DNA from: Picocystis sp. L7
Taxonomy: Eukaryota; Chlorophyta; Picocystophyceae; Picocystales; Picocystaceae
Length of the DNA stretch: 64,000 nt
Direction of reading: 5' to 3'
Assembly (NCBI GenBank): GCA_020975725.1
Contig: QXJR01000018.1
Span: forward strand, 372,001 to 436,000
Shown here: piece by piece, positions 1 through 64,000 of the stretch
Layout: each line of letters starts with the position of its first letter
How positions within the stretch are numbered: position 1 is the stretch's first letter
Translations under genes and position numbers: made by a program
The notes under the pieces: generated by a model
What the model was told of the DNA's origin: nothing
Seen by the model: the letters and a program-made list of their open reading frames with translations, nothing else
Databases searched by the model: none

Positions 1-1377
1 AACGCAGACCAAGAACGTGTTGTGACTGCCTGCCTGCAGAAGAATGACTATCTTCTGGTACTGGGTATGCCTGGAACAGGCAAAACTACTACCATTGCCA
101 GATGTGTACGTGCTTTGGTAGGAAAAGGCCTGTCAGTCCTTGTTGCAACTTATACCAACGCTGCTGTTGATCACCTGCTGCAAAAGCTTCTGGAAGAAGG
201 GGTTGATATTTTACGCCTAGGCAGGGCAGACGGGGTCAATAGAAAAATCAAAGATTGGGTGATTGGAGAGAAATACTACCCTGTGTCGTCAACTGCATGT
301 ATTGCAAACCACTTGCGTAGGGCCAACGTGGTTGGTTGCACGTCGCTTGGTGCAGGAAGCCCTCTTTTGGGCAACCGGGGGCTTTTTGATGTTGCGATCG
401 TGGATGAAGCATCACAGATCACCTTACCGGCTTGCTTGCCTCCGATTCTGGCGGCTAAACGATTTGTGTTGGTCGGGGACCACAACCAACTTCCACCACT
501 CGTTTCAAGCCCGCTAGCAAAGAAAAACGGAATGGATGTCAGTCTTTTCAAGCAACTCAGCGACGCGAATCCTCAGGCAGTCATTCCTCTGAAGAAGCAA
601 TATCGAATGTGTGAAGAGATCCAATCATTGAGCAATAGTTTGGTTTACAATGGTAAACTTGAATGCGCTAGTGTGCAAGTTGCAAATTCAAGGCTATCGT
701 ACTGCCCTGATATGATGCAACAGGCTGTCTTGAACATGGCGGAACTGGTTCTAAGAGGGGGCGTGGTACACTCGCAGGACATGGAGCGAGAGGCCTGCTG
801 GCTCTCTTCTGCAGTTGATCGCCAAATGCCTGTTGCCTTCCTCGACACTGACAGGGCCGTTCCCAGATCCCACGAAGCGCGCAAAGGTGAATCGCTGGTG
901 AACGGCTTCGAGATGAGCATAGTGAAAGCTGTTGTGACAACGCTTGTACACGGAGGAGTCGATCCTGGTGACATCATGGTAGTGTCCCCGTTCCGTTCTC
1001 AGGTAGAGGCTCTCTCCACGTATCTGAACGAAGACAACCTGGACATTCTAACGGTTGACAAGTGCCAAGGGCGAGACAAGCCCTGCGTCCTGGTGAGTTT
1101 CGTGAGAAGCAATGAGGATCGTGCGCCCGGGCAGTTGCTGGCAGACTTGCGCAGGTTGAACGTGGCATTGACGCGGGCGAAGTCCAAGCTAATTCTCATT
1201 GGTTCGAGGACCACGCTGGGCAACCTGCCCGTTTTCCGAAGGGCGTTCGAGTTATTGGACCAGAGGCGGTGGTTTGTGGAGGTCAACACGATCCTTTCTC
1301 CTTTTCAACTCTCGGAGGGGGTGCCGGGTTGGCCGAGCCAGGTTGGCGCTGCTTCGGCGGGGGGGTCTCTACCCTGA
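1..1377 (+). CDS. DNA2: DNA2 helicase, C-terminal part (5' end outside window)
   Basis: This is the superfamily 1B helicase half of DNA2, the nuclease-helicase that trims Okazaki-fragment flaps and resects double-strand breaks in the nucleus. The frame is open from base 1, so the gene starts upstream and its nuclease domain is not seen. Visible helicase motifs in order: Walker A GMPGTGKTTT (about 64-93), Walker B VDEASQI (about 400-420), motif III GDHNQLPPLV (about 475-505), QYRM (about 600), VDKCQGRD with VSFVRSN (about 1054-1113), and RRLNVALTRAKSKLI (about 1156-1200). The run GDHNQLPPLV, QYRM, QGRDK and SFVRSN follows DNA2 more closely than its relatives UPF1 or SMUBP2. There is no intron in the visible part. 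The last 40 codons beyond the helicase core are unremarkable. Confidence 0.9.
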   Translation, partial: NADQERVVTACLQKNDYLLVLGMPGTGKTTTIARCVRALVGKGLSVLVATYTNAAVDHLLQKLLEEGVDILRLGRADGVNRKIKDWVIGEKYYPVSSTACIANHLRRANVVGCTSLGAGSPLLGNRGLFDVAIVDEASQITLPACLPPILAAKRFVLVGDHNQLPPLVSSPLAKKNGMDVSLFKQLSDANPQAVIPLKKQYRMCEEIQSLSNSLVYNGKLECASVQVANSRLSYCPDMMQQAVLNMAELVLRGGVVHSQDMEREACWLSSAVDRQMPVAFLDTDRAVPRSHEARKGESLVNGFEMSIVKAVVTTLVHGGVDPGDIMVVSPFRSQVEALSTYLNEDNLDILTVDKCQGRDKPCVLVSFVRSNEDRAPGQLLADLRRLNVALTRAKSKLILIGSRTTLGNLPVFRRAFELLDQRRWFVEVNTILSPFQLSEGVPGWPSQVGAASAGGSLP

Positions 1378-1780
1378 GGGACTTTTGGCGTTCCATACTT
1401 TCGAATGTGGGTCCTCCTCTCCTTTTTCCTTGACACTTTCGTATCGCCAGGGGGTTCGCCCGTGTCCCTTTTGGGTTGTGTGTGACGAGATGCCACACCA
1501 CCATCCATGGGTTTGTTGTGGTGGTTTTCCATCTTGTGGTGGTGGAATGTTGCCTGATTGAAAGGGTTCCAGCCAACCCCGGTTCCTCCCCTCTCTTGCT
1601 TCCTTCCCAGGGACCGTTCGATCTCCTTTCGTGGACCGTCGGGACCGTCGATCCTTTCGCGGTCTCGGAGGGCGTCCCCCCCGCTCCCCGCCGAGGATCC
1701 CCCCTCCCCGCCCCCCGGATTCCTCGAAGGCCGCGTCGCGTCCCCCCCGATCCGGGAGAGAAGAAACTCCCCAGGGGGGG
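1378..1780. other. Spacer between DNA2 and the first repeat copy
   Basis: No gene is seen here. The stretch is the DNA2 3' flank and contains a strongly C-rich strand between about 1670 and 1760 with several runs of six or seven C, then a G7 run at 1774-1780 that abuts the first 787-bp repeat. Overlapping frames stay open only because the sequence is GC-rich. Confidence 0.5.
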
Positions 1781-2567
1781 CACCCCACCGCCACTTTGGG
1801 GAAGCGTGAGTCCTCGGGCTTTTTCTTCACATCAGGCCTGTTCCCCGTTCTTTTTTGTGGTGTTTCCAGGTGATTCGACGAGCAGAATCCGAATCTGAGC
1901 TTGGATCGTCCTGGATCGTTTGTTTTCTGGGTGAACTCGGTGCGGCTGGCTCGGGGAGTTCTCCAAATTCACCCTTTTTTGGGCGTTTTGGTCAGGCGGT
2001 TGCCCATGCGCTTCATGGCACCAGGAGCATCGACTCTCGATGTGTTTTTTCTCATGAAGGTGTCCTATCTTTCTGTCTTTCCCTTCCCCGGGTTTGGCGG
2101 TCCGGTTCTTTGTGGATGCCTGGCTGCCGTTGGGAAGGTGCGCAGCAGCGGTGCCGTTTGGGGTCCCCACCACCTGGTGGTGGTTTTTCGACTCTAGAAC
2201 TCGCGCCAGGCAGAATTTGGCCATTTTGAGAGCACCGTTCGAAAGAACGCGCCGAGACCTATCCAACGAGCTATCGTTCGCTCGATTTGAACCCATATTC
2301 GAAGAGATACGCGCGTCGAAAGGAAGGAGCACCCGCCAGGGGAAACGAGGCAGGATCCAGCCCCGAAAGACCCTGGGACGTGCACGGGCCTCCCTGCTCT
2401 TGCACGGGCCGAACCAGGCCGGGGTCCATCGATCCAAACCCCTCAAAACGGAGTGCTCTACAACTTCGATTGGAAGAGCAACGACTGGAGAGGTCCTCCG
2501 GAGGCTCCACGGATCCCACAGCGACAGCCCCTCTCTCCCTATGAAGAAAAAGTGGCGGTGGGGTGGG
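1781..2567. repeat. 787-bp repeat, copy 1, with 17-bp inverted ends
   Basis: Compared line by line with 4601-5387 it shows no difference. The boundaries are sharp: the left flank is a G-run, and the right side changes at 2568 to TAAGGGCTTG. It contains the inverted termini CACCCCACCGCCACTTT / AAAGTGGCGGTGGGGTG. Both strands contain long open frames, but the peptides match no family I know and both copies carry the same frames, so I do not call a gene. It is best read as a non-autonomous DNA element, or as one arm of a composite element. Confidence 0.8.
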
Positions 2568-3175
2568 TAAGGGCTTGCTGCCGAGGCCACCGTGGACGCA
2601 CTGCGCCTTGGATGGCTACGAAAATCCGGGTGACCCATCACGTGGGCGGGAGGAATCCAGTGATGGATGGGTATCTCTTCAAACAATGTGGTGGCTGAGA
2701 AAGGACGACCACAGTTTGGTGCTGAAAACAGGCCGAAACTCAGTAATTCAGGCCTGTCCTCCAGGGAGAGGCTTATCGGCATATCGTACGAACCACGACG
2801 TTTGGGGACACAAAAACTGGAGGGTAGTTGAATCACATGTCAGAGGTGGCGCTCACCGAGTTTGGTTACGATCCGCCTTCACACGCCTCCCCGAGAGCCT
2901 AGGGGGGGAAGCCTGGGGGTGTGTGTTGAGAGGTCCCATGAGTCCCATCAACAGGACCGAGCCCCAGGCTGGCCTTCTCAAGCCGTTTCAGTTGCATGCA
3001 GGCGTTCACAGGGGCTCCATTAGTTGATTTGATCTGCGTGGAGCTGCCACACGTCCGCTGGAGCCCCACACACGAGTCCATGGGGGTGCCTGGTTTTGAG
3101 CGAGAAACGGTAGGAAAAACTGACAGAAACTTTCAAGTCAAATTACAAGAAAAGCCATTTTCTCATGGGAGGCAA
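2568..3175. other. Non-coding segment 3' of the transposase gene
   Basis: No gene is seen. The segment begins with TA directly after repeat copy 1, and the matching inner edge of copy 2 is preceded by TA plus CC (4597-4600). The palindromic match between the two inner edges is therefore 21 bp, four longer than the 17-bp repeat ends. I found no convincing separate terminal inverted repeats for the transposase inside this segment. Confidence 0.4.
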
Positions 3176-4240
3176 TCAATACTTGGTGAAGCCACCACGG
3201 TTAAGGATGACCTCTTCAAGCCTCTTGGGCATGGTTTTGAGGAGCTTGGAACCTAGCCCCTCTTTGGAGAGCTCCTTCCATGCACGAAAGGTGCAGGTTT
3301 TGAGCTCTTCCAATGTGGTGGGTCTCATGGCTTCCACCCTCCTGTCCAAGCAAGACCACACGTTTTCAATGGGACTGAGATCAGGGCTGAGAGAGGGCCA
3401 ATCCAACATGAGATCCACGTGAGCTTGAGTGGAGAGCTCCACCAACTTGAGAATGGTGGCCTTCGATCGATGGGCCCCATCCCCATCCTGTTGAAAGGTC
3501 CAGGGGGCCTTCTTGTACAACCTGGTGCCCTCCTTCATCAGCCAAGGGAGGACTTTTTCTGCGTACTCCTGCTGTCCTACACCCTTGGACACCTTCCCTT
3601 GTCCATCCTTGAAGTCACAAGGCTGCCCTGTGGTCCCCGTGACTGTCATCAGGCCTGTGAGTCCACGAGCACACACCCCACCATACACTTTGATTCGTGG
3701 GGGGGCCTTGTTGTACTCCACGAGGGGTGTGGTACCAGGAGGGACTAGGGTTCGTTTGGAGCCTTTGTGCTTGGTGGTTCCCAGGTAAATTTGGTGGGCA
3801 TCCGTGAAAAGAACCCGCTCAAAATCATCCCCCAAGTGCCGTTCCGCAAACTTCACTCTATTGGCCTTGTGTGAGGCCTGCAACTTCATCACCTTTTTTT
3901 GGACCTTGGTCTTCACCCCCAAATCCTTCAACAGCCGTTGCAAGGTCCTCAACGGTACTCTCCGTCCGTACCGTGCTTCCCACTCGTTCATGACGTCCCT
4001 TGTCCCCATGGCCTGGCCTTCAAGTGCACGAGACTTGAGCAAGTTGCACAGCCACTTGTCATGACCACGGGCATAAGAGAGGGAACGGCGTTTCGAAGAG
4101 GGGGAAGCTTTGGGCTTACGATCCTTCACCCAATACTTCACTGTCACCCAACTCCGCTTCATAACCTTGGACGTGGCGGAGAGATTCCCACTCAGCACCT
4201 TGTACGCCGCTTTGGTGGCCTGGATGGCCGCTTCCTCCAT
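3176..4240 (-). CDS. Tc1/mariner-superfamily DDE transposase
   Basis: The single frame encodes 354 residues with an ATG start and no visible break, so the protein looks intact. A helix-turn-helix-like N-terminus (about residues 9-40, with SATSKVMKRSWVTVKYW) and a second basic region are followed by the DDE catalytic core. The core residues are D147 (VLFTDAHQIYL), D252 (FQQDGDGAH) and E292 (SLSPDLSPIENVW). The last motif is the usual Tc1/mariner signature. By my count 39 residues separate the second D from the E, compared with 34 in classical Tc1 and mariner proteins. The protein would cut and rejoin element ends, normally at TA targets. The gene sits centrally between the two 787-bp repeats, and whether their ends are its substrate is not known. 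Confidence 0.9.
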   Translation of the reverse strand: MEEAAIQATKAAYKVLSGNLSATSKVMKRSWVTVKYWVKDRKPKASPSSKRRSLSYARGHDKWLCNLLKSRALEGQAMGTRDVMNEWEARYGRRVPLRTLQRLLKDLGVKTKVQKKVMKLQASHKANRVKFAERHLGDDFERVLFTDAHQIYLGTTKHKGSKRTLVPPGTTPLVEYNKAPPRIKVYGGVCARGLTGLMTVTGTTGQPCDFKDGQGKVSKGVGQQEYAEKVLPWLMKEGTRLYKKAPWTFQQDGDGAHRSKATILKLVELSTQAHVDLMLDWPSLSPDLSPIENVWSCLDRRVEAMRPTTLEELKTCTFRAWKELSKEGLGSKLLKTMPKRLEEVILNRGGFTKY

Positions 4241-4600
4241 GAGGCCTGGTGATGGCTTTTTTGTGCGCTACTTCCCCATCACGAAGCGTTTTGCCTTGAA
4301 ATCCTGTCGGTGCTGAATTTGGTCTTTCCTCTTTCGATTCCACCCCAAAGCTTCCCCTCGTTGCCTCTGTGTGCCTGGGGAGGGGGGCTGAAAGTACCCC
4401 CCCCCAGTCCTGTCATACCTACCAGCGGTGACCCTCGGGGGCACTGCCACTCACAGAGTGATGGTAGGACAACGAGATTTGGTAGGTGAGCTGTACGCCC
4501 CATGGATCATGTACGGTTTGAATTTCAGGACCAAACACCTCGTACTTTGGGCGCCACGCCCCCCCCAATCCAGCAGATCCCGAAACGCCCCCCACGTACC
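4241..4600. other. 5' flank of the transposase gene
   Basis: No gene is seen in these 360 bp between the transposase start codon and repeat copy 2. It would hold the transposase promoter. It contains C-runs near 4391-4398 and 4560. A weak inverted similarity exists between 4523-4535 and 2715-2727 (12 of 13 bases), too short to call terminal repeats. Confidence 0.4.
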
Positions 4601-5387
4601 CACCCCACCGCCACTTTGGGGAAGCGTGAGTCCTCGGGCTTTTTCTTCACATCAGGCCTGTTCCCCGTTCTTTTTTGTGGTGTTTCCAGGTGATTCGACG
4701 AGCAGAATCCGAATCTGAGCTTGGATCGTCCTGGATCGTTTGTTTTCTGGGTGAACTCGGTGCGGCTGGCTCGGGGAGTTCTCCAAATTCACCCTTTTTT
4801 GGGCGTTTTGGTCAGGCGGTTGCCCATGCGCTTCATGGCACCAGGAGCATCGACTCTCGATGTGTTTTTTCTCATGAAGGTGTCCTATCTTTCTGTCTTT
4901 CCCTTCCCCGGGTTTGGCGGTCCGGTTCTTTGTGGATGCCTGGCTGCCGTTGGGAAGGTGCGCAGCAGCGGTGCCGTTTGGGGTCCCCACCACCTGGTGG
5001 TGGTTTTTCGACTCTAGAACTCGCGCCAGGCAGAATTTGGCCATTTTGAGAGCACCGTTCGAAAGAACGCGCCGAGACCTATCCAACGAGCTATCGTTCG
5101 CTCGATTTGAACCCATATTCGAAGAGATACGCGCGTCGAAAGGAAGGAGCACCCGCCAGGGGAAACGAGGCAGGATCCAGCCCCGAAAGACCCTGGGACG
5201 TGCACGGGCCTCCCTGCTCTTGCACGGGCCGAACCAGGCCGGGGTCCATCGATCCAAACCCCTCAAAACGGAGTGCTCTACAACTTCGATTGGAAGAGCA
5301 ACGACTGGAGAGGTCCTCCGGAGGCTCCACGGATCCCACAGCGACAGCCCCTCTCTCCCTATGAAGAAAAAGTGGCGGTGGGGTGGG
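4601..5387. repeat. 787-bp repeat, copy 2, with 17-bp inverted ends
   Basis: This copy is identical to 1781-2567 over its full length, at an offset of 2,820 bp. Its right end (AGTGGCGGTGGGGTGGG) runs into G-rich sequence that forms the 5' flank of the listerin gene. An ATG at 5361, inside this copy, is in frame with listerin with no stop between them, so the repeat may contribute an alternative start or part of the 5' untranslated region. Confidence 0.8.
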
Positions 5388-5633
5388 GGGAGGGGGGAGG
5401 TCGGTTCCCGATGCATCGAATCGATTCGACGTGGATCGCATCGCCACTCATGGAACGCGCCTTTTCCGCCTCTGGAGCGCGTCTCGCGCGCTGATCGGGC
5501 CCGAACGAGGGCCTGGAAAGACGGACAGAAGGTCCTGGAAGGCGCAACCGCGAAAAAAAAGGGAGGAAGGAGCCTCCAGGCCGCGTTCGGAGGCGCAGCA
5601 CGCGCGTGCTCGTGCTCGGAGGCGTGCTGCGAG

Positions 5634-8600
5634 ATGCCGCAGAACGGCGCAGGATTCGGCGGGTTCTTCGGCGCCAGACGCCTGGAGCAGCACGAGACGG
5701 CGGACGAAGGACCCTTCGGCGTGCCGCTGCGCCAGCTGCAGAAGCGAGACTGGACGACGCGGTTCAAAGCACTGCGCCGCATCGCCGCCTTGGCGAGGTG
5801 CACGGCAGACGGCGGCGATGGAGGAGGCGAACGAGCCACCGTGGAACACCTCGTGGCCATCATGGCGACGTGGACACGTGCGTACGTGCGACTGCAACGT
5901 GCCCAGGAATCGGAAGTGCGCGTCGCCAGCCACGCAGCCATGGCCGAAGTGGCGCTTGCCGTGGGAAAGCGAGGCATGGCACCACATGCGCAAGACGTGC
6001 TGCCGCACATGTGGTTCGCGAGGTGCGACGATGCCAAGGAGGTGGCCAAGGCAGCGGAGGACGCACTCGTGAGGGCCTTTCCTACCCAAGAGAAGATACA
6101 AGCGGCAGCTGCCTTCACTCTCCCACACCTTTTGCAAATCGTGCAGGCGCGCTTGAACCGGGAACAGGCGGAAAAATGGATCCGAGGAGAAGAAGACGTC
6201 ACGGACGAAGAGAAACTGATCGAAGACGTGCAAAGGACGCAGGTGCAAGCCCTTCAGACCTTGGCCTGGCTGACGAGGGACGCTTCGAGAAAGCCAGTCC
6301 AAGAAGGTGCGTCCAGCAACAGCATGCTCAAAGGAAAAGCAACGGACATCTTGGACGATGCCATGAGCGTTGCCCTCCAGAACCCGGAATGTAGAGCTGA
6401 GGTTGAATCTTTGATTTCCAAGCTGGTTGGAAAGGATGATGCCTGGGAACAAATGTCAAACAGCACGTCTCCGTTGATTCGCAAAAGCTACTACCAGCTT
6501 ATGGCAGCTGTCTTCTTGGAAAGAAGACCTTGCGTAGAGACACGCCAGGAAAGAGCGGCATCTGCGGTTTTTGAAGCATTTTCCGACGATTACGTAAACA
6601 TTAGGGTGAGTGTGTGGGATATGGCAATCAGCTTCCTGAGGACCTATTCTGGTGTGTTAAATAGCAGCAATGTTCTCTCTTTATTGCAAGACTTGTTCTC
6701 TTTTCTGGACGCTGGATTTGAGGGGTTGGAGGAGGTGTCCTACCCGGGCCTTGTCGTTCTCATCAGGAGCTTGCCTATGGACACACTGATGTCGCCTTCT
6801 TTTGTTGAGGCTTTTCTGGAACACATTTGGACTGGAAGTAGACATTCAAACTCTTTGAAGCCAGCGGTCCAAAGTATGAGTGATTGCATCGTCTTTCTAT
6901 TGAAAGTTCATGGAGCATCCTCCATGGACGAGCCGGATGCAGGATTGGAGAAAATGCTGGATGTCATCATCTGTCAACGTGTCCTGTCTGATGTTCTCAG
7001 CGGGAGTGCACGTGCGCAGTCTACGGTCATCAAATTGGTTGCAAAAATTATTGCCCGGGTGCAAGCAGAGACTTCGGAGGGTGTAGCAAAATGGTTTTGG
7101 GAACATGTTGGCAGCACATCATTGACTGTACTTCAAGATTCCCAAACAAAATCGAACTTCTCGGAGGTCTCGGACACTTTTGTGGCCCTTTGCGAAGCAA
7201 TGTATGAGATTGGGATATCGGACAGTGTGCTCATTCACATGGTCCAACCTTCAGTGAAATACTTCCTTGACCTTGCCAAAAATCATGGTAGCGAGATTGG
7301 CGTTCAATACTTAGCTGTCCTTGTTCAAAAATATGGAGGGGCCAATGCCTTTGGTCTGCAAAGTGCAGAGGAATGGGACCGGCTGGTACAGGACGAACTC
7401 CTCCCTTGGTGTGAGAAGGTGTTTAAGACGGACCATCCCTTTTGTCTGAGTTGCAAGTATTTGGTCGAGTTGCTTGTTTGTGTATCCTGCAGTGACGCTA
7501 TCGATCGGTCGTGGGTCAATTTGGTAGACACTGTTCTCGTCCAGTATGCACAGAAGCCCTTAGATGCAAAGCAAGTGAAGTTCCTTGGTTCCCTTGTGCA
7601 GGGTATAGTGGCTTCTCGGGAGAATATGCCGCTCGATCGTGGAGAGGGTGTCCTGCAAGGGCTTGGTCCTATTTCACTCAATGTGTACCTCCAGCTTCTG
7701 GAATCACGCGAAGAAAAGCTTTCGCCTGAGAACTTGTCCCTTTTGGCTGGCTTGTTGGGTGCAAACACAGCCAGTAATGGTTCATTTGCACCGCCGATAC
7801 TGAACCAGAAAGCTACTGCCTTGATGCTGTCGAAGCTTAGTGAAATGCTGCAGTCAGATAATACTTTGAGTGCCTACCTTGCGCTCCAAATAGTGGACTA
7901 TGTAGCTTATTCCCCATATTTGGTAGATCATGCAGAGTCCAAGAGATTGCTCTCCAGAATATACTTCCTGGGTCGTTTAAAAAGTGGACAAGTGGCAAAG
8001 AGCAACGCAGTCACAAAGTTGGCTCGTAGGATTTGGGGAACAGGGGATGCACTTCTTAAAAGCTACAGCTCTTCAGATCAAAATTCGTTGGTAGAGATTG
8101 CAGACCTCTTGGTAGGTGAGCTCAAGAATGCAGCAATGGCCAAACCACCAGATGTACAAAAGTTAGCATTCGAATTCATTCTTCTCTTGGAAACGTGGAA
8201 ATCCACTGTGGATATTGAGAAGAATAATGAGGTATTGCCATGCATGGTGGACAAGTTACTTTCTCCTATTGAAGGCCTTTGGCCTCAATTCGTGGGAGCA
8301 GATGGACTTTTGATGAAAAACTTTCTTGCAGTTGAGTTTTCAGATGAGTACAAATCTTTTTGCGAGTTTACAGCAATATGGCTCACGGCGCTTTTGTCCA
8401 ATGGGAGCAATATATCTGCTTTGGCAGAAGGTGCAGAGAAGTCTTGGGCATTGTCAGAGATTCTATGTGCAGCATCGGGTAGGGTAGTCCGTGAAGATGT
8501 TGGTCTTGAGCTGGCAAAGGTGTTCGTGGAAAGTTGCAAAACGCTGAAGATGGAGCCAACCTTGCTCCAGTCTTTGTCTACAATGTGGCGATCTGCCAGT

Positions 8601-10805
8601 ACCGCTGTGAGCGGGCTGAGAGAACTTCTTACTTCCGCCACTGTTATGCTGCTACAAGTCCTGTGCGAGCTGGGAGAAGACTCGACCATTTTCACGTTCT
8701 TCACTGATGAGCTGGAATCTAGGACCTCACCAAGTGTGCAGCTGGAGATGGTCTTGGTCATTGTTGCAACTTCCTTGCGTCAATCATGGCTGTTCGACAC
8801 GAGTAAGTTTGGGGATTTCTCGTGCCGCATGATCAGCTATGCTAAGTCTGCAGTACAAACTGACACTTTCATGGAGACAGCACTTGAGAATGTCCTAGCA
8901 TGTTTTCCAGTGTCACAGGACTCATCACGACAGTGGAATTTCGAAGAAAGAGAAGCTGAGTCATTGATGGAACTTGCAAGGTTGATATGCATGCACGAAG
9001 AGGGCACGGAATTTGAAGGCCCACAACAAGATGACCTTATACAAGAGAAAAATACCATAGATAGCATGCTTGTTGCCAAAGTCATGCACTGTTGCTTGAC
9101 TTACGCATCAAATGAGATGACGGAGAGTGACTATAGATTCTTGTCATTCCTTCTTGGGAAAGGGATTGGATCGCTGCGTGCTGGAGTGGAAGATGTTGTT
9201 AACAAGGTCTTGGAGATATGTGAGGGAGTGGAAGTGTCAAGTTCAGATGTTCACAAACTGCTTGTAGAATTCAGGGAGAGTGACTATGGTTTTGAATCCT
9301 CATGTCTTCACATCTTGGCTGGACTTTGCCTGATGTCTGATGGAGGTGATGTTATCTATGAGCAAGGTTCCGATAGTCCTGGGATTGCATTTGAAGACCA
9401 CCTGGTTGAAGGCCTGAAAATTCTATTTCTGTGGGGTTTGGTAGAGGATGCTGTAGACAAACACGAGCAACTTGAGCTGGATCCCGCCTATTCGATACTT
9501 CCAGAACATGTTTGGAAAGCCTATGGTGTAATTGTACGCCATGTTACTGCATCCATGGATTCGAAGAGCAAGCTGATTCTGAAGGCATGGGACACTATCA
9601 CTGAAAGCCTGCAGCAAGGTCACTTAGAGTTTGGAGACACAATCACAGCACTTGGATTTGCTCGAGCAGCCCATGACGATGTTCAGTTGGCTGTGCTCAA
9701 GCTCTTGTTTGAGAAGCCAATCATCCAACAAATATTTTCCATATCTGCAGAGCTTTTATCTCCTGAATTGGCTTGGAATGACAAAGGGCATGTGGAGATG
9801 TCAGAGATCGCTGCTTTACCCACGGAAGTTGCACCTGTTCCGCGAATTTTGCAATCACTACTCACAAAGATGGAAGGTGGCACAACCACGCTCTTTGCTG
9901 CATGGAGCTTGTTTTTGTCAGCACTCCACCTATGTCCAGTTAGTTCGTTGAGGTTTGAGTCGATGAGTGGGCATGCGGTTCAAGTTGCTTCTAGTACTGG
10001 TATTCTTGCCACTGTTGAAGAGCAAATGTGGGCATCTTCGCTGAATGATGATGACGAGTACTCAAGAAACACAGTTGCAGAGAGAGCTGCGCGCTCAGTT
10101 GGTGATGCTGATGCCTTTCTGGCTGGGGTAAGGTCTTTAGTTGGTGATTGTGACAAGTCTGGAATTTGCTCCCTTAGTCGAGTATTGTATGCAGGTTTTT
10201 TGTCAGTTCTCCCTTCACACACCAGAGCTTGGTTTTTGGGATTGCGCAGTAGACAGGCTTCACAACTGATTGAGAACTACACGTCAACCACGATTAGCCC
10301 AGCACTGATAGAATCCGAATTCTCACAAATCAAAAACCACATGGCCCCAGAGAGTGGTACTGTAGGAAATGACAATTTTGAGGTGAAAGCATTGCTAGCA
10401 TCCAGGGTTGTTCAGGCAGTGTTCAAAATTGATGACACTTCCATGCACTTAGAGGTCAGAGTTCCAGACTGTTATCCTTTGAAGGCACCCGAGGTGGAAT
10501 GCACACAGAACGTGGGTTTAAGTGAATCTGTGCTACGAAAGTGGCTCCTGCAAATCACAGCGTATTTGAAGAGTTCGAATGGTTCTATTTGCAGTGCTTT
10601 AGTTATGTGGAAAGAAAACATAGAGAAGCAGTTTGAAGGTGTTGAAGAGTGTCCAATATGCTACTCTATTGTGCACAGCTCGAACCGATCATTGCCCAGG
10701 CTTGCTTGTCAGACATGCAAGCACAAGTTTCACTCGGCTTGTCTGTACAAATGGTTCAGTACGTCCCATAAAAGCAACTGCCCACTTTGTCAGAGCCCGT
10801 TCTGA
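5634..10805 (+). CDS. LTN1: E3 ubiquitin ligase listerin
   Basis: Listerin is the cytosolic ligase of the ribosome quality-control complex; it ubiquitinates nascent chains stuck on the 60S subunit. From the ATG at 5634 the protein has 1,723 residues, close to the human size. The N-terminal block (LQKRDWTTRFKALRRI, about residues 30-50) matches the family's conserved start, followed by a long helical HEAT-like scaffold without other domains. The end has an RWD-like segment (about 1,600-1,665) and a terminal RING: CPIC, CQTC, HSAC and CPLC, with the pattern C4HC3 by inspection. The gene is one uninterrupted exon. The frame stays open upstream into repeat copy 2 and offers an in-frame ATG at 5361 (91 extra residues, basic and low complexity). 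I prefer 5634 because conserved sequence starts soon after it. The first 600-700 bp are clearly more GC-rich than the rest. Confidence 0.95.
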   Translation: MPQNGAGFGGFFGARRLEQHETADEGPFGVPLRQLQKRDWTTRFKALRRIAALARCTADGGDGGGERATVEHLVAIMATWTRAYVRLQRAQESEVRVASHAAMAEVALAVGKRGMAPHAQDVLPHMWFARCDDAKEVAKAAEDALVRAFPTQEKIQAAAAFTLPHLLQIVQARLNREQAEKWIRGEEDVTDEEKLIEDVQRTQVQALQTLAWLTRDASRKPVQEGASSNSMLKGKATDILDDAMSVALQNPECRAEVESLISKLVGKDDAWEQMSNSTSPLIRKSYYQLMAAVFLERRPCVETRQERAASAVFEAFSDDYVNIRVSVWDMAISFLRTYSGVLNSSNVLSLLQDLFSFLDAGFEGLEEVSYPGLVVLIRSLPMDTLMSPSFVEAFLEHIWTGSRHSNSLKPAVQSMSDCIVFLLKVHGASSMDEPDAGLEKMLDVIICQRVLSDVLSGSARAQSTVIKLVAKIIARVQAETSEGVAKWFWEHVGSTSLTVLQDSQTKSNFSEVSDTFVALCEAMYEIGISDSVLIHMVQPSVKYFLDLAKNHGSEIGVQYLAVLVQKYGGANAFGLQSAEEWDRLVQDELLPWCEKVFKTDHPFCLSCKYLVELLVCVSCSDAIDRSWVNLVDTVLVQYAQKPLDAKQVKFLGSLVQGIVASRENMPLDRGEGVLQGLGPISLNVYLQLLESREEKLSPENLSLLAGLLGANTASNGSFAPPILNQKATALMLSKLSEMLQSDNTLSAYLALQIVDYVAYSPYLVDHAESKRLLSRIYFLGRLKSGQVAKSNAVTKLARRIWGTGDALLKSYSSSDQNSLVEIADLLVGELKNAAMAKPPDVQKLAFEFILLLETWKSTVDIEKNNEVLPCMVDKLLSPIEGLWPQFVGADGLLMKNFLAVEFSDEYKSFCEFTAIWLTALLSNGSNISALAEGAEKSWALSEILCAASGRVVREDVGLELAKVFVESCKTLKMEPTLLQSLSTMWRSASTAVSGLRELLTSATVMLLQVLCELGEDSTIFTFFTDELESRTSPSVQLEMVLVIVATSLRQSWLFDTSKFGDFSCRMISYAKSAVQTDTFMETALENVLACFPVSQDSSRQWNFEEREAESLMELARLICMHEEGTEFEGPQQDDLIQEKNTIDSMLVAKVMHCCLTYASNEMTESDYRFLSFLLGKGIGSLRAGVEDVVNKVLEICEGVEVSSSDVHKLLVEFRESDYGFESSCLHILAGLCLMSDGGDVIYEQGSDSPGIAFEDHLVEGLKILFLWGLVEDAVDKHEQLELDPAYSILPEHVWKAYGVIVRHVTASMDSKSKLILKAWDTITESLQQGHLEFGDTITALGFARAAHDDVQLAVLKLLFEKPIIQQIFSISAELLSPELAWNDKGHVEMSEIAALPTEVAPVPRILQSLLTKMEGGTTTLFAAWSLFLSALHLCPVSSLRFESMSGHAVQVASSTGILATVEEQMWASSLNDDDEYSRNTVAERAARSVGDADAFLAGVRSLVGDCDKSGICSLSRVLYAGFLSVLPSHTRAWFLGLRSRQASQLIENYTSTTISPALIESEFSQIKNHMAPESGTVGNDNFEVKALLASRVVQAVFKIDDTSMHLEVRVPDCYPLKAPEVECTQNVGLSESVLRKWLLQITAYLKSSNGSICSALVMWKENIEKQFEGVEECPICYSIVHSSNRSLPRLACQTCKHKFHSACLYKWFSTSHKSNCPLCQSPF

Positions 10806-12005
10806 GTGTTGCCTTACACTCAGCTGGTCTATATGGGTAGTTTGGTTGAGAAACCCAAGGGTGTGGTGATCTTTGCTCATGCGCTTGTGTTTGTTGTATG
10901 CTTCAAGGAATTCAATGTGAAAGCAGTGTTCACTTGTAATGCATGCTTGCACCCGACCACCTAACAATAAGTCGAAATTTTCATGCTTCATGCAATTGTA
11001 ATTGGGTGACAACAACGCCATTTCATGATTCTCATGCACAACCCTAACAAATTCTCAAGTGCGCGGGTGTTTGAGATTGTGTGCCATGCATCTACACAAC
11101 ACAACGTCCATGAAGTGGAACTTGGAAGAACGGCAACGGTTTTGGTTCGAATCGCAAGCACACTCGAGTAAACTTTCTCGTTGTCGCAGAAAGTGCTTGG
11201 TGCTGCAATTGACTACGTAACAATCGTTGCACGATTGCCAAGGTGTGACTTTGCTTTCTGGAATAGTCGCTTCTGCAATTAAAACGACCAACCTAGTTAG
11301 CCATCCATGACAAATCCTGCAACGATTGCTTGTAAGATGCATCAATCATCACCACTTGGAAGTGGTTTTCTATCGCGAGTTAACATATCCGGGCATTCGC
11401 TCCTCTCATCAAGTCACTCACATCAACGTCATGGGGTTCGACCAAGGTAGGAGAGAACGGTAGGCGTGTCACTCCCTAGGTTATGCGTGGGTGTTGGCGA
11501 TGTGTTTCACGGCCCACGCAAGGCACGAACACATGCTTCCTTTGGTATCAATGAAGCCAGCATAGTCGAGTGGTGCATTCATTGACGAGATCTGTCGGAT
11601 TCCTCGCTTGAATTCGGCCCCACGTTCTTTCCTATCCTACTTTCCCTTATTTGGATGAAACCTCGGAATCCACAACTTGACCAACGCGGGGTGCGTCTAT
11701 ACGCGCGGTCGGGGAGTTCTTCCCGTCTTTTTCTTTTGTCCATTGCTTCTCCCTTCCATCTCAATTTGTGTGTTGGTTCGGCGTGGTGTTGTACACCCGT
11801 CTCCACTCTCTCACTCGAGGTGTGGCCATGGACCCTTGCTTCCACCCACGAGTGAGGAAATCCGACCCCCTTCCCTTTGCCACGTGGGATTGCTGAGTCA
11901 TGGGTTGGGGTGGGGATCTCAGACGAGACGAGGAAATCCGACACCGACACTTGGCCACGATCCCGACATTGGGACGAGCGCACAGGTTTGGAAGCGGATC
12001 GAAGG
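10806..12005. other. Intergenic: LTN1 3' flank and GDH promoter region
   Basis: No gene is supported in 1.2 kb. Bases 10,806-11,400 are comparatively AT-rich; from about 11,650 the sequence becomes GC-rich toward the GDH start. Short frames in all six registers lack any family resemblance. A GGTTCGAATC string at about 11,142 resembles a tRNA B box, but the surrounding bases do not fold as a T arm. Confidence 0.4.
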
Positions 12006-13325
12006 ATGGCGATGGCGATGAAGAACGCGTGCCGTTCGCTCACGTGCCGAGGTGGGATGTCCAGGGCGCTGGAGTGGTGCCGTGGACTGGCCGGACACGC
12101 CGAAAACACCAACACCTTCGTCCGGAACGTGCTGAAACGGATGGATTATCCGAGAGAGATGGAGAAGATCCTGCTGCAGCCGATGCGAGAAGTGGCCATC
12201 ACCATGACTCTGAGGATGGACAGCGGAGACGTGAGGTCCTTCCAAGCCTATCGTGTGCAGCACAACGACAGCCGAGGACCCTTCAAAGGAGGACTCCGTT
12301 ACCATCAAGAAGTGGACATCGATGAAGTGAGGTCGTTGGCCAGTCTCATGACCTGGAAAACGGCAGTCTTCGATCTTCCTTTCGGGGGTGCAAAAGGTGG
12401 CATTTGTGTGGATCCGTCCGAGCTGACCGTGAGCGAGCTGGAGAGATTGACCAGGAAGATGGTGGAAGGTTTCCGAGAGGTCATTGGTCAATACGTGGAC
12501 ATACCTGCCCCGGACATGAACACCGGCGGACGGGAGATGGCGTGGATCTTCGACGAGTACTCCAAGTTCGAAGGCTTCCAGCCTGGTGTGGTCACTGGAA
12601 AACCTGTGTGGCTGCACGGCTGCAAAGGCAGGGAGGAGGCCACTGGTACTGGAGTGTTTTTTGGGATCCGTGAAATGATCAGGCACTATGAAGGAACATC
12701 TATCGAAGGAAAGACGTTCGCAATACAAGGATTCGGTAACGTTGGTCGATGGGCTGCAAAATGTATACATGAACATGGAGGAAAGGTTGTGGCCATCGCC
12801 GATGTACACAGTGGTGTGTGCAACAAGGAGGGTCTTGATATACCTGCGCTTACCTCCCATGTAGACACCGGCAATCTCCTCAGTGAGTTCTCTGGAGGCC
12901 ATGCCTACGACAGGATGCAGGTACTCTACCATCCCTGTGACGTTCTTGTCCCTGCTGCCCTGGGCAACCAAATTACCGAGGACAATGCACACAAACTGAA
13001 GTGCAAGTACATTGCCGAAGCGGCCAACGGTCCAACCTCTCCAGAGGCAGATACAATGCTTCACGAGATGGGGGTGCATATACTCCCAGATATCTACTGC
13101 AATGGAGGCGGTGTGGTGGTAAGCTGGCAGGAGTGGGTGCAGAACCTTCAAAACATTTCCTGGTCCAGGGACGAAGTGATGAAACGTCTTGAAGATGCCA
13201 TGGTGTCGGCCTTTGCCAACATCTGGAAGATCAAGCACGAGAAGAACGCAACGCTCAGAACTGCTGCATTCATCGTGGCTTTGAGTCGGGTGAGCCGAGC
13301 TCAGATCAACAGGGGTTTCCACTAG
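12006..13325 (+). CDS. GDH: Glutamate dehydrogenase, mitochondrial, hexameric type
   Basis: It interconverts glutamate with 2-oxoglutarate and ammonium, linking nitrogen and carbon metabolism in mitochondria. The ATG at 12006 gives 439 residues; plant GDH has about 411, and the extra 30 or so are an Arg/Ser/Ala-rich presequence (MAMAMKNACRSLTCRGG) typical of mitochondrial import. Upstream in-frame codons exist, but no better ATG. Visible sites: substrate-binding GPFKGGLRYH, catalytic lysine in LPFGGAKGG, PAPDMNT, and the nucleotide fold IQGFGNVGRWAAKCI followed by VVAIADVHS. The acidic residue after the second strand suggests preference for NAD(H). It is a single exon, convergent with the small gene that follows (about 150 bp apart). 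Confidence 0.95.
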   Translation: MAMAMKNACRSLTCRGGMSRALEWCRGLAGHAENTNTFVRNVLKRMDYPREMEKILLQPMREVAITMTLRMDSGDVRSFQAYRVQHNDSRGPFKGGLRYHQEVDIDEVRSLASLMTWKTAVFDLPFGGAKGGICVDPSELTVSELERLTRKMVEGFREVIGQYVDIPAPDMNTGGREMAWIFDEYSKFEGFQPGVVTGKPVWLHGCKGREEATGTGVFFGIREMIRHYEGTSIEGKTFAIQGFGNVGRWAAKCIHEHGGKVVAIADVHSGVCNKEGLDIPALTSHVDTGNLLSEFSGGHAYDRMQVLYHPCDVLVPAALGNQITEDNAHKLKCKYIAEAANGPTSPEADTMLHEMGVHILPDIYCNGGGVVVSWQEWVQNLQNISWSRDEVMKRLEDAMVSAFANIWKIKHEKNATLRTAAFIVALSRVSRAQINRGFH

Positions 13326-13473
13326 AGCCTCTCGTCCTCAACAGTGCATTCGCAGCCTCCCGCCCCTCGCTTGGATGCGCTGTTGGAATGATCTTGATCC
13401 ACCTCGCCACCGGAGGTCCTCTGCATTTATTTCTCTTCTTTGCGCGCAGCAAGACGTGTGCTCTATGGTGGTT

Positions 13474-13901
13474 TCAATGATCCCTCAGCTGTGCAAACTT
13501 TTCCATTCTCTGCTTTTTCTTCTCGGTCAATTCGTACACGAATGCTTTGCCTTGGCTTTCCTGCGGTTTCGTCTGGACCAGACCGTTCTTTCGAAGGAAT
13601 CGCAGGATCTGCTTCATGTGGCTTTTGCTCTTGACTCCTTCCGGTTGAGCCTTGGACCAGCACTCGTCGGACGTCAACGCTCCTTCCCGCTGCAAGAGAT
13701 TGCACAGGATCGTGATCACACCTTTCGTTTTCGTTCCTGCTGCTCGTCGTCCGCCACCGTCAGCCCTTCGCACGCGCGGGACGGCCAGGCGACCTCGCGC
13801 ACGCTCGATCCCGTCGCGTTTCCAGGTATCCTTTTCTCACCTTCGTCCGCGGTTTGCGACGCCACGCGTCCCAGCAGCGTCCTCGCGAGCGGCGACGCCA
13901 T
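13474..13901 (-). CDS. Small basic winged-helix-like protein, two exons, probably mitochondrial
   Basis: The gene is read as two exons: 13841-13901 (ATG, 20 codons plus one base) and 13474-13736, joined across a 104-bp intron with GTGAGA donor and CAG acceptor; the lengths sum to 324 bp, giving 107 residues. The start MASPLARTLLGRVASQ is short, Arg-containing and lacks acids, like a mitochondrial presequence. The rest is a compact helix-rich domain: GVITILCNLLQREGALTS, then VKSKSHMKQILRFLRKNGLV and a basic tail, with the layout of a winged helix. I do not recognise the family with certainty. Its size, charge and presequence would fit an organelle ribosome or nucleic-acid-binding protein, which is inference. 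Confidence 0.6.
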
Positions 13902-14206
13902 CGTTGCGGGATGGACGAAGTCGACAAGGTGGAATGAAGCTGACCAGATTGGGAGCCAAGAGGTATCCACCCTTCCTTGGATGCCAGAGAGCAGCAACAA
14001 CCCATCCATCCTGGAGGCACAGATGCCCCATCATCAACCGAACGGTACAACACAAGATGTGAACGGTGCAACAAGCTGGTGGGGCGCAAGTTGGATATGG
14101 ATTACAAAAACAAAAAGGCGTACTTGAATCGTGGCTGCGGTGGACAGGATGCACGGGGGCCACGTCCAAGGTGAACCATCGACAACAGACAGGAGGAATG
14201 GCAGGC

Positions 14207-15889
14207 TCACACATCATCCCCCGATTGTTTCTGGACCTTGGCCATGTTGATCAACAGCTTGGATTTCCTGTTTTTCAAGATGTTGGAGAGCATCGTGACG
14301 TCCGTCATGTCGTCCGTGAAAATGTTGACCCATTCGTCCATCGTGACCCTACGGGCTTCGAGGCTGGTATCCTTCACATCGTCATCCAAATCAGCGGCCC
14401 CATGAGACACTTTGTCGCTCTCCTTCAACAAGAACTCGGCCAAAACGGCTAGCTTGTCGTCAGACAAGGTGGCGGAACGTTTTCCTGATGCACCAAAGAC
14501 GTATTTGAGCTGCTTGAAGATCTCTGCTTTATCAAGGTAACCCGTTCCACCTTCGTCAATGCTCGCAAAGACGGAAGCTGCCACCAGGGCCTGGGCAGTA
14601 AATCTTGCGTATTCCCTGCGGAAGTTCACATCGGTCCGCATGTTGCTCCTGTACAGCTGTGATCTCGTGCCAAGCATGTACTGGGCAATCAAACTCGTGA
14701 TGGTGCCAGCCACACCAATCAACACCAAACCTTGTACCAATGCATTGATAAATGCGTTGTAGTCGAAGGATCCCATGGTTCCACCAAAGACAAATTGAAA
14801 CTGGATTCCATACCTGTACCGGTCGTAGGTGTAGATCTCATTTTGAATCGTGATGTTCTCTCTCAAAAGAATTTGCGGGTCTACAGGAGTGTTCAACATC
14901 AACGAGACATCGTCGCCCAAGCTGGTCCATGTGAGCTGCGGGTCGATCTCGACCACGCTTACAATCTCAGAGCTGGTTGTACCTACACCGCCTGATCCTG
15001 GCTGCAAGTTGTAGTTGTAAAATGAAGTCAACAGCACGATTTTCAATCCAGTCACCCTGACGTAGGGGAACTGGCCAGCGCTATCACCTACTCCTTGGAA
15101 ATTGGGGTCGTCCACATTGTTTGCTGAGACTGGCTGATCATTGAACTGTTTGTCCAGGTCGATGCCGGCCCAATCAAGCCAATCCTGGACCGAAGCCTCA
15201 ATATCTGACCCGGGTGCAAACTCCGCAAGATTTTCATTGCTGCCTTTGCGCCGCAAAAAGGTCCTTGGGGCTGCTCCGTTCCTTCCAATGAGGGGTGATG
15301 TATCGTACGAACTTAAGAACGTGAAACGCATCTTCGTTGATGCCGGCACGAGATAGTCTTCTTGTTGTCTGTATGCACAAGTGCCTGGCAGCGTCAAGTT
15401 GGCATCGCGAAGGTCGTAGTTGTCGCCCAATCCAGCGTCTTCAGGATTCGGGCACTCTTCTCCTTCCTTGGGTCTCGTGACGCTACGAATGTCGGTAAAG
15501 TGGGTCACGAAGAAAACGTTACCTTGCATGTCCTTCACAGTGTACTGCTCTGGTGAGATAAAGGCACATGTAAAGTTGTCGTAGACAAATTCTTTGCTGT
15601 AGGTGAAATCGTAGATAGAGGGATTCGCACAAGGTACGGCATCTAGTTCCTCGAACTGCACTCGGTTTTCCTCGTACACTTCATCTACGATGGTCGAAAA
15701 TGCCGCAACAGTACCTTGCGGCGTCTCTGTGTACAGGTAGCTTTGATTGCTGATGATGTTGAAGAGCACGTACGCAATAATGACACAAATCAGGACCTTG
15801 TGAGGAATGCCCACGCGCATATCCTGTATCACCACAAAGCGGGGCGCCGTGTAGGCGCCCAGCATGGGCCTGATGACGCTCCTCCACAT
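14207..15889 (-). CDS. P2X-receptor-like ligand-gated channel with EF-hand-like C-terminus
   Basis: P2X receptors are trimeric cation channels opened by ATP. This 560-residue protein has the P2X plan: a short cytosolic N-terminus, first membrane helix at about 30-52 (KVLICVIIAYVLFNIISNQSY), a large external domain, and a second helix at about 385-408 after YRYGIQFQFVFGGTMGSFDYN, which resembles the P2X pre-helix segment and its glycine-rich helix. The external domain has only four obvious cysteines, against ten in animal receptors. The two lysines that bind ATP phosphates after helix 1 in animals are not seen; the stretch reads AAFSTIVDEVYEE. After helix 2 comes about 150 cytosolic residues with an EF-hand-like loop at about 445-456 (DEGGTGYLDKAE). 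P2X-like genes occur in some green algae and protists, and their location there can be internal membranes. It is a single exon. Confidence 0.7.
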   Translation of the reverse strand: MWRSVIRPMLGAYTAPRFVVIQDMRVGIPHKVLICVIIAYVLFNIISNQSYLYTETPQGTVAAFSTIVDEVYEENRVQFEELDAVPCANPSIYDFTYSKEFVYDNFTCAFISPEQYTVKDMQGNVFFVTHFTDIRSVTRPKEGEECPNPEDAGLGDNYDLRDANLTLPGTCAYRQQEDYLVPASTKMRFTFLSSYDTSPLIGRNGAAPRTFLRRKGSNENLAEFAPGSDIEASVQDWLDWAGIDLDKQFNDQPVSANNVDDPNFQGVGDSAGQFPYVRVTGLKIVLLTSFYNYNLQPGSGGVGTTSSEIVSVVEIDPQLTWTSLGDDVSLMLNTPVDPQILLRENITIQNEIYTYDRYRYGIQFQFVFGGTMGSFDYNAFINALVQGLVLIGVAGTITSLIAQYMLGTRSQLYRSNMRTDVNFRREYARFTAQALVAASVFASIDEGGTGYLDKAEIFKQLKYVFGASGKRSATLSDDKLAVLAEFLLKESDKVSHGAADLDDDVKDTSLEARRVTMDEWVNIFTDDMTDVTMLSNILKNRKSKLLINMAKVQKQSGDDV

Positions 15890-17552
15890 GCTTCCGATGC
15901 AGATTTTCGTTGAGCTTGATTCGAGGTTATTGACGGGAAGGATTCACGTCCAGATTCCTGGCCACCTGAACCTTCTTGAAGGTATTCTTGGTCGTGGCCG
16001 TTGAAACTCTTCGCCGACTTTCTCGCGGGTCCACCCACGAGGTCAGTGCAAGACACCAGTCGCTGCAAGGACTGGCAGGCTGTTTCACCAGCCACAAGAA
16101 GCGCGCACGTGCGCTGGGAAGGCCGCTTCCACGTCCTGTGCTCGTTTGGGTGCGACTGTCTCGGTCTTTCGATGGCGACCCCAGCACGTCTCCACCGCAC
16201 AGGAGGCACAACCCGCCGAGGATCCCCCCTGGCTGTTCGCTCCATCCTCTGCGGCGGATGGCACGATCCGCCCGCATCGGACCCATCAACGGTTGTTTTT
16301 CCTTTGGACTGGGGTCGTGCCTTTGCCAGCGAAGCAAATCCATGGCACATGGACGAGATCCGAGTTGGATCCATACGGACGACACGGATAGGAATTGGCA
16401 TGGTGTCCACAGGGGTAGGACACCGAAATGGACCATGGCACGAACGTGGCTTCGATGGAAAGAGGTGGCGACGGCACTTGACGGAGGATGTAGAATCGAC
16501 CCGTTCAAAGGGTCCGTGAGTGATAGACGTGAGTGGATCGGAATTGAACAATTCGCATTGCGAACGTGCACGCACACAAAGGCTCAAGATGAAATGAAGC
16601 ACGATGAATTCTTGCGTGTCTTGAATTTGGGTGGGCCCTACATAGCGTTGTTGGATGTAAAGATGATCAAAAGTTAAAGGAGTTCGGTAGAACGCGCAAT
16701 ATACTTCATGCCGAAGAAGCCGATGTGAAAGAAGGAAACTCGTAGAGTGTCCACACCCTCCGTGCCTTTCTCATGACTCATGTTTGTCAAAGCGATATTC
16801 GTCTACTAAGTAGCACGTATGTCGAGTGAGCCAATCGGTTGAGCTAGTTCGGCCGCCGCGCATTCGAAAAAAGCTTGTCCCATCGTGTTGCTAGCGCAAT
16901 GGCCGAGTTTTCCATCGAATGCCCATCCATCACTCATCGCTTCCATGCACGAATTTCATTGGTTTCTATTTAGAAGTTCATACGATGCAAGTTGAAAAAC
17001 TATTGTGTAGCATTATTGAGTTTTCATTCATGCAAGATATCATCGTTTACAATCGCGGACTACAAAGTGACGAATTCGCAAAGCTCACAACATCACTATG
17101 GAACCGTTTTTACGGTGGACAAGATATTATGTACATGTGCATATGTATTTCGCAATTTGTATGGGACATGGCAAGGGAGCAAGATGCATACTTTGCACTT
17201 CTCAACACGATGTCAACAAGGTTCTCTCACTTGCACGTCGGGACGAGAAACGTTTGTTGTGGAAGGTTTTGATTCGATATCCCTACCATCGATCCAAGTC
17301 ACAGCACCCGGCATTTTCGTCTCGTTGGAATGAAACAAGCACGCTCAAGTGCTTCATGCCAGTTGTCCATGCACGCTCCGTTGGTGGTTGACCTACCGCC
17401 TCAAGCAGCCGTAACGGTCCCGCATCCGACCTTGCGATCCTGCAGTACCAACGCAATCCATGTGCACGTGATCGGCGCTCCTCCATACACCTGTTCATGC
17501 CATTGCAACAGAGCTTCTTCGTCGCCTCCGCTGTCCTCTTTGTTCGATTCAT
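15890..17552. other. Intergenic: divergent promoter region of the P2X-like and ADNT1 genes
   Basis: About 1.7 kb with no supportable gene. The first 600 bp are GC-rich and keep long frames open on both strands, but their peptides have no family features. From about 16,600 to 17,330 the sequence is AT-richer. A CGATATC string occurs near 17,275 and one TCACAAC near 17,085. Confidence 0.4.
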
Positions 17553-17647
17553 CCCTTTCGATTGGGTTTTGACCGGGAGGGATCCCCTTTCGATTGGGTT
17601 TTGACCGGGAGGGATCCCCTTTCGATTGGGTTTTGAAAGGGAGGGAT
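17553..17647 (+). repeat. Three tandem copies of a 31-32-bp unit upstream of ADNT1
   Basis: The copies are 17553-17583, 17584-17615 and 17616-17647. The unit runs CCCTTTCGATTGGGTTTT then GACCGGGAGGGAT; the third copy differs by two bases (GAAAGGGAGGGAT). The array ends 62 bp before the predicted start codon, so it lies in the promoter or 5' untranslated region. The core CCTTTCGATTGG, which contains an inverted CCAAT box, also occurs twice before the RIF1 gene (59488-59523). Confidence 0.85.
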
Positions 17648-17709
17648 CCGTGGTGGTAGGTTCCACCTCATCCATTGGCAGTCGAGTCTCCGACATCGCA
17701 CACCACGCG

Positions 17710-19015
17710 ATGGCGGAAACCGCCGCCGTCGCGCCGCCAGAAACGTCGAACCTGCCGCCTATGGCGTCCATCCTGAAGTCTCTCCTAGCAGGAGGCATCG
17801 CAGGTGGAGTGTACGTGCGCGAAGGAGACGAGGAACACGTGGAAAGGGGAACGACAGACACGAGTTGAAGACGTGTGTCGACGTGCCAGGAGACGCTTGT
17901 GGATGCTTCCTCGCCGGAACAAAAGGAAGGAAGAGGAGGCCAAGAGCGCGAAAAGGAGGCTCAAGGCGTGCAGAAACGAAACTGACTGGACAAGAGCCGG
18001 CTTTCGCCAACAGATCGCGGACTGCGGTTGCACCACTGGAGAGGCTCAAAATTTTGCAACAGGTAGGTCAACAGATGGCAAATGTACCCGCGTGCAAACT
18101 CGCGTCCGTAAGATTGAAGTTTCCAAATCCGGATTGATTAACCTGATAAGCGTGCAGGTTCAAGATGCATCAAAACCCCAGTACACTGGTGTGGTGCAAG
18201 GCCTGATCAGGATATGGAAGACAGAGGGATTCAGAGGAATGATGAGAGGAAATGGTGCCAACTGCGTAAGAATCATGCCAAACTCGGCAGTCAAATTCCT
18301 CACTTACGAAGAACTTGCTTCATTTATCTTGCGAAAGATGAGAGAGACCAATCCAGATGCCAATATGACACCCGTGCTGCGTCTCTGTGCAGGAGCTGGA
18401 GCAGGAATAGTGGCCATGTCTGCTACGTACCCTCTAGATATGGTGCGCGGTCGATTGACTGTACAGAGGAGCGGGAAGGGGGCCCAATATCGAGGTATTG
18501 TTCATGCTACCGGGCTTATTGTTCGTCACGAAGGTTTGCGGTCCCTTTACAAAGGATGGCTACCCTCTGTCCTTGGTGTCATTCCCTATGTTGGTTTAAA
18601 TTTTGCTGTTTATGAGACACTGAAGGACTGGTTACTGAAAAGAAACGGCTTGAAAGACGACCAAGATCTAAGTGTTGTGACGCGCTTGACCTGTGGTGCA
18701 ATTGCTGGTAGCATTGGGCAGACGGTGGCATTTCCACTTGATGTTGTACGCCGAAGACTCCAGGTTTCCGGTTGGCATGGGGCTAGCGAAATCACTGGAG
18801 ATGCCGCAGGTGGGCTGTCACAAACAAAAGGCAGTGCACACTACAATGGAATGATGGATTGTTTCGTCAAGACTGTTCGAGAGGAAGGGTTTCAAGCATT
18901 GTTCCGGGGCCTGATGCCCAACTACCTTAAAGTTGCTCCTTCCATTGCCATTGCATTTGTATCGTACGAGCAATGCAAGAAGAGCTTAGGAGTGGAACTG
19001 AGGATTGGTGATTAG
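17710..19015 (+). CDS. Mitochondrial adenine nucleotide carrier, ADNT1-like, three exons
   Basis: Exons are 17710-17810, 18014-18062 and 18158-19015. Introns of 203 and 95 bp have GTACGT...CAG and GTAGGT...CAG ends. The joined frame gives 335 residues and restores the carrier signature across both joins: LLAGGIAGGVSRTAVAPLER then LKILQQVQDASKPQYTG. Three carrier repeats each carry a P-x-[DE]-x-x-[RK] motif (PLERLK, PLDMVRGR, PLDVVRRR). The protein resembles plant ADNT1, which exchanges AMP, ADP and ATP across the inner mitochondrial membrane, throughout (ATYPLDMVRGRLTVQ, GWLPSVLGVIPYVGLNFAVYE), and is also related to CoA carriers of the SLC25A42 group. An unspliced reading would produce an unrelated N-terminus, so both introns are needed. 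Promoter-proximal tandem repeats lie just upstream. Confidence 0.9.
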
Positions 19016-19365
19016 TTAGTAATAAATGTAGCCGGTCCCCATCCAATACGTATCGCTCTACTGGTCGATGTCTACTCTTTTTTCCGCGTTTGTGGGCAGC
19101 ACTGCCCTCTTCATGTTGTTGAGCTCGACATTTGCCCTGTTTGAATCCTTCATTTTGCGTGTTGGTCGAAGCCAGAGCAGTATTCAAAAGGTATATTTCC
19201 CACTTTCTCCCAGTTTAGAAAGTATGGGACACGTGGCATGCAACACCAGTTGCGTAAAAGTTGGTTTCGTTTTTAAACATCAGCCACAAATTTTTACATC
19301 CAGATAGACTGGGGTATGCAAAATTTTGTTGAATTCCTAAGTGTTCTGCAATGTTTGTACGGTAC

Positions 19366-20056
19366 CTACGAGAGTCTGTATGTGAGGGCAGATGGTTTCT
19401 TTCCTGAACCGGCCACCTCGCCTCCAAATGCTGTCACGGAAGGTCCAATCATGATCCAGAATATGATTGTTGAGACAAGCCACGCTAAGAATTGGAAAAC
19501 AACTCCCTGAGAATCGGCGATAAAAAGTCAGCATGCATACGGCAAAACACGGCTCTGTCGTTTGATTGAAAAACTCACCCCAATGACACGTCCCTCCTCT
19601 CCACTACTCATGCCGGTCACTTCCTCACGAGCAGCAGCTGCTGCTGAAGCTGTTATGGTGGTTCGAAGCAAATCAGGTTAGGCTTTTGGAAGTAAGTTTG
19701 TCGATTAGGCTTTGATGTGTTCTTCAACCGGATGCGCAATTACCTGAAGAGAGTAGGAATACATTCACCAAAAACTCGAACCCTACGTCGAACTGAACTG
19801 AGGGGGATCCGATGAACTCCATTACGATCTGCAAGAGGGCGTACACGAAAGCGATCACTCCTGCTGCGACGAGGTAACCGAGAGCTGCATGCTCGAACTT
19901 GTCTGCTGAGGCTACGAGGGCAAAAGCGATCATGCTGAACAAGAGTTGCAAGACCCTGAAGAAGATGGACGACCATCCCGTGGAGGAAGTGCCCTTGCTT
20001 TCGGGCATGGCCGCATTGCTTCCGATGTTGACGGCTGCGCTGCCACCGTAATCCAT
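19366..20056 (-). CDS. CASP/MARVEL-like four-helix membrane protein, three exons
   Basis: Exons on the minus strand are 19744-20056, 19579-19649 and 19366-19506 (313, 71 and 141 bp; 174 residues). Introns of 94 and 72 bp have GT-AG ends. Splicing yields four membrane helices: IFFRVLQLLFSMIAFALV, YLVAAGVIAFVYALLQIVM, FDVGFEFLVNVFLLSS running into an alanine-rich stretch, and VVFQFLAWLVSTIIFWIMI. An arginine in helix 1 and an aspartate at the start of helix 3 fit the conserved pair of the CASP family (membrane-domain scaffolds in plants; related to MARVEL proteins). No single frame spans the gene; exons 2 and 3 are supported by helix completion and reading phase. Its role in an alga is unknown. 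Confidence 0.75.
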
Positions 20057-22137
20057 GTCACGTTTCCTTCCAACGCCCTTTCGTCACCTTTTTTCGTGAG
20101 AGGGGGTTTCGTTCTTCGCCCTTCTTTCCTCCTTCGGATGCTTTGGGCGCGGCCTCGAGTTCCAGCCGGTTGTGCGGAAGATCGAAGGCGTATGGCGCGT
20201 GGGTTGCTTGTGTTTATCAATGGCCCGAACGAGTGCGGTTGGTGGGGTTTGCGCCTCCAGAGGTGTCGTGTCCCACACTGGTCTTGTGCGATCCGACCCT
20301 GGCCGGACGGGGCACTGGGGTCGGGGCAAAGATCCTCTGCGGTTCCACGTCCCTACCGGAGAGAAACCCGGGGAATCTTCGGTCTGGGGTGGAAAAAAGA
20401 GGGTGTGTCGCAGAGGAACGAGGCACCGTACCGTACGCCCCCCCCCCCCAGTGGGTGCAATCCACCGGGGCGAAGGGGCACGCCCCGGTCTCGAATGGAG
20501 GCAACACAACCCCCTCCGGGAGAGGTTGTGCCAGTGGGACAGGATGTTCACAAGTGGACCTTCGAATGCTCTGGAGACATCGATGATCGTAAGGCTCCAC
20601 CACACAACAGGATCTGGAAGAGGACGTGATGCGTGAGGAGGGGGCTGGGACACTGGCCCACCGATGGCGAAGGGCTGAACAGAAACGAAGGGGAAACAAC
20701 CCATGAGCATCGTGAAATCGACGGATGCACGGTGCGAATCGAACCGCAATGATGAGAGTGCAATGATGAGACGGGGTTGCATGGTTGGCGTTCAGCAACT
20801 GCACCCGTCCACGTCACTCCAACCGCTCTCGCACGACGGGGGGATGAACTTCCGGATGCAACCCCATGGCCGGAAAGACGGTGCACCGCACGACAGGAAC
20901 GATAGAGATGCCCACGCTCGTTGGGCCAGACAGCCACCCGCTGGATCCCCATCGTCCCGATCGCTCCCACGCCATCGCTTCGGAACCACCGTTTCGTCCA
21001 TCCTGTTCTGCGTTTGTCCAGACCCACCGCTCGTATCGAGACCGGTCCAGTTCCCTTCTCGAAACGAGGTGCTTTTTTTTCACGTCCGAAGTTAACCTAC
21101 CTTTTTCGGCGGGTGGACGATCTCGATCGGATGGATTGCATCGGGTAAAAAGCGATCCTACCCATCCGATGGGGCTCTGGTTCGCGTGTCTGCCACGTGT
21201 GACCTCTCATCGGACCTCGTGGAGAGGGTTTGGTGGGGCCAATCCCCATCGCGGGGGTCCATGGCCAAGGAAAGCGTGCTGCCTTGCCCACGTGTGCGCT
21301 GGACCACGTCCCAGGGACCGTCCACGCGCCGCCTCCCGTCCTTCGCGATCGTTCCAGTGCGACGTGCCAGTCCATCGTCTTGGCTCGTCCTGCTTCGAGG
21401 CGCGCACGCCGCTCCACGCCGAAAGGAAGGGGCAAGGGAGTTTCTTCTCTCCATCCGTGGTAGGGTTCGGGTGGACCCCGGCTGGGCCCCGATCCTCCCG
21501 TATCGATATCTTTTTTCTCTCACCATCGATATCTCACCCGAGATCTCGAACTTCGGAGGACGAAGGTCTCGAACGGATCGGAGGGGGCGGCGGGTGATCC
21601 GCCGCCCGGATCCATCGAGATCTTCTCGCTCCTATCGCTATCTTTGATCGATATCTTGATCCGTCCAAGGCTGGGGGGGGCTCAGCAGGGCACCTCCAGT
21701 CTCGCCGAACCTGGACGAGAAGCGAGCGCATCGCGCACCTGCGAGCGCGACCAGACGGTACGTGCGCAGGATTTCGACCGTGCTTCGACTTCACTCGGAC
21801 GACAAACCTCGCATGGAAGGATGTGGACGCGAAAAAACGGCGAAAAAAAACGGATCCCGATGCTCCCGAGAGCGCAGCACGAGCACGAGCACGCGATTCG
21901 GAGGACGTGGAGGCGCGCGGAGTGTGCCCTGGCGTGCGGAAGGCGAGCCTCGGAGCAAAGGAAGGGCATGTCGCGACATGAAGAGACGTGCAGCGTTCGA
22001 AGCTGACCCGAAACGTCCCCTTTCGATGCGTGATTGGATGGTTGGACGCACGTACGGCCGACGGACAGTGCTTCCCGTAGACCTGGTGTGGAACCTGCAG
22101 CGATTGGAATCCTGACTCGAGAACCAACCTTTCTGCG
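20057..22137. other. Intergenic: divergent promoter region of the CASP-like and ClpC genes
   Basis: Two kilobases with no gene I can support. The sequence is GC-rich, keeping several frames of 100-240 codons open, but these have skewed composition and no recognisable domain. A GAAGTTAACC string lies near 21,090. The segment 21,500-21,660 carries clustered CGATATCT-type sites. A pseudo-random GC-rich leader then runs to the ClpC start, so a long 5' untranslated region is possible. Confidence 0.4.
21504..21657 (+). promoter_or_regulatory. CGATATCTT-type sites upstream of ClpC
   Basis: CGATATCTT occurs exactly at 21504-21512 and 21649-21657, with the near copies CGATATCTC (21527) and CGCTATCTT (21636). 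The same nine bases appear upstream of two other predicted plastid-protein genes in this window: the YGGT gene (55645-55653) and the cupin gene (58707-58715). The core ATATCT resembles the plant evening-element family bound by CCA1/REVEILLE-type factors. That parallel is inference. Confidence 0.4.
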
Positions 22138-24882
22138 ATGGAGATCTCCTCTGCTCGCACGATTGCACGCATGAGCACTGGAAGCCGCCAGCGCGTGGCT
22201 CGCGGACCTGCCGTACGCGGGTTCAGCGGCATGAGGAGGTTAAACGTGATTGACCGTGCCGCCCAACCGGTTCGTGCTGCCGGAGGAGCCTCGCTGCGGG
22301 AAGCAGTGATTGGTGCTACCGCAAGCACGAAAGGGCAAAAGACCTACCGCAGATCGCGTACCAAGGCCATGTTTGAGCGATTCACCGAGAAGGCCATCAA
22401 GGTGGTCATGCTCGCACAGGAAGAAGCAAGGCGGCTCGGACACAACTTCGTGGGCACAGAGCAGATTTTGCTCGGGCTCATTGGTGAAGGAACTGGAATT
22501 GCTGCCAAGGTGCTGAAGTCTATGGGAGTGAATCTGAAGGAGGCTCGCGTGGAGGTGGAGAAAATCATCGGTCGTGGTTCTGGATTCGTGGCTGTTGAAA
22601 TCCCCTTCACCCCTCGTGCAAAGCGTGTCCTTGAATTGTCCTTGGAAGAGGCGCGCCAGTTGGGACATAACTATATCGGTTCTGAGCACTTGCTCCTTGG
22701 TCTGCTGAGGGAAGGAGAGGGCGTCGCTTCGCGCGTGCTGGAGAACTTGAATGCAGATCCCTCCAATATCCGTACGCAGGTTATTCGTATGGTTGGGGAA
22801 TCTTCTGAAGCAGTTGGTGCTGGTGTTGGAGGCCAACCAGGAAACAACAAGACACCCACCCTGGAGGAGTATGGTACTAATCTGACTAAGCAGGCAGAGG
22901 AAGGCAAGCTCGATCCCGTGGTTGGAAGGTCCGAGCAGATTCAGCGCGTGATCCAGATTCTTGGGCGGAGGACCAAAAATAACCCTTGTTTGATTGGTGA
23001 GCCTGGTGTTGGCAAAACAGCCATTGCTGAAGGTCTTGCACAACGTGTTGCCTCGGGAGATGTGCCCGAGACGATTGAAGGGAAGCAAGTGGTTACCTTG
23101 GACATGGGCCTGCTGGTTGCAGGCACCAAATACAGGGGAGAATTCGAGGAACGCCTGAAAAAACTGATGGATGAGATCAAGCAGAACGATGACATTATCT
23201 TGATGATTGACGAGGTCCACACATTAATTGGTGCTGGTGCGGCCGAAGGAGCCATTGATGCTGCCAACATCCTGAAGCCTGCCCTAGCCCGTGGTGAGCT
23301 CCAGTGTATTGGAGCCACTACACTGGATGAATACCGCAAGCACATTGAAAAGGACCCAGCTTTGGAACGCCGCTTTCAGCCTGTACAGGTTCCAGAACCA
23401 ACAGTAGATGAGGCGATTCAAATTTTGCATGGTTTGCGTGAGAGGTATGAAGCACACCACAAGCTTACCTACAGCGACGAAGCAATAGAAGCAGCCGCAA
23501 AAATGGCAAGCCAGTACATCAGCGATAGATTCCTTCCAGACAAAGCTATTGATTTGATTGACGAAGCCGGTTCCCGTGTCCGTTTGCAAAATGCCCAACT
23601 CCCTGAGGAAGCACGTGAGCTAGACAAGGAACTCCGTGCATTGTTGAAGGAGAAGGATGAAGCCATTCGCAATCAGGACTTTGAAAAGGCTGGGCAAATG
23701 CGTGATAGAGAACTTGAGCTGAAAACTCAAATTCAGGCTATTGCATCGGAAGGCAAGGAGAGCGCAGAGGCTGAAGCTGACAGTGAAGGAAATATTGGCC
23801 CTGTTGTCACAGAGCAAGACATTGCATCAGTTGTTTCTGGTTGGACAGGTATACCAGTCGAGAAAGTGTCTTCTGATGAGTCCGATAGACTGCTCAAGAT
23901 GGAGGAGACCCTGCATGGTCGTCTCATTGGCCAAGACGAGGCAGTTGTGGCCATTGCCCGTGCTATCCGGCGTGCGCGTGTAGGCCTGAAGAATCCAAAT
24001 AGGCCCATTGCGTCATTCATCTTCTCTGGTCCTACAGGGGTTGGAAAATCCGAACTGTCGAAAACTCTTGCCGCGTACTACTTCGGAAGCGAAGAGGCTA
24101 TGGTTCGCTTGGATATGTCCGAATTCATGGAGCGCCATACAGTCTCCAAGCTGATCGGTTCTCCCCCAGGATATGTAGGATACAGCGAAGGGGGACAATT
24201 GACTGAAGCTGTGCGCAGAAGGCCCTACACAGTGATCCTTTTTGATGAAATCGAAAAGGCACATCCAGATGTTTTCAACATCATGCTTCAGATTCTGGAG
24301 GATGGTAGACTTACAGACTCGAAGGGACGTGTTATAGATTTCAAGAACACACTGATGATCATGACATCAAACGTTGGCTCCAGTGTGATTGAGAAGGGTG
24401 GAGGCGGACTTGGCTTTCAGCTCAATCAGGACAGGGAGGACAACAGCTACAACCGCATTAAGTCATTGGTGAATGAAGAGCTGAAACAATACTTCCGTCC
24501 AGAGTTCCTCAATCGTCTTGATGAGATCATTGTCTTTAGGCAGCTGACAAAGACAGAAGTAAAACAAATTGCGGACATAATGCTCAAGGGTGTGTTCCAG
24601 AGGATGGAAATCAAAGGGATGCAACTTGATGTCACCGAACGTTTCAAAGACAGGCTTGTGGATGAAGGCTACAATCCATCTTACGGAGCAAGACCGCTCC
24701 GCCGCGCTATCATGAGGCTGCTGGAAGATTCTCTGGCAGAGAAGATGCTTGCTGGAGAAATTGCAGAGGGTGACAGCTGCATTGTCGATGTGGATGCAGA
24801 CGGTCAAATTGTTGTCCTCAATGGCGATGGAGAGAAACTTTCCCCGGTCATGATTGACCAAGCTCCTGCAGGCATTTCATGA
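22138..24882 (+). CDS. CLPC: Chloroplast Clp protease chaperone ClpC (HSP100)
   Basis: ClpC is the AAA+ unfoldase that feeds proteins to the ClpP protease in the plastid stroma and helps protein import. The ATG gives 914 residues, with about 75 N-terminal residues rich in Arg, Ser, Ala and Gly serving as a transit peptide before [17 protein letters not shown], where the mature protein usually starts. Next come two Clp-N repeats ([13 protein letters not shown] and [13 protein letters not shown]), AAA-1 ([19 protein letters not shown]), a UVR/middle segment ([19 protein letters not shown]), AAA-2 ([21 protein letters not shown]) and the conserved C-terminal [17 protein letters not shown]. The [10 protein letters not shown] stretch matches the loop that contacts ClpP. 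One exon only. Sequence is closest to plant and cyanobacterial ClpC; nuclear location fits the green lineage. Confidence 0.97.
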
Positions 24883-25263
24883 GTGATGCAATTGCTCCAT
24901 TGGTAGGAGTTATCAAGCAAGCTCTATACCAAAGTTATGGGTGTCTTCTTTCAGGGATCTTTTTGGCCCACACTAGAAGATCATGTGGCACACTGTTTTC
25001 TTCCCGAATAATGTAATTGACGCCCTTTGTTGCATCGAATGTGAGCGTTCTTAGGAAGGTACAGCGAGCGCAAATTCGCATGCGCGGTCGTAAGCGTTGC
25101 TGTACCAGCATTGACTGGCATTAGAAAATCTCACTTTACAACTGCAATGGCAGCATTATTTGACATCGGCACACGATGGATCGCTAGAAACACAGGTTTC
25201 CGGCAAAGGCGCACATGCTTCACCACTGGATGCCATACTTGGAACCCAGCATGTGGGCTTTGC
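24883..25263. other. Convergent 3' spacer between ClpC and the B3-chromodomain gene
   Basis: No gene is seen in these 380 bp, which are the shared 3' flanks of two convergent genes. Confidence 0.4.
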
Positions 25264-26760
25264 TTAGACATTGATGGCAGCTCTCCTAGGATATTTGGAT
25301 GCAGGAAAGTCCAGCATCTCCTCTGGCTCCCAGGTGTTCCAGTTGTCATCATAATCTTGCCATTTAATCAGATAGTACTTCTTGTTTTCGTGAATTCTCT
25401 CATCAAGGATACACTCCACAAAGTATTCTTCTCCATCAGCATCTTCTGTATCTGTGGTCTGGTCGGGCGAACGTGCAGGTCTTTTGTTTTGCTCATTCAT
25501 GTTTTTGCCCTTTGCTAGCTTTCCATTCACATTAGTCTTCTTCTGTGCGAAGGTGTTGGCGATAGATCTTTGACGGAGAACCCTCTTTCTGGGTACGCAT
25601 TCTTCAGGCTGGTTGTCCACAGTAGTGTCACTTGCATCCAAACTATCAGAGTCCTTTTTCAATACATAGAACCTTCTTGGTTTGAAAGGTTCCACTCCTG
25701 TTTCACCCTCCAGTACACCACCTAACACTGCTTCCCCTGTGTATCCTCCGTATGGTGATGCCCTGTGTATAGTTACAATCAGGCGGTGTCCAGGTGCCTT
25801 CTCGAAAACAACTGCATCCCCAACGCACAGGCCTTGGTCTATGGCAAATCCTCTCCAGCCTCCGCTGAGACCCCCACTGTTGTGCCCGCGCACAAGATAC
25901 ACATTTTCCCATTCCTCCCCTTCACAGTCCAGAATGAATCGGCAGGAACTTGTGGGCATGTGCCTGGTCAGGTCACATGGAAGTTGCAACCAGAAGCCAC
26001 CAGACACATGGGACGGAAGCATCAGTTTCAGGAACGCGGGCCCTTCACTTGCAGAGATTGTTTCTTCTGCCCGCGCAATCACCTTGTTTACCATTTCTTG
26101 GCTGGGCCAGAGGACCGCATTGGGATGGGCCCCGCGCAGGGATGCCAATCCATCCCTGCGAGCCACCCTCGTCCTCTTCCTGCCCCTCTGCTCGTCTGGA
26201 AAGTCCATTTGCAATGCGGCTTGATAATTCGGTGCTGGCAAGGACTTCACCCTGAGCGACTTGCGAGATGCTTCGAGTGGTGCGCGGCTAGATCTCGCCT
26301 GCAGCTGACGGATCGGTTGTCTCAAGTCCGTGGAGACTTCTTGTACTGCTTTTGCGGCTTGCAGCACACCCAGCTGCATCATTTGCATTTTGTTCTGCTT
26401 TCATGCAAGTCGATATCGAAGAAGTTGGTGGAACGCACGATTGCATTCGTTCGGACGACGTTCGTGGGCCAACAAGGGCTCGTCAGCTTGGGTTTTCGTC
26501 CGTTTATTCCGCTTCGTCCGTTTTTCCATCGACCCGTCGCGACGAGTGAGCCACCACCGCGGGCAGTTTCGTGCAAGCGTGCACGATCCTGGTCGCGTTC
26601 CACCTTCCGCTCGGCCGTCTATTCCATCGCTTGCGCCACGGTCCATCTCCTTGAGGTTCGCGGGAGGCGACTTCGCCGTCGTATTTCTTCGCACCTGTTG
26701 GATCCTTTTGAGCCGTTCCTTCTCGTAGAGGTTCAGCTCGGCCTCGATGGCCTTGCTCAT
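25264..26760 (-). CDS. B3 DNA-binding domain plus chromodomain protein, two exons
   Basis: Exon 1 is 26695-26760 (22 codons) and exon 2 is 25264-26394; the 300-bp intron has GTGCGA...CAG ends. The joined protein has 398 residues. The splice joins YEKERLKRIQQ to NKMQMMQLGVLQ, the charged N-terminal helix typical of plant B3 proteins of the At5g42700/At3g19184 type, which supports the intron. A B3 domain follows at about 140-235 (FLKLMLPSHVSGGFWLQLP, then GGWRGFAIDQGLCVGDAVVF); it normally binds DNA in the nucleus. A basic linker (PRKRVLRQR; GKNMNEQNKRPARS) leads to a chromodomain at about 343-384 (YFVECILDERIHENKKYYL then IKWQDYDDNWNTWEP) with the aromatic positions that cage methyl-lysine. 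A protein joining sequence-specific DNA binding to histone-mark reading is implied; I do not know this combination from plants. Confidence 0.85.
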
Positions 26761-26990
26761 CTTGGCTTTCCTTCACGCGAGCTTCTTGCACGTGTTGCGA
26801 CGCGACGAAAACACAACGTCTTGGTGGCCACAACCAGATAGCAACGGTCCTTGGTACCCCTCGATCCACCCACCCACCTCTGCGGGGATGGGAACCTTCG
26901 CCCCCGAACGTGTGACAATCGCCCCACCTATCCGGGAGGGAAGGAGCGTGGGCTCGAGAGGACCTTCGTTCCCCCCGCCCCGCCCCCGGT

Positions 26991-27047
26991 TTTCGCGGGA
27001 AGGGCTCCCATTGGCGGATCCCGGGGCGAGGGGATTTTCCCGCGAGA
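26991..27047 (+). promoter_or_regulatory. E2F-like sites upstream of the PDZ-like gene
   Basis: TTTTCGCGGGAA begins at 26990 and TTTTCCCGCGAGAA at about 27034, in opposite orientations and 57-115 bp before the predicted start codon. Both match the TTTSSCGC pattern bound by E2F/DP factors. This is a sequence match only. Confidence 0.3.
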
Positions 27048-27103
27048 ATTCCCGGGCTGAGGCGGGCAGTGGAGGACGTCGGTTCGTCGCCACGTGGACG
27101 ACG

Positions 27104-27868
27104 ATGCACGTCGCAAGAGCGCCACGTGCGACCTCCAGGAGGTGCAGGACGCGTTTCTCCGGCGTGTGCTTCGATCCCAGCTGCCAGGCGGCCGCAGACC
27201 GAGCCCTGCTGGTCGTGGCGGCCGTGCCGCTGATGATGGTGGGCGCCGCAGGCGTGTTCTTCGCGGGAAAGCGTGACGTGGAAGACGAAGACGAACTGCT
27301 GCGCGATGCCAAGGGAGAACCTGTGCTGGTGGCCTCGTCCTACGAGAACAGAGCTGTGCCCGAAGACGCAGAGGTGCACGACGACGTGACGATGCTGAGG
27401 ATACCCGTGGGACGCGTCGGAAGGACCCGACTCCGCACGTACGCCTTCGCCAAGCAGAGACACGAAAGTAACCCCACGAATTCCCGAAAATCGAGGGTGT
27501 TCTCGGTGACTCTACCACGTCCGCTGGGCTTGGTGATGGCAGAAGACCGAAGCCTCAAGCGTGCGGTGGTGGAATCGGTGGACGGCGCCGGACGAGCAGG
27601 ACAGCAGCTCGCCTTGGCTAGCCTAGGCGGCTCCATGGAAGCACCCAAACCAGGAGATGTGCTCCGGGCATTCACCTGTACCGTTGTCGTGTACAAAGCC
27701 GCAGCTCTAGCGTTTGGTGCACAGAAACCAGAACGCACCATAGTTATGTACGGTGCAGATGGACAGCCTTGGCCGCGTGTAGCTGATGCGCTGAGGAGAG
27801 GAGTGAAAGCGGACGGAGATGTGACTCTTGTTCTGGAAAGGTTTGAAGAGGAAACGGACATACCGTAA
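27104..27868 (+). CDS. Membrane-anchored PDZ-like protein, probably plastid
   Basis: The ATG at 27104 gives 254 residues. The N-terminus (MHVARAPRATSRRCRTRF) is basic and Ser/Arg-rich like an organelle transit peptide; one hydrophobic helix follows (ALLVVAAVPLMMVGAAGVFF, about 33-52), then an acidic linker. The C-terminal 110 residues look like a PDZ domain: VTLPRPLGLVMAED, then AVVESVDGAGRAGQQ, a GD turn (PKPGDVLRAF) and a final strand (DVTLVLERF). Similar small PDZ proteins occur in plant chloroplasts, where they may hold partners at the membrane. The frame is open far upstream (to 26747), but that part overlaps the B3 gene's promoter and exon 1 on the other strand. No closer function can be given. 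Confidence 0.6.
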   Translation: MHVARAPRATSRRCRTRFSGVCFDPSCQAAADRALLVVAAVPLMMVGAAGVFFAGKRDVEDEDELLRDAKGEPVLVASSYENRAVPEDAEVHDDVTMLRIPVGRVGRTRLRTYAFAKQRHESNPTNSRKSRVFSVTLPRPLGLVMAEDRSLKRAVVESVDGAGRAGQQLALASLGGSMEAPKPGDVLRAFTCTVVVYKAAALAFGAQKPERTIVMYGADGQPWPRVADALRRGVKADGDVTLVLERFEEETDIP

Positions 27869-28123
27869 CCACTACAACCTCAATGCTCCTCTACAAAACA
27901 AGTTGACCCCGTCGGCTCTACTGACGAAAGATTGCAGAAGCGCACTTTGGATGGGTTGCATACACAGCAAATGCGTAGCGTACTTGCTGACGTTGTGTAG
28001 GCAAGCTCTGGCTGACATTGGGTCTTCTTCCTGTGATACCCTGCCAGCTAGAAAGAAAAGCTTTCTGGAAATGAGAATGCACTGAAAGGAGGGGATTTAT
28101 TCAACAAGCACAGAAAATAAAGA

Positions 28124-31100
28124 TCACAGTTTCTGCCTCTTCGATGGCTTGCCCTTGGGACTCTTCTTGCCTTTGAAGTGTTTACCTGATTTATTCCCCT
28201 TCTCAACAGTGCTTGTCTTCTTCAGGCTAACCAAACCACTCCCAGGAACTTTCCCTTTCAAGTTCTTCTCCCACTCTTCATCCTCTACTTTTATTGCAAA
28301 TTTTTGGAGCTTCTCAGTGTCCAGGAATTTGGCGTTTTGTTCGTCCAGGTGTTTATTTCCTGCTATTGCAGCATCGTCCAGCACTTCATCCAAGCTTTCC
28401 TTCAAGGGGGCAAGTTTTGGTGCATCTCGATTGCCAGGGAGATCCTTGCCATACTTGGCCTCCGCCACTGATTTGAGGACCCCATACAACTTGCGCACTG
28501 ACTTGTTGAAAAGGGCCAGTATCTGATTGCTGGGGAGTGCTATGGATTCTTGCACAGCATTCAGCCCCTTGTTCTGAAGCCCGAGGCAAAGAAGAATTGC
28601 AGCCTGGCCATAGCTCAAATTCGTTGGGAGTCGCCCTGAGAAATAACCTCTGGCAATAGAGGGTATAAGGTCAAGGATAAGATGATGGTCAACCAGGTTG
28701 TTGGAGTATTGCTGCAGTCGTTTTAAATCGTCTGCAGAAAAAGAGTCCCCGTCAGCTTTCCACACCTGCAACTCTGCCTCGCCCCGAACAATTTGCTGCA
28801 AACAGTCCTCGCTGAAGTTGAGCTTCGGGTCAATGATGCTCAAGGCCAGGGCTGGCGCAAATTCTTGAAATGCCATACCGAGCAGAGATATGAAACGTGT
28901 TCTAAAGTCCTGCACAAATGGCAATATCCAATCAGTTCCCTCAAGCTGTTCAGAATTCAGGGCAGATATCATGATACAGGTGTTCTCTCCTGTAACTTCA
29001 CTAGGAGTCTGTCGGATGTAGACAGGCTTGAATTGAAGTTTTGACCAGAAGTTGAAAAGTTCTTGCGTCAACCCAAACGCGGTGCCCATGTACTGAAGTT
29101 TTTCGCATTTTCTCTCTGCAAGGCTCATCAGCAAAGGGGGTAAGTCAGTCTTGGGCTTCAGCTCCTCGTTGCGTAGGTTCTCTCCAGATACGCCTGCAGT
29201 GTGGAGGCTTCCGTTTGGTTCTTCATCGCTGTCCATTCCATCCAGAGGAGTAATCAACCCTGAGTAGTAGTCAGATAGCAACGCCACTGCCCTGGTGCCA
29301 TATCCTCCTCGTTGCATGCCTGGATGTGTGGCAATACGCACGACACGCGCTCCTGAGAGTCTAGGGAACTCAGAATCTTGAAACTGCTGAGAAATAGTCC
29401 ACGGAATGAGATCACCTTGAGGCTGAGCACCTTGGGAAAGACTAGCAAGAGCAGACTTCTTCGAAATTGAACCTTCCAGCGCAACCTGTATCACGCAAAG
29501 AATATCAGGCAGCGCATTCGATCTTTCATCCACGGGACCTAGCAATACAAATAGGTGATGTGCAGGGGCATCACTCATCATTTGAAGATCGTTCGGCGTG
29601 TTCCTGTAATGACTTGACACATACAGCGCCATCATTCTCTGCAAGAATGCCTCTGATGCCTTATGATAAGAGAAGAGTGTGTCTCTGTTGACATAGTATA
29701 GATTGCATTCTTCAGGATGTGGCAGTCGCTTGGGGACAGGAGGTAACATCTCTGCTGCATTCAGGCAAAGCAAGCCGTTCAACCATTTCTCCACTTTATC
29801 CCCTGCGGCATACCGGATAGGCTCGCTCAGTTCGATTTCTCTCAGCTGCCTCCCAGCCATACCCAAAGATAACCCTGTATGCTCCCCGTCTGCACCACCG
29901 GTCTTTAAACCTTGTTCTCTCAGCTGCTGGATCAACTTCAAGCTCAACGATCGACCAGTCCCTTCGTATCCATTCACCGTTGAACACATGAACACCAGAT
30001 ACGGTCCAAGCATCTTGCGAACAATGGGTAAAGGGATCGCAGCAGCCTCGTCGATTACCAAGAGCTCGGCTTGAGACATCCGTTCATGATGTTGTGGCTG
30101 AATATACTGCACAGTCTGCCTGTGATCCCGGAACACGTTGACACGGATAATTGCCTTTCCTAACTCCGGGTTGGTGCTCTCAACCAAATCGTAATCAATG
30201 TGCTCCTTATATCCCAACGCATCAAGTCCTTTGAACACAAACTCAAAGAGGGTACGCAAGTTTTCAGGAGATGGCGCTGTGACAAAAACATTTGCATATC
30301 CCATTCCCAAAGCTCCTGCAATGGCCACTCCCAAAGCAGCTGATTTCCCCCGACCACGTGCGGCGGTGAGTGCAACCGTCGAACGCAGCGTCTTTTCAGA
30401 GGCTGCGTCCAAGAAAGTAACGACCGCTTTGGCTTGATCCAGTGTCTTGCAGCAGTCTACTAACGGGCCTGCTGGCAGTGTCTCCTTGAGCGAATCCTTG
30501 AGGTATTTGAGCTCCGTGACCTCTGGGGAGTCTTCTGTTCCGTAGTCCTCCGGCAGAGGAACGATGTCTTTGACGTGCACAGAATGCGGCAGTATGTTCA
30601 ACTCATCGTCCATGAGCAGACAATTTCTGCAGGACGCCAGGGACAGGATGAATCTTTCGTTGAAGCGTGGCACTACATCTTTGTGGCTCTCCGTCCGGAA
30701 CCTGGCATGGACATCCATCGTCATGGTGTAGAGTTGAGAGAGCGAGTCCATGGTGGAGAGGAGCAATACCACGATTCCTCCTCCTTCTACGGTTTCCACG
30801 GTTCTGGCCAGTAGGTTTGGCGTGAGTGCTTCGAAGTCTTGGATGACGCACATGCCAAACGTGTTTCCAAGGATTTTGTGCGTTTCGTGGTAGTAGCAGT
30901 ATCGGATGTTGGTGGAAGCCACGAACAGTGCGAAAGGATCTTCTTTTTCTGGATCGAGGAGACCTCGTTGTGCCATTTTTTTGATCTGCTTCATCCGCTT
31001 TCTCCGATGGCTGCTCAAGTAGAGGTCTTTCTTGTAGCACCACAACACTGAAGGTCTTGCTTTGACCACCGACTTGGACAGCATGTAATGCAAGTTCACC

Positions 31101-31207
31101 ACCTGCTCCCGACCACGATCACCCACCACCACGAACAGGCTTCTTTCTCCTGTCTTCACGCATCGTTCCACGAGCGTGCGAATGCGGCTGTCCACCTTCT
31201 TCCGCAT
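28124..31207 (-). CDS. NAT10: RNA cytidine acetyltransferase NAT10/Kre33
   Basis: The enzyme makes N4-acetylcytidine in 18S rRNA and some tRNAs and is needed for small-subunit assembly in the nucleolus. It has 1,027 residues in one exon, the usual family length. Conserved blocks: the start MRKKVDSRIRTLVERCVKTGERSLF, a TmcA-type N-terminal domain, the helicase P-loop TAARGRGKSAALGVAIAG, VIDEAAAIPLP (Walker B), the GNAT acetyltransferase region with RIATHPGMQRGGYGTRAV (acetyl-CoA binding), and a C-terminal lysine-rich tail (GKKSPKGKPSKRQK) typical of nucleolar proteins. A minus-strand AATAAA lies 23 bp past the stop codon and may be a poly(A) signal. The upstream flank carries four GTTGTGA motifs (31278-31393). 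Confidence 0.97.
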   Translation of the reverse strand: MRKKVDSRIRTLVERCVKTGERSLFVVVGDRGREQVVNLHYMLSKSVVKARPSVLWCYKKDLYLSSHRRKRMKQIKKMAQRGLLDPEKEDPFALFVASTNIRYCYYHETHKILGNTFGMCVIQDFEALTPNLLARTVETVEGGGIVVLLLSTMDSLSQLYTMTMDVHARFRTESHKDVVPRFNERFILSLASCRNCLLMDDELNILPHSVHVKDIVPLPEDYGTEDSPEVTELKYLKDSLKETLPAGPLVDCCKTLDQAKAVVTFLDAASEKTLRSTVALTAARGRGKSAALGVAIAGALGMGYANVFVTAPSPENLRTLFEFVFKGLDALGYKEHIDYDLVESTNPELGKAIIRVNVFRDHRQTVQYIQPQHHERMSQAELLVIDEAAAIPLPIVRKMLGPYLVFMCSTVNGYEGTGRSLSLKLIQQLREQGLKTGGADGEHTGLSLGMAGRQLREIELSEPIRYAAGDKVEKWLNGLLCLNAAEMLPPVPKRLPHPEECNLYYVNRDTLFSYHKASEAFLQRMMALYVSSHYRNTPNDLQMMSDAPAHHLFVLLGPVDERSNALPDILCVIQVALEGSISKKSALASLSQGAQPQGDLIPWTISQQFQDSEFPRLSGARVVRIATHPGMQRGGYGTRAVALLSDYYSGLITPLDGMDSDEEPNGSLHTAGVSGENLRNEELKPKTDLPPLLMSLAERKCEKLQYMGTAFGLTQELFNFWSKLQFKPVYIRQTPSEVTGENTCIMISALNSEQLEGTDWILPFVQDFRTRFISLLGMAFQEFAPALALSIIDPKLNFSEDCLQQIVRGEAELQVWKADGDSFSADDLKRLQQYSNNLVDHHLILDLIPSIARGYFSGRLPTNLSYGQAAILLCLGLQNKGLNAVQESIALPSNQILALFNKSVRKLYGVLKSVAEAKYGKDLPGNRDAPKLAPLKESLDEVLDDAAIAGNKHLDEQNAKFLDTEKLQKFAIKVEDEEWEKNLKGKVPGSGLVSLKKTSTVEKGNKSGKHFKGKKSPKGKPSKRQKL

Positions 31208-32386
31208 CGTTCACGTGGGAAGTGATGGATGATGCGAAGCAGGCGCCGCCGCCCAATGGACGTCGAGGCAAGGACACAGTTGTGACTTATGTCCGACATG
31301 CACAGTTGTGACGCATCCTCCCGGGCGATGGAGAGAGGAACACGGTTGTGAAATCGGGTGGCAGGGACCCCACACCGGCGAATAGAGTTGTGATGTTCGG
31401 TGGGGGATCCTCCCCGGGAAGGCTGGACACGGGCGTCCGAACGAAACTGGAACGTCTATGAACACAAATCGTGAAGCACGGGTGTTTGCGACACGATAGC
31501 ACTCGAGGAAATTGGAGGGAAGGTCACACATGAACGACGCCATTCGGTCTCGTTGGATCCGTGCGCACAAGATGGGCAACTCGTACGTGTGATCCCCATG
31601 GAGCGTTCGACAAGGGTCTTCAGATTCACCGCTCTCAATGATGTCGCATTTCAATGTCCTACTCGTCGTTGTGCCATGGGTTGTCCCTTGTACTTGACAC
31701 GGGGACTTGCCGTGATTGAACCCGATGGAATGGGTGCATCACAGGTCGAACAACTCCACGAGGAGTTGAACATGTCGTATTGGCCAAGCGGCCTAGTTGC
31801 CGCAACTGTGCAACAAATACGGTCGCTCAAGCGTAGCTCGTTTGTCCCTGCCTTGCGTACCCCATGCTCTTGTACGGAGGTACTTTGTGCACGCACGAGG
31901 ACGACGCATTGGATTCACCTTGCGAGCTTTGGTGTGTGTATTCTACTTTGGTTGATACATAGAGAGAGCAAGGGAGTTGCATGGTGTCGCCCCTTCGATG
32001 CATGCCATGCACTCCGAAGAAACAACGTCAAGAGGAAGTGAAGACCGGAGGGAGCTGATGTCCACAATCAGCGTACGGCGTATTTCGCGACACCACAGGC
32101 GGACGCATGTACTCGCAGATGTGAGCGTCCGAAACTCTCTGATGGTTCGGTTCGATCATGGTTCGTATTCATCCGCACATCCCCACCCGAGTCAATGGCA
32201 GTGCGTGGCGACTGAATCCGTCTCTTCCCTTCCGTTCACCCATGGAAAGCCCTTGATCGGACGCGTCTCGCATTCGTTCGCAGCTTTGCTCCGTCCTCTT
32301 GCTTGCACGCCGTGGTGGGGGTTTGGGGCATGTCTTGCCTTGGATTGTCTTGGGTTCGAGGGAGGCATGACAGACGAGAAGGAAGG
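31208..32386. other. Intergenic: divergent promoter of NAT10 and the SpoU methyltransferase
   Basis: About 1.2 kb without a supportable gene. The 31.2-31.4 kb part carries a spaced motif array listed separately; the remainder is mixed composition with short open frames only. Confidence 0.4.
31278..31393 (+). promoter_or_regulatory. Four spaced GTTGTGA motifs upstream of NAT10
   Basis: AGTTGTGAC at 31278-31286 and 31304-31312, GGTTGTGA at 31344-31351 and AGTTGTGA at 31386-31393, all in the same orientation, 71-186 bp upstream of the NAT10 start. The same heptamer is found upstream of SNAPC3, RecA and phytochelatin synthase. Confidence 0.5.
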
Positions 32387-33298
32387 ATGTCGCGCATCCG
32401 ACCGTTGCGACTGGGCGCATACCACCCACGCCAACGGTCGGCTTCCACCCGACCTTCCGTACCTTATCTTTTGCCCCCGCCTCCGCCCCGGGGGGACCTC
32501 ACGGACCGTCGATTCCCCCTGGCCTGGGATCGTGCGGCGGTGGAGCAAGCACACGCGGTGTGCGCCGTGCTGGAGCCCACGGTGGCGACAGAGCGGGCCT
32601 CGAAGCTGAGACGTGCAGCCGAGGCACGCACCTTCAATGTCACGGCCGTGCTGGAAGGTCTGACGGATCCTGGAAACGTGGCCGCCGTCTTGAGGACCAG
32701 CGAAGCCCTGGGACTGGGAAGCGTGCACGTGGTCCATGCACAAGCTTCCGAACGTAAGCAAGCCTCCAGGAGCAGTGCAGGCGCAGAAAAGTGGCTGCAA
32801 GTGAATCGGTGGGAAGACACGCGCACCTGCTTGGAAAAGTTGAGACAGGAGGGATACCTGCTTCTGGCTGCTGATGCAAGAGCTGCCACACCACTGGACC
32901 AACTCGAATTCGACCAACCCGTGGCCTTCGTATTGGGGCATGAACATCGAGGCGTCAGTGAGGATGCACTACAATGGACCGATGGACGAGTGGCCGTGCG
33001 CATGGACGGACTTGTAGAGTCCTTGAACGTATCAGTGGCTGCCGCCCTGCTGCTGGGTCGAGCGAGGGACGTCAGATCTGCAGCCGGCCAATATGCTGAC
33101 CTCTGCCAAGAGCAGAGGGACGTCCTGTACGCCGATTATCTCCTGAAGCACTGTGCCAGTAAGCACGGCCAGAAAAGCGTTGCAGCCATACTAAAGAGGA
33201 AAGGTGTTCTTGAGCCAATCCTTGCACAGGAAGAGGACAAGGTGACGATTAACCAGAACGCGAATTTGGAGAATAAAATCACCACTATTGAATGGTGA
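32387..33298 (+). CDS. SpoU/TrmH-family RNA 2'-O-methyltransferase
   Basis: SpoU (SPOUT) enzymes methylate the 2'-OH of ribose in tRNA or rRNA using S-adenosylmethionine. The three family motifs are clear: GLTDPGNVAAVLRTSEALG (motif 1, catalytic Arg), AFVLGHEHRGVSED (motif 2, cofactor knot) and VRMDGLVESLNVSVAAALLL (motif 3). This most resembles TrmH, which modifies G18 of tRNA, but substrate cannot be read from sequence. From the ATG at 32387 it has 303 residues; about 75 precede the fold and are Arg/Ser/Pro-rich, suggesting import into plastid or mitochondrion. Another in-frame ATG lies at 32330. The C-terminal 60 residues after the knot are helical and charged. Confidence 0.85.
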   Translation: MSRIRPLRLGAYHPRQRSASTRPSVPYLLPPPPPRGDLTDRRFPLAWDRAAVEQAHAVCAVLEPTVATERASKLRRAAEARTFNVTAVLEGLTDPGNVAAVLRTSEALGLGSVHVVHAQASERKQASRSSAGAEKWLQVNRWEDTRTCLEKLRQEGYLLLAADARAATPLDQLEFDQPVAFVLGHEHRGVSEDALQWTDGRVAVRMDGLVESLNVSVAAALLLGRARDVRSAAGQYADLCQEQRDVLYADYLLKHCASKHGQKSVAAILKRKGVLEPILAQEEDKVTINQNANLENKITTIEW

Positions 33299-33653
33299 AT
33301 GGATAACATAAATAATCAAATAACTTGGCCAACTATTGCTTCCTGATGAGAGACGAGAGCGCACCCTGAAAACAATGTGAGAGGCAGGAAATATTTGCCC
33401 ATACCAACATCGTTTTACAGATGTTCTTCCCGCAGAAATGAGGAAATTTTATCCTCTCTTGCATAGATCTTCCATACAGCTTGCGGTGCATTTTTACATG
33501 CACATCTCAATGAGAGCTCTGCATGGCTTGTGAAGTGAAGAGCAGAGCTGTCCGATCCCCCCCACCCCAACAAGGATCGACCATAGAAGTGCTTATCCAA
33601 CAAGTGGCCCAGCACGTGTCTAACATCTAATTGGAGAGATGCTTCCGACCTAC
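33299..33653. other. Convergent 3' spacer
   Basis: No gene is seen in these 355 bp between two convergent genes; the sequence is AT-rich near 33,300-33,480, as expected for 3' untranslated regions. Confidence 0.4.
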
Positions 33654-36600
33654 CTAAGATTTGTCTGTGGATGCTACAGAATCAGAAACGAAACTGTTGC
33701 CCCTTTCAAAAGCAGCATCCTGTGTGGATCCTTCGAGGCTGTGCTGCCGTTTGAATTCCTTCCCAGAGGTTTTCCTGTGCCGGCCTGTGCCAGTGCTGTT
33801 GTTGGATGAACTCCGCCTTAGATAACTTCCACTTTTAAGGAAAGAAAGACCAGATGGCCACAGCGTTTTGAATGTTCCAGTTTTCACAATCCCATCGTTA
33901 AAATCATCTTCTCCGTGGCTGTCGAAGAACTCCAGTCTCTGTGCTAACACACGAACGTGATCTACTGTGCTTCGTAGGCTCTCCGCCTTTGCTGGAGGGG
34001 GCGCAATGCCTCGTGCCTTTGTGGGCCTTTGTGGGCGCTCCTCAAGGGGTCTGACGATCATCTGCAGAACAGGCAAGCTCTCCCTTAGTCCCTTAAGAGC
34101 AAAGATTCCCATGTGCTTGAACTTACACAGAGTGGCCAAGGCTTTGGCGGGTTCAGTTTCTTTTTCAATGTCCATGCCAAGCAAACATGAGCCCGTAAGC
34201 AGAACTTGTCCACCCCCTGCCATTTGCAACACACGGGCTGCACGATTCATCACTGGTCCAGTGTACAAAGCACGACCAGTGGTAGAGTGTGGTTGGCAGT
34301 CGTTTGGTCTGCCTTCACATGCACCAACTGATACTTGCAACCCCCTATACACAAGCCTTTCATTGCCCTTTGAGTCATAAATGTACATTTCTCCAGCCTC
34401 CTCTGTATCCAACAGATCTGGATCCCAGTCAAGTTCCATTGCCTGCACATGCACCGTGGCTGCAAAAAGCAATGCCTGTGTAGGTGACTTGAAGGCGTAG
34501 ACGAACTTTCCATGCAATGCTTCACACTCGTACCCATCAAAATGTTGAGAAAGCGGGCGTATGCAATGGACCTGCAGTTGGTCAAGTGCTGCCTCTGCCT
34601 TCTCCTTGTTCCACAATTCAATGTTGGCTAGACGGTGCACCTCCATGAATACTATGGTGACGGATTCTTTGGAGCTTAGAGGAAGTGCACACGGTGCCTC
34701 AAAGAAGCTTGGCGACATAGTCTTGGCAGTGCGCAGCTTTGGGAACAAAAGTTCCCGCTCTTTCAATTCATTCGGTGTAAGCATGTAGAGATTGAGAGAT
34801 TTAAAGCCATCCGAAAGCTCATGCTCTCCCATGTGCACGATTCTAGCATTGGGTGTTGACAGATCAATATCTTCCTTGAGGACACTTTCCCCCATGATGA
34901 TCTGTCCTCCGGCTGGGGCATTGGCAATCAACTTTACCGTCTCCAATACGCTCCCTTCATAAACATATCGTCCGTTGGATTCACTCTTGTACCTAGAAAG
35001 TGGTAGTCCAGTGTTCAAGGCAATGCGAACGCGAAGCCCCCTGAACAAGATATGCCCGCTTTTGTTGGTTACCAAGCCAGGAACAACAGATTGATCTACA
35101 ATCTCAGGTGCCCATGCTGCATCCAGCAACTCACGCTGCACATCTAAAGACCAGTTGATGGCATCTTGGGCTGTATGAAAAACACAAGTGAAGCTGTCCC
35201 CTTCGGTGTAGCTCTCGTATCCATAGTGCCTGTACATCAAACTCCTCAAAAGGCGATCGTGCAGTGCAAGGGCTACGCCCATTGCTTCTGGAAAAGATTC
35301 CCACAAAACGGTACTACCCTGTACATCTGTAACAGCAATGGTAACCTCTTCATCTTCACGTGGGGGTAGCCTCTTCACAAAACCAGTACGGTTTATCAGC
35401 GCACGATGGATGAAATAGATGACAGCAATCAGCAGGAGCATACCCACCCCCCCAAAGACGGCGGCGAGGACGATGCCGGTTGTAGAAATACCGCCATTTC
35501 CTCCATCATCTGGAGTAATACATTCTGCTGAGGAAGCATCAGTTAGCACGCGGATCAAGTCATTCCCCGTGTCTGCAGCAAATACAAAGGTTTCTTGTCC
35601 ATTCTCATAGACATCCAAAAAAAGGGGTGAGTCAAACCTGGACGTCATGGTGGGATTGCAAGGGTCGTTATCCCTGAATCCCCCACTCCCAAAAAGTTCT
35701 CCGCCTAACGTTGTCACACTTGCAGTTGCTAAGACAATTTTCCGAATGGAGTGAGCTCCTGCATCTGCAACAAACAGATGTGACCCATCTTTACTTATGG
35801 CAATACCAGTTGGATTCAGAAAACCTGCAGCAGGACCGACACCGTCCACTGCCGAGGTGATTGTATCACTACCAGCAAGAGAAGCTGTTGCCCCATCGGT
35901 GGTAGAGACCCTTCGTATGCGGAAGTTAGAGCTATCGGCAACATAAACGTACTGGCCATCTGGAGATGCTGCAACGCCGTTTGGGAAAGCAAATTTCACA
36001 GAAGCACCAATTGGTCCATCCTCAAAACCGAACAGACCTCCTGCCAGAGTAGAGACATTCCAAGAATTCATGTCAACAGTCCTTATCCGGTTGTTGTCCT
36101 TGTCTGCAACATAAAGAGTCATGCCATCAAGAGAAAGAGCAACATCCTCTGGGGCTTGAAATTTTGCCTCAAATCTGGACCCATCTGCAAACCCATAAGT
36201 GCCATCCCCTACTAGGGTCGCCACACTGCCTGAAATGGTATCAACTTTGTAGATCCTGTTGTTCCATCGGTCTGCAACATAGAGCAAACCCCGCGGTTCA
36301 TCCAATGCCATCCCTATGGGAGCATTAAGGGTGTTTTGTGAGTCCTCGAGGGGGTTTCTATCTTGGCTGCCCTGCACACTTGCTACAAGTAAGGAAACAC
36401 GACCTGACACTTGTGGGCTCCGTATATCGGACAATTCCAGTTTGTAAATGCCTCCGATGCCACGGTCTCCTGCAGAGACATACAAAGTTCTTCCGTCGCT
36501 GGAAATCGCCATACCCAGCGGACTGACACCAGTTGCTCCCCCGTCCATGTCTGTGTGGACAAAGGGAGGTAATCCAGGTTGGGCGCTGACAAACGCCATG

Positions 36601-37535
36601 GAGGAAGAGAAATAGGCTGTACCATTGTCCCTAGATTCTGAGAAACTTGTGGGAGCATCTAGCGGTGACCAAAGAGGTACGCGGTTGCCACGCACGAGAT
36701 CTGTGCCATACAAAGGAATGTTGGTGTTTTCTTCCCTGCCTTGAAACAACAGAACATTGATGTCTTTGCCAATGAACCTGCAGTCGTTCTTGTTTTCCGT
36801 TTGGTCTAACAGGCTTATGAAGTCTGTCGAGCCATCATAGTATGCAACCAACGAATCAGGGTATGGTCGATTCAGAGGTACCGCATCTGCTCTGATTTCA
36901 TCTACGTTCCTCGCAACATTCCATATCTTCACTTCATCTACCATGGCATTGAGGTATGCACCATCATAGAATGCTTCTCTGCCAATGTACAGTTTGCCAA
37001 CATCAGCAATCCTTCCTGGATTGGAAACGGAAGCATCCAGCACTCCATTCACGTAGTACCTCAACATTTCCCCATCAAACGTCCAAGCTAAGAAGTACCA
37101 TTGTTTTTCCTGCAGCGTGGTTGCCCCTTGTAAAAACTCGAAGGCTCCATCGATTTTAAACCTCGAATACATCCTCCTCTCGAAGATGGCGCACTCGTAG
37201 GCGTCTCCTTCATCACCTGCTTCATCATTTTCCACGAGGAAATCTCCTCCTTTGGAGACCAGATGTTGGTACGGCGAAACGTCCGTGAAGTACGCCCACA
37301 ACTCCACCGTGAGTGCATCTCTCAGCCTCACGGAATCTGCGTTTCCGCACGTAGCATAGTCGCGGTTGCGTCCCAAGAACTCCACGCTTCCTCCCGACAC
37401 AGGTTCTACGGTTTCCACGAAGGCATCCAGGCACGTGGCGTTTTCTCCCGCGTCCTGCGCGCGCACGTGCGTTCCAGAACCGTTCAGCAGGACCAGGAGG
37501 CACGTCAGTGCCGTCACCAGGCCCAGGAAGCGCAT
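33654..37535 (-). CDS. Receptor-like tandem class III nucleotide cyclase with lectin-like and NHL ectodomain
   Basis: From the ATG at 37535 the protein has 1,293 residues: a signal peptide (MRFLGLVTALTCLLVLLNG), a laminin-G/concanavalin-like domain (about 30-235; LTVELWAYFTD, WYFLAWTFDGEMLRYYVNG, MVDEVKIWNVARN), an NHL beta-propeller (about 330-640, repeated LYVADRWNNRIYKVD-like units), one membrane helix (about 688-712) and two cyclase homology domains (about 728-885 and 958-1,125). Domain 1 keeps both metal-binding aspartates (AVTDVQGST; TEGDSF) but lacks the transition-state Asn/Arg. Domain 2 lacks the aspartates (FMEVHRL; LHGKF) but has N-x3-R (MNRAAR). The pair would form one active site, as in animal membrane adenylyl cyclases. 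Product (cAMP or cGMP) and ligand are unknown. An upstream ATG at 37637 would add 34 residues before the signal peptide. One exon; Ser-rich tail. Confidence 0.85.
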   Translation of the reverse strand: MRFLGLVTALTCLLVLLNGSGTHVRAQDAGENATCLDAFVETVEPVSGGSVEFLGRNRDYATCGNADSVRLRDALTVELWAYFTDVSPYQHLVSKGGDFLVENDEAGDEGDAYECAIFERRMYSRFKIDGAFEFLQGATTLQEKQWYFLAWTFDGEMLRYYVNGVLDASVSNPGRIADVGKLYIGREAFYDGAYLNAMVDEVKIWNVARNVDEIRADAVPLNRPYPDSLVAYYDGSTDFISLLDQTENKNDCRFIGKDINVLLFQGREENTNIPLYGTDLVRGNRVPLWSPLDAPTSFSESRDNGTAYFSSSMAFVSAQPGLPPFVHTDMDGGATGVSPLGMAISSDGRTLYVSAGDRGIGGIYKLELSDIRSPQVSGRVSLLVASVQGSQDRNPLEDSQNTLNAPIGMALDEPRGLLYVADRWNNRIYKVDTISGSVATLVGDGTYGFADGSRFEAKFQAPEDVALSLDGMTLYVADKDNNRIRTVDMNSWNVSTLAGGLFGFEDGPIGASVKFAFPNGVAASPDGQYVYVADSSNFRIRRVSTTDGATASLAGSDTITSAVDGVGPAAGFLNPTGIAISKDGSHLFVADAGAHSIRKIVLATASVTTLGGELFGSGGFRDNDPCNPTMTSRFDSPLFLDVYENGQETFVFAADTGNDLIRVLTDASSAECITPDDGGNGGISTTGIVLAAVFGGVGMLLLIAVIYFIHRALINRTGFVKRLPPREDEEVTIAVTDVQGSTVLWESFPEAMGVALALHDRLLRSLMYRHYGYESYTEGDSFTCVFHTAQDAINWSLDVQRELLDAAWAPEIVDQSVVPGLVTNKSGHILFRGLRVRIALNTGLPLSRYKSESNGRYVYEGSVLETVKLIANAPAGGQIIMGESVLKEDIDLSTPNARIVHMGEHELSDGFKSLNLYMLTPNELKERELLFPKLRTAKTMSPSFFEAPCALPLSSKESVTIVFMEVHRLANIELWNKEKAEAALDQLQVHCIRPLSQHFDGYECEALHGKFVYAFKSPTQALLFAATVHVQAMELDWDPDLLDTEEAGEMYIYDSKGNERLVYRGLQVSVGACEGRPNDCQPHSTTGRALYTGPVMNRAARVLQMAGGGQVLLTGSCLLGMDIEKETEPAKALATLCKFKHMGIFALKGLRESLPVLQMIVRPLEERPQRPTKARGIAPPPAKAESLRSTVDHVRVLAQRLEFFDSHGEDDFNDGIVKTGTFKTLWPSGLSFLKSGSYLRRSSSNNSTGTGRHRKTSGKEFKRQHSLEGSTQDAAFERGNSFVSDSVASTDKS

Positions 37536-38958
37536 GGCGATGGCGCGAGACGCGCGCACTTGGTGCCTTGCGAAGCGCCTTGGTTTCGGATGTGCTGGCA
37601 GATCTCTTCGGTTAAGCCACGAAATAACCCATTCCATCCGATGACCCTATGGATGGGGTATTATTTAGTATCCGGGGAAGGGGGGGGAGGGGGGGTCCCG
37701 GGAGCACCGAGGAGGGGTCGGGCGGCGGAGGAAGGGGAGCAGTCCTCTGCGGGACTCGGCGCGAAACGGGGGCTTCATCGGGACATCTATCGACGGAGGG
37801 GCGGAGGAACGATCTACGCGCAGAGGAACGGTTCCCTGGCCTCGTACCTCGAACAGGGGGGTGCTACAGCCGCTGACGAATCCAGGATCGATGTGTTCGT
37901 CCCTCCCTCCCCACCACACGATCGAGGAGGTTAACCCCGGGATTAACCTTCGGGAATGGCGAGGGAGCCCAAGCACGTGATCCAAGGACCGAAACTTTCC
38001 GACACGAAGAACCAAGTCGCGACGAGCAAAAGGGAAGTGAGACGTGCGCTTCGGATCGACCACACGTCGTGAAGGGTGCATGGTGGTGGCCTCCTATGGG
38101 CGGACATCGAGAAACACCTACGAAAGCATCCGTCGACGTTGTTTGCAAGTCGCCTCGTGAGAAGCATGGCATTCCAGCCCTCCACCGGGCGATTCATCCG
38201 CCTCAATCGTACCTGAGCGACCCACGACCCTTCCCTAAGCATAACCGAATGCCCAGCTGGAAATGCCAATCGAGAAACGGCGAAGTTGCAGTCCTCAGAC
38301 AGGCATCCTTTGAGTTGCAAAGATGTATGGTCCCCTGTAGAGGTCAACGTGCCCCGCAATCCTAAAATGCCTACTCCTGCAGCTGGCCATGAATGGTGCT
38401 CAAGCATTGGTTCGTGGACCACGTAGGAATCATCCGAGCAATCTTGTATGTTACATTGGAGGGATATCAACCCACACAATAGACCCGCAATTCAAATGGT
38501 AGTTCTCAACAATCGCATGCGAAAGATTGTGGCTTGTCTACACGAGCCGCTCGCACACACACACAAGCACAATTGGGGCCGTTGTCCTTTAGCAATTTAA
38601 GACACAAGGATTCACTACGAGTGGACAAAAGATGTCCAGGAGAAAGACCATGTCTAATCCGAAAACTCTTTCCTACATCCTCTTTCGACGAGTCTGTATT
38701 GTCAAGGGTACGCAAAGTCAAGTAACCTTGGCTGGAAGCGCCGGCCAGATGAACAAAGCGAACATGTATGGCTTCGATGGGCACTGCGACCTCAAGGGTG
38801 AAAATAAAGTGCTAACAAACCAGTTATTTATTTCGACCAAGAATGAACATCCTACCTCATCGGGGCAAGCATTCTAGTCTTGCATGCGCTTACCCTGAAG
38901 TCTCTTTCATGTGTACGAGAATCTCTGCATGTGCTGATCGCCATTGATTCGGACGCAA
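37536..38958. other. Intergenic: cyclase promoter region and FAD-enzyme 5'-distal flank
   Basis: About 1.4 kb without a supportable gene. G-runs occur at 37,680-37,700. GGTTAACC (37929) and ATTAACC (37942) lie about 400 bp upstream of the cyclase start. The rest (38,050-38,950) is of mixed composition and includes the 3' flank of the next minus-strand gene. Confidence 0.4.
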
Positions 38959-40464
38959 TCAGGCTACCAACTGCATCGCAAAGGATGCTGCTGCGCCGAC
39001 CACAAAGGAAACAGTACGTAACATGCCAAGCACAAGAAGTATCTGCAGGAGCTTCTCTCCACGCTTGCGCCAGCGCACTTGGGTATATGACATTCCTCCA
39101 AGTTGCATGCACTTGATTGCATCACGAGTAAATATCGCTGGCATCAATTTATGGAAGGCGCCATCAATGATCCGAGGGAGCACAAAACGCACAAATCCCC
39201 CATCAAACTTTCTTGAGACCTCCACCAGGTTTTGAGAGTCCTTTGCTCGCGCATCTGAAAATGCAACGATGGCCTTACTCGGGTCGTTGTGTTTCTCTTC
39301 CAAGCAATTGTCTAAGATTTCTACATCTTCTAGAGCGGAGTTCAGCCCCAAACCAAAGTATGGCTTCACAACATGGATGGCATCTCCAAGAAGCACAGTG
39401 CTACCTTCTGCATGCAAGGTAGGGCCGCTGTACTGGAACTCTGGTAAGTTGTATATGCGCTTGGTCAAAAAACTCTCCAACTCTTTTTCTTCAATCAGAG
39501 GCGATAGTCCTGTAAAGTTCCGATCAAAGAATTCCCTCACGGTTTCCTTCGTCAGATTAAGCAGTTTGTCGTTGTCTGGTTTGAACAGCACCACGCCAAT
39601 CCCCAAGCCCTCGTGTGTTGGGAGAACTTCCAGCACCACATCATCCACGCCTCGGGCAGAATAGTTGAAGTCTTTCCTCCACCCTTCAGGGAAATGCAAT
39701 AGAACTGTCTTGTACACTCTTGTAAATGCTGGGGGGAAGCGCGTGACCCTGAAGCTTTGAGGTCTGAAGAGCGACTTTTCCTGCTCGGCTCTTGCTTCCA
39801 TGGCCTTGTGGATTACGCTGTTGGCACCATCTGCGCCAATTACAAAAGCCGTGTTTATGGTTTCAACTTCTCCTCCTTGCCTTCTGATGTCAAGCTCAAC
39901 CTGCTTATCCTCAAGCCATCGAATCGCCACACATTCCACACCGTGTTGGACATCAATGGTGTCTTTAAATCTCCCCTCTACTTCTTGCAGGATGCAGCCG
40001 ACCAGCCTGTCTCTTTGGATGACTTGCGTAGGGATAGTCCTCTCCATGACCTCACGCTCAACGCATTTTCCCTTTGGATTCCAATCCTTCCTTCCGTTAT
40101 ATGGCGCACTCCATCGGATGACCCTGTCTAGTGCCCCATATCTTTTCAGGGCTCGTTGTCCTCTCCAGCTGATTCCGAGGTTGTATGATCGATCCGCAGT
40201 CCCCCATGCGTCGGCTTGTTCCGGTGGTGGTGGAGGCGATAGTCGATCCATCACTTGAACACGTTTCCATCCTCTTTGTACGAGCATCATGGCAGTAAGC
40301 AGTCCCACAGGACCTCCTCCCACCACTACGGCCTCTTCATCCTGTTGCTTGTGTTTTCGCACTGCTTCGCCAGTTTCCAAGGCCAAGGAAGCGTTCGGCA
40401 CACGTCTCCTATCGAAGTTTCTCCTCGGCCTCGAGTTTGTCGCACGAGACGTTCGCATGGCCAT
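38959..40464 (-). CDS. FAD-dependent monooxygenase, kynurenine 3-monooxygenase-like
   Basis: This is a class A flavoprotein hydroxylase of 501 residues in one exon. The FAD-binding fold is clear: VVVGGGPVGLLTAMML near residue 46, FVIGADGANSVIHK (DG motif) in the middle, and LLGDAIHVVKPYFGLGLNSALED (GD motif). The layout, the GLGLNSALED motif and a hydrophobic C-terminal helix (LLQILLVLGMLRTVSFVVG) fit kynurenine 3-monooxygenase, which is anchored to a membrane in the same way. Other FAD hydroxylases of secondary metabolism share the fold, so the substrate is uncertain. About 40 basic residues precede the fold and may be an organelle targeting sequence. TTAAC strings lie 256-336 bp upstream. 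Confidence 0.8.
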   Translation of the reverse strand: MAMRTSRATNSRPRRNFDRRRVPNASLALETGEAVRKHKQQDEEAVVVGGGPVGLLTAMMLVQRGWKRVQVMDRLSPPPPPEQADAWGTADRSYNLGISWRGQRALKRYGALDRVIRWSAPYNGRKDWNPKGKCVEREVMERTIPTQVIQRDRLVGCILQEVEGRFKDTIDVQHGVECVAIRWLEDKQVELDIRRQGGEVETINTAFVIGADGANSVIHKAMEARAEQEKSLFRPQSFRVTRFPPAFTRVYKTVLLHFPEGWRKDFNYSARGVDDVVLEVLPTHEGLGIGVVLFKPDNDKLLNLTKETVREFFDRNFTGLSPLIEEKELESFLTKRIYNLPEFQYSGPTLHAEGSTVLLGDAIHVVKPYFGLGLNSALEDVEILDNCLEEKHNDPSKAIVAFSDARAKDSQNLVEVSRKFDGGFVRFVLPRIIDGAFHKLMPAIFTRDAIKCMQLGGMSYTQVRWRKRGEKLLQILLVLGMLRTVSFVVGAAASFAMQLVA

Positions 40465-41516
40465 GTTGGAGATGGTCTTGCAGGATGAGCTTCCACTTTG
40501 CAGCCACCTGCTCGACTTGCAACGGTCTTGGACACGCGCGTTGGATCCGTGTCTCTTCTTTTTTCGATTTCACACGCAGCTGGTCGATCTTAGGACCTCG
40601 TTTCCAGATCCTGGGACCACGGGCGCGCGTGCAGCGATGGCGGGAAGCGTGCGCAACTCGTGACGAACCTGACGTCGATGTGGATGAGAGATCCACTGAG
40701 AGACATGGGGTGAGACCACGGTTAACTTGGATGTGAATATCGATCGAGAAGGGACAGGGAGAGAGTGTGAACTTTCGTAAACAGGAAGGAGGAAGGTTAA
40801 TGTCAAACGACGCTTCTTTGGATTGGCAAGAAGAAAGTTAGACAGAAGAGTGACGGTGAATTCGTGATTCATCCACGTGGGAGATTGAATTCTTTGTAAG
40901 TGAGAGACGACCAGGGTCCCAAGGAACAGTGGAAGAACAGCCAGGAGCGCATCAGGGGGCAGACATACTGGACTACCCATGCAGAAGCACCTTCGGAATG
41001 GAACGGACGGGTGGAAACATGCGTCGATAAACAATGAGTGCCATCCGGTGCCGTGACCCTTTTGGAAGCAAATTAATGTGGCAAAGGAAGTGCCTGACAG
41101 TGGACCGGAAGAGTGAGTGTCTTGGAATTGCAAACATGCAAACTTGCCAAGCATCTCACGTCTTCATGAATCCAAACTGGAGATCCAGGTCATGCAGCAT
41201 AGATTCATCTTGTCCGCTCCTGCGCAAAAATTTCTTTCTCCGTACCGGCCACGTCCATGTTTCCCATTTCCAACGCCATCGTGCACGTGAGTCCTACTCC
41301 CCATCTGCAGCCTCAGGAAAGTCTTGCCGGTCGTATTCATGGGTACAACCAGGCCTTGGAAGATCCTGGTACACAGTTATTCACAATGTGGTGCAGCCAA
41401 GCCATCCAAACGTTTCAAGGAGAAGAACTTCATCTTCAAAATTTACAAATGAAAAGTGAACTAGGCTGAAAGCAACGCACAATTCATCTTGTGCATTCAG
41501 GACGCTGGCATCGTAC
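40465..41516. other. Intergenic region
   Basis: About 1.05 kb between two minus-strand genes: the promoter side of the FAD enzyme and the 3' flank of SNAPC3. GTTAAC at 40721 and GGTTAATG at 40795 are the only motifs I note. A 194-codon minus-strand frame (40570-41154) has no family features. Confidence 0.4.
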
Positions 41517-42512
41517 TCATGCTCGGATGTATGGATACACTTCAAACCCGCCACGTATCAAGACCCCGTCTTTGGTGTAGTGCAGCAGACGGTAGCATTC
41601 GTCGCATAGCACACACGGATTTGTCGGTGCCAATTCATCCCGATGTACGATCCACTCGGAGGCGCGCTGTTCGCACACCTCGCACTGCTTCCACTTCCGT
41701 TTGACGCTTTGGACGAGCAATGGATACTCCAGTGGGTTAAGGGTCTCGCTGGGGTGCATCAACCGCATGTCTTCGATGTGCACCAAGTGTTCGCAGGCGC
41801 CATGATGCATGTACACGTATCTCACCCCTCTACCGACACGCAAGGCCAGGTCTTGGAACCTGGTTTCGGCCATGTCCTTGACATCGAACTCGGCGTTCCA
41901 CTTGGACGCGTGTTTTCGTATGGCATCGCTGTAGTCCAGAGCTCCTTCCTTGGCGGCGTGTGTGTAGAAGGTACGTTCGATGTACAAGAACGAAGAGCCG
42001 CCTGTCTCCACACCGCCCACCGACGCCAGCTGTTCGGTCGGACAGGCAATTTTCTCACACAGTTCGAGCAAGGTTTGGCTTCCCAACACCAGGAACGTCT
42101 GCATTCTTCTTCGACCTTTTCCTTGCTCTTTCGGCTGGCACACCATCACGCGCAGCACGATTTCGTCCGAGGTGCTCGCCTCGGACCTCGTTGTGTTCCG
42201 CGTGGATGTGGCGCGTTCCTCGAGCGCCTCCTGGGCACGACTGCGCACACGTGCACGTTGCACCAAGGTCGTCTTCTTGAACCCTTCCTGCATCGACGAG
42301 CAACCTCGGTACGCGCTTCCAGCTTGCTTTGCAGCCACTTCGATGTCCGTTTCATCCGACGAACAGGCCACGTCGTCGCCATCCAGTGCCTCCTGCAGCG
42401 CCTCCCGCTGCGACAATGCACGCCTTCTGCATGCTTCCACGTCCATCCTATCCGTCACGAACCCTTCGGGAAGCAAGCAAACACCCGCTGCGACGTGCGC
42501 TTTCGCCGCCAT
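41517..42512 (-). CDS. SNAPC3: snRNA-activating protein complex subunit 3 (SNAP50/SRD2)
   Basis: This subunit binds the proximal element of snRNA gene promoters and helps recruit RNA polymerase II or III. From the ATG at 42512 the protein has 331 residues. The C-terminal half carries the family signature: FLYIERTFYTH, DLALRVGRGVRYVYMHHG, HPSETLNPLEYPLL, then a Cys-rich zinc module (CEVCEQRASEWIVHRDELA with APTNPCVLCDECYRLLHY) ending in FEVYPY. The N-terminal 130 residues are variable and charged. The reading frame is open further upstream, but that part encodes a short repeat from promoter DNA. Four 12-bp-spaced TCACAAC units lie 33-75 bp before the ATG. Confidence 0.9.
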   Translation of the reverse strand: MAAKAHVAAGVCLLPEGFVTDRMDVEACRRRALSQREALQEALDGDDVACSSDETDIEVAAKQAGSAYRGCSSMQEGFKKTTLVQRARVRSRAQEALEERATSTRNTTRSEASTSDEIVLRVMVCQPKEQGKGRRRMQTFLVLGSQTLLELCEKIACPTEQLASVGGVETGGSSFLYIERTFYTHAAKEGALDYSDAIRKHASKWNAEFDVKDMAETRFQDLALRVGRGVRYVYMHHGACEHLVHIEDMRLMHPSETLNPLEYPLLVQSVKRKWKQCEVCEQRASEWIVHRDELAPTNPCVLCDECYRLLHYTKDGVLIRGGFEVYPYIRA

Positions 42513-42544
42513 GCCGTCGACGCGACGTCCAAGCCAATGCAACG

Positions 42545-42587
42545 TCACAACGCTCTTCACAACGTATTTCACAACGTATTTCACAAC
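42545..42587 (-). promoter_or_regulatory. Four GTTGTGA motifs at 12-bp spacing upstream of SNAPC3
   Basis: Read on the plus strand as TCACAAC at 42545, 42557, 42569 and 42581. The two central units form an exact 12-bp tandem repeat (TTCACAACGTAT). On the gene strand each reads GTTGTGA. The 12-bp period places the sites on nearly the same helix face. Confidence 0.6.
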
Positions 42588-43484
42588 CGAACGGATTCCG
42601 TCGGGGAAGGGGGCGAAGGCGAAGCATGTCACCCGGAGGGATGGAGTCGGAGGGAAATGAAGCGAAACGTCAAGCAAGGGGAGGTTGAATGGGTGTGGCT
42701 TGGGAACGTGCAAGCCGAATAAATGTGTTTTCAAGACAGGAAGAGGACGACAATGCAATGGATGATTACCTACACTTCGAACTCTACAAAGGAGCCAACA
42801 TCACATGGCTTGAGCAAGCAACTTTGATGCATGGGAGACAACATGAACGTCCTCGGCCACTTGCATGAATAAACTTCCTATTAGAGGCTTCGAACAACAA
42901 CTCGAAAATGGTACCATGGAAGGCACGAAGTAGCCTTGAACCGACGATGCATTCAACAACTTGACCCCTTAAATCACCCATGCTATTACGGTGAACAGTC
43001 ACCTAACCTCAAAGTTCGTGGCGACCATGGCTTGTTGAGTTATCCAACCAATCACCTTGGAATCACACTCTCGTCGACGACCAACACGCTAGAAAAGTTA
43101 CTACTTTCAACCGCAAGCTTGTCAACCAAGCATGCGATGTATTGGGCTTCCGCAATTGTAGGTCGTGCTTGGGGGTGTGCATCATTGGTCTGGCTAGTTA
43201 GCCGTTCCTCCCTGCACTTGCGAACGGCACACGTGTTCGGTTCTAGATTCTCTGCAATCCAATGGTTTGTACCTTGCCAGCCACGCCTAACGTCGTACTT
43301 TTCGTGAATAGAGAATGTCAAAACAAAGAATGAGATCGATAGATATTGGATGGAACATTTTTTTTGCAACACTGTCTTTCAAATACCTACTACATAGTCC
43401 AAGGTGTTGCCTAGGTGATCCGCAAGATCAGCCGGTGCAAAGTAAGTGAAAGTGGTGGAGGACGCACACGAGCTGAGCGTTTTA
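42588..43484. other. Intergenic region
   Basis: Nearly 900 bp with no supportable gene, between the SNAPC3 promoter and the 3' end of the XS gene. The composition is AT-richer than in neighbouring genes. Confidence 0.4.
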
Positions 43485-45725
43485 CTATGATCCCTCAGCA
43501 AAATTTCTCTTCCGTTTGGGCCGAAGCACACGCTCTGTTGTGTTCTGCATGTGGTACATAGCACAATAGTTGTCTCTGTCTTCGACAGCTTGTTTGTATT
43601 TCTCATACAGGAGTTCAAGAGCTTTGGCAGGGCAAAGCTCATGGTAAATCTCGCGGTACAATGTCTTTTCGTCATATGGCACTCTCATTGCATATCCGCC
43701 ACTGGGGTTGTACAATTCTCTCTCCAAAATTATTAGCGCAGCTTCCTGGGCGATGGAATTGCCATACTCTTTGGCTATTTTCTTGTAAAATTCATCTTCT
43801 TTGTCTATCACATACATGGGAAACTTTATAGTTTTGCAATCTGTCACTTCCTTGATTTTCAAAGGCTTCCAATTTTTTGGGCATGTTACCTGTGCCTTTA
43901 CCCGTGCAATCACGTCGGTCTTCTTTTCTTTCTTCCCCTCTGCTCCAATTGCCGATGCAGCTTTGTATGGAAGGGCATCGTTGGTCTTCTCTTCCTCAGC
44001 TGGCCCAACTTCCTCGCCAACTAGGCACATGGCCAGTCCTTCAGCGGCTGTGAGCAGGGCGACTTCATCTGCATCTGGAAGCCAACCCTTTTTTTTAATC
44101 AGTAGCAAGAGCTTTTTAGTGAGCTCGAACTTGTCTGCAACATTTTTGCATGGCAGAATACACGGATCCTCCTTCACAATTTTCCTTGCTACCATCAATG
44201 CATCTATGTAAAGTGGTTTGACGGAAAAAGTGATGTTATTGTTCATATCAGTCAGCTGCTGATTCAGGGTCTCCAAGTCCTCTAGTCCAGCCTTTCCCTT
44301 GATAATGGTTTTGAGTTTATTCATTGCTTCGTTAGCAATCTTGCTCATACGCTTGTCCAGTGCAAGTTTGTCTTTCTGTTGCTGCAGGCCCTCGTCAAGC
44401 AGTCTATCCGCTTCTTCAGGATTTTTTGCCACGGTCAAGAAGTTGTCCATCAAACACTGCTGCTCCATTTCTGCTTGTTTGTGTATTTCCAAGCGCTCCT
44501 GTTGGAACTTCTCCACAAGTTGTTTCTCCTTCTCAAGAAAGGCCGATTGGATTTTGAGCTGCACTTGTGCTATCTCATCGCGGTCCATTTCTTCATAAAA
44601 TTGAGCGAGACGTTGAAGCGATTCTTTTCTGCTATGGTCGAGGTCGGATCGAAGTTTGTCCATCTGGTTTTGATGGGCTTCTTGCATCCGCAGAATTTCT
44701 TGCTGAGACTCATCTTGCTGTCTCTTCAAGTGCTCTATCTCTTTCTTCGACCTTGAACCTTCCATCTTCAGCTTCCTGGCTTTCTCACGCTCCTCTACTG
44801 CTGTCTTCTCCAAGTTCTTGTGCTGAGAGATGAGCTCACTATATGCAATCATTTTGAAGGATTCCCGGGGCGCAAACTCCTTCATATCTGCCTCGGATGG
44901 TATCCATCCAAACCATCTAGCTTTGTTCTTTCTGCGGAAAAAATCTTCCTTCCCGCGATTGAGACCCTGCAGCTTCTCAGCTAGGTTGCGCGATGACATC
45001 TCACCCGCGGCATCTTCTTCGAATATGGCAATGGCGAACCCGGTGCTGCTTCCAGTGGGCCCGAACAGAACCTTTGGTGTCTTCTTCAAGTGGTGTGCAT
45101 GACCTAGAATTGCCTTGATTTCTGCCTCTAGGTCAGGATTCCCCATCACGGACACTTTGATTCGGCGTTCAGGATCGAATCGGAGCTCTAGCCCGGCAAT
45201 CAAGAGCCGGGGAGGCCATACAATCATTTTGTCCTCCGGCCGTACTCCTTCTTCTTCCACCACTTGAGGAACGTCCTTCCTACCCATCAAGCTAAGGTTA
45301 AGCGAACGCTTGCATGCGTTGGCATCGTACTTTACCTGCTTGACCACATCCAGAGCAATGTACAGTGCCAATCCTTTGTGTTTGGCCTTTGTCTTTGCTG
45401 TGCCCTTGGTGCCAGGCTGGGAGACGCCATGTGCATGACTGAAAATAGCTTCCAGGTTTTTCCACGGTTGTTTATCGATGCAGAAGGGGCACTGCTTGGG
45501 CAAGTCCCATCTGTCCATCCTCAGGTTGTACACGCCCACTGCTTCGTTGAATTTCCGCCTCTCTTCCTCCGCGATGCTTTGTTCGGGGTCTTCATCCACG
45601 TCCTCGCTGTCACTGCTGTCCGTCCATCCGGAGAATGCGTTCGTCCCAGCGTGAATCTGTCTTCTGTTATCTTCTCCGCCATTCTCGAGCGGCACGAACT
45701 CCGGAAGCTCGCCGTCCACCTCCAT
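43485..45725 (-). CDS. zf-XS / XS-domain coiled-coil protein (FDM/IDN2/SGS3-like)
   Basis: In plants, proteins with this layout bind double-stranded RNA in RNA-directed DNA methylation (FDM/IDN2) or small-RNA amplification (SGS3). From the ATG at 45725 the protein has 746 residues: an acidic N-terminus, a zf-XS zinc finger (about 79-120; CPFC, then FSHAHG and KHKG), an XS domain (about 165-285; MIVWPPRLLIAGLELRFD, GPTGSSTGFAIAIFEED, RWFGWIPSEADM), a long coiled coil (about 295-520), and a C-terminal globular part (about 640-735; CPKNWKPLKIKEVTDC, ECPAKALELLYEKYK-like end). The last part sits where plant FDM proteins have an XH domain, but I do not see a clear XH signature. One exon. Function in RNA silencing is inferred from domain order only. 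Confidence 0.8.
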   Translation of the reverse strand: MEVDGELPEFVPLENGGEDNRRQIHAGTNAFSGWTDSSDSEDVDEDPEQSIAEEERRKFNEAVGVYNLRMDRWDLPKQCPFCIDKQPWKNLEAIFSHAHGVSQPGTKGTAKTKAKHKGLALYIALDVVKQVKYDANACKRSLNLSLMGRKDVPQVVEEEGVRPEDKMIVWPPRLLIAGLELRFDPERRIKVSVMGNPDLEAEIKAILGHAHHLKKTPKVLFGPTGSSTGFAIAIFEEDAAGEMSSRNLAEKLQGLNRGKEDFFRRKNKARWFGWIPSEADMKEFAPRESFKMIAYSELISQHKNLEKTAVEEREKARKLKMEGSRSKKEIEHLKRQQDESQQEILRMQEAHQNQMDKLRSDLDHSRKESLQRLAQFYEEMDRDEIAQVQLKIQSAFLEKEKQLVEKFQQERLEIHKQAEMEQQCLMDNFLTVAKNPEEADRLLDEGLQQQKDKLALDKRMSKIANEAMNKLKTIIKGKAGLEDLETLNQQLTDMNNNITFSVKPLYIDALMVARKIVKEDPCILPCKNVADKFELTKKLLLLIKKKGWLPDADEVALLTAAEGLAMCLVGEEVGPAEEEKTNDALPYKAASAIGAEGKKEKKTDVIARVKAQVTCPKNWKPLKIKEVTDCKTIKFPMYVIDKEDEFYKKIAKEYGNSIAQEAALIILERELYNPSGGYAMRVPYDEKTLYREIYHELCPAKALELLYEKYKQAVEDRDNYCAMYHMQNTTERVLRPKRKRNFAEGS

Positions 45726-46932
45726 CGTCGGACCACGTCCGTTTCTGTTCGAAGAGAAGCCTTCACCTACCCTTTCCTCCGGTTTCACACGCCCAGGACG
45801 TACGATGGAACCTTCCAGATCCAAGGAAGAGGCGAAACAAGATCGATGCCGCGAAGCAGAAGCACGCGACTCGCGACGGTGCGCGTCGGAATTGCCGTTT
45901 GGGCTTCGACACCGGGTCCCATCCGAGTTAAGTCTATGTTAATCGACACTCGATCGAGTTAATCATCGGTGTTTTTGTTCCGTGGGTCCCCGAAATAGGA
46001 GAGAAAACTAGGGCATGAGTTTCCCGCCAAGGAGGTTCATGCGAGGTTAAGCGGAGTTTACGTTCGACGGTGGAAGTTAAGAGCAAGTTTACCCGGTCCC
46101 TGGAGAAACTGGGAGGGGAACCTCGGCAGAGTCATGGACCGTATTTGGACAGTGGTCTAATCGGTCTTTGAACGGTCCACGGTCCTCTTCGATGCATTGG
46201 ACGACGACGAGGATCGAATTCGCCATTCCATGCGAGCGAAACGCACGCTTCCCGGAAGGACCCCAATTCTGGGATTGGGAGATCCTTCGTGTCCTCGTCG
46301 TTCGTGTAGGCGAATGGCCACCTTCTTCGATGCGGGGGGACGATGAAGGTGCCTCCCTTACCATCGACAAACCATGATCGATGCACTCATAGAAGTGTCG
46401 CTCGTATGAAACAGAGGCCCCACCGACGCATCACGCGTCGATTACCGATTTGGCCTTTGCACTCTCCATTTTTCTGTGTCAGCACGCATTCGCGGACCTC
46501 TCCTCCTCGCCCCGGACTGTCTTCGACGTGGAACCTTTTCCCCATCCTCGCCGCGTCCCTTCCATCCTTTCCCATCCTTCGATGGCCCAATCACCACGGC
46601 CGTTCCTCCACGTCTTGGTCTCGCATTCGCACGTGTGAGTGGTTCCCATGTGCCTCCTCCATCTCGTGGCCATGGCCATGGAGGGCGCCCATCCCCCCTC
46701 GGCTCCCCTGGTTAACCTGCATGTTAACACGAGCCCGACCCCCCCCCCATACGCCCCTGGCGATCCTCCGCGCCACGCGCCCCTTCGCGTCCCTTTCTCC
46801 CAGTGTTCCTTCCGGCGTTCCTCCCGCTCGGACGCGGTGACCGACGGGGATCCGGTTAAGCTGTGGGTTAAGTCGATTCGGCCACGGTGAAGGCGTCCAT
46901 TGCGCGATTTGGTGCGACGCATTGGCGCAGCT
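45726..46932. other. Intergenic: divergent promoter of the XS and metaxin genes
   Basis: About 1.2 kb with no supportable gene. It is GC-rich but carries at least eight TTAA-containing motifs of the GTTAA(C/G/T) type (45925-45965, 46045-46080, 46710-46728, 46853-46872), described as a separate feature. Confidence 0.4.
45925..46872. promoter_or_regulatory. Cluster of GTTAA(C/G/T) motifs in a divergent promoter
   Basis: GAGTTAAG, TGTTAATC and GAGTTAATC (45925-45965), AGGTTAAG and GAAGTTAAG (about 46043-46081), GGTTAACC and GTTAAC (46710-46728), CGGTTAAG and GGGTTAAG (46852-46872). Two subgroups lie 200-350 bp from the XS start and 60-220 bp from the metaxin start. Similar strings are found upstream of the OPA3, YGGT, CDP-DAG synthase, cyclase and FAD-enzyme genes. 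Confidence 0.35.
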
Positions 46933-48021
46933 ATGGCGCACGTGGAAGCGCCTCCAGAGGGAAATGCGGCCCTGTTTGCGCGTCCTTCGGTGTGGGAGGA
47001 GCTGCCAGGCATGCAGAACCCGGCCAGCACGCGCGTGGACGTGAGTGCGACGCGCGAGATGGATCCCAAGGAAGCGTGGAACCGAACGCTGACGAAAGAC
47101 ACGCATCCGCGGCGACGTCGAACGCAACGAAAGGCCTACCTGAGGTTCTGCGGTCGAGAATACGCGCTGGCGACGTGCTCATCCGCGCACCAATCGCCCA
47201 CGAGGACGCTGCCCGCCGTCGCCATCGATGGGAAAGTCCTGGTCACCAAGGAAGGGATGGATCCAGATGCTGCTGCAGATGTCATCCTGAGAGAAATGGT
47301 GCAAGAAGACGTGGCTTGGGACCTGGACAGAAAGCTGAAGCCGGAGCTTCGTGCGGAGGCGGTGGCCTTTGCAGCCCTTGCGCGCGAGGCGCTGCAGGAA
47401 GCCAGTTTTCACTTCACATGGAGAAGGGAAGACAGTTTTAGAACATTCACCCGAATGGCAGAAGGGAGTACGCTGCCGTATCCGCTGAACCAGATCCTTC
47501 CAAGATGGGCAAGGCGACAGGCACTAGCGGGAGCAGAGGAAGGACAAGTGGAATCACTAGAACTCGAAATCATTGCTCGTGCCGAATCAGCGTACGATGC
47601 GTTGCAGGCAAGGCTTGGAACGAACAAGTATCTCCTGGGCGATATTCCATGCAGCGCAGATGCAATCGTATTTGCGCACCTCCTCTACCATCAGCGCGCA
47701 CCCGTTTGTGAGCCTTTGCACTCTGCTCTTGCTAGGCGTTCCAAGCTGGGGGCATACGTGGACCGCATAGCAGAGCACTGCTACGGGGCCAGAGCTGTGG
47801 CAGCTCTACCCTATGCAGCAATGCCATGCAATACCAGCACGAGCGCTTATCGTCGGCAGAAAGAAACAGAAAAGGAGCGGATCTTCAAGCGCAATCGGAA
47901 CATCTGGCTTGCTTGCGTTGGTGCTGCGATGGCGGCTTATCTACTCTTCGGGGATGTACTCGATTTTGTCATAGATCCAGACGTTGACTTGGAGGACGAC
48001 GATGACGTGGATGAAGACTGA
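46933..48021 (+). CDS. Metaxin-like mitochondrial outer-membrane import protein
   Basis: Metaxins (Tom37/Sam37 relatives) act with SAM50 to insert beta-barrel proteins into the outer mitochondrial membrane. From the ATG at 46933 the protein has 362 residues. The first half resembles the N-terminal glutathione-transferase-like fold only weakly; the middle holds the metaxin C-terminal GST-like domain with ARAESAYDALQARLGTNKY and LLGDIPCSADAIVFAHLLY, a pattern typical of the family. A C-terminal membrane helix (IWLACVGAAMAAYLLFG, about 320-336) followed by an acidic tail (DPDVDLEDDDDVDED) fits a tail-anchored outer-membrane protein. One exon; GC-rich start. It shares a divergent promoter with the XS gene. 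Confidence 0.85.
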   Translation: MAHVEAPPEGNAALFARPSVWEELPGMQNPASTRVDVSATREMDPKEAWNRTLTKDTHPRRRRTQRKAYLRFCGREYALATCSSAHQSPTRTLPAVAIDGKVLVTKEGMDPDAAADVILREMVQEDVAWDLDRKLKPELRAEAVAFAALAREALQEASFHFTWRREDSFRTFTRMAEGSTLPYPLNQILPRWARRQALAGAEEGQVESLELEIIARAESAYDALQARLGTNKYLLGDIPCSADAIVFAHLLYHQRAPVCEPLHSALARRSKLGAYVDRIAEHCYGARAVAALPYAAMPCNTSTSAYRRQKETEKERIFKRNRNIWLACVGAAMAAYLLFGDVLDFVIDPDVDLEDDDDVDED

Positions 48022-48224
48022 TTCACGCAAATTTTAGACTCCAAGCAAAGGAAAGCGCAGACGAATGGAAGATGCAAACCGAGGTTGAATCTGGCATGTC
48101 GAAGGGCAACTGCACTGCACTTGGACAACATCTCGTATCTTGTCTACGCTGGAATTGCTATGAGTTGCCAGCATTTGCAGATGCCTGAAAATGAATGTAA
48201 CATGGTGGATCAAGGTGTATAACA

Positions 48225-49541
48225 TCACCTATCTAGCACTTGCAGCTGAGATCGTAGGTGATTGACTTCTTCTGTGGCGGCTGGGGTAAGCCTCTCGTTG
48301 ATTATGGCTAGCAAACTCTCATCTGCACGATCCCAGTTTGGAGGAGGAAGTGCAAGCAATAAAGCAGCCAGCAGGATGGCAAGCCTTTCCTTACCTTCGA
48401 ATTTTTCCATCATCATGCTGCAACAGTGCAATCCGTCAATGCTGTTTATGCAGTCAGTGTGCCAAGGAATATCTTTTTGGCTCAAAATTTCGCCTACCGC
48501 ATTCCTCATTGAACTTTGGTAAATTCCTTCAGCAGCCTCCTTCTGCTCTTCATGTTGACAGCAGGCCCATATAGTTGTGCCTTTTGCCTGCGGATAGCAA
48601 CTAATGATTGTGCTTGGTGGCGATGGCATCATGGCAAGTATGGCATGGAGCTGTGTATTCGCGTCTTTTCCTTGGTTCTCCTTCAGTAGCTCCGGTATTT
48701 TCCCATTCAGTAGGAAGTCAATCCATTTCGAAGATTCGTCACGTCTAAGATCAATCGTCAGCAGGCTTGCTTGCATGTTCTTGTCTTTGGTATACTTCAT
48801 GTAGCCTCTAGAGCGGCCTGTGACTTTGTCTACACTGCGCGTGGCCTCCCATAGCAACTCCAGTGACACCCAGTGAGGAGGGTACTTGTATCGTGCCACA
48901 TCCATGATCAGAACTTGGTCTCCTCCCTTGTGATAGGCGCCAAGGGGCGAGAAGTGCCCATCTCCAGTTTGCCCAAGTACCGCTCTACTGTAGGATACAA
49001 TGAGTATTGACCCATCACCAGCAGCGGATGCTTGCACATCCTTTCTGAACTCCTCAAGGGTCCCTTCTTCGCTCTTCTGGGCGGGTGCACGTGCACAACT
49101 GCACCTGTCCTCCTCCACGTTCCTATCTTGAGCTGTCCCGTTTTCTTCCACGTTCAATCGATCTGTTTCCTTGGCGGGACTGATTCTACTCTTGACGCAT
49201 AAGCCGTTGCATCTGGCCAAGCAAGCCAATTTCTCGAAGGTGATGCCATCCCGTCGCACTTTCTCAATATCTTCGCAGCAGTCGAGCATATCTTCGTGGT
49301 ACCACCTCCACACGCCTTTCCAGGACCTCTTTGGATCCACTTCAAGCGCATTTAAAGCCACAGAAAGCGTGGTCAATCCACAAAAGGCAGGTTCTGCTTG
49401 TGTGGAGAATTGTTCCGCGAGTGGGAAGAACCCGTCCGCCGTGCCTTCTTGCAGCGCTTCAGCGAACCAAAGACGTCCTTGAGGCGTGGACAGCCCAGTG
49501 CATGGCGGACTGGGCAAAGGGCGGCGGTAGAAACTGGCCAT
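48225..49541 (-). CDS. PCS: Phytochelatin synthase
   Basis: The enzyme joins gamma-glutamylcysteine units of glutathione into phytochelatins that bind cadmium, arsenic and other metals. From the ATG at 49541 it has 438 residues. The papain-like triad is C54 (EPAFCGLTTLS), H196 (GDGHFSPLGAYH) and D214 (VLIMDVARYKYPPHWV); the H-to-D spacing of 18 is the same as in Arabidopsis PCS1 (H162, D180). A stretch of about 32 residues before the His (about 123-160, Cys/Glu-rich, CSCARAP) is an insertion relative to plant enzymes. The C-terminal half is variable, with few cysteine pairs, as in non-plant members. One exon. A GTTGTGA motif lies at 49728, about 190 bp upstream. Confidence 0.92.
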   Translation of the reverse strand: MASFYRRPLPSPPCTGLSTPQGRLWFAEALQEGTADGFFPLAEQFSTQAEPAFCGLTTLSVALNALEVDPKRSWKGVWRWYHEDMLDCCEDIEKVRRDGITFEKLACLARCNGLCVKSRISPAKETDRLNVEENGTAQDRNVEEDRCSCARAPAQKSEEGTLEEFRKDVQASAAGDGSILIVSYSRAVLGQTGDGHFSPLGAYHKGGDQVLIMDVARYKYPPHWVSLELLWEATRSVDKVTGRSRGYMKYTKDKNMQASLLTIDLRRDESSKWIDFLLNGKIPELLKENQGKDANTQLHAILAMMPSPPSTIISCYPQAKGTTIWACCQHEEQKEAAEGIYQSSMRNAVGEILSQKDIPWHTDCINSIDGLHCCSMMMEKFEGKERLAILLAALLLALPPPNWDRADESLLAIINERLTPAATEEVNHLRSQLQVLDR

Positions 49542-50204
49542 GAACGCGCGCAAGGCCGCTTCCGACACGACCAGAACGTCCTCATGGACGTTTGGGAACC
49601 CAGGTTCGATTGGAGAGCTGTTGCCAATCGGGTGAGAATTAGAAGGAGGTCTCAGTCCAAGTATAAAGGGAGCAATGCATCGAGAAACCGGTGTCGGGGA
49701 GCCATGGAGAAACCAGGCACACAGAAAGGTTGTGATGGCAATGGATGGTCAGGTGAAACCACGCACCAGTGGTGGATGGCTGGTGTGAGATTGCAGCTTC
49801 GTGCTTGAAAGCGAACCGTGGCTGCCCTTCGCACCGTAGTTGAAAATTTCAGACCTGTGCCGCTCCCGGGAGCGATGCAATGGATGGAGTGCAACCGAGA
49901 ACCAGTCGAATGCCGGCCTTGGAAACAGAGTACAAGCAGTTCCCAGCAAAAGCAGGTGGGTTAAAGATTCATGGGAGTCGAGAAATTTTGCAACTCGCCT
50001 CTCAGCACTCAGTAGGGAGAAATCCATGTGGAGAGCTGCACGGATCCCAGTGCCATCCAAATGCCATCCTGGCCTCCGAAGCATTGGAAGTCGGCCTAAT
50101 CTTATTGTAGACCTTATTGTAATACATGTGTGTAAGATACTACACAACACGGAATAAAATCCATCCGACTGGATCGAACATGGTGCGGTGCAGTGAACCT
50201 TGTT
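49542..50204. other. Intergenic: PCS promoter and nicastrin 3' flank
   Basis: About 660 bp with no supportable gene. GGTTGTGA at 49728-49735 is the one motif noted. Confidence 0.4.
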
Positions 50205-52265
50205 TCAGTGCCATTTGTGTCGTTTGTCATGCAACCTACGCACTGTGAAAGCGATTGCTATGGACAAGCCTGTGACAAGGATACCGGCTACAAGCCGGAT
50301 ATTAGCTTGCCTTGGGGTGAGCGCAAGGAAGGAAAGCACGCGCAAATCTTCATCAGAGCCCCAGTAACTCTCCGTGAAGAGTGGAGCTCGCTGGTGAGGA
50401 TCGGAAGGGTCAGCAACCACTTTCCATAGCCCACTCCCCGCATATTCAAACGCAGGCTCCAGAGAAACTGTGTAGCCCACCGTTGCTCTTTTGCACGTTC
50501 CATTCCTCTCCTCCACTGGCAATGCAGAATGGTAGCCAAGGCAAACCTCCCCTGGATTGGAACATGTGCCTTGGCAGGAGACACCCTCGTAATCAGAGTC
50601 AGCCACAGCTGCACCTAAGATGCTCCAAACAAGCTTTTGCATGTTTTTCTTTTTCCCAAGCTCCAGGTCATCTTCCACACTGTAGCTGGGTAGGACCCCC
50701 ACAAAGTGTGAAAACGGCTCGTTTTCATTGGGAGAAAAAAACTCCCTTGCTGCTTTGCATTGAAATCCCACGCTAGGACGCATCACGCAATCGGCAAGCT
50801 CGTTGACACGTTCTTGCATTCTGGAGAAAGGCATCTTCAGATGATCGACTTGAGAGACGTTCTTACCCTCGGCCAATCCTGTGCGCAGGGCATGCAGGGC
50901 GTTGGCAAGTAGCATTGCACTCCTTGCCACCTGATCCAGATCCACCTCCTGGAAATCATCGAAAAATCCACCGAGATAGGGATTGCCAATGGTGTCATCG
51001 AAGTCTGTGAGGGATGCTCCCACCAGCCCTGGGACGACATCCACTAGTGCTTGCAGCGAGCTTGGGGGCAATCCCTTTCCGGATTTCGGCGTGCTTGGAC
51101 GCACCGAGGAAGCTTCGGGTGCTTGGGCTGCCCATCCAATTGCATGTTGGAGTGTTTTGCTGTTTGCCCCTTGGGTCGTCGGATGGTAGTAAAGTTCAGA
51201 TGCTTTGCTATGGCCCTCTGAAGGGGTACGTTCGAGTCTACCAAGCGACCCTACATCGACGACGTAGGCAACGTTAGGCTTCCCCAGCTGTTGCAGAGTA
51301 GGTCCTTGTCCTGCATGCCAATCGCTCCAGAACCTCCTGGTTCCCAGATATCCGAATGCATCTCCTGCCATCCCTGCAAAGATGATTCTCTTGGTGCTTG
51401 GCCCACCTTTGGGTGCTTGTGCAAGCGCTTCTGCAGCCACCAAGGTAGCCACCAGTCCGGCCATGGCTTGTCTCGCAGCCGTGACGTTATCCCTGAACAT
51501 GCTGAATCCGCCGTCCAAGGAGAAGGTCACCACCACGTCCTCGTTTGTTTCTCCTGCAGTCTCCTCGCCTGGGTTGTTCGCGTTGAGATCGTTCGGCATG
51601 GCAGCTATGACGCTGTATCCGCCCAGTGGCAAGCATGTGCCGTGTCTCAGGCATGCGACGGAATCGGGATCATTCGCCGCTTTCATGTCCAGTTTCATGT
51701 CCACCACATGCACTGCTTCTTTCTTTCGAATCCTTTCCACGTTGTCCACGGCATGTTCCATCAATTCACGTGCATCTTCGTCGGACAGCAAGTACACGGG
51801 TTGGTCCAGGTGTCCCAGGTATCCGTCCACGTCCACCAACGCCAGCTGTTGGGCGTCGTTCCACACGTGCTTTTGTTCTTCCATTGCTTCGAACTGCATC
51901 TGTGGATGCTTTCCTACGAAAGAGAGCGAAGGTGGACGCACGCGTGCGTCCAGGAGCACGCCTGCGACGTCCAGATCCGCGTCCATCGCGTCCTTCGCCT
52001 CGTCGCACGTGGCCAGGAGCGCGCATCTTGCGCCTTTCGGACATCGATGGCGGTCCTGGAACCTCAGGAGCACGCTTGCCGCGTCCTGGACGCGTGCGGC
52101 GCATCCGTGGACCTGGTTTCGCGACAGCCAACGCACGCAGGCGCGGCTTTCGAGGCGTCGCACGAGCCGCTTTCGCATCTTCGGAACCGCAGGAAAGGCG
52201 CATGCGTGCGCCACCAGCACCAGCAGCACCGCCAGCGCCATGGCGAGGCGTTTCGGCGCGGCCAT
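50205..52265 (-). CDS. NCSTN: Nicastrin, gamma-secretase subunit
   Basis: Nicastrin is the large substrate-gating subunit of gamma-secretase, the membrane protease built around presenilin. The ATG at 52265 gives 686 residues and a signal peptide (MAAPKRLAMALAVLLVLVAHACA); the longer upstream frame is not supported. The aminopeptidase-like ectodomain holds the DYIGS-region equivalent (AGDAFGYLGTRRFW), DVGSLGR, and the conserved block PPSSLQALVDVVPGLVGASL then NPYLGGFFDD. Near the C-terminus comes a single membrane helix (LVAGILVTGLSIAIAFTV) and a short basic tail, so it is a type I protein of the secretory pathway. Cysteine pairs are numerous in the N-terminal lobe. One exon, strongly GC-rich over the first 400 bp. 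Confidence 0.92.
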   Translation of the reverse strand: MAAPKRLAMALAVLLVLVAHACAFPAVPKMRKRLVRRLESRACVRWLSRNQVHGCAARVQDAASVLLRFQDRHRCPKGARCALLATCDEAKDAMDADLDVAGVLLDARVRPPSLSFVGKHPQMQFEAMEEQKHVWNDAQQLALVDVDGYLGHLDQPVYLLSDEDARELMEHAVDNVERIRKKEAVHVVDMKLDMKAANDPDSVACLRHGTCLPLGGYSVIAAMPNDLNANNPGEETAGETNEDVVVTFSLDGGFSMFRDNVTAARQAMAGLVATLVAAEALAQAPKGGPSTKRIIFAGMAGDAFGYLGTRRFWSDWHAGQGPTLQQLGKPNVAYVVDVGSLGRLERTPSEGHSKASELYYHPTTQGANSKTLQHAIGWAAQAPEASSVRPSTPKSGKGLPPSSLQALVDVVPGLVGASLTDFDDTIGNPYLGGFFDDFQEVDLDQVARSAMLLANALHALRTGLAEGKNVSQVDHLKMPFSRMQERVNELADCVMRPSVGFQCKAAREFFSPNENEPFSHFVGVLPSYSVEDDLELGKKKNMQKLVWSILGAAVADSDYEGVSCQGTCSNPGEVCLGYHSALPVEERNGTCKRATVGYTVSLEPAFEYAGSGLWKVVADPSDPHQRAPLFTESYWGSDEDLRVLSFLALTPRQANIRLVAGILVTGLSIAIAFTVRRLHDKRHKWH

Positions 52266-52458
52266 GGCGGCGAACGCGCGTCTTGGAACCTCTGGCAATG
52301 GACGTCGGAACACAACGAGATGGAAGGATGGGCACCAAGCTGTTTCCTGCACCTGCTGTTGTGCAGGTGGAGGAATGCATGGGTGTGATGGGTGCACATC
52401 CACAAGCACCTGCATGATGGAGAAGGAGACGATGGAAGCGATGGCAAGACACGTGGCT

Positions 52459-53889
52459 TTACATGGATGGGTCCGACACAGCAGAGGGAGGAGGAGAAGC
52501 CGTGAGGTCCAACAGGGTGGCGCGCACTGCACCCTCGATCTCCTGGTACAATGGAGGGTCCTCCATCAGAGCCGCCATAGACTTCTCCTTTCCCTGTCCC
52601 AAGCGACGGTCCCCGTAAAAGTAATAGGGACCGCGCTTGGACACCGAACCCGAAGATTCTGCGGCATCCAACAGGGATGCGTACCGAGACACCCCCTTCC
52701 CAAACATGATCTCCATGTTGGCCTCCCGGTAGGGTGGGAAACACTTGTTCTTGACCGACTTCACACGGACAGCAATTCCCGTACGCTCCCCGCCGTCGTT
52801 CTTCAAGATCTCCCTGCGCCTCACCTCCAACCGCAAGCTGGAGTAGTACTTGAGCGCATTGCCGCCGCTGGTCACCTCCGGGTTTCCGTACATCACCCCG
52901 ATGTTCTGACGGAGCTGATTGATGAAGATCACGCTGCAGTTGGAACGAGATGCACTGCTGGTGATCTTCCTCAACGCCTGACTCATCAGGCGTGCTTGCA
53001 ATCCCATCTGCGGAGCACCCACCTCCCCTTCCACCTCCGCACGCGGAACCAGTGCAGACACACTGTCAATGCAGATCAAGTCCACTGCAGCACTGCGCAG
53101 GAGCTGGTCCACCACTTCCAATGCCATTTCACCGCTGTCTGGCTGGCAAAGCACGAGTTTTTGGATGTCTATGCCAATCTTCTCGCTGTACTTGGGATCG
53201 AACGCATGTTCGGCATCGATCAGAGCCACCGTACCTCCCTGCTGCTGCACTTCTGCCATCGCGTGCAACGCCAGGGTGGTCTTTCCGCAGCTTTCTTGTC
53301 CGAAGATCTCCACAATACGTCCCTTTGGATACCCTCCACCAATGGCCAAGTCTAGCGCCAGCGAACCGCTTGGGAACGTTTCCCTACAAGATAAAAGAAA
53401 GCATCGCTGTTAGCTTCTGTTGCAGACCAAGCTCCTTGCGCATCGCTTTCAGCACCGCATCTTCGCATGTTCGGGAGTTTGCAAGCGAAGAAGGTTGGGT
53501 TCGGTCCATTTCGATCGATCTTCGAGGTCTGGCACGTACACTTGTCCAAAGGTGGCTTCGCTGCCGTCACCAATGGTCATGATGCTCCCTTTTCCAAACT
53601 GGGAGTTGATTTCCTGCAGCACTTGTTTGAGGACCCTCTCCCTGGCGCAGCTGAGGTCTTGTTCTCCCTCTTCATTGTCCGTCTTGCTCAATTGCCTCTT
53701 CTGTCCGCGCGAAGCAGTCGCTTTCGCGACGCCAGCAAGCACTCTCGCATGCGTTTTCCATGGCTTCGTGTTCGAGCACCGACACCTTTGGCTCGCGAGC
53801 AGCACCGGTCGCGCCACGAAACTTCGCGTGTTCGAGGTCTTCCGGTCAGTTTCGATCTTCTCCACCTTCGGACGCACGCGTTCGAGCAT
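52459..53889 (-). CDS. RECA: Bacterial-type RecA recombinase, organelle-targeted, two exons
   Basis: Exon 1 is 53540-53889 and exon 2 is 52459-53383; the 156-bp intron has GTACGT...TAG ends and the frames sum to 424 residues. Splicing restores the RecA core: QFGKGSIMTIGDGSEATFGQ joined to VETFPSGSLALDLAIGGGYP. Visible features are the P-loop GQESCGKTT (usually GPESSGKTT), VALIDAEHAFDP, LICIDSVSALVPRAE, RLMSQALRKI and the L2-region FINQLRQNIGVMYGNPEVTSGGNALKYY. It is closest to plant chloroplast RECA1. About 80 N-terminal residues are basic, Ser/Arg-rich and likely a transit peptide. It repairs and recombines organelle DNA, probably plastid DNA. The long upstream frame starts with GTG, so the first ATG at 53889 is used. 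Confidence 0.9.
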
Positions 53890-53974
53890 CGATGGCGGCT
53901 CTGCCGCGTCGCGGCGTCGCAAAGACGCGCGCACCTCGTGGCCATGGCGTCGAAATCCTCCGGGAAATCCGGTT

Positions 53975-54021
53975 CTGAACCCGAACGCGCTCGGGTTCAG
54001 AAGGGAATGGCGTTCCCTTCT
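53975..54021. promoter_or_regulatory. Two abutting perfect palindromes upstream of RecA
   Basis: CTGAACCCGA (53975-53984) and TCGGGTTCAG (53991-54000) are perfect 10-base inverted arms around six bases. They share two bases with a second dyad: AGAAGGGAA (53999-54007) and TTCCCTTCT (54013-54021), nine-base arms around TGGCG. They lie 86-132 bp upstream of the RecA start and could be a dimeric factor site or an RNA hairpin in the leader. Confidence 0.6.
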
Positions 54022-54980
54022 ATCCGGGGAAGGATGGACCGAATGCCTCGGTTGTGAACGGGTTGTGAAGTCACGGGGTGGTGAAGGATCCCTTCAACAC
54101 CTGGGTGTGTGTTGCTGCATGTTTCCCATGAAAGAGTTCCGTGTGCGTCCATGGCTAGGTTGGATGCAGAATACGTAGATGGGATCACGGGATGAACCAC
54201 CTTGAATGGACAAGGCAAAAGGAAAAACAAGCATGCCTCTCACCGGCAGGAATGGAGCGACAAGGCAGGGTCATGCCCGGCATGCATGCCTCTCAGATGA
54301 CCTGCCATTCATGACAAGTTGACCATGGAGTTAATAACCTACTCCTGCTGGATCTATTTCGTCCCAAAATCATCACCGTTTGGAGAAGCAGGACAGAGAC
54401 CGGCATCGAAATCAGGGACGTGGACAAGCAGGGTCGTCGACACATACCATCTGGACGGCTATATCGTGGCCCACAGATGAGCGCCAGAATGGCAATGCCG
54501 CAACAATACGATAGTGTTCCGGTGCACTGGACAGTGAGCTGTTCAAGATTACCATCTAGGATGCGCAAAGATCCTGCTTTGTATTCTGTCAGCCACGGAA
54601 TCGGAGCTTTCAACAGGTGAACCGCACATTGAACAAGTACATGGAACTGTCTGTCCTACGCTCACAAGCGGGTGCGGTGCCTTGTCTACTGGGACCACGA
54701 TCAAATGAGCTTTCTCATCTGGAACCTCGCAAGAGGGATCCAGCGCCCGTGCGAGTCGGTTGAGGAAAGTCAAGATGTCGGAAATGTTCCTCGTTGGCTG
54801 GATATTCACACTTTTGTTGTTGTTCAGGATGTCAAAAGAAGCTGGTGTCTCTTAAGCGCCGATGCCTTCAGGCAGCACCAAATCGAAGAGGAGCGGTGGT
54901 TCAGTAGTGCCGATCAAAACATTTATTCCTTTGATGGGAGATGCTTGCCTAGAAGCATTTTCAACACTCCGTGCATGCCT
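54022..54980. other. Intergenic region with unresolved minus-strand open stretch
   Basis: No confident gene. GGTTGTGA occurs at 54050 and 54061. A minus-strand open stretch at 54549-54809 encodes a peptide with a Cys cluster (VPCTCSMCGSP) and ends near a possible splice donor (GTAATC). A second open stretch just upstream (about 54855-54985) is in the same frame but separated by a stop. Neither has an ATG in a good place or a family I recognise, so this may be a 3' flank of the YGGT gene or a small multi-exon gene. Confidence 0.3.
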
Positions 54981-55565
54981 TCACACCTTCATTTGAAGCA
55001 GATTCAAGATCCCTTGAGGTCCCAACAGGATCTCGTTCAGGAAACTCAGCACGGCAACCCAAACGATGGGTGAGATGTCCACACCTCCCACAGGTTGGAT
55101 GATCTTCCTGGTAGGTCCCAGAATGGGTTCAGTTGGTATGTAGACAAGGTTCCATGGCCATTTCGTGCCGTCAATGTTGGGATACCACGTCATGGGAATC
55201 CTCACGATCATCAAGATAGAGCTGAGGGCAAGGGTGGGTTGCAACACGGAGGCAAGCAACTTCGCTGTCTGCGCATCCATGTCCGCCCATGCCATCCCAG
55301 GAGTGGCCACAGCCACTGCGGAAACCAAAAGGGCGGTATTCGCCCATGTCAAACCCTTGCCTTTCGTGCCTCTTCGGCCTCCCACGACATCGCCTGACGT
55401 AGCCTTTCGTATCTCCACGGACGTCGGCCGTACGCCAATCCTGCGCGTCTTCTGTGCACCTTCTGCACGTGAAACTCCTCCACCGCCTCCTTCACGTCTT
55501 CTTGCGTCCTTCTGGATACCCTGTGGCCGCGTAGAGACGCGCATCTTCGCTTGCGACACGCGCAT
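54981..55565 (-). CDS. Plastid YGGT-domain membrane protein (CCB3/YLMG-like)
   Basis: YGGT proteins of plastids include CCB3, which helps attach haem to cytochrome b6, and YLMG proteins linked to nucleoid and thylakoid organisation. From the ATG at 55565 the protein has 194 residues. A long Arg/Ser-rich transit peptide (MRVSQAKMRVSTRPQG) leads to a hydrophobic helix ending AWADMD, reminiscent of a thylakoid-processing site. The YGGT region has two helices and loops with WYPNIDGTKWPWNLVYIPTE, PTRKIIQPVGGVDISPIVW and SFLNEILLGPQG, the pattern of CCB3/YLMG1. CGATATCTT (55645-55653) lies 80 bp upstream. The gene is divergent from OPA3 (300 bp between starts). A longer frame upstream starts with TTG and is not used. 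Confidence 0.85.
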   Translation of the reverse strand: MRVSQAKMRVSTRPQGIQKDARRREGGGGGVSRAEGAQKTRRIGVRPTSVEIRKATSGDVVGGRRGTKGKGLTWANTALLVSAVAVATPGMAWADMDAQTAKLLASVLQPTLALSSILMIVRIPMTWYPNIDGTKWPWNLVYIPTEPILGPTRKIIQPVGGVDISPIVWVAVLSFLNEILLGPQGILNLLQMKV

Positions 55566-55865
55566 TCTGACGCCGAATCGACGTGGAGACCAGGATGATT
55601 CGAGCTCCTTCACCGATATTTCCAAAACCTCCCGATTAACGTACCGATATCTTGTGGAGATCTCGATCCTCGGGGCGTGGGGTCAGACCCCGGCCTTTGA
55701 TCGGCATGTCCTTTTCAAGCGATCGGGTCTAGACCCGTAGTCTCCCGGTCAAACCTTCCCTTTCGGCTCGATCGGGGGTTCGGTATCGTTCCTCTTTTTA
55801 ACCGAAGGAGTTAACCGACGTTGGTGGTGTTTGCACTTCTCCATCGTGCAGAACTCACACCAACC
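55566..55865. promoter_or_regulatory. Divergent promoter of the YGGT and OPA3 genes
   Basis: This 300-bp spacer holds CGATATCTT at 55645-55653, a related CGATATTTC at about 55614, ATTAACG at 55634, TTTTAACCG at about 55796 and GAGTTAACCG at 55808-55817. The TTAACC sites lie 50-70 bp before the OPA3 start; the CGATATCTT site lies 80 bp before the YGGT start on the other side. Confidence 0.4.
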
Positions 55866-56378
55866 ATGTCGGCTCTGGCCGTCAAATTGACATCATTGGC
55901 GGTGAAGACCGTGGCCAAACCACTGGCCAAGCAAGTAGAGACCTTTGCCTTGACCCATCCTACGACGCGACAGTGGTTGATGCGTATGGCCCAGGGATAC
56001 CATCGGCTTCAAATCAATGTTACCAGAAGAGTGGAGGGGAAGGAAGGGAAGGCTTTTGTGGGCACCATTACCGACGAAAAGGCAATGGATACCGCTTCCA
56101 AGCTGGTGTCAGAGACAGTCGTGTTCTCTATCGCAGGTGTGCTCGTCATGTGGGAGTACAGGAAGAGCGTAGAGAAGGAGAACGCGAAGAGGGAGGAAAA
56201 GATAAGGAGGGCTCGTGAGATCGAAGAGGAGGCGACACGGGAGAAGCTCGACACGTTGAGGCACCTGAAAAGCTTAGCGGATAGGATCAAACATATAGAG
56301 AGCGTCGTAGAAGAACTTAAGAGGGAAAACCACGATGGAAACAGGAGCAGGACAGCTTGGGCATGGTTGGCCAGGTAG
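55866..56378 (+). CDS. OPA3: OPA3-like mitochondrial protein
   Basis: OPA3 is a small mitochondrial membrane protein needed for normal mitochondrial shape; its molecular action is not settled. The ATG at 55866 gives 170 residues. The family signature is present: KLTSLAVKTVAKPLAKQVE, then FALTHPTTRQWLMRMAQGYH, and the hydrophobic segment SETVVFSIAGVLVMWEY (about 85-101). The rest is a charged coiled coil (EKENAKREEKIRRAREIEEE). The start is amphipathic without acids, as for mitochondrial import. One exon, convergent with the CDP-DAG synthase gene about 120 bp away. Confidence 0.9.
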   Translation: MSALAVKLTSLAVKTVAKPLAKQVETFALTHPTTRQWLMRMAQGYHRLQINVTRRVEGKEGKAFVGTITDEKAMDTASKLVSETVVFSIAGVLVMWEYRKSVEKENAKREEKIRRAREIEEEATREKLDTLRHLKSLADRIKHIESVVEELKRENHDGNRSRTAWAWLAR

Positions 56379-56501
56379 CTGATGCTTTGGTGACATTTTT
56401 TCCATTTTTTAACAACGATTCATTGGACCACAAACACATTGCCCGTGCAACTGCCCCTAGCACCGATCCCTCTGGATGCCCGACTGTGAATCGAGCCATG
56501 C

Positions 56502-57848
56502 TCAGTCACACAATCCTGTGCCATGCATTTGCTTCTTTAACACTGTAAATAGCTCAAACTGCTCGCCCTGCTCCAAATTCATGAACGCACTCAGCAAGCT
56601 GCTCACTGCATCTTTTCCAACGCTGACAAAGTTGTGATAGTACATGTACGAGAATAGTGCCATAACACATTGACAGTCCATCCTATCTGTGAGGCCCCCA
56701 TGCCCTGGAATGCTGTCACCAAAGTCCTTTATTTTGAAAGCACGCTTGAACCCACTAGCGAAGAATCCACCGAATGGTGCAATGATAGAAGCAAATGCAG
56801 CAAGCACTACAGCATGAAGCTGGATTGGCAGCACCGTCAATGTTTTTCGTGGCACCCATTGTGGCACTAGACCATCCAATTGAGAGATACATTGAACCAG
56901 CATTTGAGGAAGCGGATACTCTGCAGGCAAGAACACCGGATCTGGATCGCAAGTGATCCATCCCGAAGACAGATCTTCTCGTGGGCAGATCATCCAATCG
57001 TACTGAGCCATCCACTTGGACATGAAAAAGCTGATCATCATGGTGCTGATCAACGCGCCGATGAACCCTTCCCACGTCTTTTTTGGTGAGAGATCAATCA
57101 ACGGCGTCCTCCCAAAGAAGAACCCACTCAGGTATGCCATGATGTCGTTGACAATGACGAAAGCGCAAGGGAGCAAAAACCAGAGGATTCCGGAGAATAT
57201 GTTGGACACGAAAAACGAGCTCTGCGTGAAGACCACGAAGAGTATCATGTGCGTCCATGCAAACTGCCCGAACTGGTACAGCAGTGTGCCTCGCTTCAGG
57301 CTCAGCGTGAAGAGCACGAAGCCGGTTATGTACAGGAGATACGAACACAAGCCGTGGTGTCCCAACATCCACGACGCCAAAGGCAGTAGGAATTGCCCGA
57401 CCGCTCCTTTCCTGTGATTCTCTTCGCGAATGGTCCACATGAGGTTGTGGTTCAAGAACCTGCCGTACACGAAGAAGCATGCTACGCCGAAGAAATACCA
57501 CTGCAGCAGGTTGGAGACCGGTATCTCCTTTTCTTGATACACGGCTTTTTTCCTAGCGAAGGTGAAGAGTTCGTTCACCATGACCATCTGTATGGCAACT
57601 ATCATGGCTGCTAGATATACATGTCCCATGTAGATGATTCCCAGGAACCCTCCGATCATGAGCACGGTGGAGATGGTCCTGGTTTTCATCGACTTCCATC
57701 GGTTCTTCGTCGCTCCTTTCTTGGACGCAGGTGCGTGCGGATCCGCCCCGTCTCCTCTCCTGCCACCTCCCTCTACACGTGCCTTTCCTCCACCTTCTTG
57801 TTTCGCGTTCCCGCGCCTGCGAGTCGTCCGACTCGAATGGCCGGCCAT
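56502..57848 (-). CDS. CDS1: CDP-diacylglycerol synthase (phosphatidate cytidylyltransferase)
   Basis: The enzyme makes CDP-diacylglycerol from phosphatidate and CTP, the precursor of phosphatidylinositol, phosphatidylglycerol and cardiolipin; the eukaryotic form sits in the endoplasmic reticulum. It has 448 residues and one exon. After a basic, glycine-rich N-terminus of about 50 residues come about eight membrane helices and the family signature GFKRAFKIKDFGDSIPGHGG followed by LTDRMDC, which binds the metal and CTP. The block FFFGRTPLIDLSPKKTWEGF is also typical. It is the eukaryotic CDS1/CDS2 type, not the bacterial/plastid form. GTTAACCC lies about 70 bp upstream of the start. Confidence 0.95.
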   Translation of the reverse strand: MAGHSSRTTRRRGNAKQEGGGKARVEGGGRRGDGADPHAPASKKGATKNRWKSMKTRTISTVLMIGGFLGIIYMGHVYLAAMIVAIQMVMVNELFTFARKKAVYQEKEIPVSNLLQWYFFGVACFFVYGRFLNHNLMWTIREENHRKGAVGQFLLPLASWMLGHHGLCSYLLYITGFVLFTLSLKRGTLLYQFGQFAWTHMILFVVFTQSSFFVSNIFSGILWFLLPCAFVIVNDIMAYLSGFFFGRTPLIDLSPKKTWEGFIGALISTMMISFFMSKWMAQYDWMICPREDLSSGWITCDPDPVFLPAEYPLPQMLVQCISQLDGLVPQWVPRKTLTVLPIQLHAVVLAAFASIIAPFGGFFASGFKRAFKIKDFGDSIPGHGGLTDRMDCQCVMALFSYMYYHNFVSVGKDAVSSLLSAFMNLEQGEQFELFTVLKKQMHGTGLCD

Positions 57849-58781
57849 GGCTGCACCGCCTCGTCGAAATGGCGAAAGCGAATGGCGAACGAATCCTTCC
57901 CCTCGTGTTTACGGGAAAGTTAACCCAGGAGAGACCCAAGGCAAGACCCCGGGGAGATGGACGCACGGGGAGTTTCTTCTCCGATGGCGTGGAGGAGGGA
58001 AGCGCACGCGTGCTTGGATCCGGTTGAGGAGCGCAAGAGTGCCGCGTGGGATGTGCATGGAAGGGGGAACATGGGGAGGTCTACGCCTACGGTCGAGAGA
58101 ATGGCTCCAAAAAGGCTCGAGCGATCTGTCGTTCGAACGCCAACCTCGTCTTCATGGAAGCAGCGAAATGGATATTTGCACTGGCACGAGCACCGCGACC
58201 AGCAACGTTTGCCGCCAAAGGGTAGGTACGCTATCCTGTGTTGAAGATGAAACCCATCGTGGCAAGCAAGGTGAGCAATGGTGGTGTCCCTTGCCTTTGG
58301 ACAACAAAAATGGACCAAGATCATTGCTCGTGCAAGCACCAAAAACAACGCATCATGTTGCGTGTTTCGTGTTGCATGGGGAACTCGAAACGAACCCGGT
58401 GCACACATGTGCCCACGAGAATACGCTTCAGGGCAAGGATGCCCCGGATGGTTTCTCCGCGAATTCTTTCTCGCTCGAACGCAAACATAGCATGCTCCAA
58501 CCTTGGGCCAACGCAAGCCCCGAGTGCTACGGTTTTTGCAAGTCCACGCGACCGTTGTCTATGCTAGCTTCCACTCTTCGATCTTCCGTGGAGAGTGTGC
58601 CATCGCATCTGCCCTAATTCCGCCCTCTTGCCGGTCAAGACGTGCAGTTGTTGTCGAGTAACCTTCGCCGAACGAAGAGGGCCCTCGAGATATCGAACGA
58701 TTGTATCGATATCTTACTAAAGATAACAGGGTGTGGTGGAAGGACGGGCGAAAAGATCGCGATTAGAGGACGTCGACGACG
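57849..58781. other. Intergenic: divergent promoter of CDP-DAG synthase and cupin genes
   Basis: About 930 bp with no supportable gene. GTTAACC lies at 57919. CGATATCTT lies at 58707-58715 and GAGATATCGA at about 58686, within 100 bp of the cupin start. A 327-codon plus-strand frame (57634-58617) overlaps the CDP-DAG synthase gene and shows no domain. Confidence 0.4.
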
Positions 58782-59153
58782 ATGGCGTTGGCGCAAGCGA
58801 CTTTTCGAGGTCCAACAGGCGCACGAAAGGCGTCCCGCGCCGTTCGTACCGTTCCCAAAGCAAGCATGAAGGCAGTTCCTGGAGAGATCCAAGTTGTTCG
58901 AGCGCCGTCCGTGGAACAGCTCCAGGCCGAAGGGGTTTTCTCTTGGCCGATTTGGACGTGCGACGCCAGCGAATTCCCGTGGACCTACGACCAGAACGAG
59001 ACGTGCTACTTGCTTGAAGGAGAGGTCGAAGTGATACCTGAGGTTGGAGAATCGGCGTCTTTCCAGGCTGGAGATTTGGTTTCGTTTCCTGCAGGGATGA
59101 CTTGCACCTGGAAAGTAGCCAAGGCCGTAAAGAAGCACTACAAATTCTACTGA
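58782..59153 (+). CDS. Small plastid-targeted cupin
   Basis: The ATG gives 123 residues. About 35 N-terminal residues (MALAQATFRGPTGARKASRA) are Ala/Arg/Ser-rich without acids, as in plastid transit peptides. A single RmlC-like cupin barrel of the cupin_3 type follows: WPIWTCDASEFPWTYDQNET, then CYLLEGEVEVIPE and FQAGDLVSFPAGMTCTW. This is the small plant cupin family found in chloroplasts, related to ureidoglycine aminohydrolase only by fold. The usual metal-binding His pair of classical cupins is not evident, so a catalytic role is unproven. The CGATATCTT site upstream is shared with ClpC and YGGT. Confidence 0.85.
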   Translation: MALAQATFRGPTGARKASRAVRTVPKASMKAVPGEIQVVRAPSVEQLQAEGVFSWPIWTCDASEFPWTYDQNETCYLLEGEVEVIPEVGESASFQAGDLVSFPAGMTCTWKVAKAVKKHYKFY

Positions 59154-59592
59154 ATCCGATCGATGGCCGAGAACACGTCCTGATCATCTTGTCCCACGTG
59201 TTTGTTGGATCGAAAGGGTTTGCGTGTCCGAATCCACGGCCAAGCATCGATGCCGCTCGACTGCCCTCCTGCGACGCTTGGTTCGCGTGCGCAGCTCGTA
59301 CGGCGATCGAGGATACCATCTGCATGCGTGCTGCAGGCCTGTTCAACGCTTGCCACATCCTTAAGGTACATGTTGTCCAGGTGCATTTGCTTGTTGCCAA
59401 TCTTGTCTTTGGTGGAATCCAAGCCTGTGTTCCCACTGCTCGACCTGCCTCCATCCCAGACGTCCCGGTGGGACCCCGCTCCATTCCCCCTTTCGATTGG
59501 ATAGCGGATTGCCTTTCGATTGGAAGCGCCCTCCCTTTCGACCTCGGGTCTGGGCGCAGGCCTCGAGCGTCGGAGCGGCGCGCGTGTGCGCG
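59154..59592. promoter_or_regulatory. RIF1 upstream region with CCTTTCGATTGG motifs
   Basis: No gene is seen. CCCTTTCGATTGG at 59488-59500 and GCCTTTCGATTGG at 59511-59523, followed by a partial copy (TCCCTTTCGACC), lie 70-105 bp upstream of the predicted start. The same 12 bases occur three times in the tandem array before ADNT1. Confidence 0.4.
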
Positions 59593-61848
59593 ATGGCGAC
59601 GTCGCTGTGGACGTCTCGAGGCACAGACGTGTGTCAGAGGACGAAACATTACGCTACCATGGTGCAGCACTTACAGCATCATCCTCCTGAGGGATGGGAT
59701 GAACTGGACGAGACGTGGAAGCCCCCTCGAAAGGTGCTTCTAAGCTTGTGCGAGGATGCAAAAGCTGCCGACACGCAGCTTGCCCATCATGCACTCAAGC
59801 TTTTGGGATACTTCGTGGCTCTAAAACCCTTCTCGGACATATGTGGGGAAGAAGACGTGGATCTCGTGCTCCAAATGCTGGTCAGCCTCGCACTGACTAC
59901 CGACAGGAAAAGCATTTTGAACTTGGCGGTGTGGTGCCTCTCCGTGCAAACATTCGAGAAGGACAAGGTGAAAAAAGTGTTTCCCTCCGTCATCGAGGCC
60001 CTGATCTATGGGATCAACAATCCCTTTGATTCCAGCAGTGCTTCGCTAGAATCACTCAAGGCAATAGAAAGACTGGCTGGGAGCATGCCGGAGATCGTGC
60101 GTGATCACCACGTATGGATCATGCCAGCTACGTGTCTACTATTTGAAGACAACGAGGCAGTTGCTGGAAAGGCCTTGGATTGTTTGGAGTGTGCAGTCAG
60201 ACTCTTTGAAGACGCGGGACCGCCACCAGAGCTGAGCAAGTGCTTGGCCGACTGTGTTGCAAAAAGGAACATGATCTTTGCAATGGAGTCAGACATCAGT
60301 CGTGGCTCTACCATTGCTCTGCATGCAGTCCGCGTATGGGGTGCTGTGATTGTCTTGAGCGGGTGCATGCTCGAATGTACAGATTATGTGAATAAGATGT
60401 TAAAGGTTCTTGAGAAATGCTTCGGGAGTAAGGACTCCGTCCTGTATGCTGAAGCCTTCCAGGCTTGGCAATCTTTGATCGTTGGACTGGCCAGCCAGAA
60501 GATGTTGAGCTCCAGAAAGCATCTAGCTCTACTTACGCAACCTATCCTGCTTGGCCTAAAGTCATCGAGGAAGCCTATCAATCAAGCTGCATTCCAATGT
60601 TGGATTCATCTTGTGCACAAACTGGACGGTCACCTATTGGAGGGATGTGCCTTCCAAGTTGCCGTGCTTCCAGTTCTCAACATGCTAGAGGACGCCAGCT
60701 CGTTATCTTCTGCCCTTGGAACCTTTTCAAACACCGTGTGCAAAAGCAGAGATTCCCCTGGCAGGATCCAGAAGGATTTGGTCGCGCAAGACAAGAATGC
60801 AGAATCCATTGAGAATGGTCAAGGATGCGAGAATGAGCCGGAAAACGAAGTTTTTACACAAGTAGTCAGGCATACCAAGAGGCTCCTGTCAATGCCGGGT
60901 GCTGCTTGTTCTGAGAATATGAATGACCTTCTTGAGTTCTTGGAATCTCCTCATCTTCACCCAGCAGCCAAGTTGGGACAAGATGAGGAAGGGTGCGCAC
61001 TCCCTCAGCAGCCATACCAAGTACCAACACACTGTGATGGAGATCGCCCCAAGGGTGCAGCTGCTACTGTACGAGATGTGCCAAAACCAAGTAGCACACC
61101 AGTTGAGGAGGTAGAGGTTGAAGAAAGGTTTGCTTGTGCAGACTTGAGAGCAAAAACGAATCATGGGCAACGTGCATTGAAAGAGAATCAGCTACTTGCG
61201 CACAGCCATCAAGCTGCACAGGAGAAGGACAGAGACTTTGCTATACGAAATGAGGCATGCAACAAGCGACGAAAATCTGTACACTTTGACGATACTCCCC
61301 TTATTGAAAAACCTACTAATTCTCGCCAGACATGCAAGGAGATGTTCAACACACAAGATGGGGCATTAGCCATTGTTGATATATCCAGAGGCAATGGCTG
61401 TACAGCTGGCATAGGAGATACAAAAGACATCCCCACTTGCCTATGTAGAGAGATGGAGTTCTGTGATGAATCCATTGACGTACTATTCGCTCACACGACG
61501 CTACCTCTTCAATGCAAAGAACTGGTACATAATTGGGGGCTACAGGAAATTGGCCAGCTAGCGAGCTGTCCCACCCACTTACTCAGCACAGACCTAGCAG
61601 AACATTTTCGAACTGCATTTGCACAGTTTTCAAAATCCTGGAAATACAAGCAGAGTGGAACTCCGCCAGGGACAAGGCCTCCTTCCTATGACCGTTCAAA
61701 AAATGGAAGAATTCTGAATTCTCTTTGCTCAATCTTAGATGCTCCAATGTGGCAGCATCTAGACAGGGACAATCTTGTCGCTGCTTTGAGCTATACATCC
61801 CATTTCCAAACAAAGATATGCAACATCCTCAGAAACGTATCTGAATGA
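59593..61848 (+). CDS. RIF1: RIF1-like replication-timing and telomere protein
   Basis: RIF1 is a HEAT-repeat nuclear protein that delays origin firing by bringing PP1 phosphatase and protects DNA ends. The ATG at 59593 gives 751 residues, shorter than animal RIF1 (about 2,400). The first 380 residues form the Rif1 N-terminal helical repeat domain (QLAHHALKLLGYFVALKPF, YAEAFQAWQSLIVGLAS and INQAAFQCWIHLVHKLDG are typical). A low-complexity middle leads to KRRKSVHFDD (about 558-567), which fits the RVxF PP1-docking motif, and a C-terminal helical part (WGLQEIGQLASCPTHLLS) like the Rif1 CTD. The gene seems to be one exon. Convergent with DPE2, about 105 bp apart. Confidence 0.75.
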   Translation: MATSLWTSRGTDVCQRTKHYATMVQHLQHHPPEGWDELDETWKPPRKVLLSLCEDAKAADTQLAHHALKLLGYFVALKPFSDICGEEDVDLVLQMLVSLALTTDRKSILNLAVWCLSVQTFEKDKVKKVFPSVIEALIYGINNPFDSSSASLESLKAIERLAGSMPEIVRDHHVWIMPATCLLFEDNEAVAGKALDCLECAVRLFEDAGPPPELSKCLADCVAKRNMIFAMESDISRGSTIALHAVRVWGAVIVLSGCMLECTDYVNKMLKVLEKCFGSKDSVLYAEAFQAWQSLIVGLASQKMLSSRKHLALLTQPILLGLKSSRKPINQAAFQCWIHLVHKLDGHLLEGCAFQVAVLPVLNMLEDASSLSSALGTFSNTVCKSRDSPGRIQKDLVAQDKNAESIENGQGCENEPENEVFTQVVRHTKRLLSMPGAACSENMNDLLEFLESPHLHPAAKLGQDEEGCALPQQPYQVPTHCDGDRPKGAAATVRDVPKPSSTPVEEVEVEERFACADLRAKTNHGQRALKENQLLAHSHQAAQEKDRDFAIRNEACNKRRKSVHFDDTPLIEKPTNSRQTCKEMFNTQDGALAIVDISRGNGCTAGIGDTKDIPTCLCREMEFCDESIDVLFAHTTLPLQCKELVHNWGLQEIGQLASCPTHLLSTDLAEHFRTAFAQFSKSWKYKQSGTPPGTRPPSYDRSKNGRILNSLCSILDAPMWQHLDRDNLVAALSYTSHFQTKICNILRNVSE

Positions 61849-61954
61849 AAAAATTCACTCCCAACACAAATAACAAAGCAAAATGGCCGTATATGACTTG
61901 TTTCACCCCTTATAGCTGGCAAAGCAACATTGCTTTCCTTGCTGAAGCGTTAAT

Positions 61955-64000
61955 TTATAGAGGATCGTACAAGTCAACTGACTTGCATTCTGACAGATTC
62001 TCACTCAGCTCACTGAATTTTGCTCGTCCCGATGCAACAGAGAGAGACTGCAGGTCTGCTAACCATTGTTTAGTATCAAGCATGTCTTCGACTTTTATGT
62101 GAAACCTGAACCTCCAGTAATGCTTGGGGTTTGTAGGATCGTTGATGGTCTCCTCCAAAGCGGGGCGCTGATTGAACGTGGATGAAAGAGCCAGCAAATC
62201 TTGCAATGCAAAAATCGCCCAGCAGCTGGGGCTGTCGAAATGTTGCCTTAAGATTGCACGCACAATCTTGGGGCTGCATTCTTCTGGCACATCACCTTTA
62301 GCCTCAAGAAAGTTGCGGTAGAAGCGTTCTCTCCTTTCTTCGTCTTCTTCCCACCATCCTCTAAGAGTCGTTGTATCGTGACATGAGGGGCTACAAACCG
62401 TCATGTACGGGTAAGTTGAAGGATCACCAAATTCCTGTGAAGGGAGGTCTGGCATCCGCTGGATACGCAATCCAAGTAGACACAAATCATGCAGTACATG
62501 GGGAACACAAGGAGGCACCATTCCCAAATCTTCCCCACATACAAGCATGTCAGTAGCATCCATCAAGGCCGGAAGAGTCTTGTATGCATTCTTCGCCCAG
62601 AGATCATCCTGCTTCTCAAAGAAGTGCTCATGATACATGCGCCGGAGGGTTTCTTGTTGCCAAGGTTCAAGTTCCTGAAAGGTGGACGTGTTCAACATCC
62701 CTATTCTCGGGTAAAATCTGCGCGAGTCCTCGGGATCCTTCAACAAGACGACATTCTGTCGCAAAGACAACAGTCCTTTCAAGTCTTCCTCCATCTCCTC
62801 TGTTAACCACTTTGGCGAGCCTCTTCTGGGCGTCAGGCTCTCAACAATTTGGCACTCTTCAGCAAACGCATTTCTCAAAACAAACATGCCTGAACCTGCT
62901 TCTTCCAGGTACTTTAATATCACCTCTCCTGATCTGTTTCCAAACAGCTCATCCACAATGTGCTTTTTAATGTAAGGCTTTGTAAGTCTGTCAAAATCCC
63001 AGATACCACACTGTTCCAACTCTCCCTGCCAAATAGGTAAGCACGGCCTAAAGCGACCCAGCAGGCCAGTCTTGCAATTTGCAGGTATCTCCCAAATACG
63101 AAAGAACCCTAAAATGTGGTCGATACGATATGCCTGAAAATATCTTGACATACATTCAAGACGGGCTCGCCACCAAGCATAGCCGTCCTTTTCCATTTCC
63201 TCCCAATTGTAAGTGGGAAAGCCCCAATTTTGACCATTTGCATCGAAGTAGTCAGGGGGGGCACCCGTCGATGCATTCATACGGAAAAGCTCGGGATACA
63301 TCCACGTGTCTACGCTCCTCTTGTCTACACCAATGGGCAGGTCACCCTTCAACACCACACCCTTCTCTTGGGCATAATGGGAAGCCTCTAGTAGCTGTAA
63401 GTGCAAGTTGTATTGTAAGTAATACATGAAAGCAATCATGGGGTGGTAGTCAGCGGTAGGTGAAGAAAGACGATCCAACAGTTGGGGGGTTGGTTTGGAG
63501 GCTATCCCCCAATTCCAATGCTCGCTTGTTCCGAAAAGATCCCTCAGGAAAGAAAAGCACGCATACGGCACCAGCCAGGCTGCATTAGTTTCCAGGAACG
63601 TCTTAAATCCACTAGATCGCAAAACGTCTTGGCCGTTGAGATCAAACACTTCTCTGGCTATTCCCAGCTTCACCCTCATTGTTTCTACATAATCCATGTC
63701 TTTCTGGTCTAGTTCCACCCTGGCCTTGTTAATCTTTTCCTCGATTCTCCTTGGTAGGTCCGGGCTGAGCCTATCCAGGTTCAGGTAGAGTGGATGCAGT
63801 GCAAAGACAGACAGAGAGCAATAGGGATAAGAGTCCCAAAACGTCTTGTACACTTGCGTGTCGTTGATGGGGAGGATCTGGATGAGCTTCAGTCCAGCGA
63901 CATTGGCCAGGTCCACTACCTTTTTCAGGTCCAGAAATTCGCCGGCCCCCACGCTATTGTTGGTGCGCAGCGAAAAGATCGGTAGGGCCACTCCAGCGCC
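61955..64000 (-). CDS. DPE2: Cytosolic 4-alpha-glucanotransferase DPE2, partial (5' end outside window)
   Basis: DPE2 transfers a glucosyl unit from maltose, made in plastid starch breakdown, to a cytosolic glucan. The minus-strand frame is open to the window edge (GAGVALPIFSLRTNNSVGAG), so the N-terminal starch-binding modules (two CBM20 in the family) lie outside. The GH77 domain is visible: ILPINDTQV, WDSYPYCSLSVFALHPLY, KGDLPIGVDKRSVDTW, QAYRIDHILGFFRIWEIP and CGEDLGMVPPCVPHVL hold family residues including the nucleophile Asp (RIDH) and Glu (GEDL). The insertion between these, which separates DPE2 from DPE1, is present. No intron is seen in 678 residues. The C-terminal end is near 61955 and convergent with RIF1. 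Confidence 0.93.
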   Translation of the reverse strand, partial: GAGVALPIFSLRTNNSVGAGEFLDLKKVVDLANVAGLKLIQILPINDTQVYKTFWDSYPYCSLSVFALHPLYLNLDRLSPDLPRRIEEKINKARVELDQKDMDYVETMRVKLGIAREVFDLNGQDVLRSSGFKTFLETNAAWLVPYACFSFLRDLFGTSEHWNWGIASKPTPQLLDRLSSPTADYHPMIAFMYYLQYNLHLQLLEASHYAQEKGVVLKGDLPIGVDKRSVDTWMYPELFRMNASTGAPPDYFDANGQNWGFPTYNWEEMEKDGYAWWRARLECMSRYFQAYRIDHILGFFRIWEIPANCKTGLLGRFRPCLPIWQGELEQCGIWDFDRLTKPYIKKHIVDELFGNRSGEVILKYLEEAGSGMFVLRNAFAEECQIVESLTPRRGSPKWLTEEMEEDLKGLLSLRQNVVLLKDPEDSRRFYPRIGMLNTSTFQELEPWQQETLRRMYHEHFFEKQDDLWAKNAYKTLPALMDATDMLVCGEDLGMVPPCVPHVLHDLCLLGLRIQRMPDLPSQEFGDPSTYPYMTVCSPSCHDTTTLRGWWEEDEERRERFYRNFLEAKGDVPEECSPKIVRAILRQHFDSPSCWAIFALQDLLALSSTFNQRPALEETINDPTNPKHYWRFRFHIKVEDMLDTKQWLADLQSLSVASGRAKFSELSENLSECKSVDLYDPL

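Follow-up and report, generated by a model that had tools for sequence, protein, structure and literature searches.

A candidate single-pass receptor-type nucleotidyl cyclase with LamG and NHL domains and complementary trypanosome-type cyclase domains in the green alga Picocystis sp. L7

The window analysed here is the whole stretch of 64,000 nucleotides from Picocystis sp. L7, and its minus strand carries a single unbroken frame of 1,327 codons at 33654-37637, as obtained from ORF translation, while the first frame of the plus strand across 33654-37535 is full of stops. The encoded protein contains, in order, a putative signal peptide, a Laminin_G_3 domain and an NHL propeller; a single membrane helix then leads to C1 and C2, both of them class III cyclase domains. 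An earlier note, made from the letters alone, had proposed this domain order and the single membrane pass, and both were borne out by Pfam, hydropathy and the homology of C2, with the strand (minus) being added here. The HMM search that it recommended for the ectodomain and both cyclase domains, run in Pfam, recovered Laminin_G_3, NHL and C1, and gave no match for C2 at a limit of E 10, with filters that drop most matches above ~0.1. A chance ORF was ruled out by the Pfam domain E-values. The GC3 of the cyclase gene, 0.49, is close to the 0.52-0.55 of four neighbouring genes, and no further frame matching the cyclase profile was found within the window. The main features are as follows.

33654-37637, minus: complete open reading frame of 1327 aa, with Met35 (37535) as the probable start
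37458-37535, minus: putative signal peptide, aa 35-60 (MRFLGL...THVRA), by hydropathy and by eye
36894-37364, minus: Laminin_G_3 / concanavalin-A-like domain, aa 92-248 (Pfam PF13385, E 2.1e-21)
35523-36560, minus: NHL beta-propeller region, ~aa 360-705, bounds by eye (PF01436, four stretches, E 7.2e-22)
35403-35480, minus: single transmembrane helix, approximately aa 720-745 (Kyte-Doolittle peak 2.86)
34740-35372, minus: cyclase domain C1, aa 756-966, metal-binding half (Pfam PF00211; GRESAG4.3, E 2.3e-16)
34023-34700, minus: cyclase domain C2, aa 980-1205, Asn/Arg/Lys half (GRESAG4.3, shuffle control, AF2 model)
33657-34022, minus: Ser/Thr-rich C-terminal tail without known domain (no Pfam match at a limit of E 10)

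Met35 marks the onset of the signal-peptide-like stretch, as judged from hydropathy and by eye. The NHL region has its strongest Pfam matches at aa 437-652, and with phmmer it matched SOQ1 chains best (E 2.3e-32), with a teneurin-like protein at 7.5e-29. Aside from the N-terminus and the membrane helix, the sole 19-residue hydropathy window above 1.2 reaches 1.22 and starts at aa 1136. Short linkers of ~10-20 aa and ~30-35 aa connect the membrane helix to C1 and C1 to C2, respectively.

The Guanylate_cyc profile (PF00211) matched C1 at aa 761-953 with E 1.9e-13. Among PDB chains, the closest match by sequence of both C1 and C2 is a trypanosome receptor adenylate cyclase and not an animal enzyme, with C2 matching GRESAG4.3 (1fx4) at E 2.2e-8. 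The two domains align with each other end to end in BLASTP, insertion region included (E 4e-15). A bacterial-only cyclase profile scores C2 at 31.9 bits; with the same profile 531 of 1000 shuffles of C2 received a score, the best being 4.2. In trial alignments made for a two-domain model the rows fell on C1, leaving C2 without aligned homologues, and C-terminal halves likewise aligned to C1 in trial alignments of 14 rows, so C2 was modelled separately. Built alone with AF2, it reached pLDDT 87 and pTM 0.85, with 1fx4 (E 1.9e-15) and 1fx2 as the best fold matches. C2 is thus a class III cyclase domain by homology and predicted fold; a non-cyclase nature was ruled out by the GRESAG4.3 match, the shuffle control and the model. 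The C1 fold is also seen in the modelling, less well than that of C2. The residues on which catalysis would depend were placed by alignment.

35325-35327, minus: D771, first metal aspartate of C1 (AVTDVQ), by alignments
35196-35198, minus: D814, second metal aspartate of C1 (TEGDSF), by alignments
34929-34943, minus: E899-L903 of C1, catalytic Asn (E899) and Arg (L903) positions, lost, by alignments
34641-34643, minus: E999, first metal-Asp position of C2, lost, by alignments (this half of C2 unaligned in the profile alignment)
34521-34523, minus: E1039, base-specifying Lys position of C2, guanylyl-cyclase-like, by alignments (unaligned in the profile alignment)
34509-34511, minus: G1043, second metal-Asp position of C2, lost, by alignments (unaligned in the profile alignment)
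34233-34247, minus: N1131-x3-R1135 of C2 (NRAAR), ribose-orienting Asn and transition-state Arg, by alignments
34092-34094, minus: K1182 of C2, triphosphate-binding Lys in the beta7-beta8 loop, by MAFFT columns and BLASTP (unaligned in the profile alignment)

Most of C2 stayed unaligned in the profile alignment, so its Asp, Glu and Lys positions were taken from the alignments by MAFFT, BLASTP and hmmsearch. A complementary split of the active site had been claimed for this protein, and the alignments agree: C1 keeps D771 and D814 and lacks the Asn/Arg pair, while C2 has N1131 and R1135 and lacks the aspartates. The split reaches one residue further than was noted earlier, with K1182 in C2 and S942 in C1 at the triphosphate Lys position between beta7 and beta8 (MAFFT columns and BLASTP), a lysine with a triphosphate-binding role in the extracted text of PMC2576301. 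A residue set for one site is found across C1 and C2, in which D771, D814, N1131, R1135 and K1182 account for five roles out of six; the sixth, that of the beta4-strand Arg for the triphosphate, has no confident placement in the alignments. In CYG12, A carries Asp, Asp and Arg and B carries Asn, Arg and Lys, at positions comparable to those in the active site of adenylate cyclase (PMC2576301, extracted text). From the alignments, we read the tail as a trypanosome-type cyclase that was presumably duplicated in tandem and retains one intact site. As both domains are closest, among solved structures, to the trypanosome enzyme, the split seems to have arisen in parallel with the one in animal adenylyl cyclases and not to have been inherited from it.

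A total of 270 stretches matched in bacterial genomes, with 205 encoding a C1 relative, and 80 loci, mostly mycobacterial and each of at most ~10.5 kb, were retained as controls, without being regarded as relatives of the full-length protein. Both aspartates and the Arg occur together in one domain in all 80 of these single-domain relatives, a count biased for the first Asp because it belonged to the search pattern, and Lys or Arg occupies the phosphate position in 78. The catalytic Asn is present in just four of the 80, which makes it a weak marker. None of the 80 loci contained NHL or LamG at E 1e-3 or a frame carrying two cyclase matches, and one gave a short C2 match (E 0.001). Viral contigs yielded no pattern match to the whole protein; a DNA motif retrieved 28 loci, in which tblastn gave two short C1 matches only (E 0.29 and 0.36), and a C1/GRESAG alignment search retrieved 17 stretches, none of them confirmed. 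No orthologue showing selection on the split was found in the viral contigs and prokaryotic genomes. Among the papers listed in full-text literature searches, none contradicted the statement of the earlier note that it knew of no described protein with this domain order (LamG-NHL-TM-cyclase-cyclase). The cyclases predicted in chlorophyte algae may include trypanosome-like domains as well as tandem ones, in which case the catalytic tandem would be less new than the whole architecture.

We consider the protein to be a single-pass receptor-type nucleotidyl cyclase with LamG and NHL outside and a complementary trypanosome-type C1-C2 tail forming one working site, with a probability of roughly 0.6. 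What the analysis shows directly is the open frame, the domains, the homology of both cyclase domains, the predicted folds and the residue pattern; the history of duplication, the pairing, the activity and substrate, the topology and the signal are inferred. The LamG and NHL ectodomain would lie on the secreted side, joined through one helix and a short linker to the tandem cyclase domains, which may have arisen by duplication followed by complementary decay. C1 and C2 would pair head to tail, within one chain or between two, to form one site, with C1 supplying D771 and D814 for the metals and C2 supplying N1131, R1135 and K1182. The mirror site, with all these residues lost, would be at most regulatory. 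Binding of an outside ligand, which in the proposal of the earlier note might be a glycan or a protein, or receptor association, may shift the alignment of C1 and C2 and so set the rate, and E1039 in the base pocket would favour conversion of GTP to cGMP over ATP to cAMP.

The earlier note had suggested a structure check of the pair, and the model of C1 and C2 together is weak (pLDDT 68, pTM 0.54). By fold it matches 1fx4 and 1fx2 best, over ~214 columns, the aligned part being unspecified. It aligns with soluble adenylyl cyclase (ADCY10) over ~460-480 columns at TM 0.26-0.30, and compared with the C1-C2 pairs of sAC and AC9 it gave TM 0.26-0.33 among the matches listed, its packing being unlike known pairs. 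Ectodomain dimerization serves as a switch in trypanosome and animal receptor cyclases. The working site might similarly form in trans, in a receptor dimer switched by ectodomain dimerization, where C1 meets the C2 of the other chain to give two sites per dimer. Such an arrangement would agree with a model not packed as a known cis pair, and with the trypanosome receptor cyclases, which cross the membrane once and function as homodimers (PMC6027212, extracted text). However, the model is too weak to argue against a cis pair, for which a linker of ~30-35 aa should by estimate suffice, and we regard the trans site as rather unlikely. It is, like cAMP production by the pair, a variant compatible with the main reading.

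Concerning the product, cGMP appears likelier than cAMP from the residues at the base pocket. The base-selecting Lys is replaced in C2 by Glu (E1039), a guanylyl-cyclase hallmark, therefore GTP rather than ATP is indicated, and Glu is described as the main determinant for GTP in the extracted text of PMC7384201. At the second base-specifying position, where adenylyl cyclases have Asp and guanylyl cyclases have Cys or Ser, C2 carries a hydrophobic residue, though a one-residue indel makes this match unsure. Synthesis of cAMP would be in line with GRESAG4.1 and 4.3, the closest solved relatives, being adenylate cyclases, yet the adenine-selecting position, which is Lys in 76 of the 80 bacterial relatives, holds Tyr in C1 besides the Glu of C2, and the partner Asp for adenine choice is seen in neither domain in the alignments; we therefore hold cAMP to be a somewhat improbable product.

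A receptor pseudo-enzyme, in which C2 has decayed and the domains act without catalysis as a scaffold or nucleotide-binding switch, might explain why C2 is too diverged for Pfam, has an unusual base pocket and gave no C1-C2 pair in the two-domain model. We find this quite improbable, since the residues of one site persist on the right domains, K1182 included, and random decay is unlikely to spare both NRAAR in C2 and EGDS in C1. That C1 partners another cyclase protein of the cell instead of C2 has precedent in heteromeric cyclases such as mammalian sGC (PMC2576301, extracted text), but it is very improbable with the needed complement in the same chain, ~30-35 aa away.

Trypanosome receptor-type cyclases (GRESAG4 / ESAG4), as described in the extracted text of PMC6027212, have one catalytic domain, act as homodimers and mostly carry Venus-flytrap ectodomains; they share with the algal protein a large ectodomain, one membrane helix, a class III domain in the cytosol (predicted for the algal protein), an insertion between alpha3 and beta4, and a tail of ~110 residues at the C-terminus. 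Among PDB chains, GRESAG4 is nearest to C1 and C2 by sequence and to C2 by modelled fold. However, the algal protein has two incomplete complementary domains in place of one complete domain, LamG and NHL in place of the Venus-flytrap of most members, and Glu (C2) and Tyr (C1) in place of the adenine-recognition Lys. Animal transmembrane adenylyl cyclases carry the metal Asp on C1 and Asn/Arg/Lys on C2, with one live and one dead site, and the algal protein has the C1 metal site and the C2 Asn/Arg/Lys in the same order. It differs from them in having one helix besides the N-terminus instead of two six-helix domains, both cyclase domains in one predicted cytosolic tail, Glu rather than Lys for base choice, and sequences closer to trypanosome enzymes. 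Soluble adenylyl cyclase (ADCY10) has a similar tandem C1-C2 in one chain with no membrane domains between, though it is without a receptor part and its packing differs from the weak two-domain model. Animal receptor guanylyl cyclases, which carry a kinase-homology domain between membrane and cyclase, have the single pass and the base-selecting Glu in common with the algal protein, where this residue lies in C2. In the algal protein Pfam found no kinase-homology domain, only ~10-20 aa being present there, and it has two cyclase domains and a different ectodomain.

The best-known fused C1-C2 cyclase is the animal enzyme with twelve membrane helices. A trypanosome-type tandem in a receptor that spans the membrane once would demonstrate that the division of labour between C1 and C2 can be reached by a second route. 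We put forward only tentatively that the plant lineage holds a single-pass receptor in which this division arose independently, through a trypanosome-type domain duplicated in one cytosolic tail, with cGMP under LamG and NHL control. Such a protein would represent a receptor class intermediate between the homodimeric receptor cyclases with one membrane pass and the animal enzymes with 12 helices. A compact C1-C2 tail would allow one-site catalysis and receptor control to be studied without twelve helices, and it would bear on how green algae, in which such receptors are little known, synthesize cyclic nucleotides upon outside signals.

The earlier note had described a single-pass receptor cyclase with a laminin-G-like and NHL ectodomain, and this feature proved to be real, being carried by an open frame on the minus strand with the Pfam domains in the noted order, as listed below (residues numbered from the frame start). 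Met35 (position 37535), where a signal-peptide-like stretch begins, is the likelier start of the gene.

Window 33654-37637, minus strand: receptor-cyclase frame, 1327 residues
aa 92-248: Laminin_G_3 (Pfam, E 2.1e-21)
NHL repeats (Pfam, E 7.2e-22)
About aa 720-745: one membrane helix
aa 761-953: Guanylate_cyc, the one cyclase domain recognised by Pfam, in the first cyclase domain, C1 (E 1.9e-13)

Among PDB chains, the NHL propeller was nearest to SOQ1 (best E 2.3e-32), with a teneurin-like protein at 7.5e-29. The window also encodes a B3 and chromodomain protein, an XS/zf-XS/XH protein, phytochelatin synthase, a YGGT protein, a Clp chaperone that carries an N-terminal extension and a UVR motif, nicastrin, NAT10 and a GH77 glucanotransferase, a gene set that points to a photosynthetic eukaryote of the green lineage. 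B3 and XS/XH are markers of green plants, and the B3 DNA-binding domain and the chromodomain lie in a single protein (25264-26388, minus). A 560-aa P2X-receptor-like protein (14207-15889, minus), in which Pfam assigns aa 13-62 to P2X (E 6e-9), matches P2X4 residues 314-368 weakly at aa 359-414 (E 2e-4), followed by a stretch that looks EF-hand-like by eye, and is a candidate ATP-gated channel of a probable green alga. Two identical 300-base copies (1781-2080 and 4601-4900, 2820 apart), whose true repeat may be longer, enclose a Tc1/Tc3-like transposase (3176-4240, minus), and together these are possibly a mobile element or its long repeats.

The complementary split of catalytic residues claimed previously was also borne out. 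C1 keeps the metal aspartates D771 and D814, with E899, L903 and S942 in place of the Asn, the Arg and the phosphate Lys, while the second domain, C2 (aa 980-1205), keeps N1131, R1135 and K1182, with E999 and G1043 at the aspartate positions. The residue pairing was the same in the hmmsearch and BLASTP alignments where those cover the positions; the profile alignment bears only on N1131 and R1135 because it leaves C2 unaligned in its first half and around the Lys. In CYG12 and adenylate cyclase, one side of the site (A) supplies Asp, Asp and Arg and the other (B) Asn, Arg and the beta7-beta8 Lys (PMC2576301). The split observed here covers five of the six catalytic roles, the sixth, the beta4 triphosphate Arg, being without confident placement. 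Both Asp and the Arg occur together in one domain in all 80 of 80 bacterial single-domain relatives that serve as controls, which are mostly mycobacterial and not independent, and whose first-Asp count is biased since this residue formed part of the search pattern. The phosphate-Lys position is Lys or Arg in 78/80 (Ala in 1, gap in 1), and Asn by itself is a weak marker since only 4/80 carry it (Ala 73, His 3).

Both C1 and C2 are trypanosome-like. C1 matched the trypanosome receptor adenylate cyclase GRESAG4.3 (E 2.3e-16), with bacterial Ma1120 second, and C2, which is without a Pfam match, matched only two trypanosome cyclases (E 2.2e-8 and 2.6e-7; phmmer, all PDB chains, E ≤10). Modelled alone with AF2, C2 reached a pLDDT of 87.2 and a pTM of 0.85, its best fold matches being 1fx4 (E 1.9e-15) and 1fx2. 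A bacterial cyclase profile, built from 17 of the 80 domains with C1 left out, scored C1 at 95.1 bits and C2 at 31.9 bits, and the best of 1000 shuffled C2 sequences (531 given a score) reached 4.2. The alignment of C1 with C2 (BLASTP, E 4e-15) spans 219 columns with 25% identity and takes in the alpha3-beta4 stretch, where trypanosome cyclases carry an insertion (PMC6027212). The simplest history would be tandem duplication of a trypanosome-type domain.

Where adenylyl cyclases have Lys, C2 has Glu (E1039) and C1 has Tyr; of the 80 bacterial relatives, 76 have Lys there, three Asp and one His. Glu at this base-selecting position is described as the main determinant of GTP specificity, and the second position as less conserved (PMC7384201). 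In C2 a hydrophobic residue occupies the latter, and an indel leaves the exact column unsure. By our judgement, GTP is likelier than ATP as substrate at roughly two to one.

In the two-domain AF2 model (aa 745-1210; pLDDT 68.2, pTM 0.54), C1 is mostly well predicted and C2 less well. Among the 50 Foldseek matches listed, it aligned with the sAC and AC9 pairs across 443-479 columns, but the TM was 0.26-0.33 and the rmsd 20-22 Å, and its domains are therefore packed unlike those pairs. On whether the catalytic residues meet at one site, the check proposed in the earlier note, the model is weak evidence either way because, in a trial alignment, the homologous rows all went to C1, save a few stray tail letters.

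According to Schultz's review, eukaryotic membrane cyclases arose via duplication and fusion, and the fused dimeric class III form is unknown in bacteria (PMC9552081). A possible exception was seen in a Thermoleophilia metagenome-assembled genome, where contamination is possible (G002:C172, L138:512-4756, minus). Its 1414-aa frame has two tandem class III cyclase matches, only the second passing Pfam, followed by a region with AAA and TPR, which resembles the arrangement in soluble adenylyl cyclase; by eye, the second Asp lies in the first domain (GGDA) and Asn/Arg in the second (DAINTAAR). Physarum has two-cyclase-domain proteins in a twelve-helix arrangement, and NHL and laminin are absent from that paper's main text (PMC4758236). 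In a family found in stramenopiles and alveolates, a single cyclase domain is fused to a part resembling a voltage sensor (PMC12223298). Among the full-text matches listed, judged by titles and abstract starts, we recognised no description of a cyclase receptor that carries LamG or NHL; this search leaves out most subscription papers and is not proof of novelty. The anatomy of the receptor is firm, and we infer its activity, product, domain pairing and ligand. It is a single-pass receptor cyclase, a variant on a known kind, whose C1-C2 tail is tandem, complementary and of trypanosome type.
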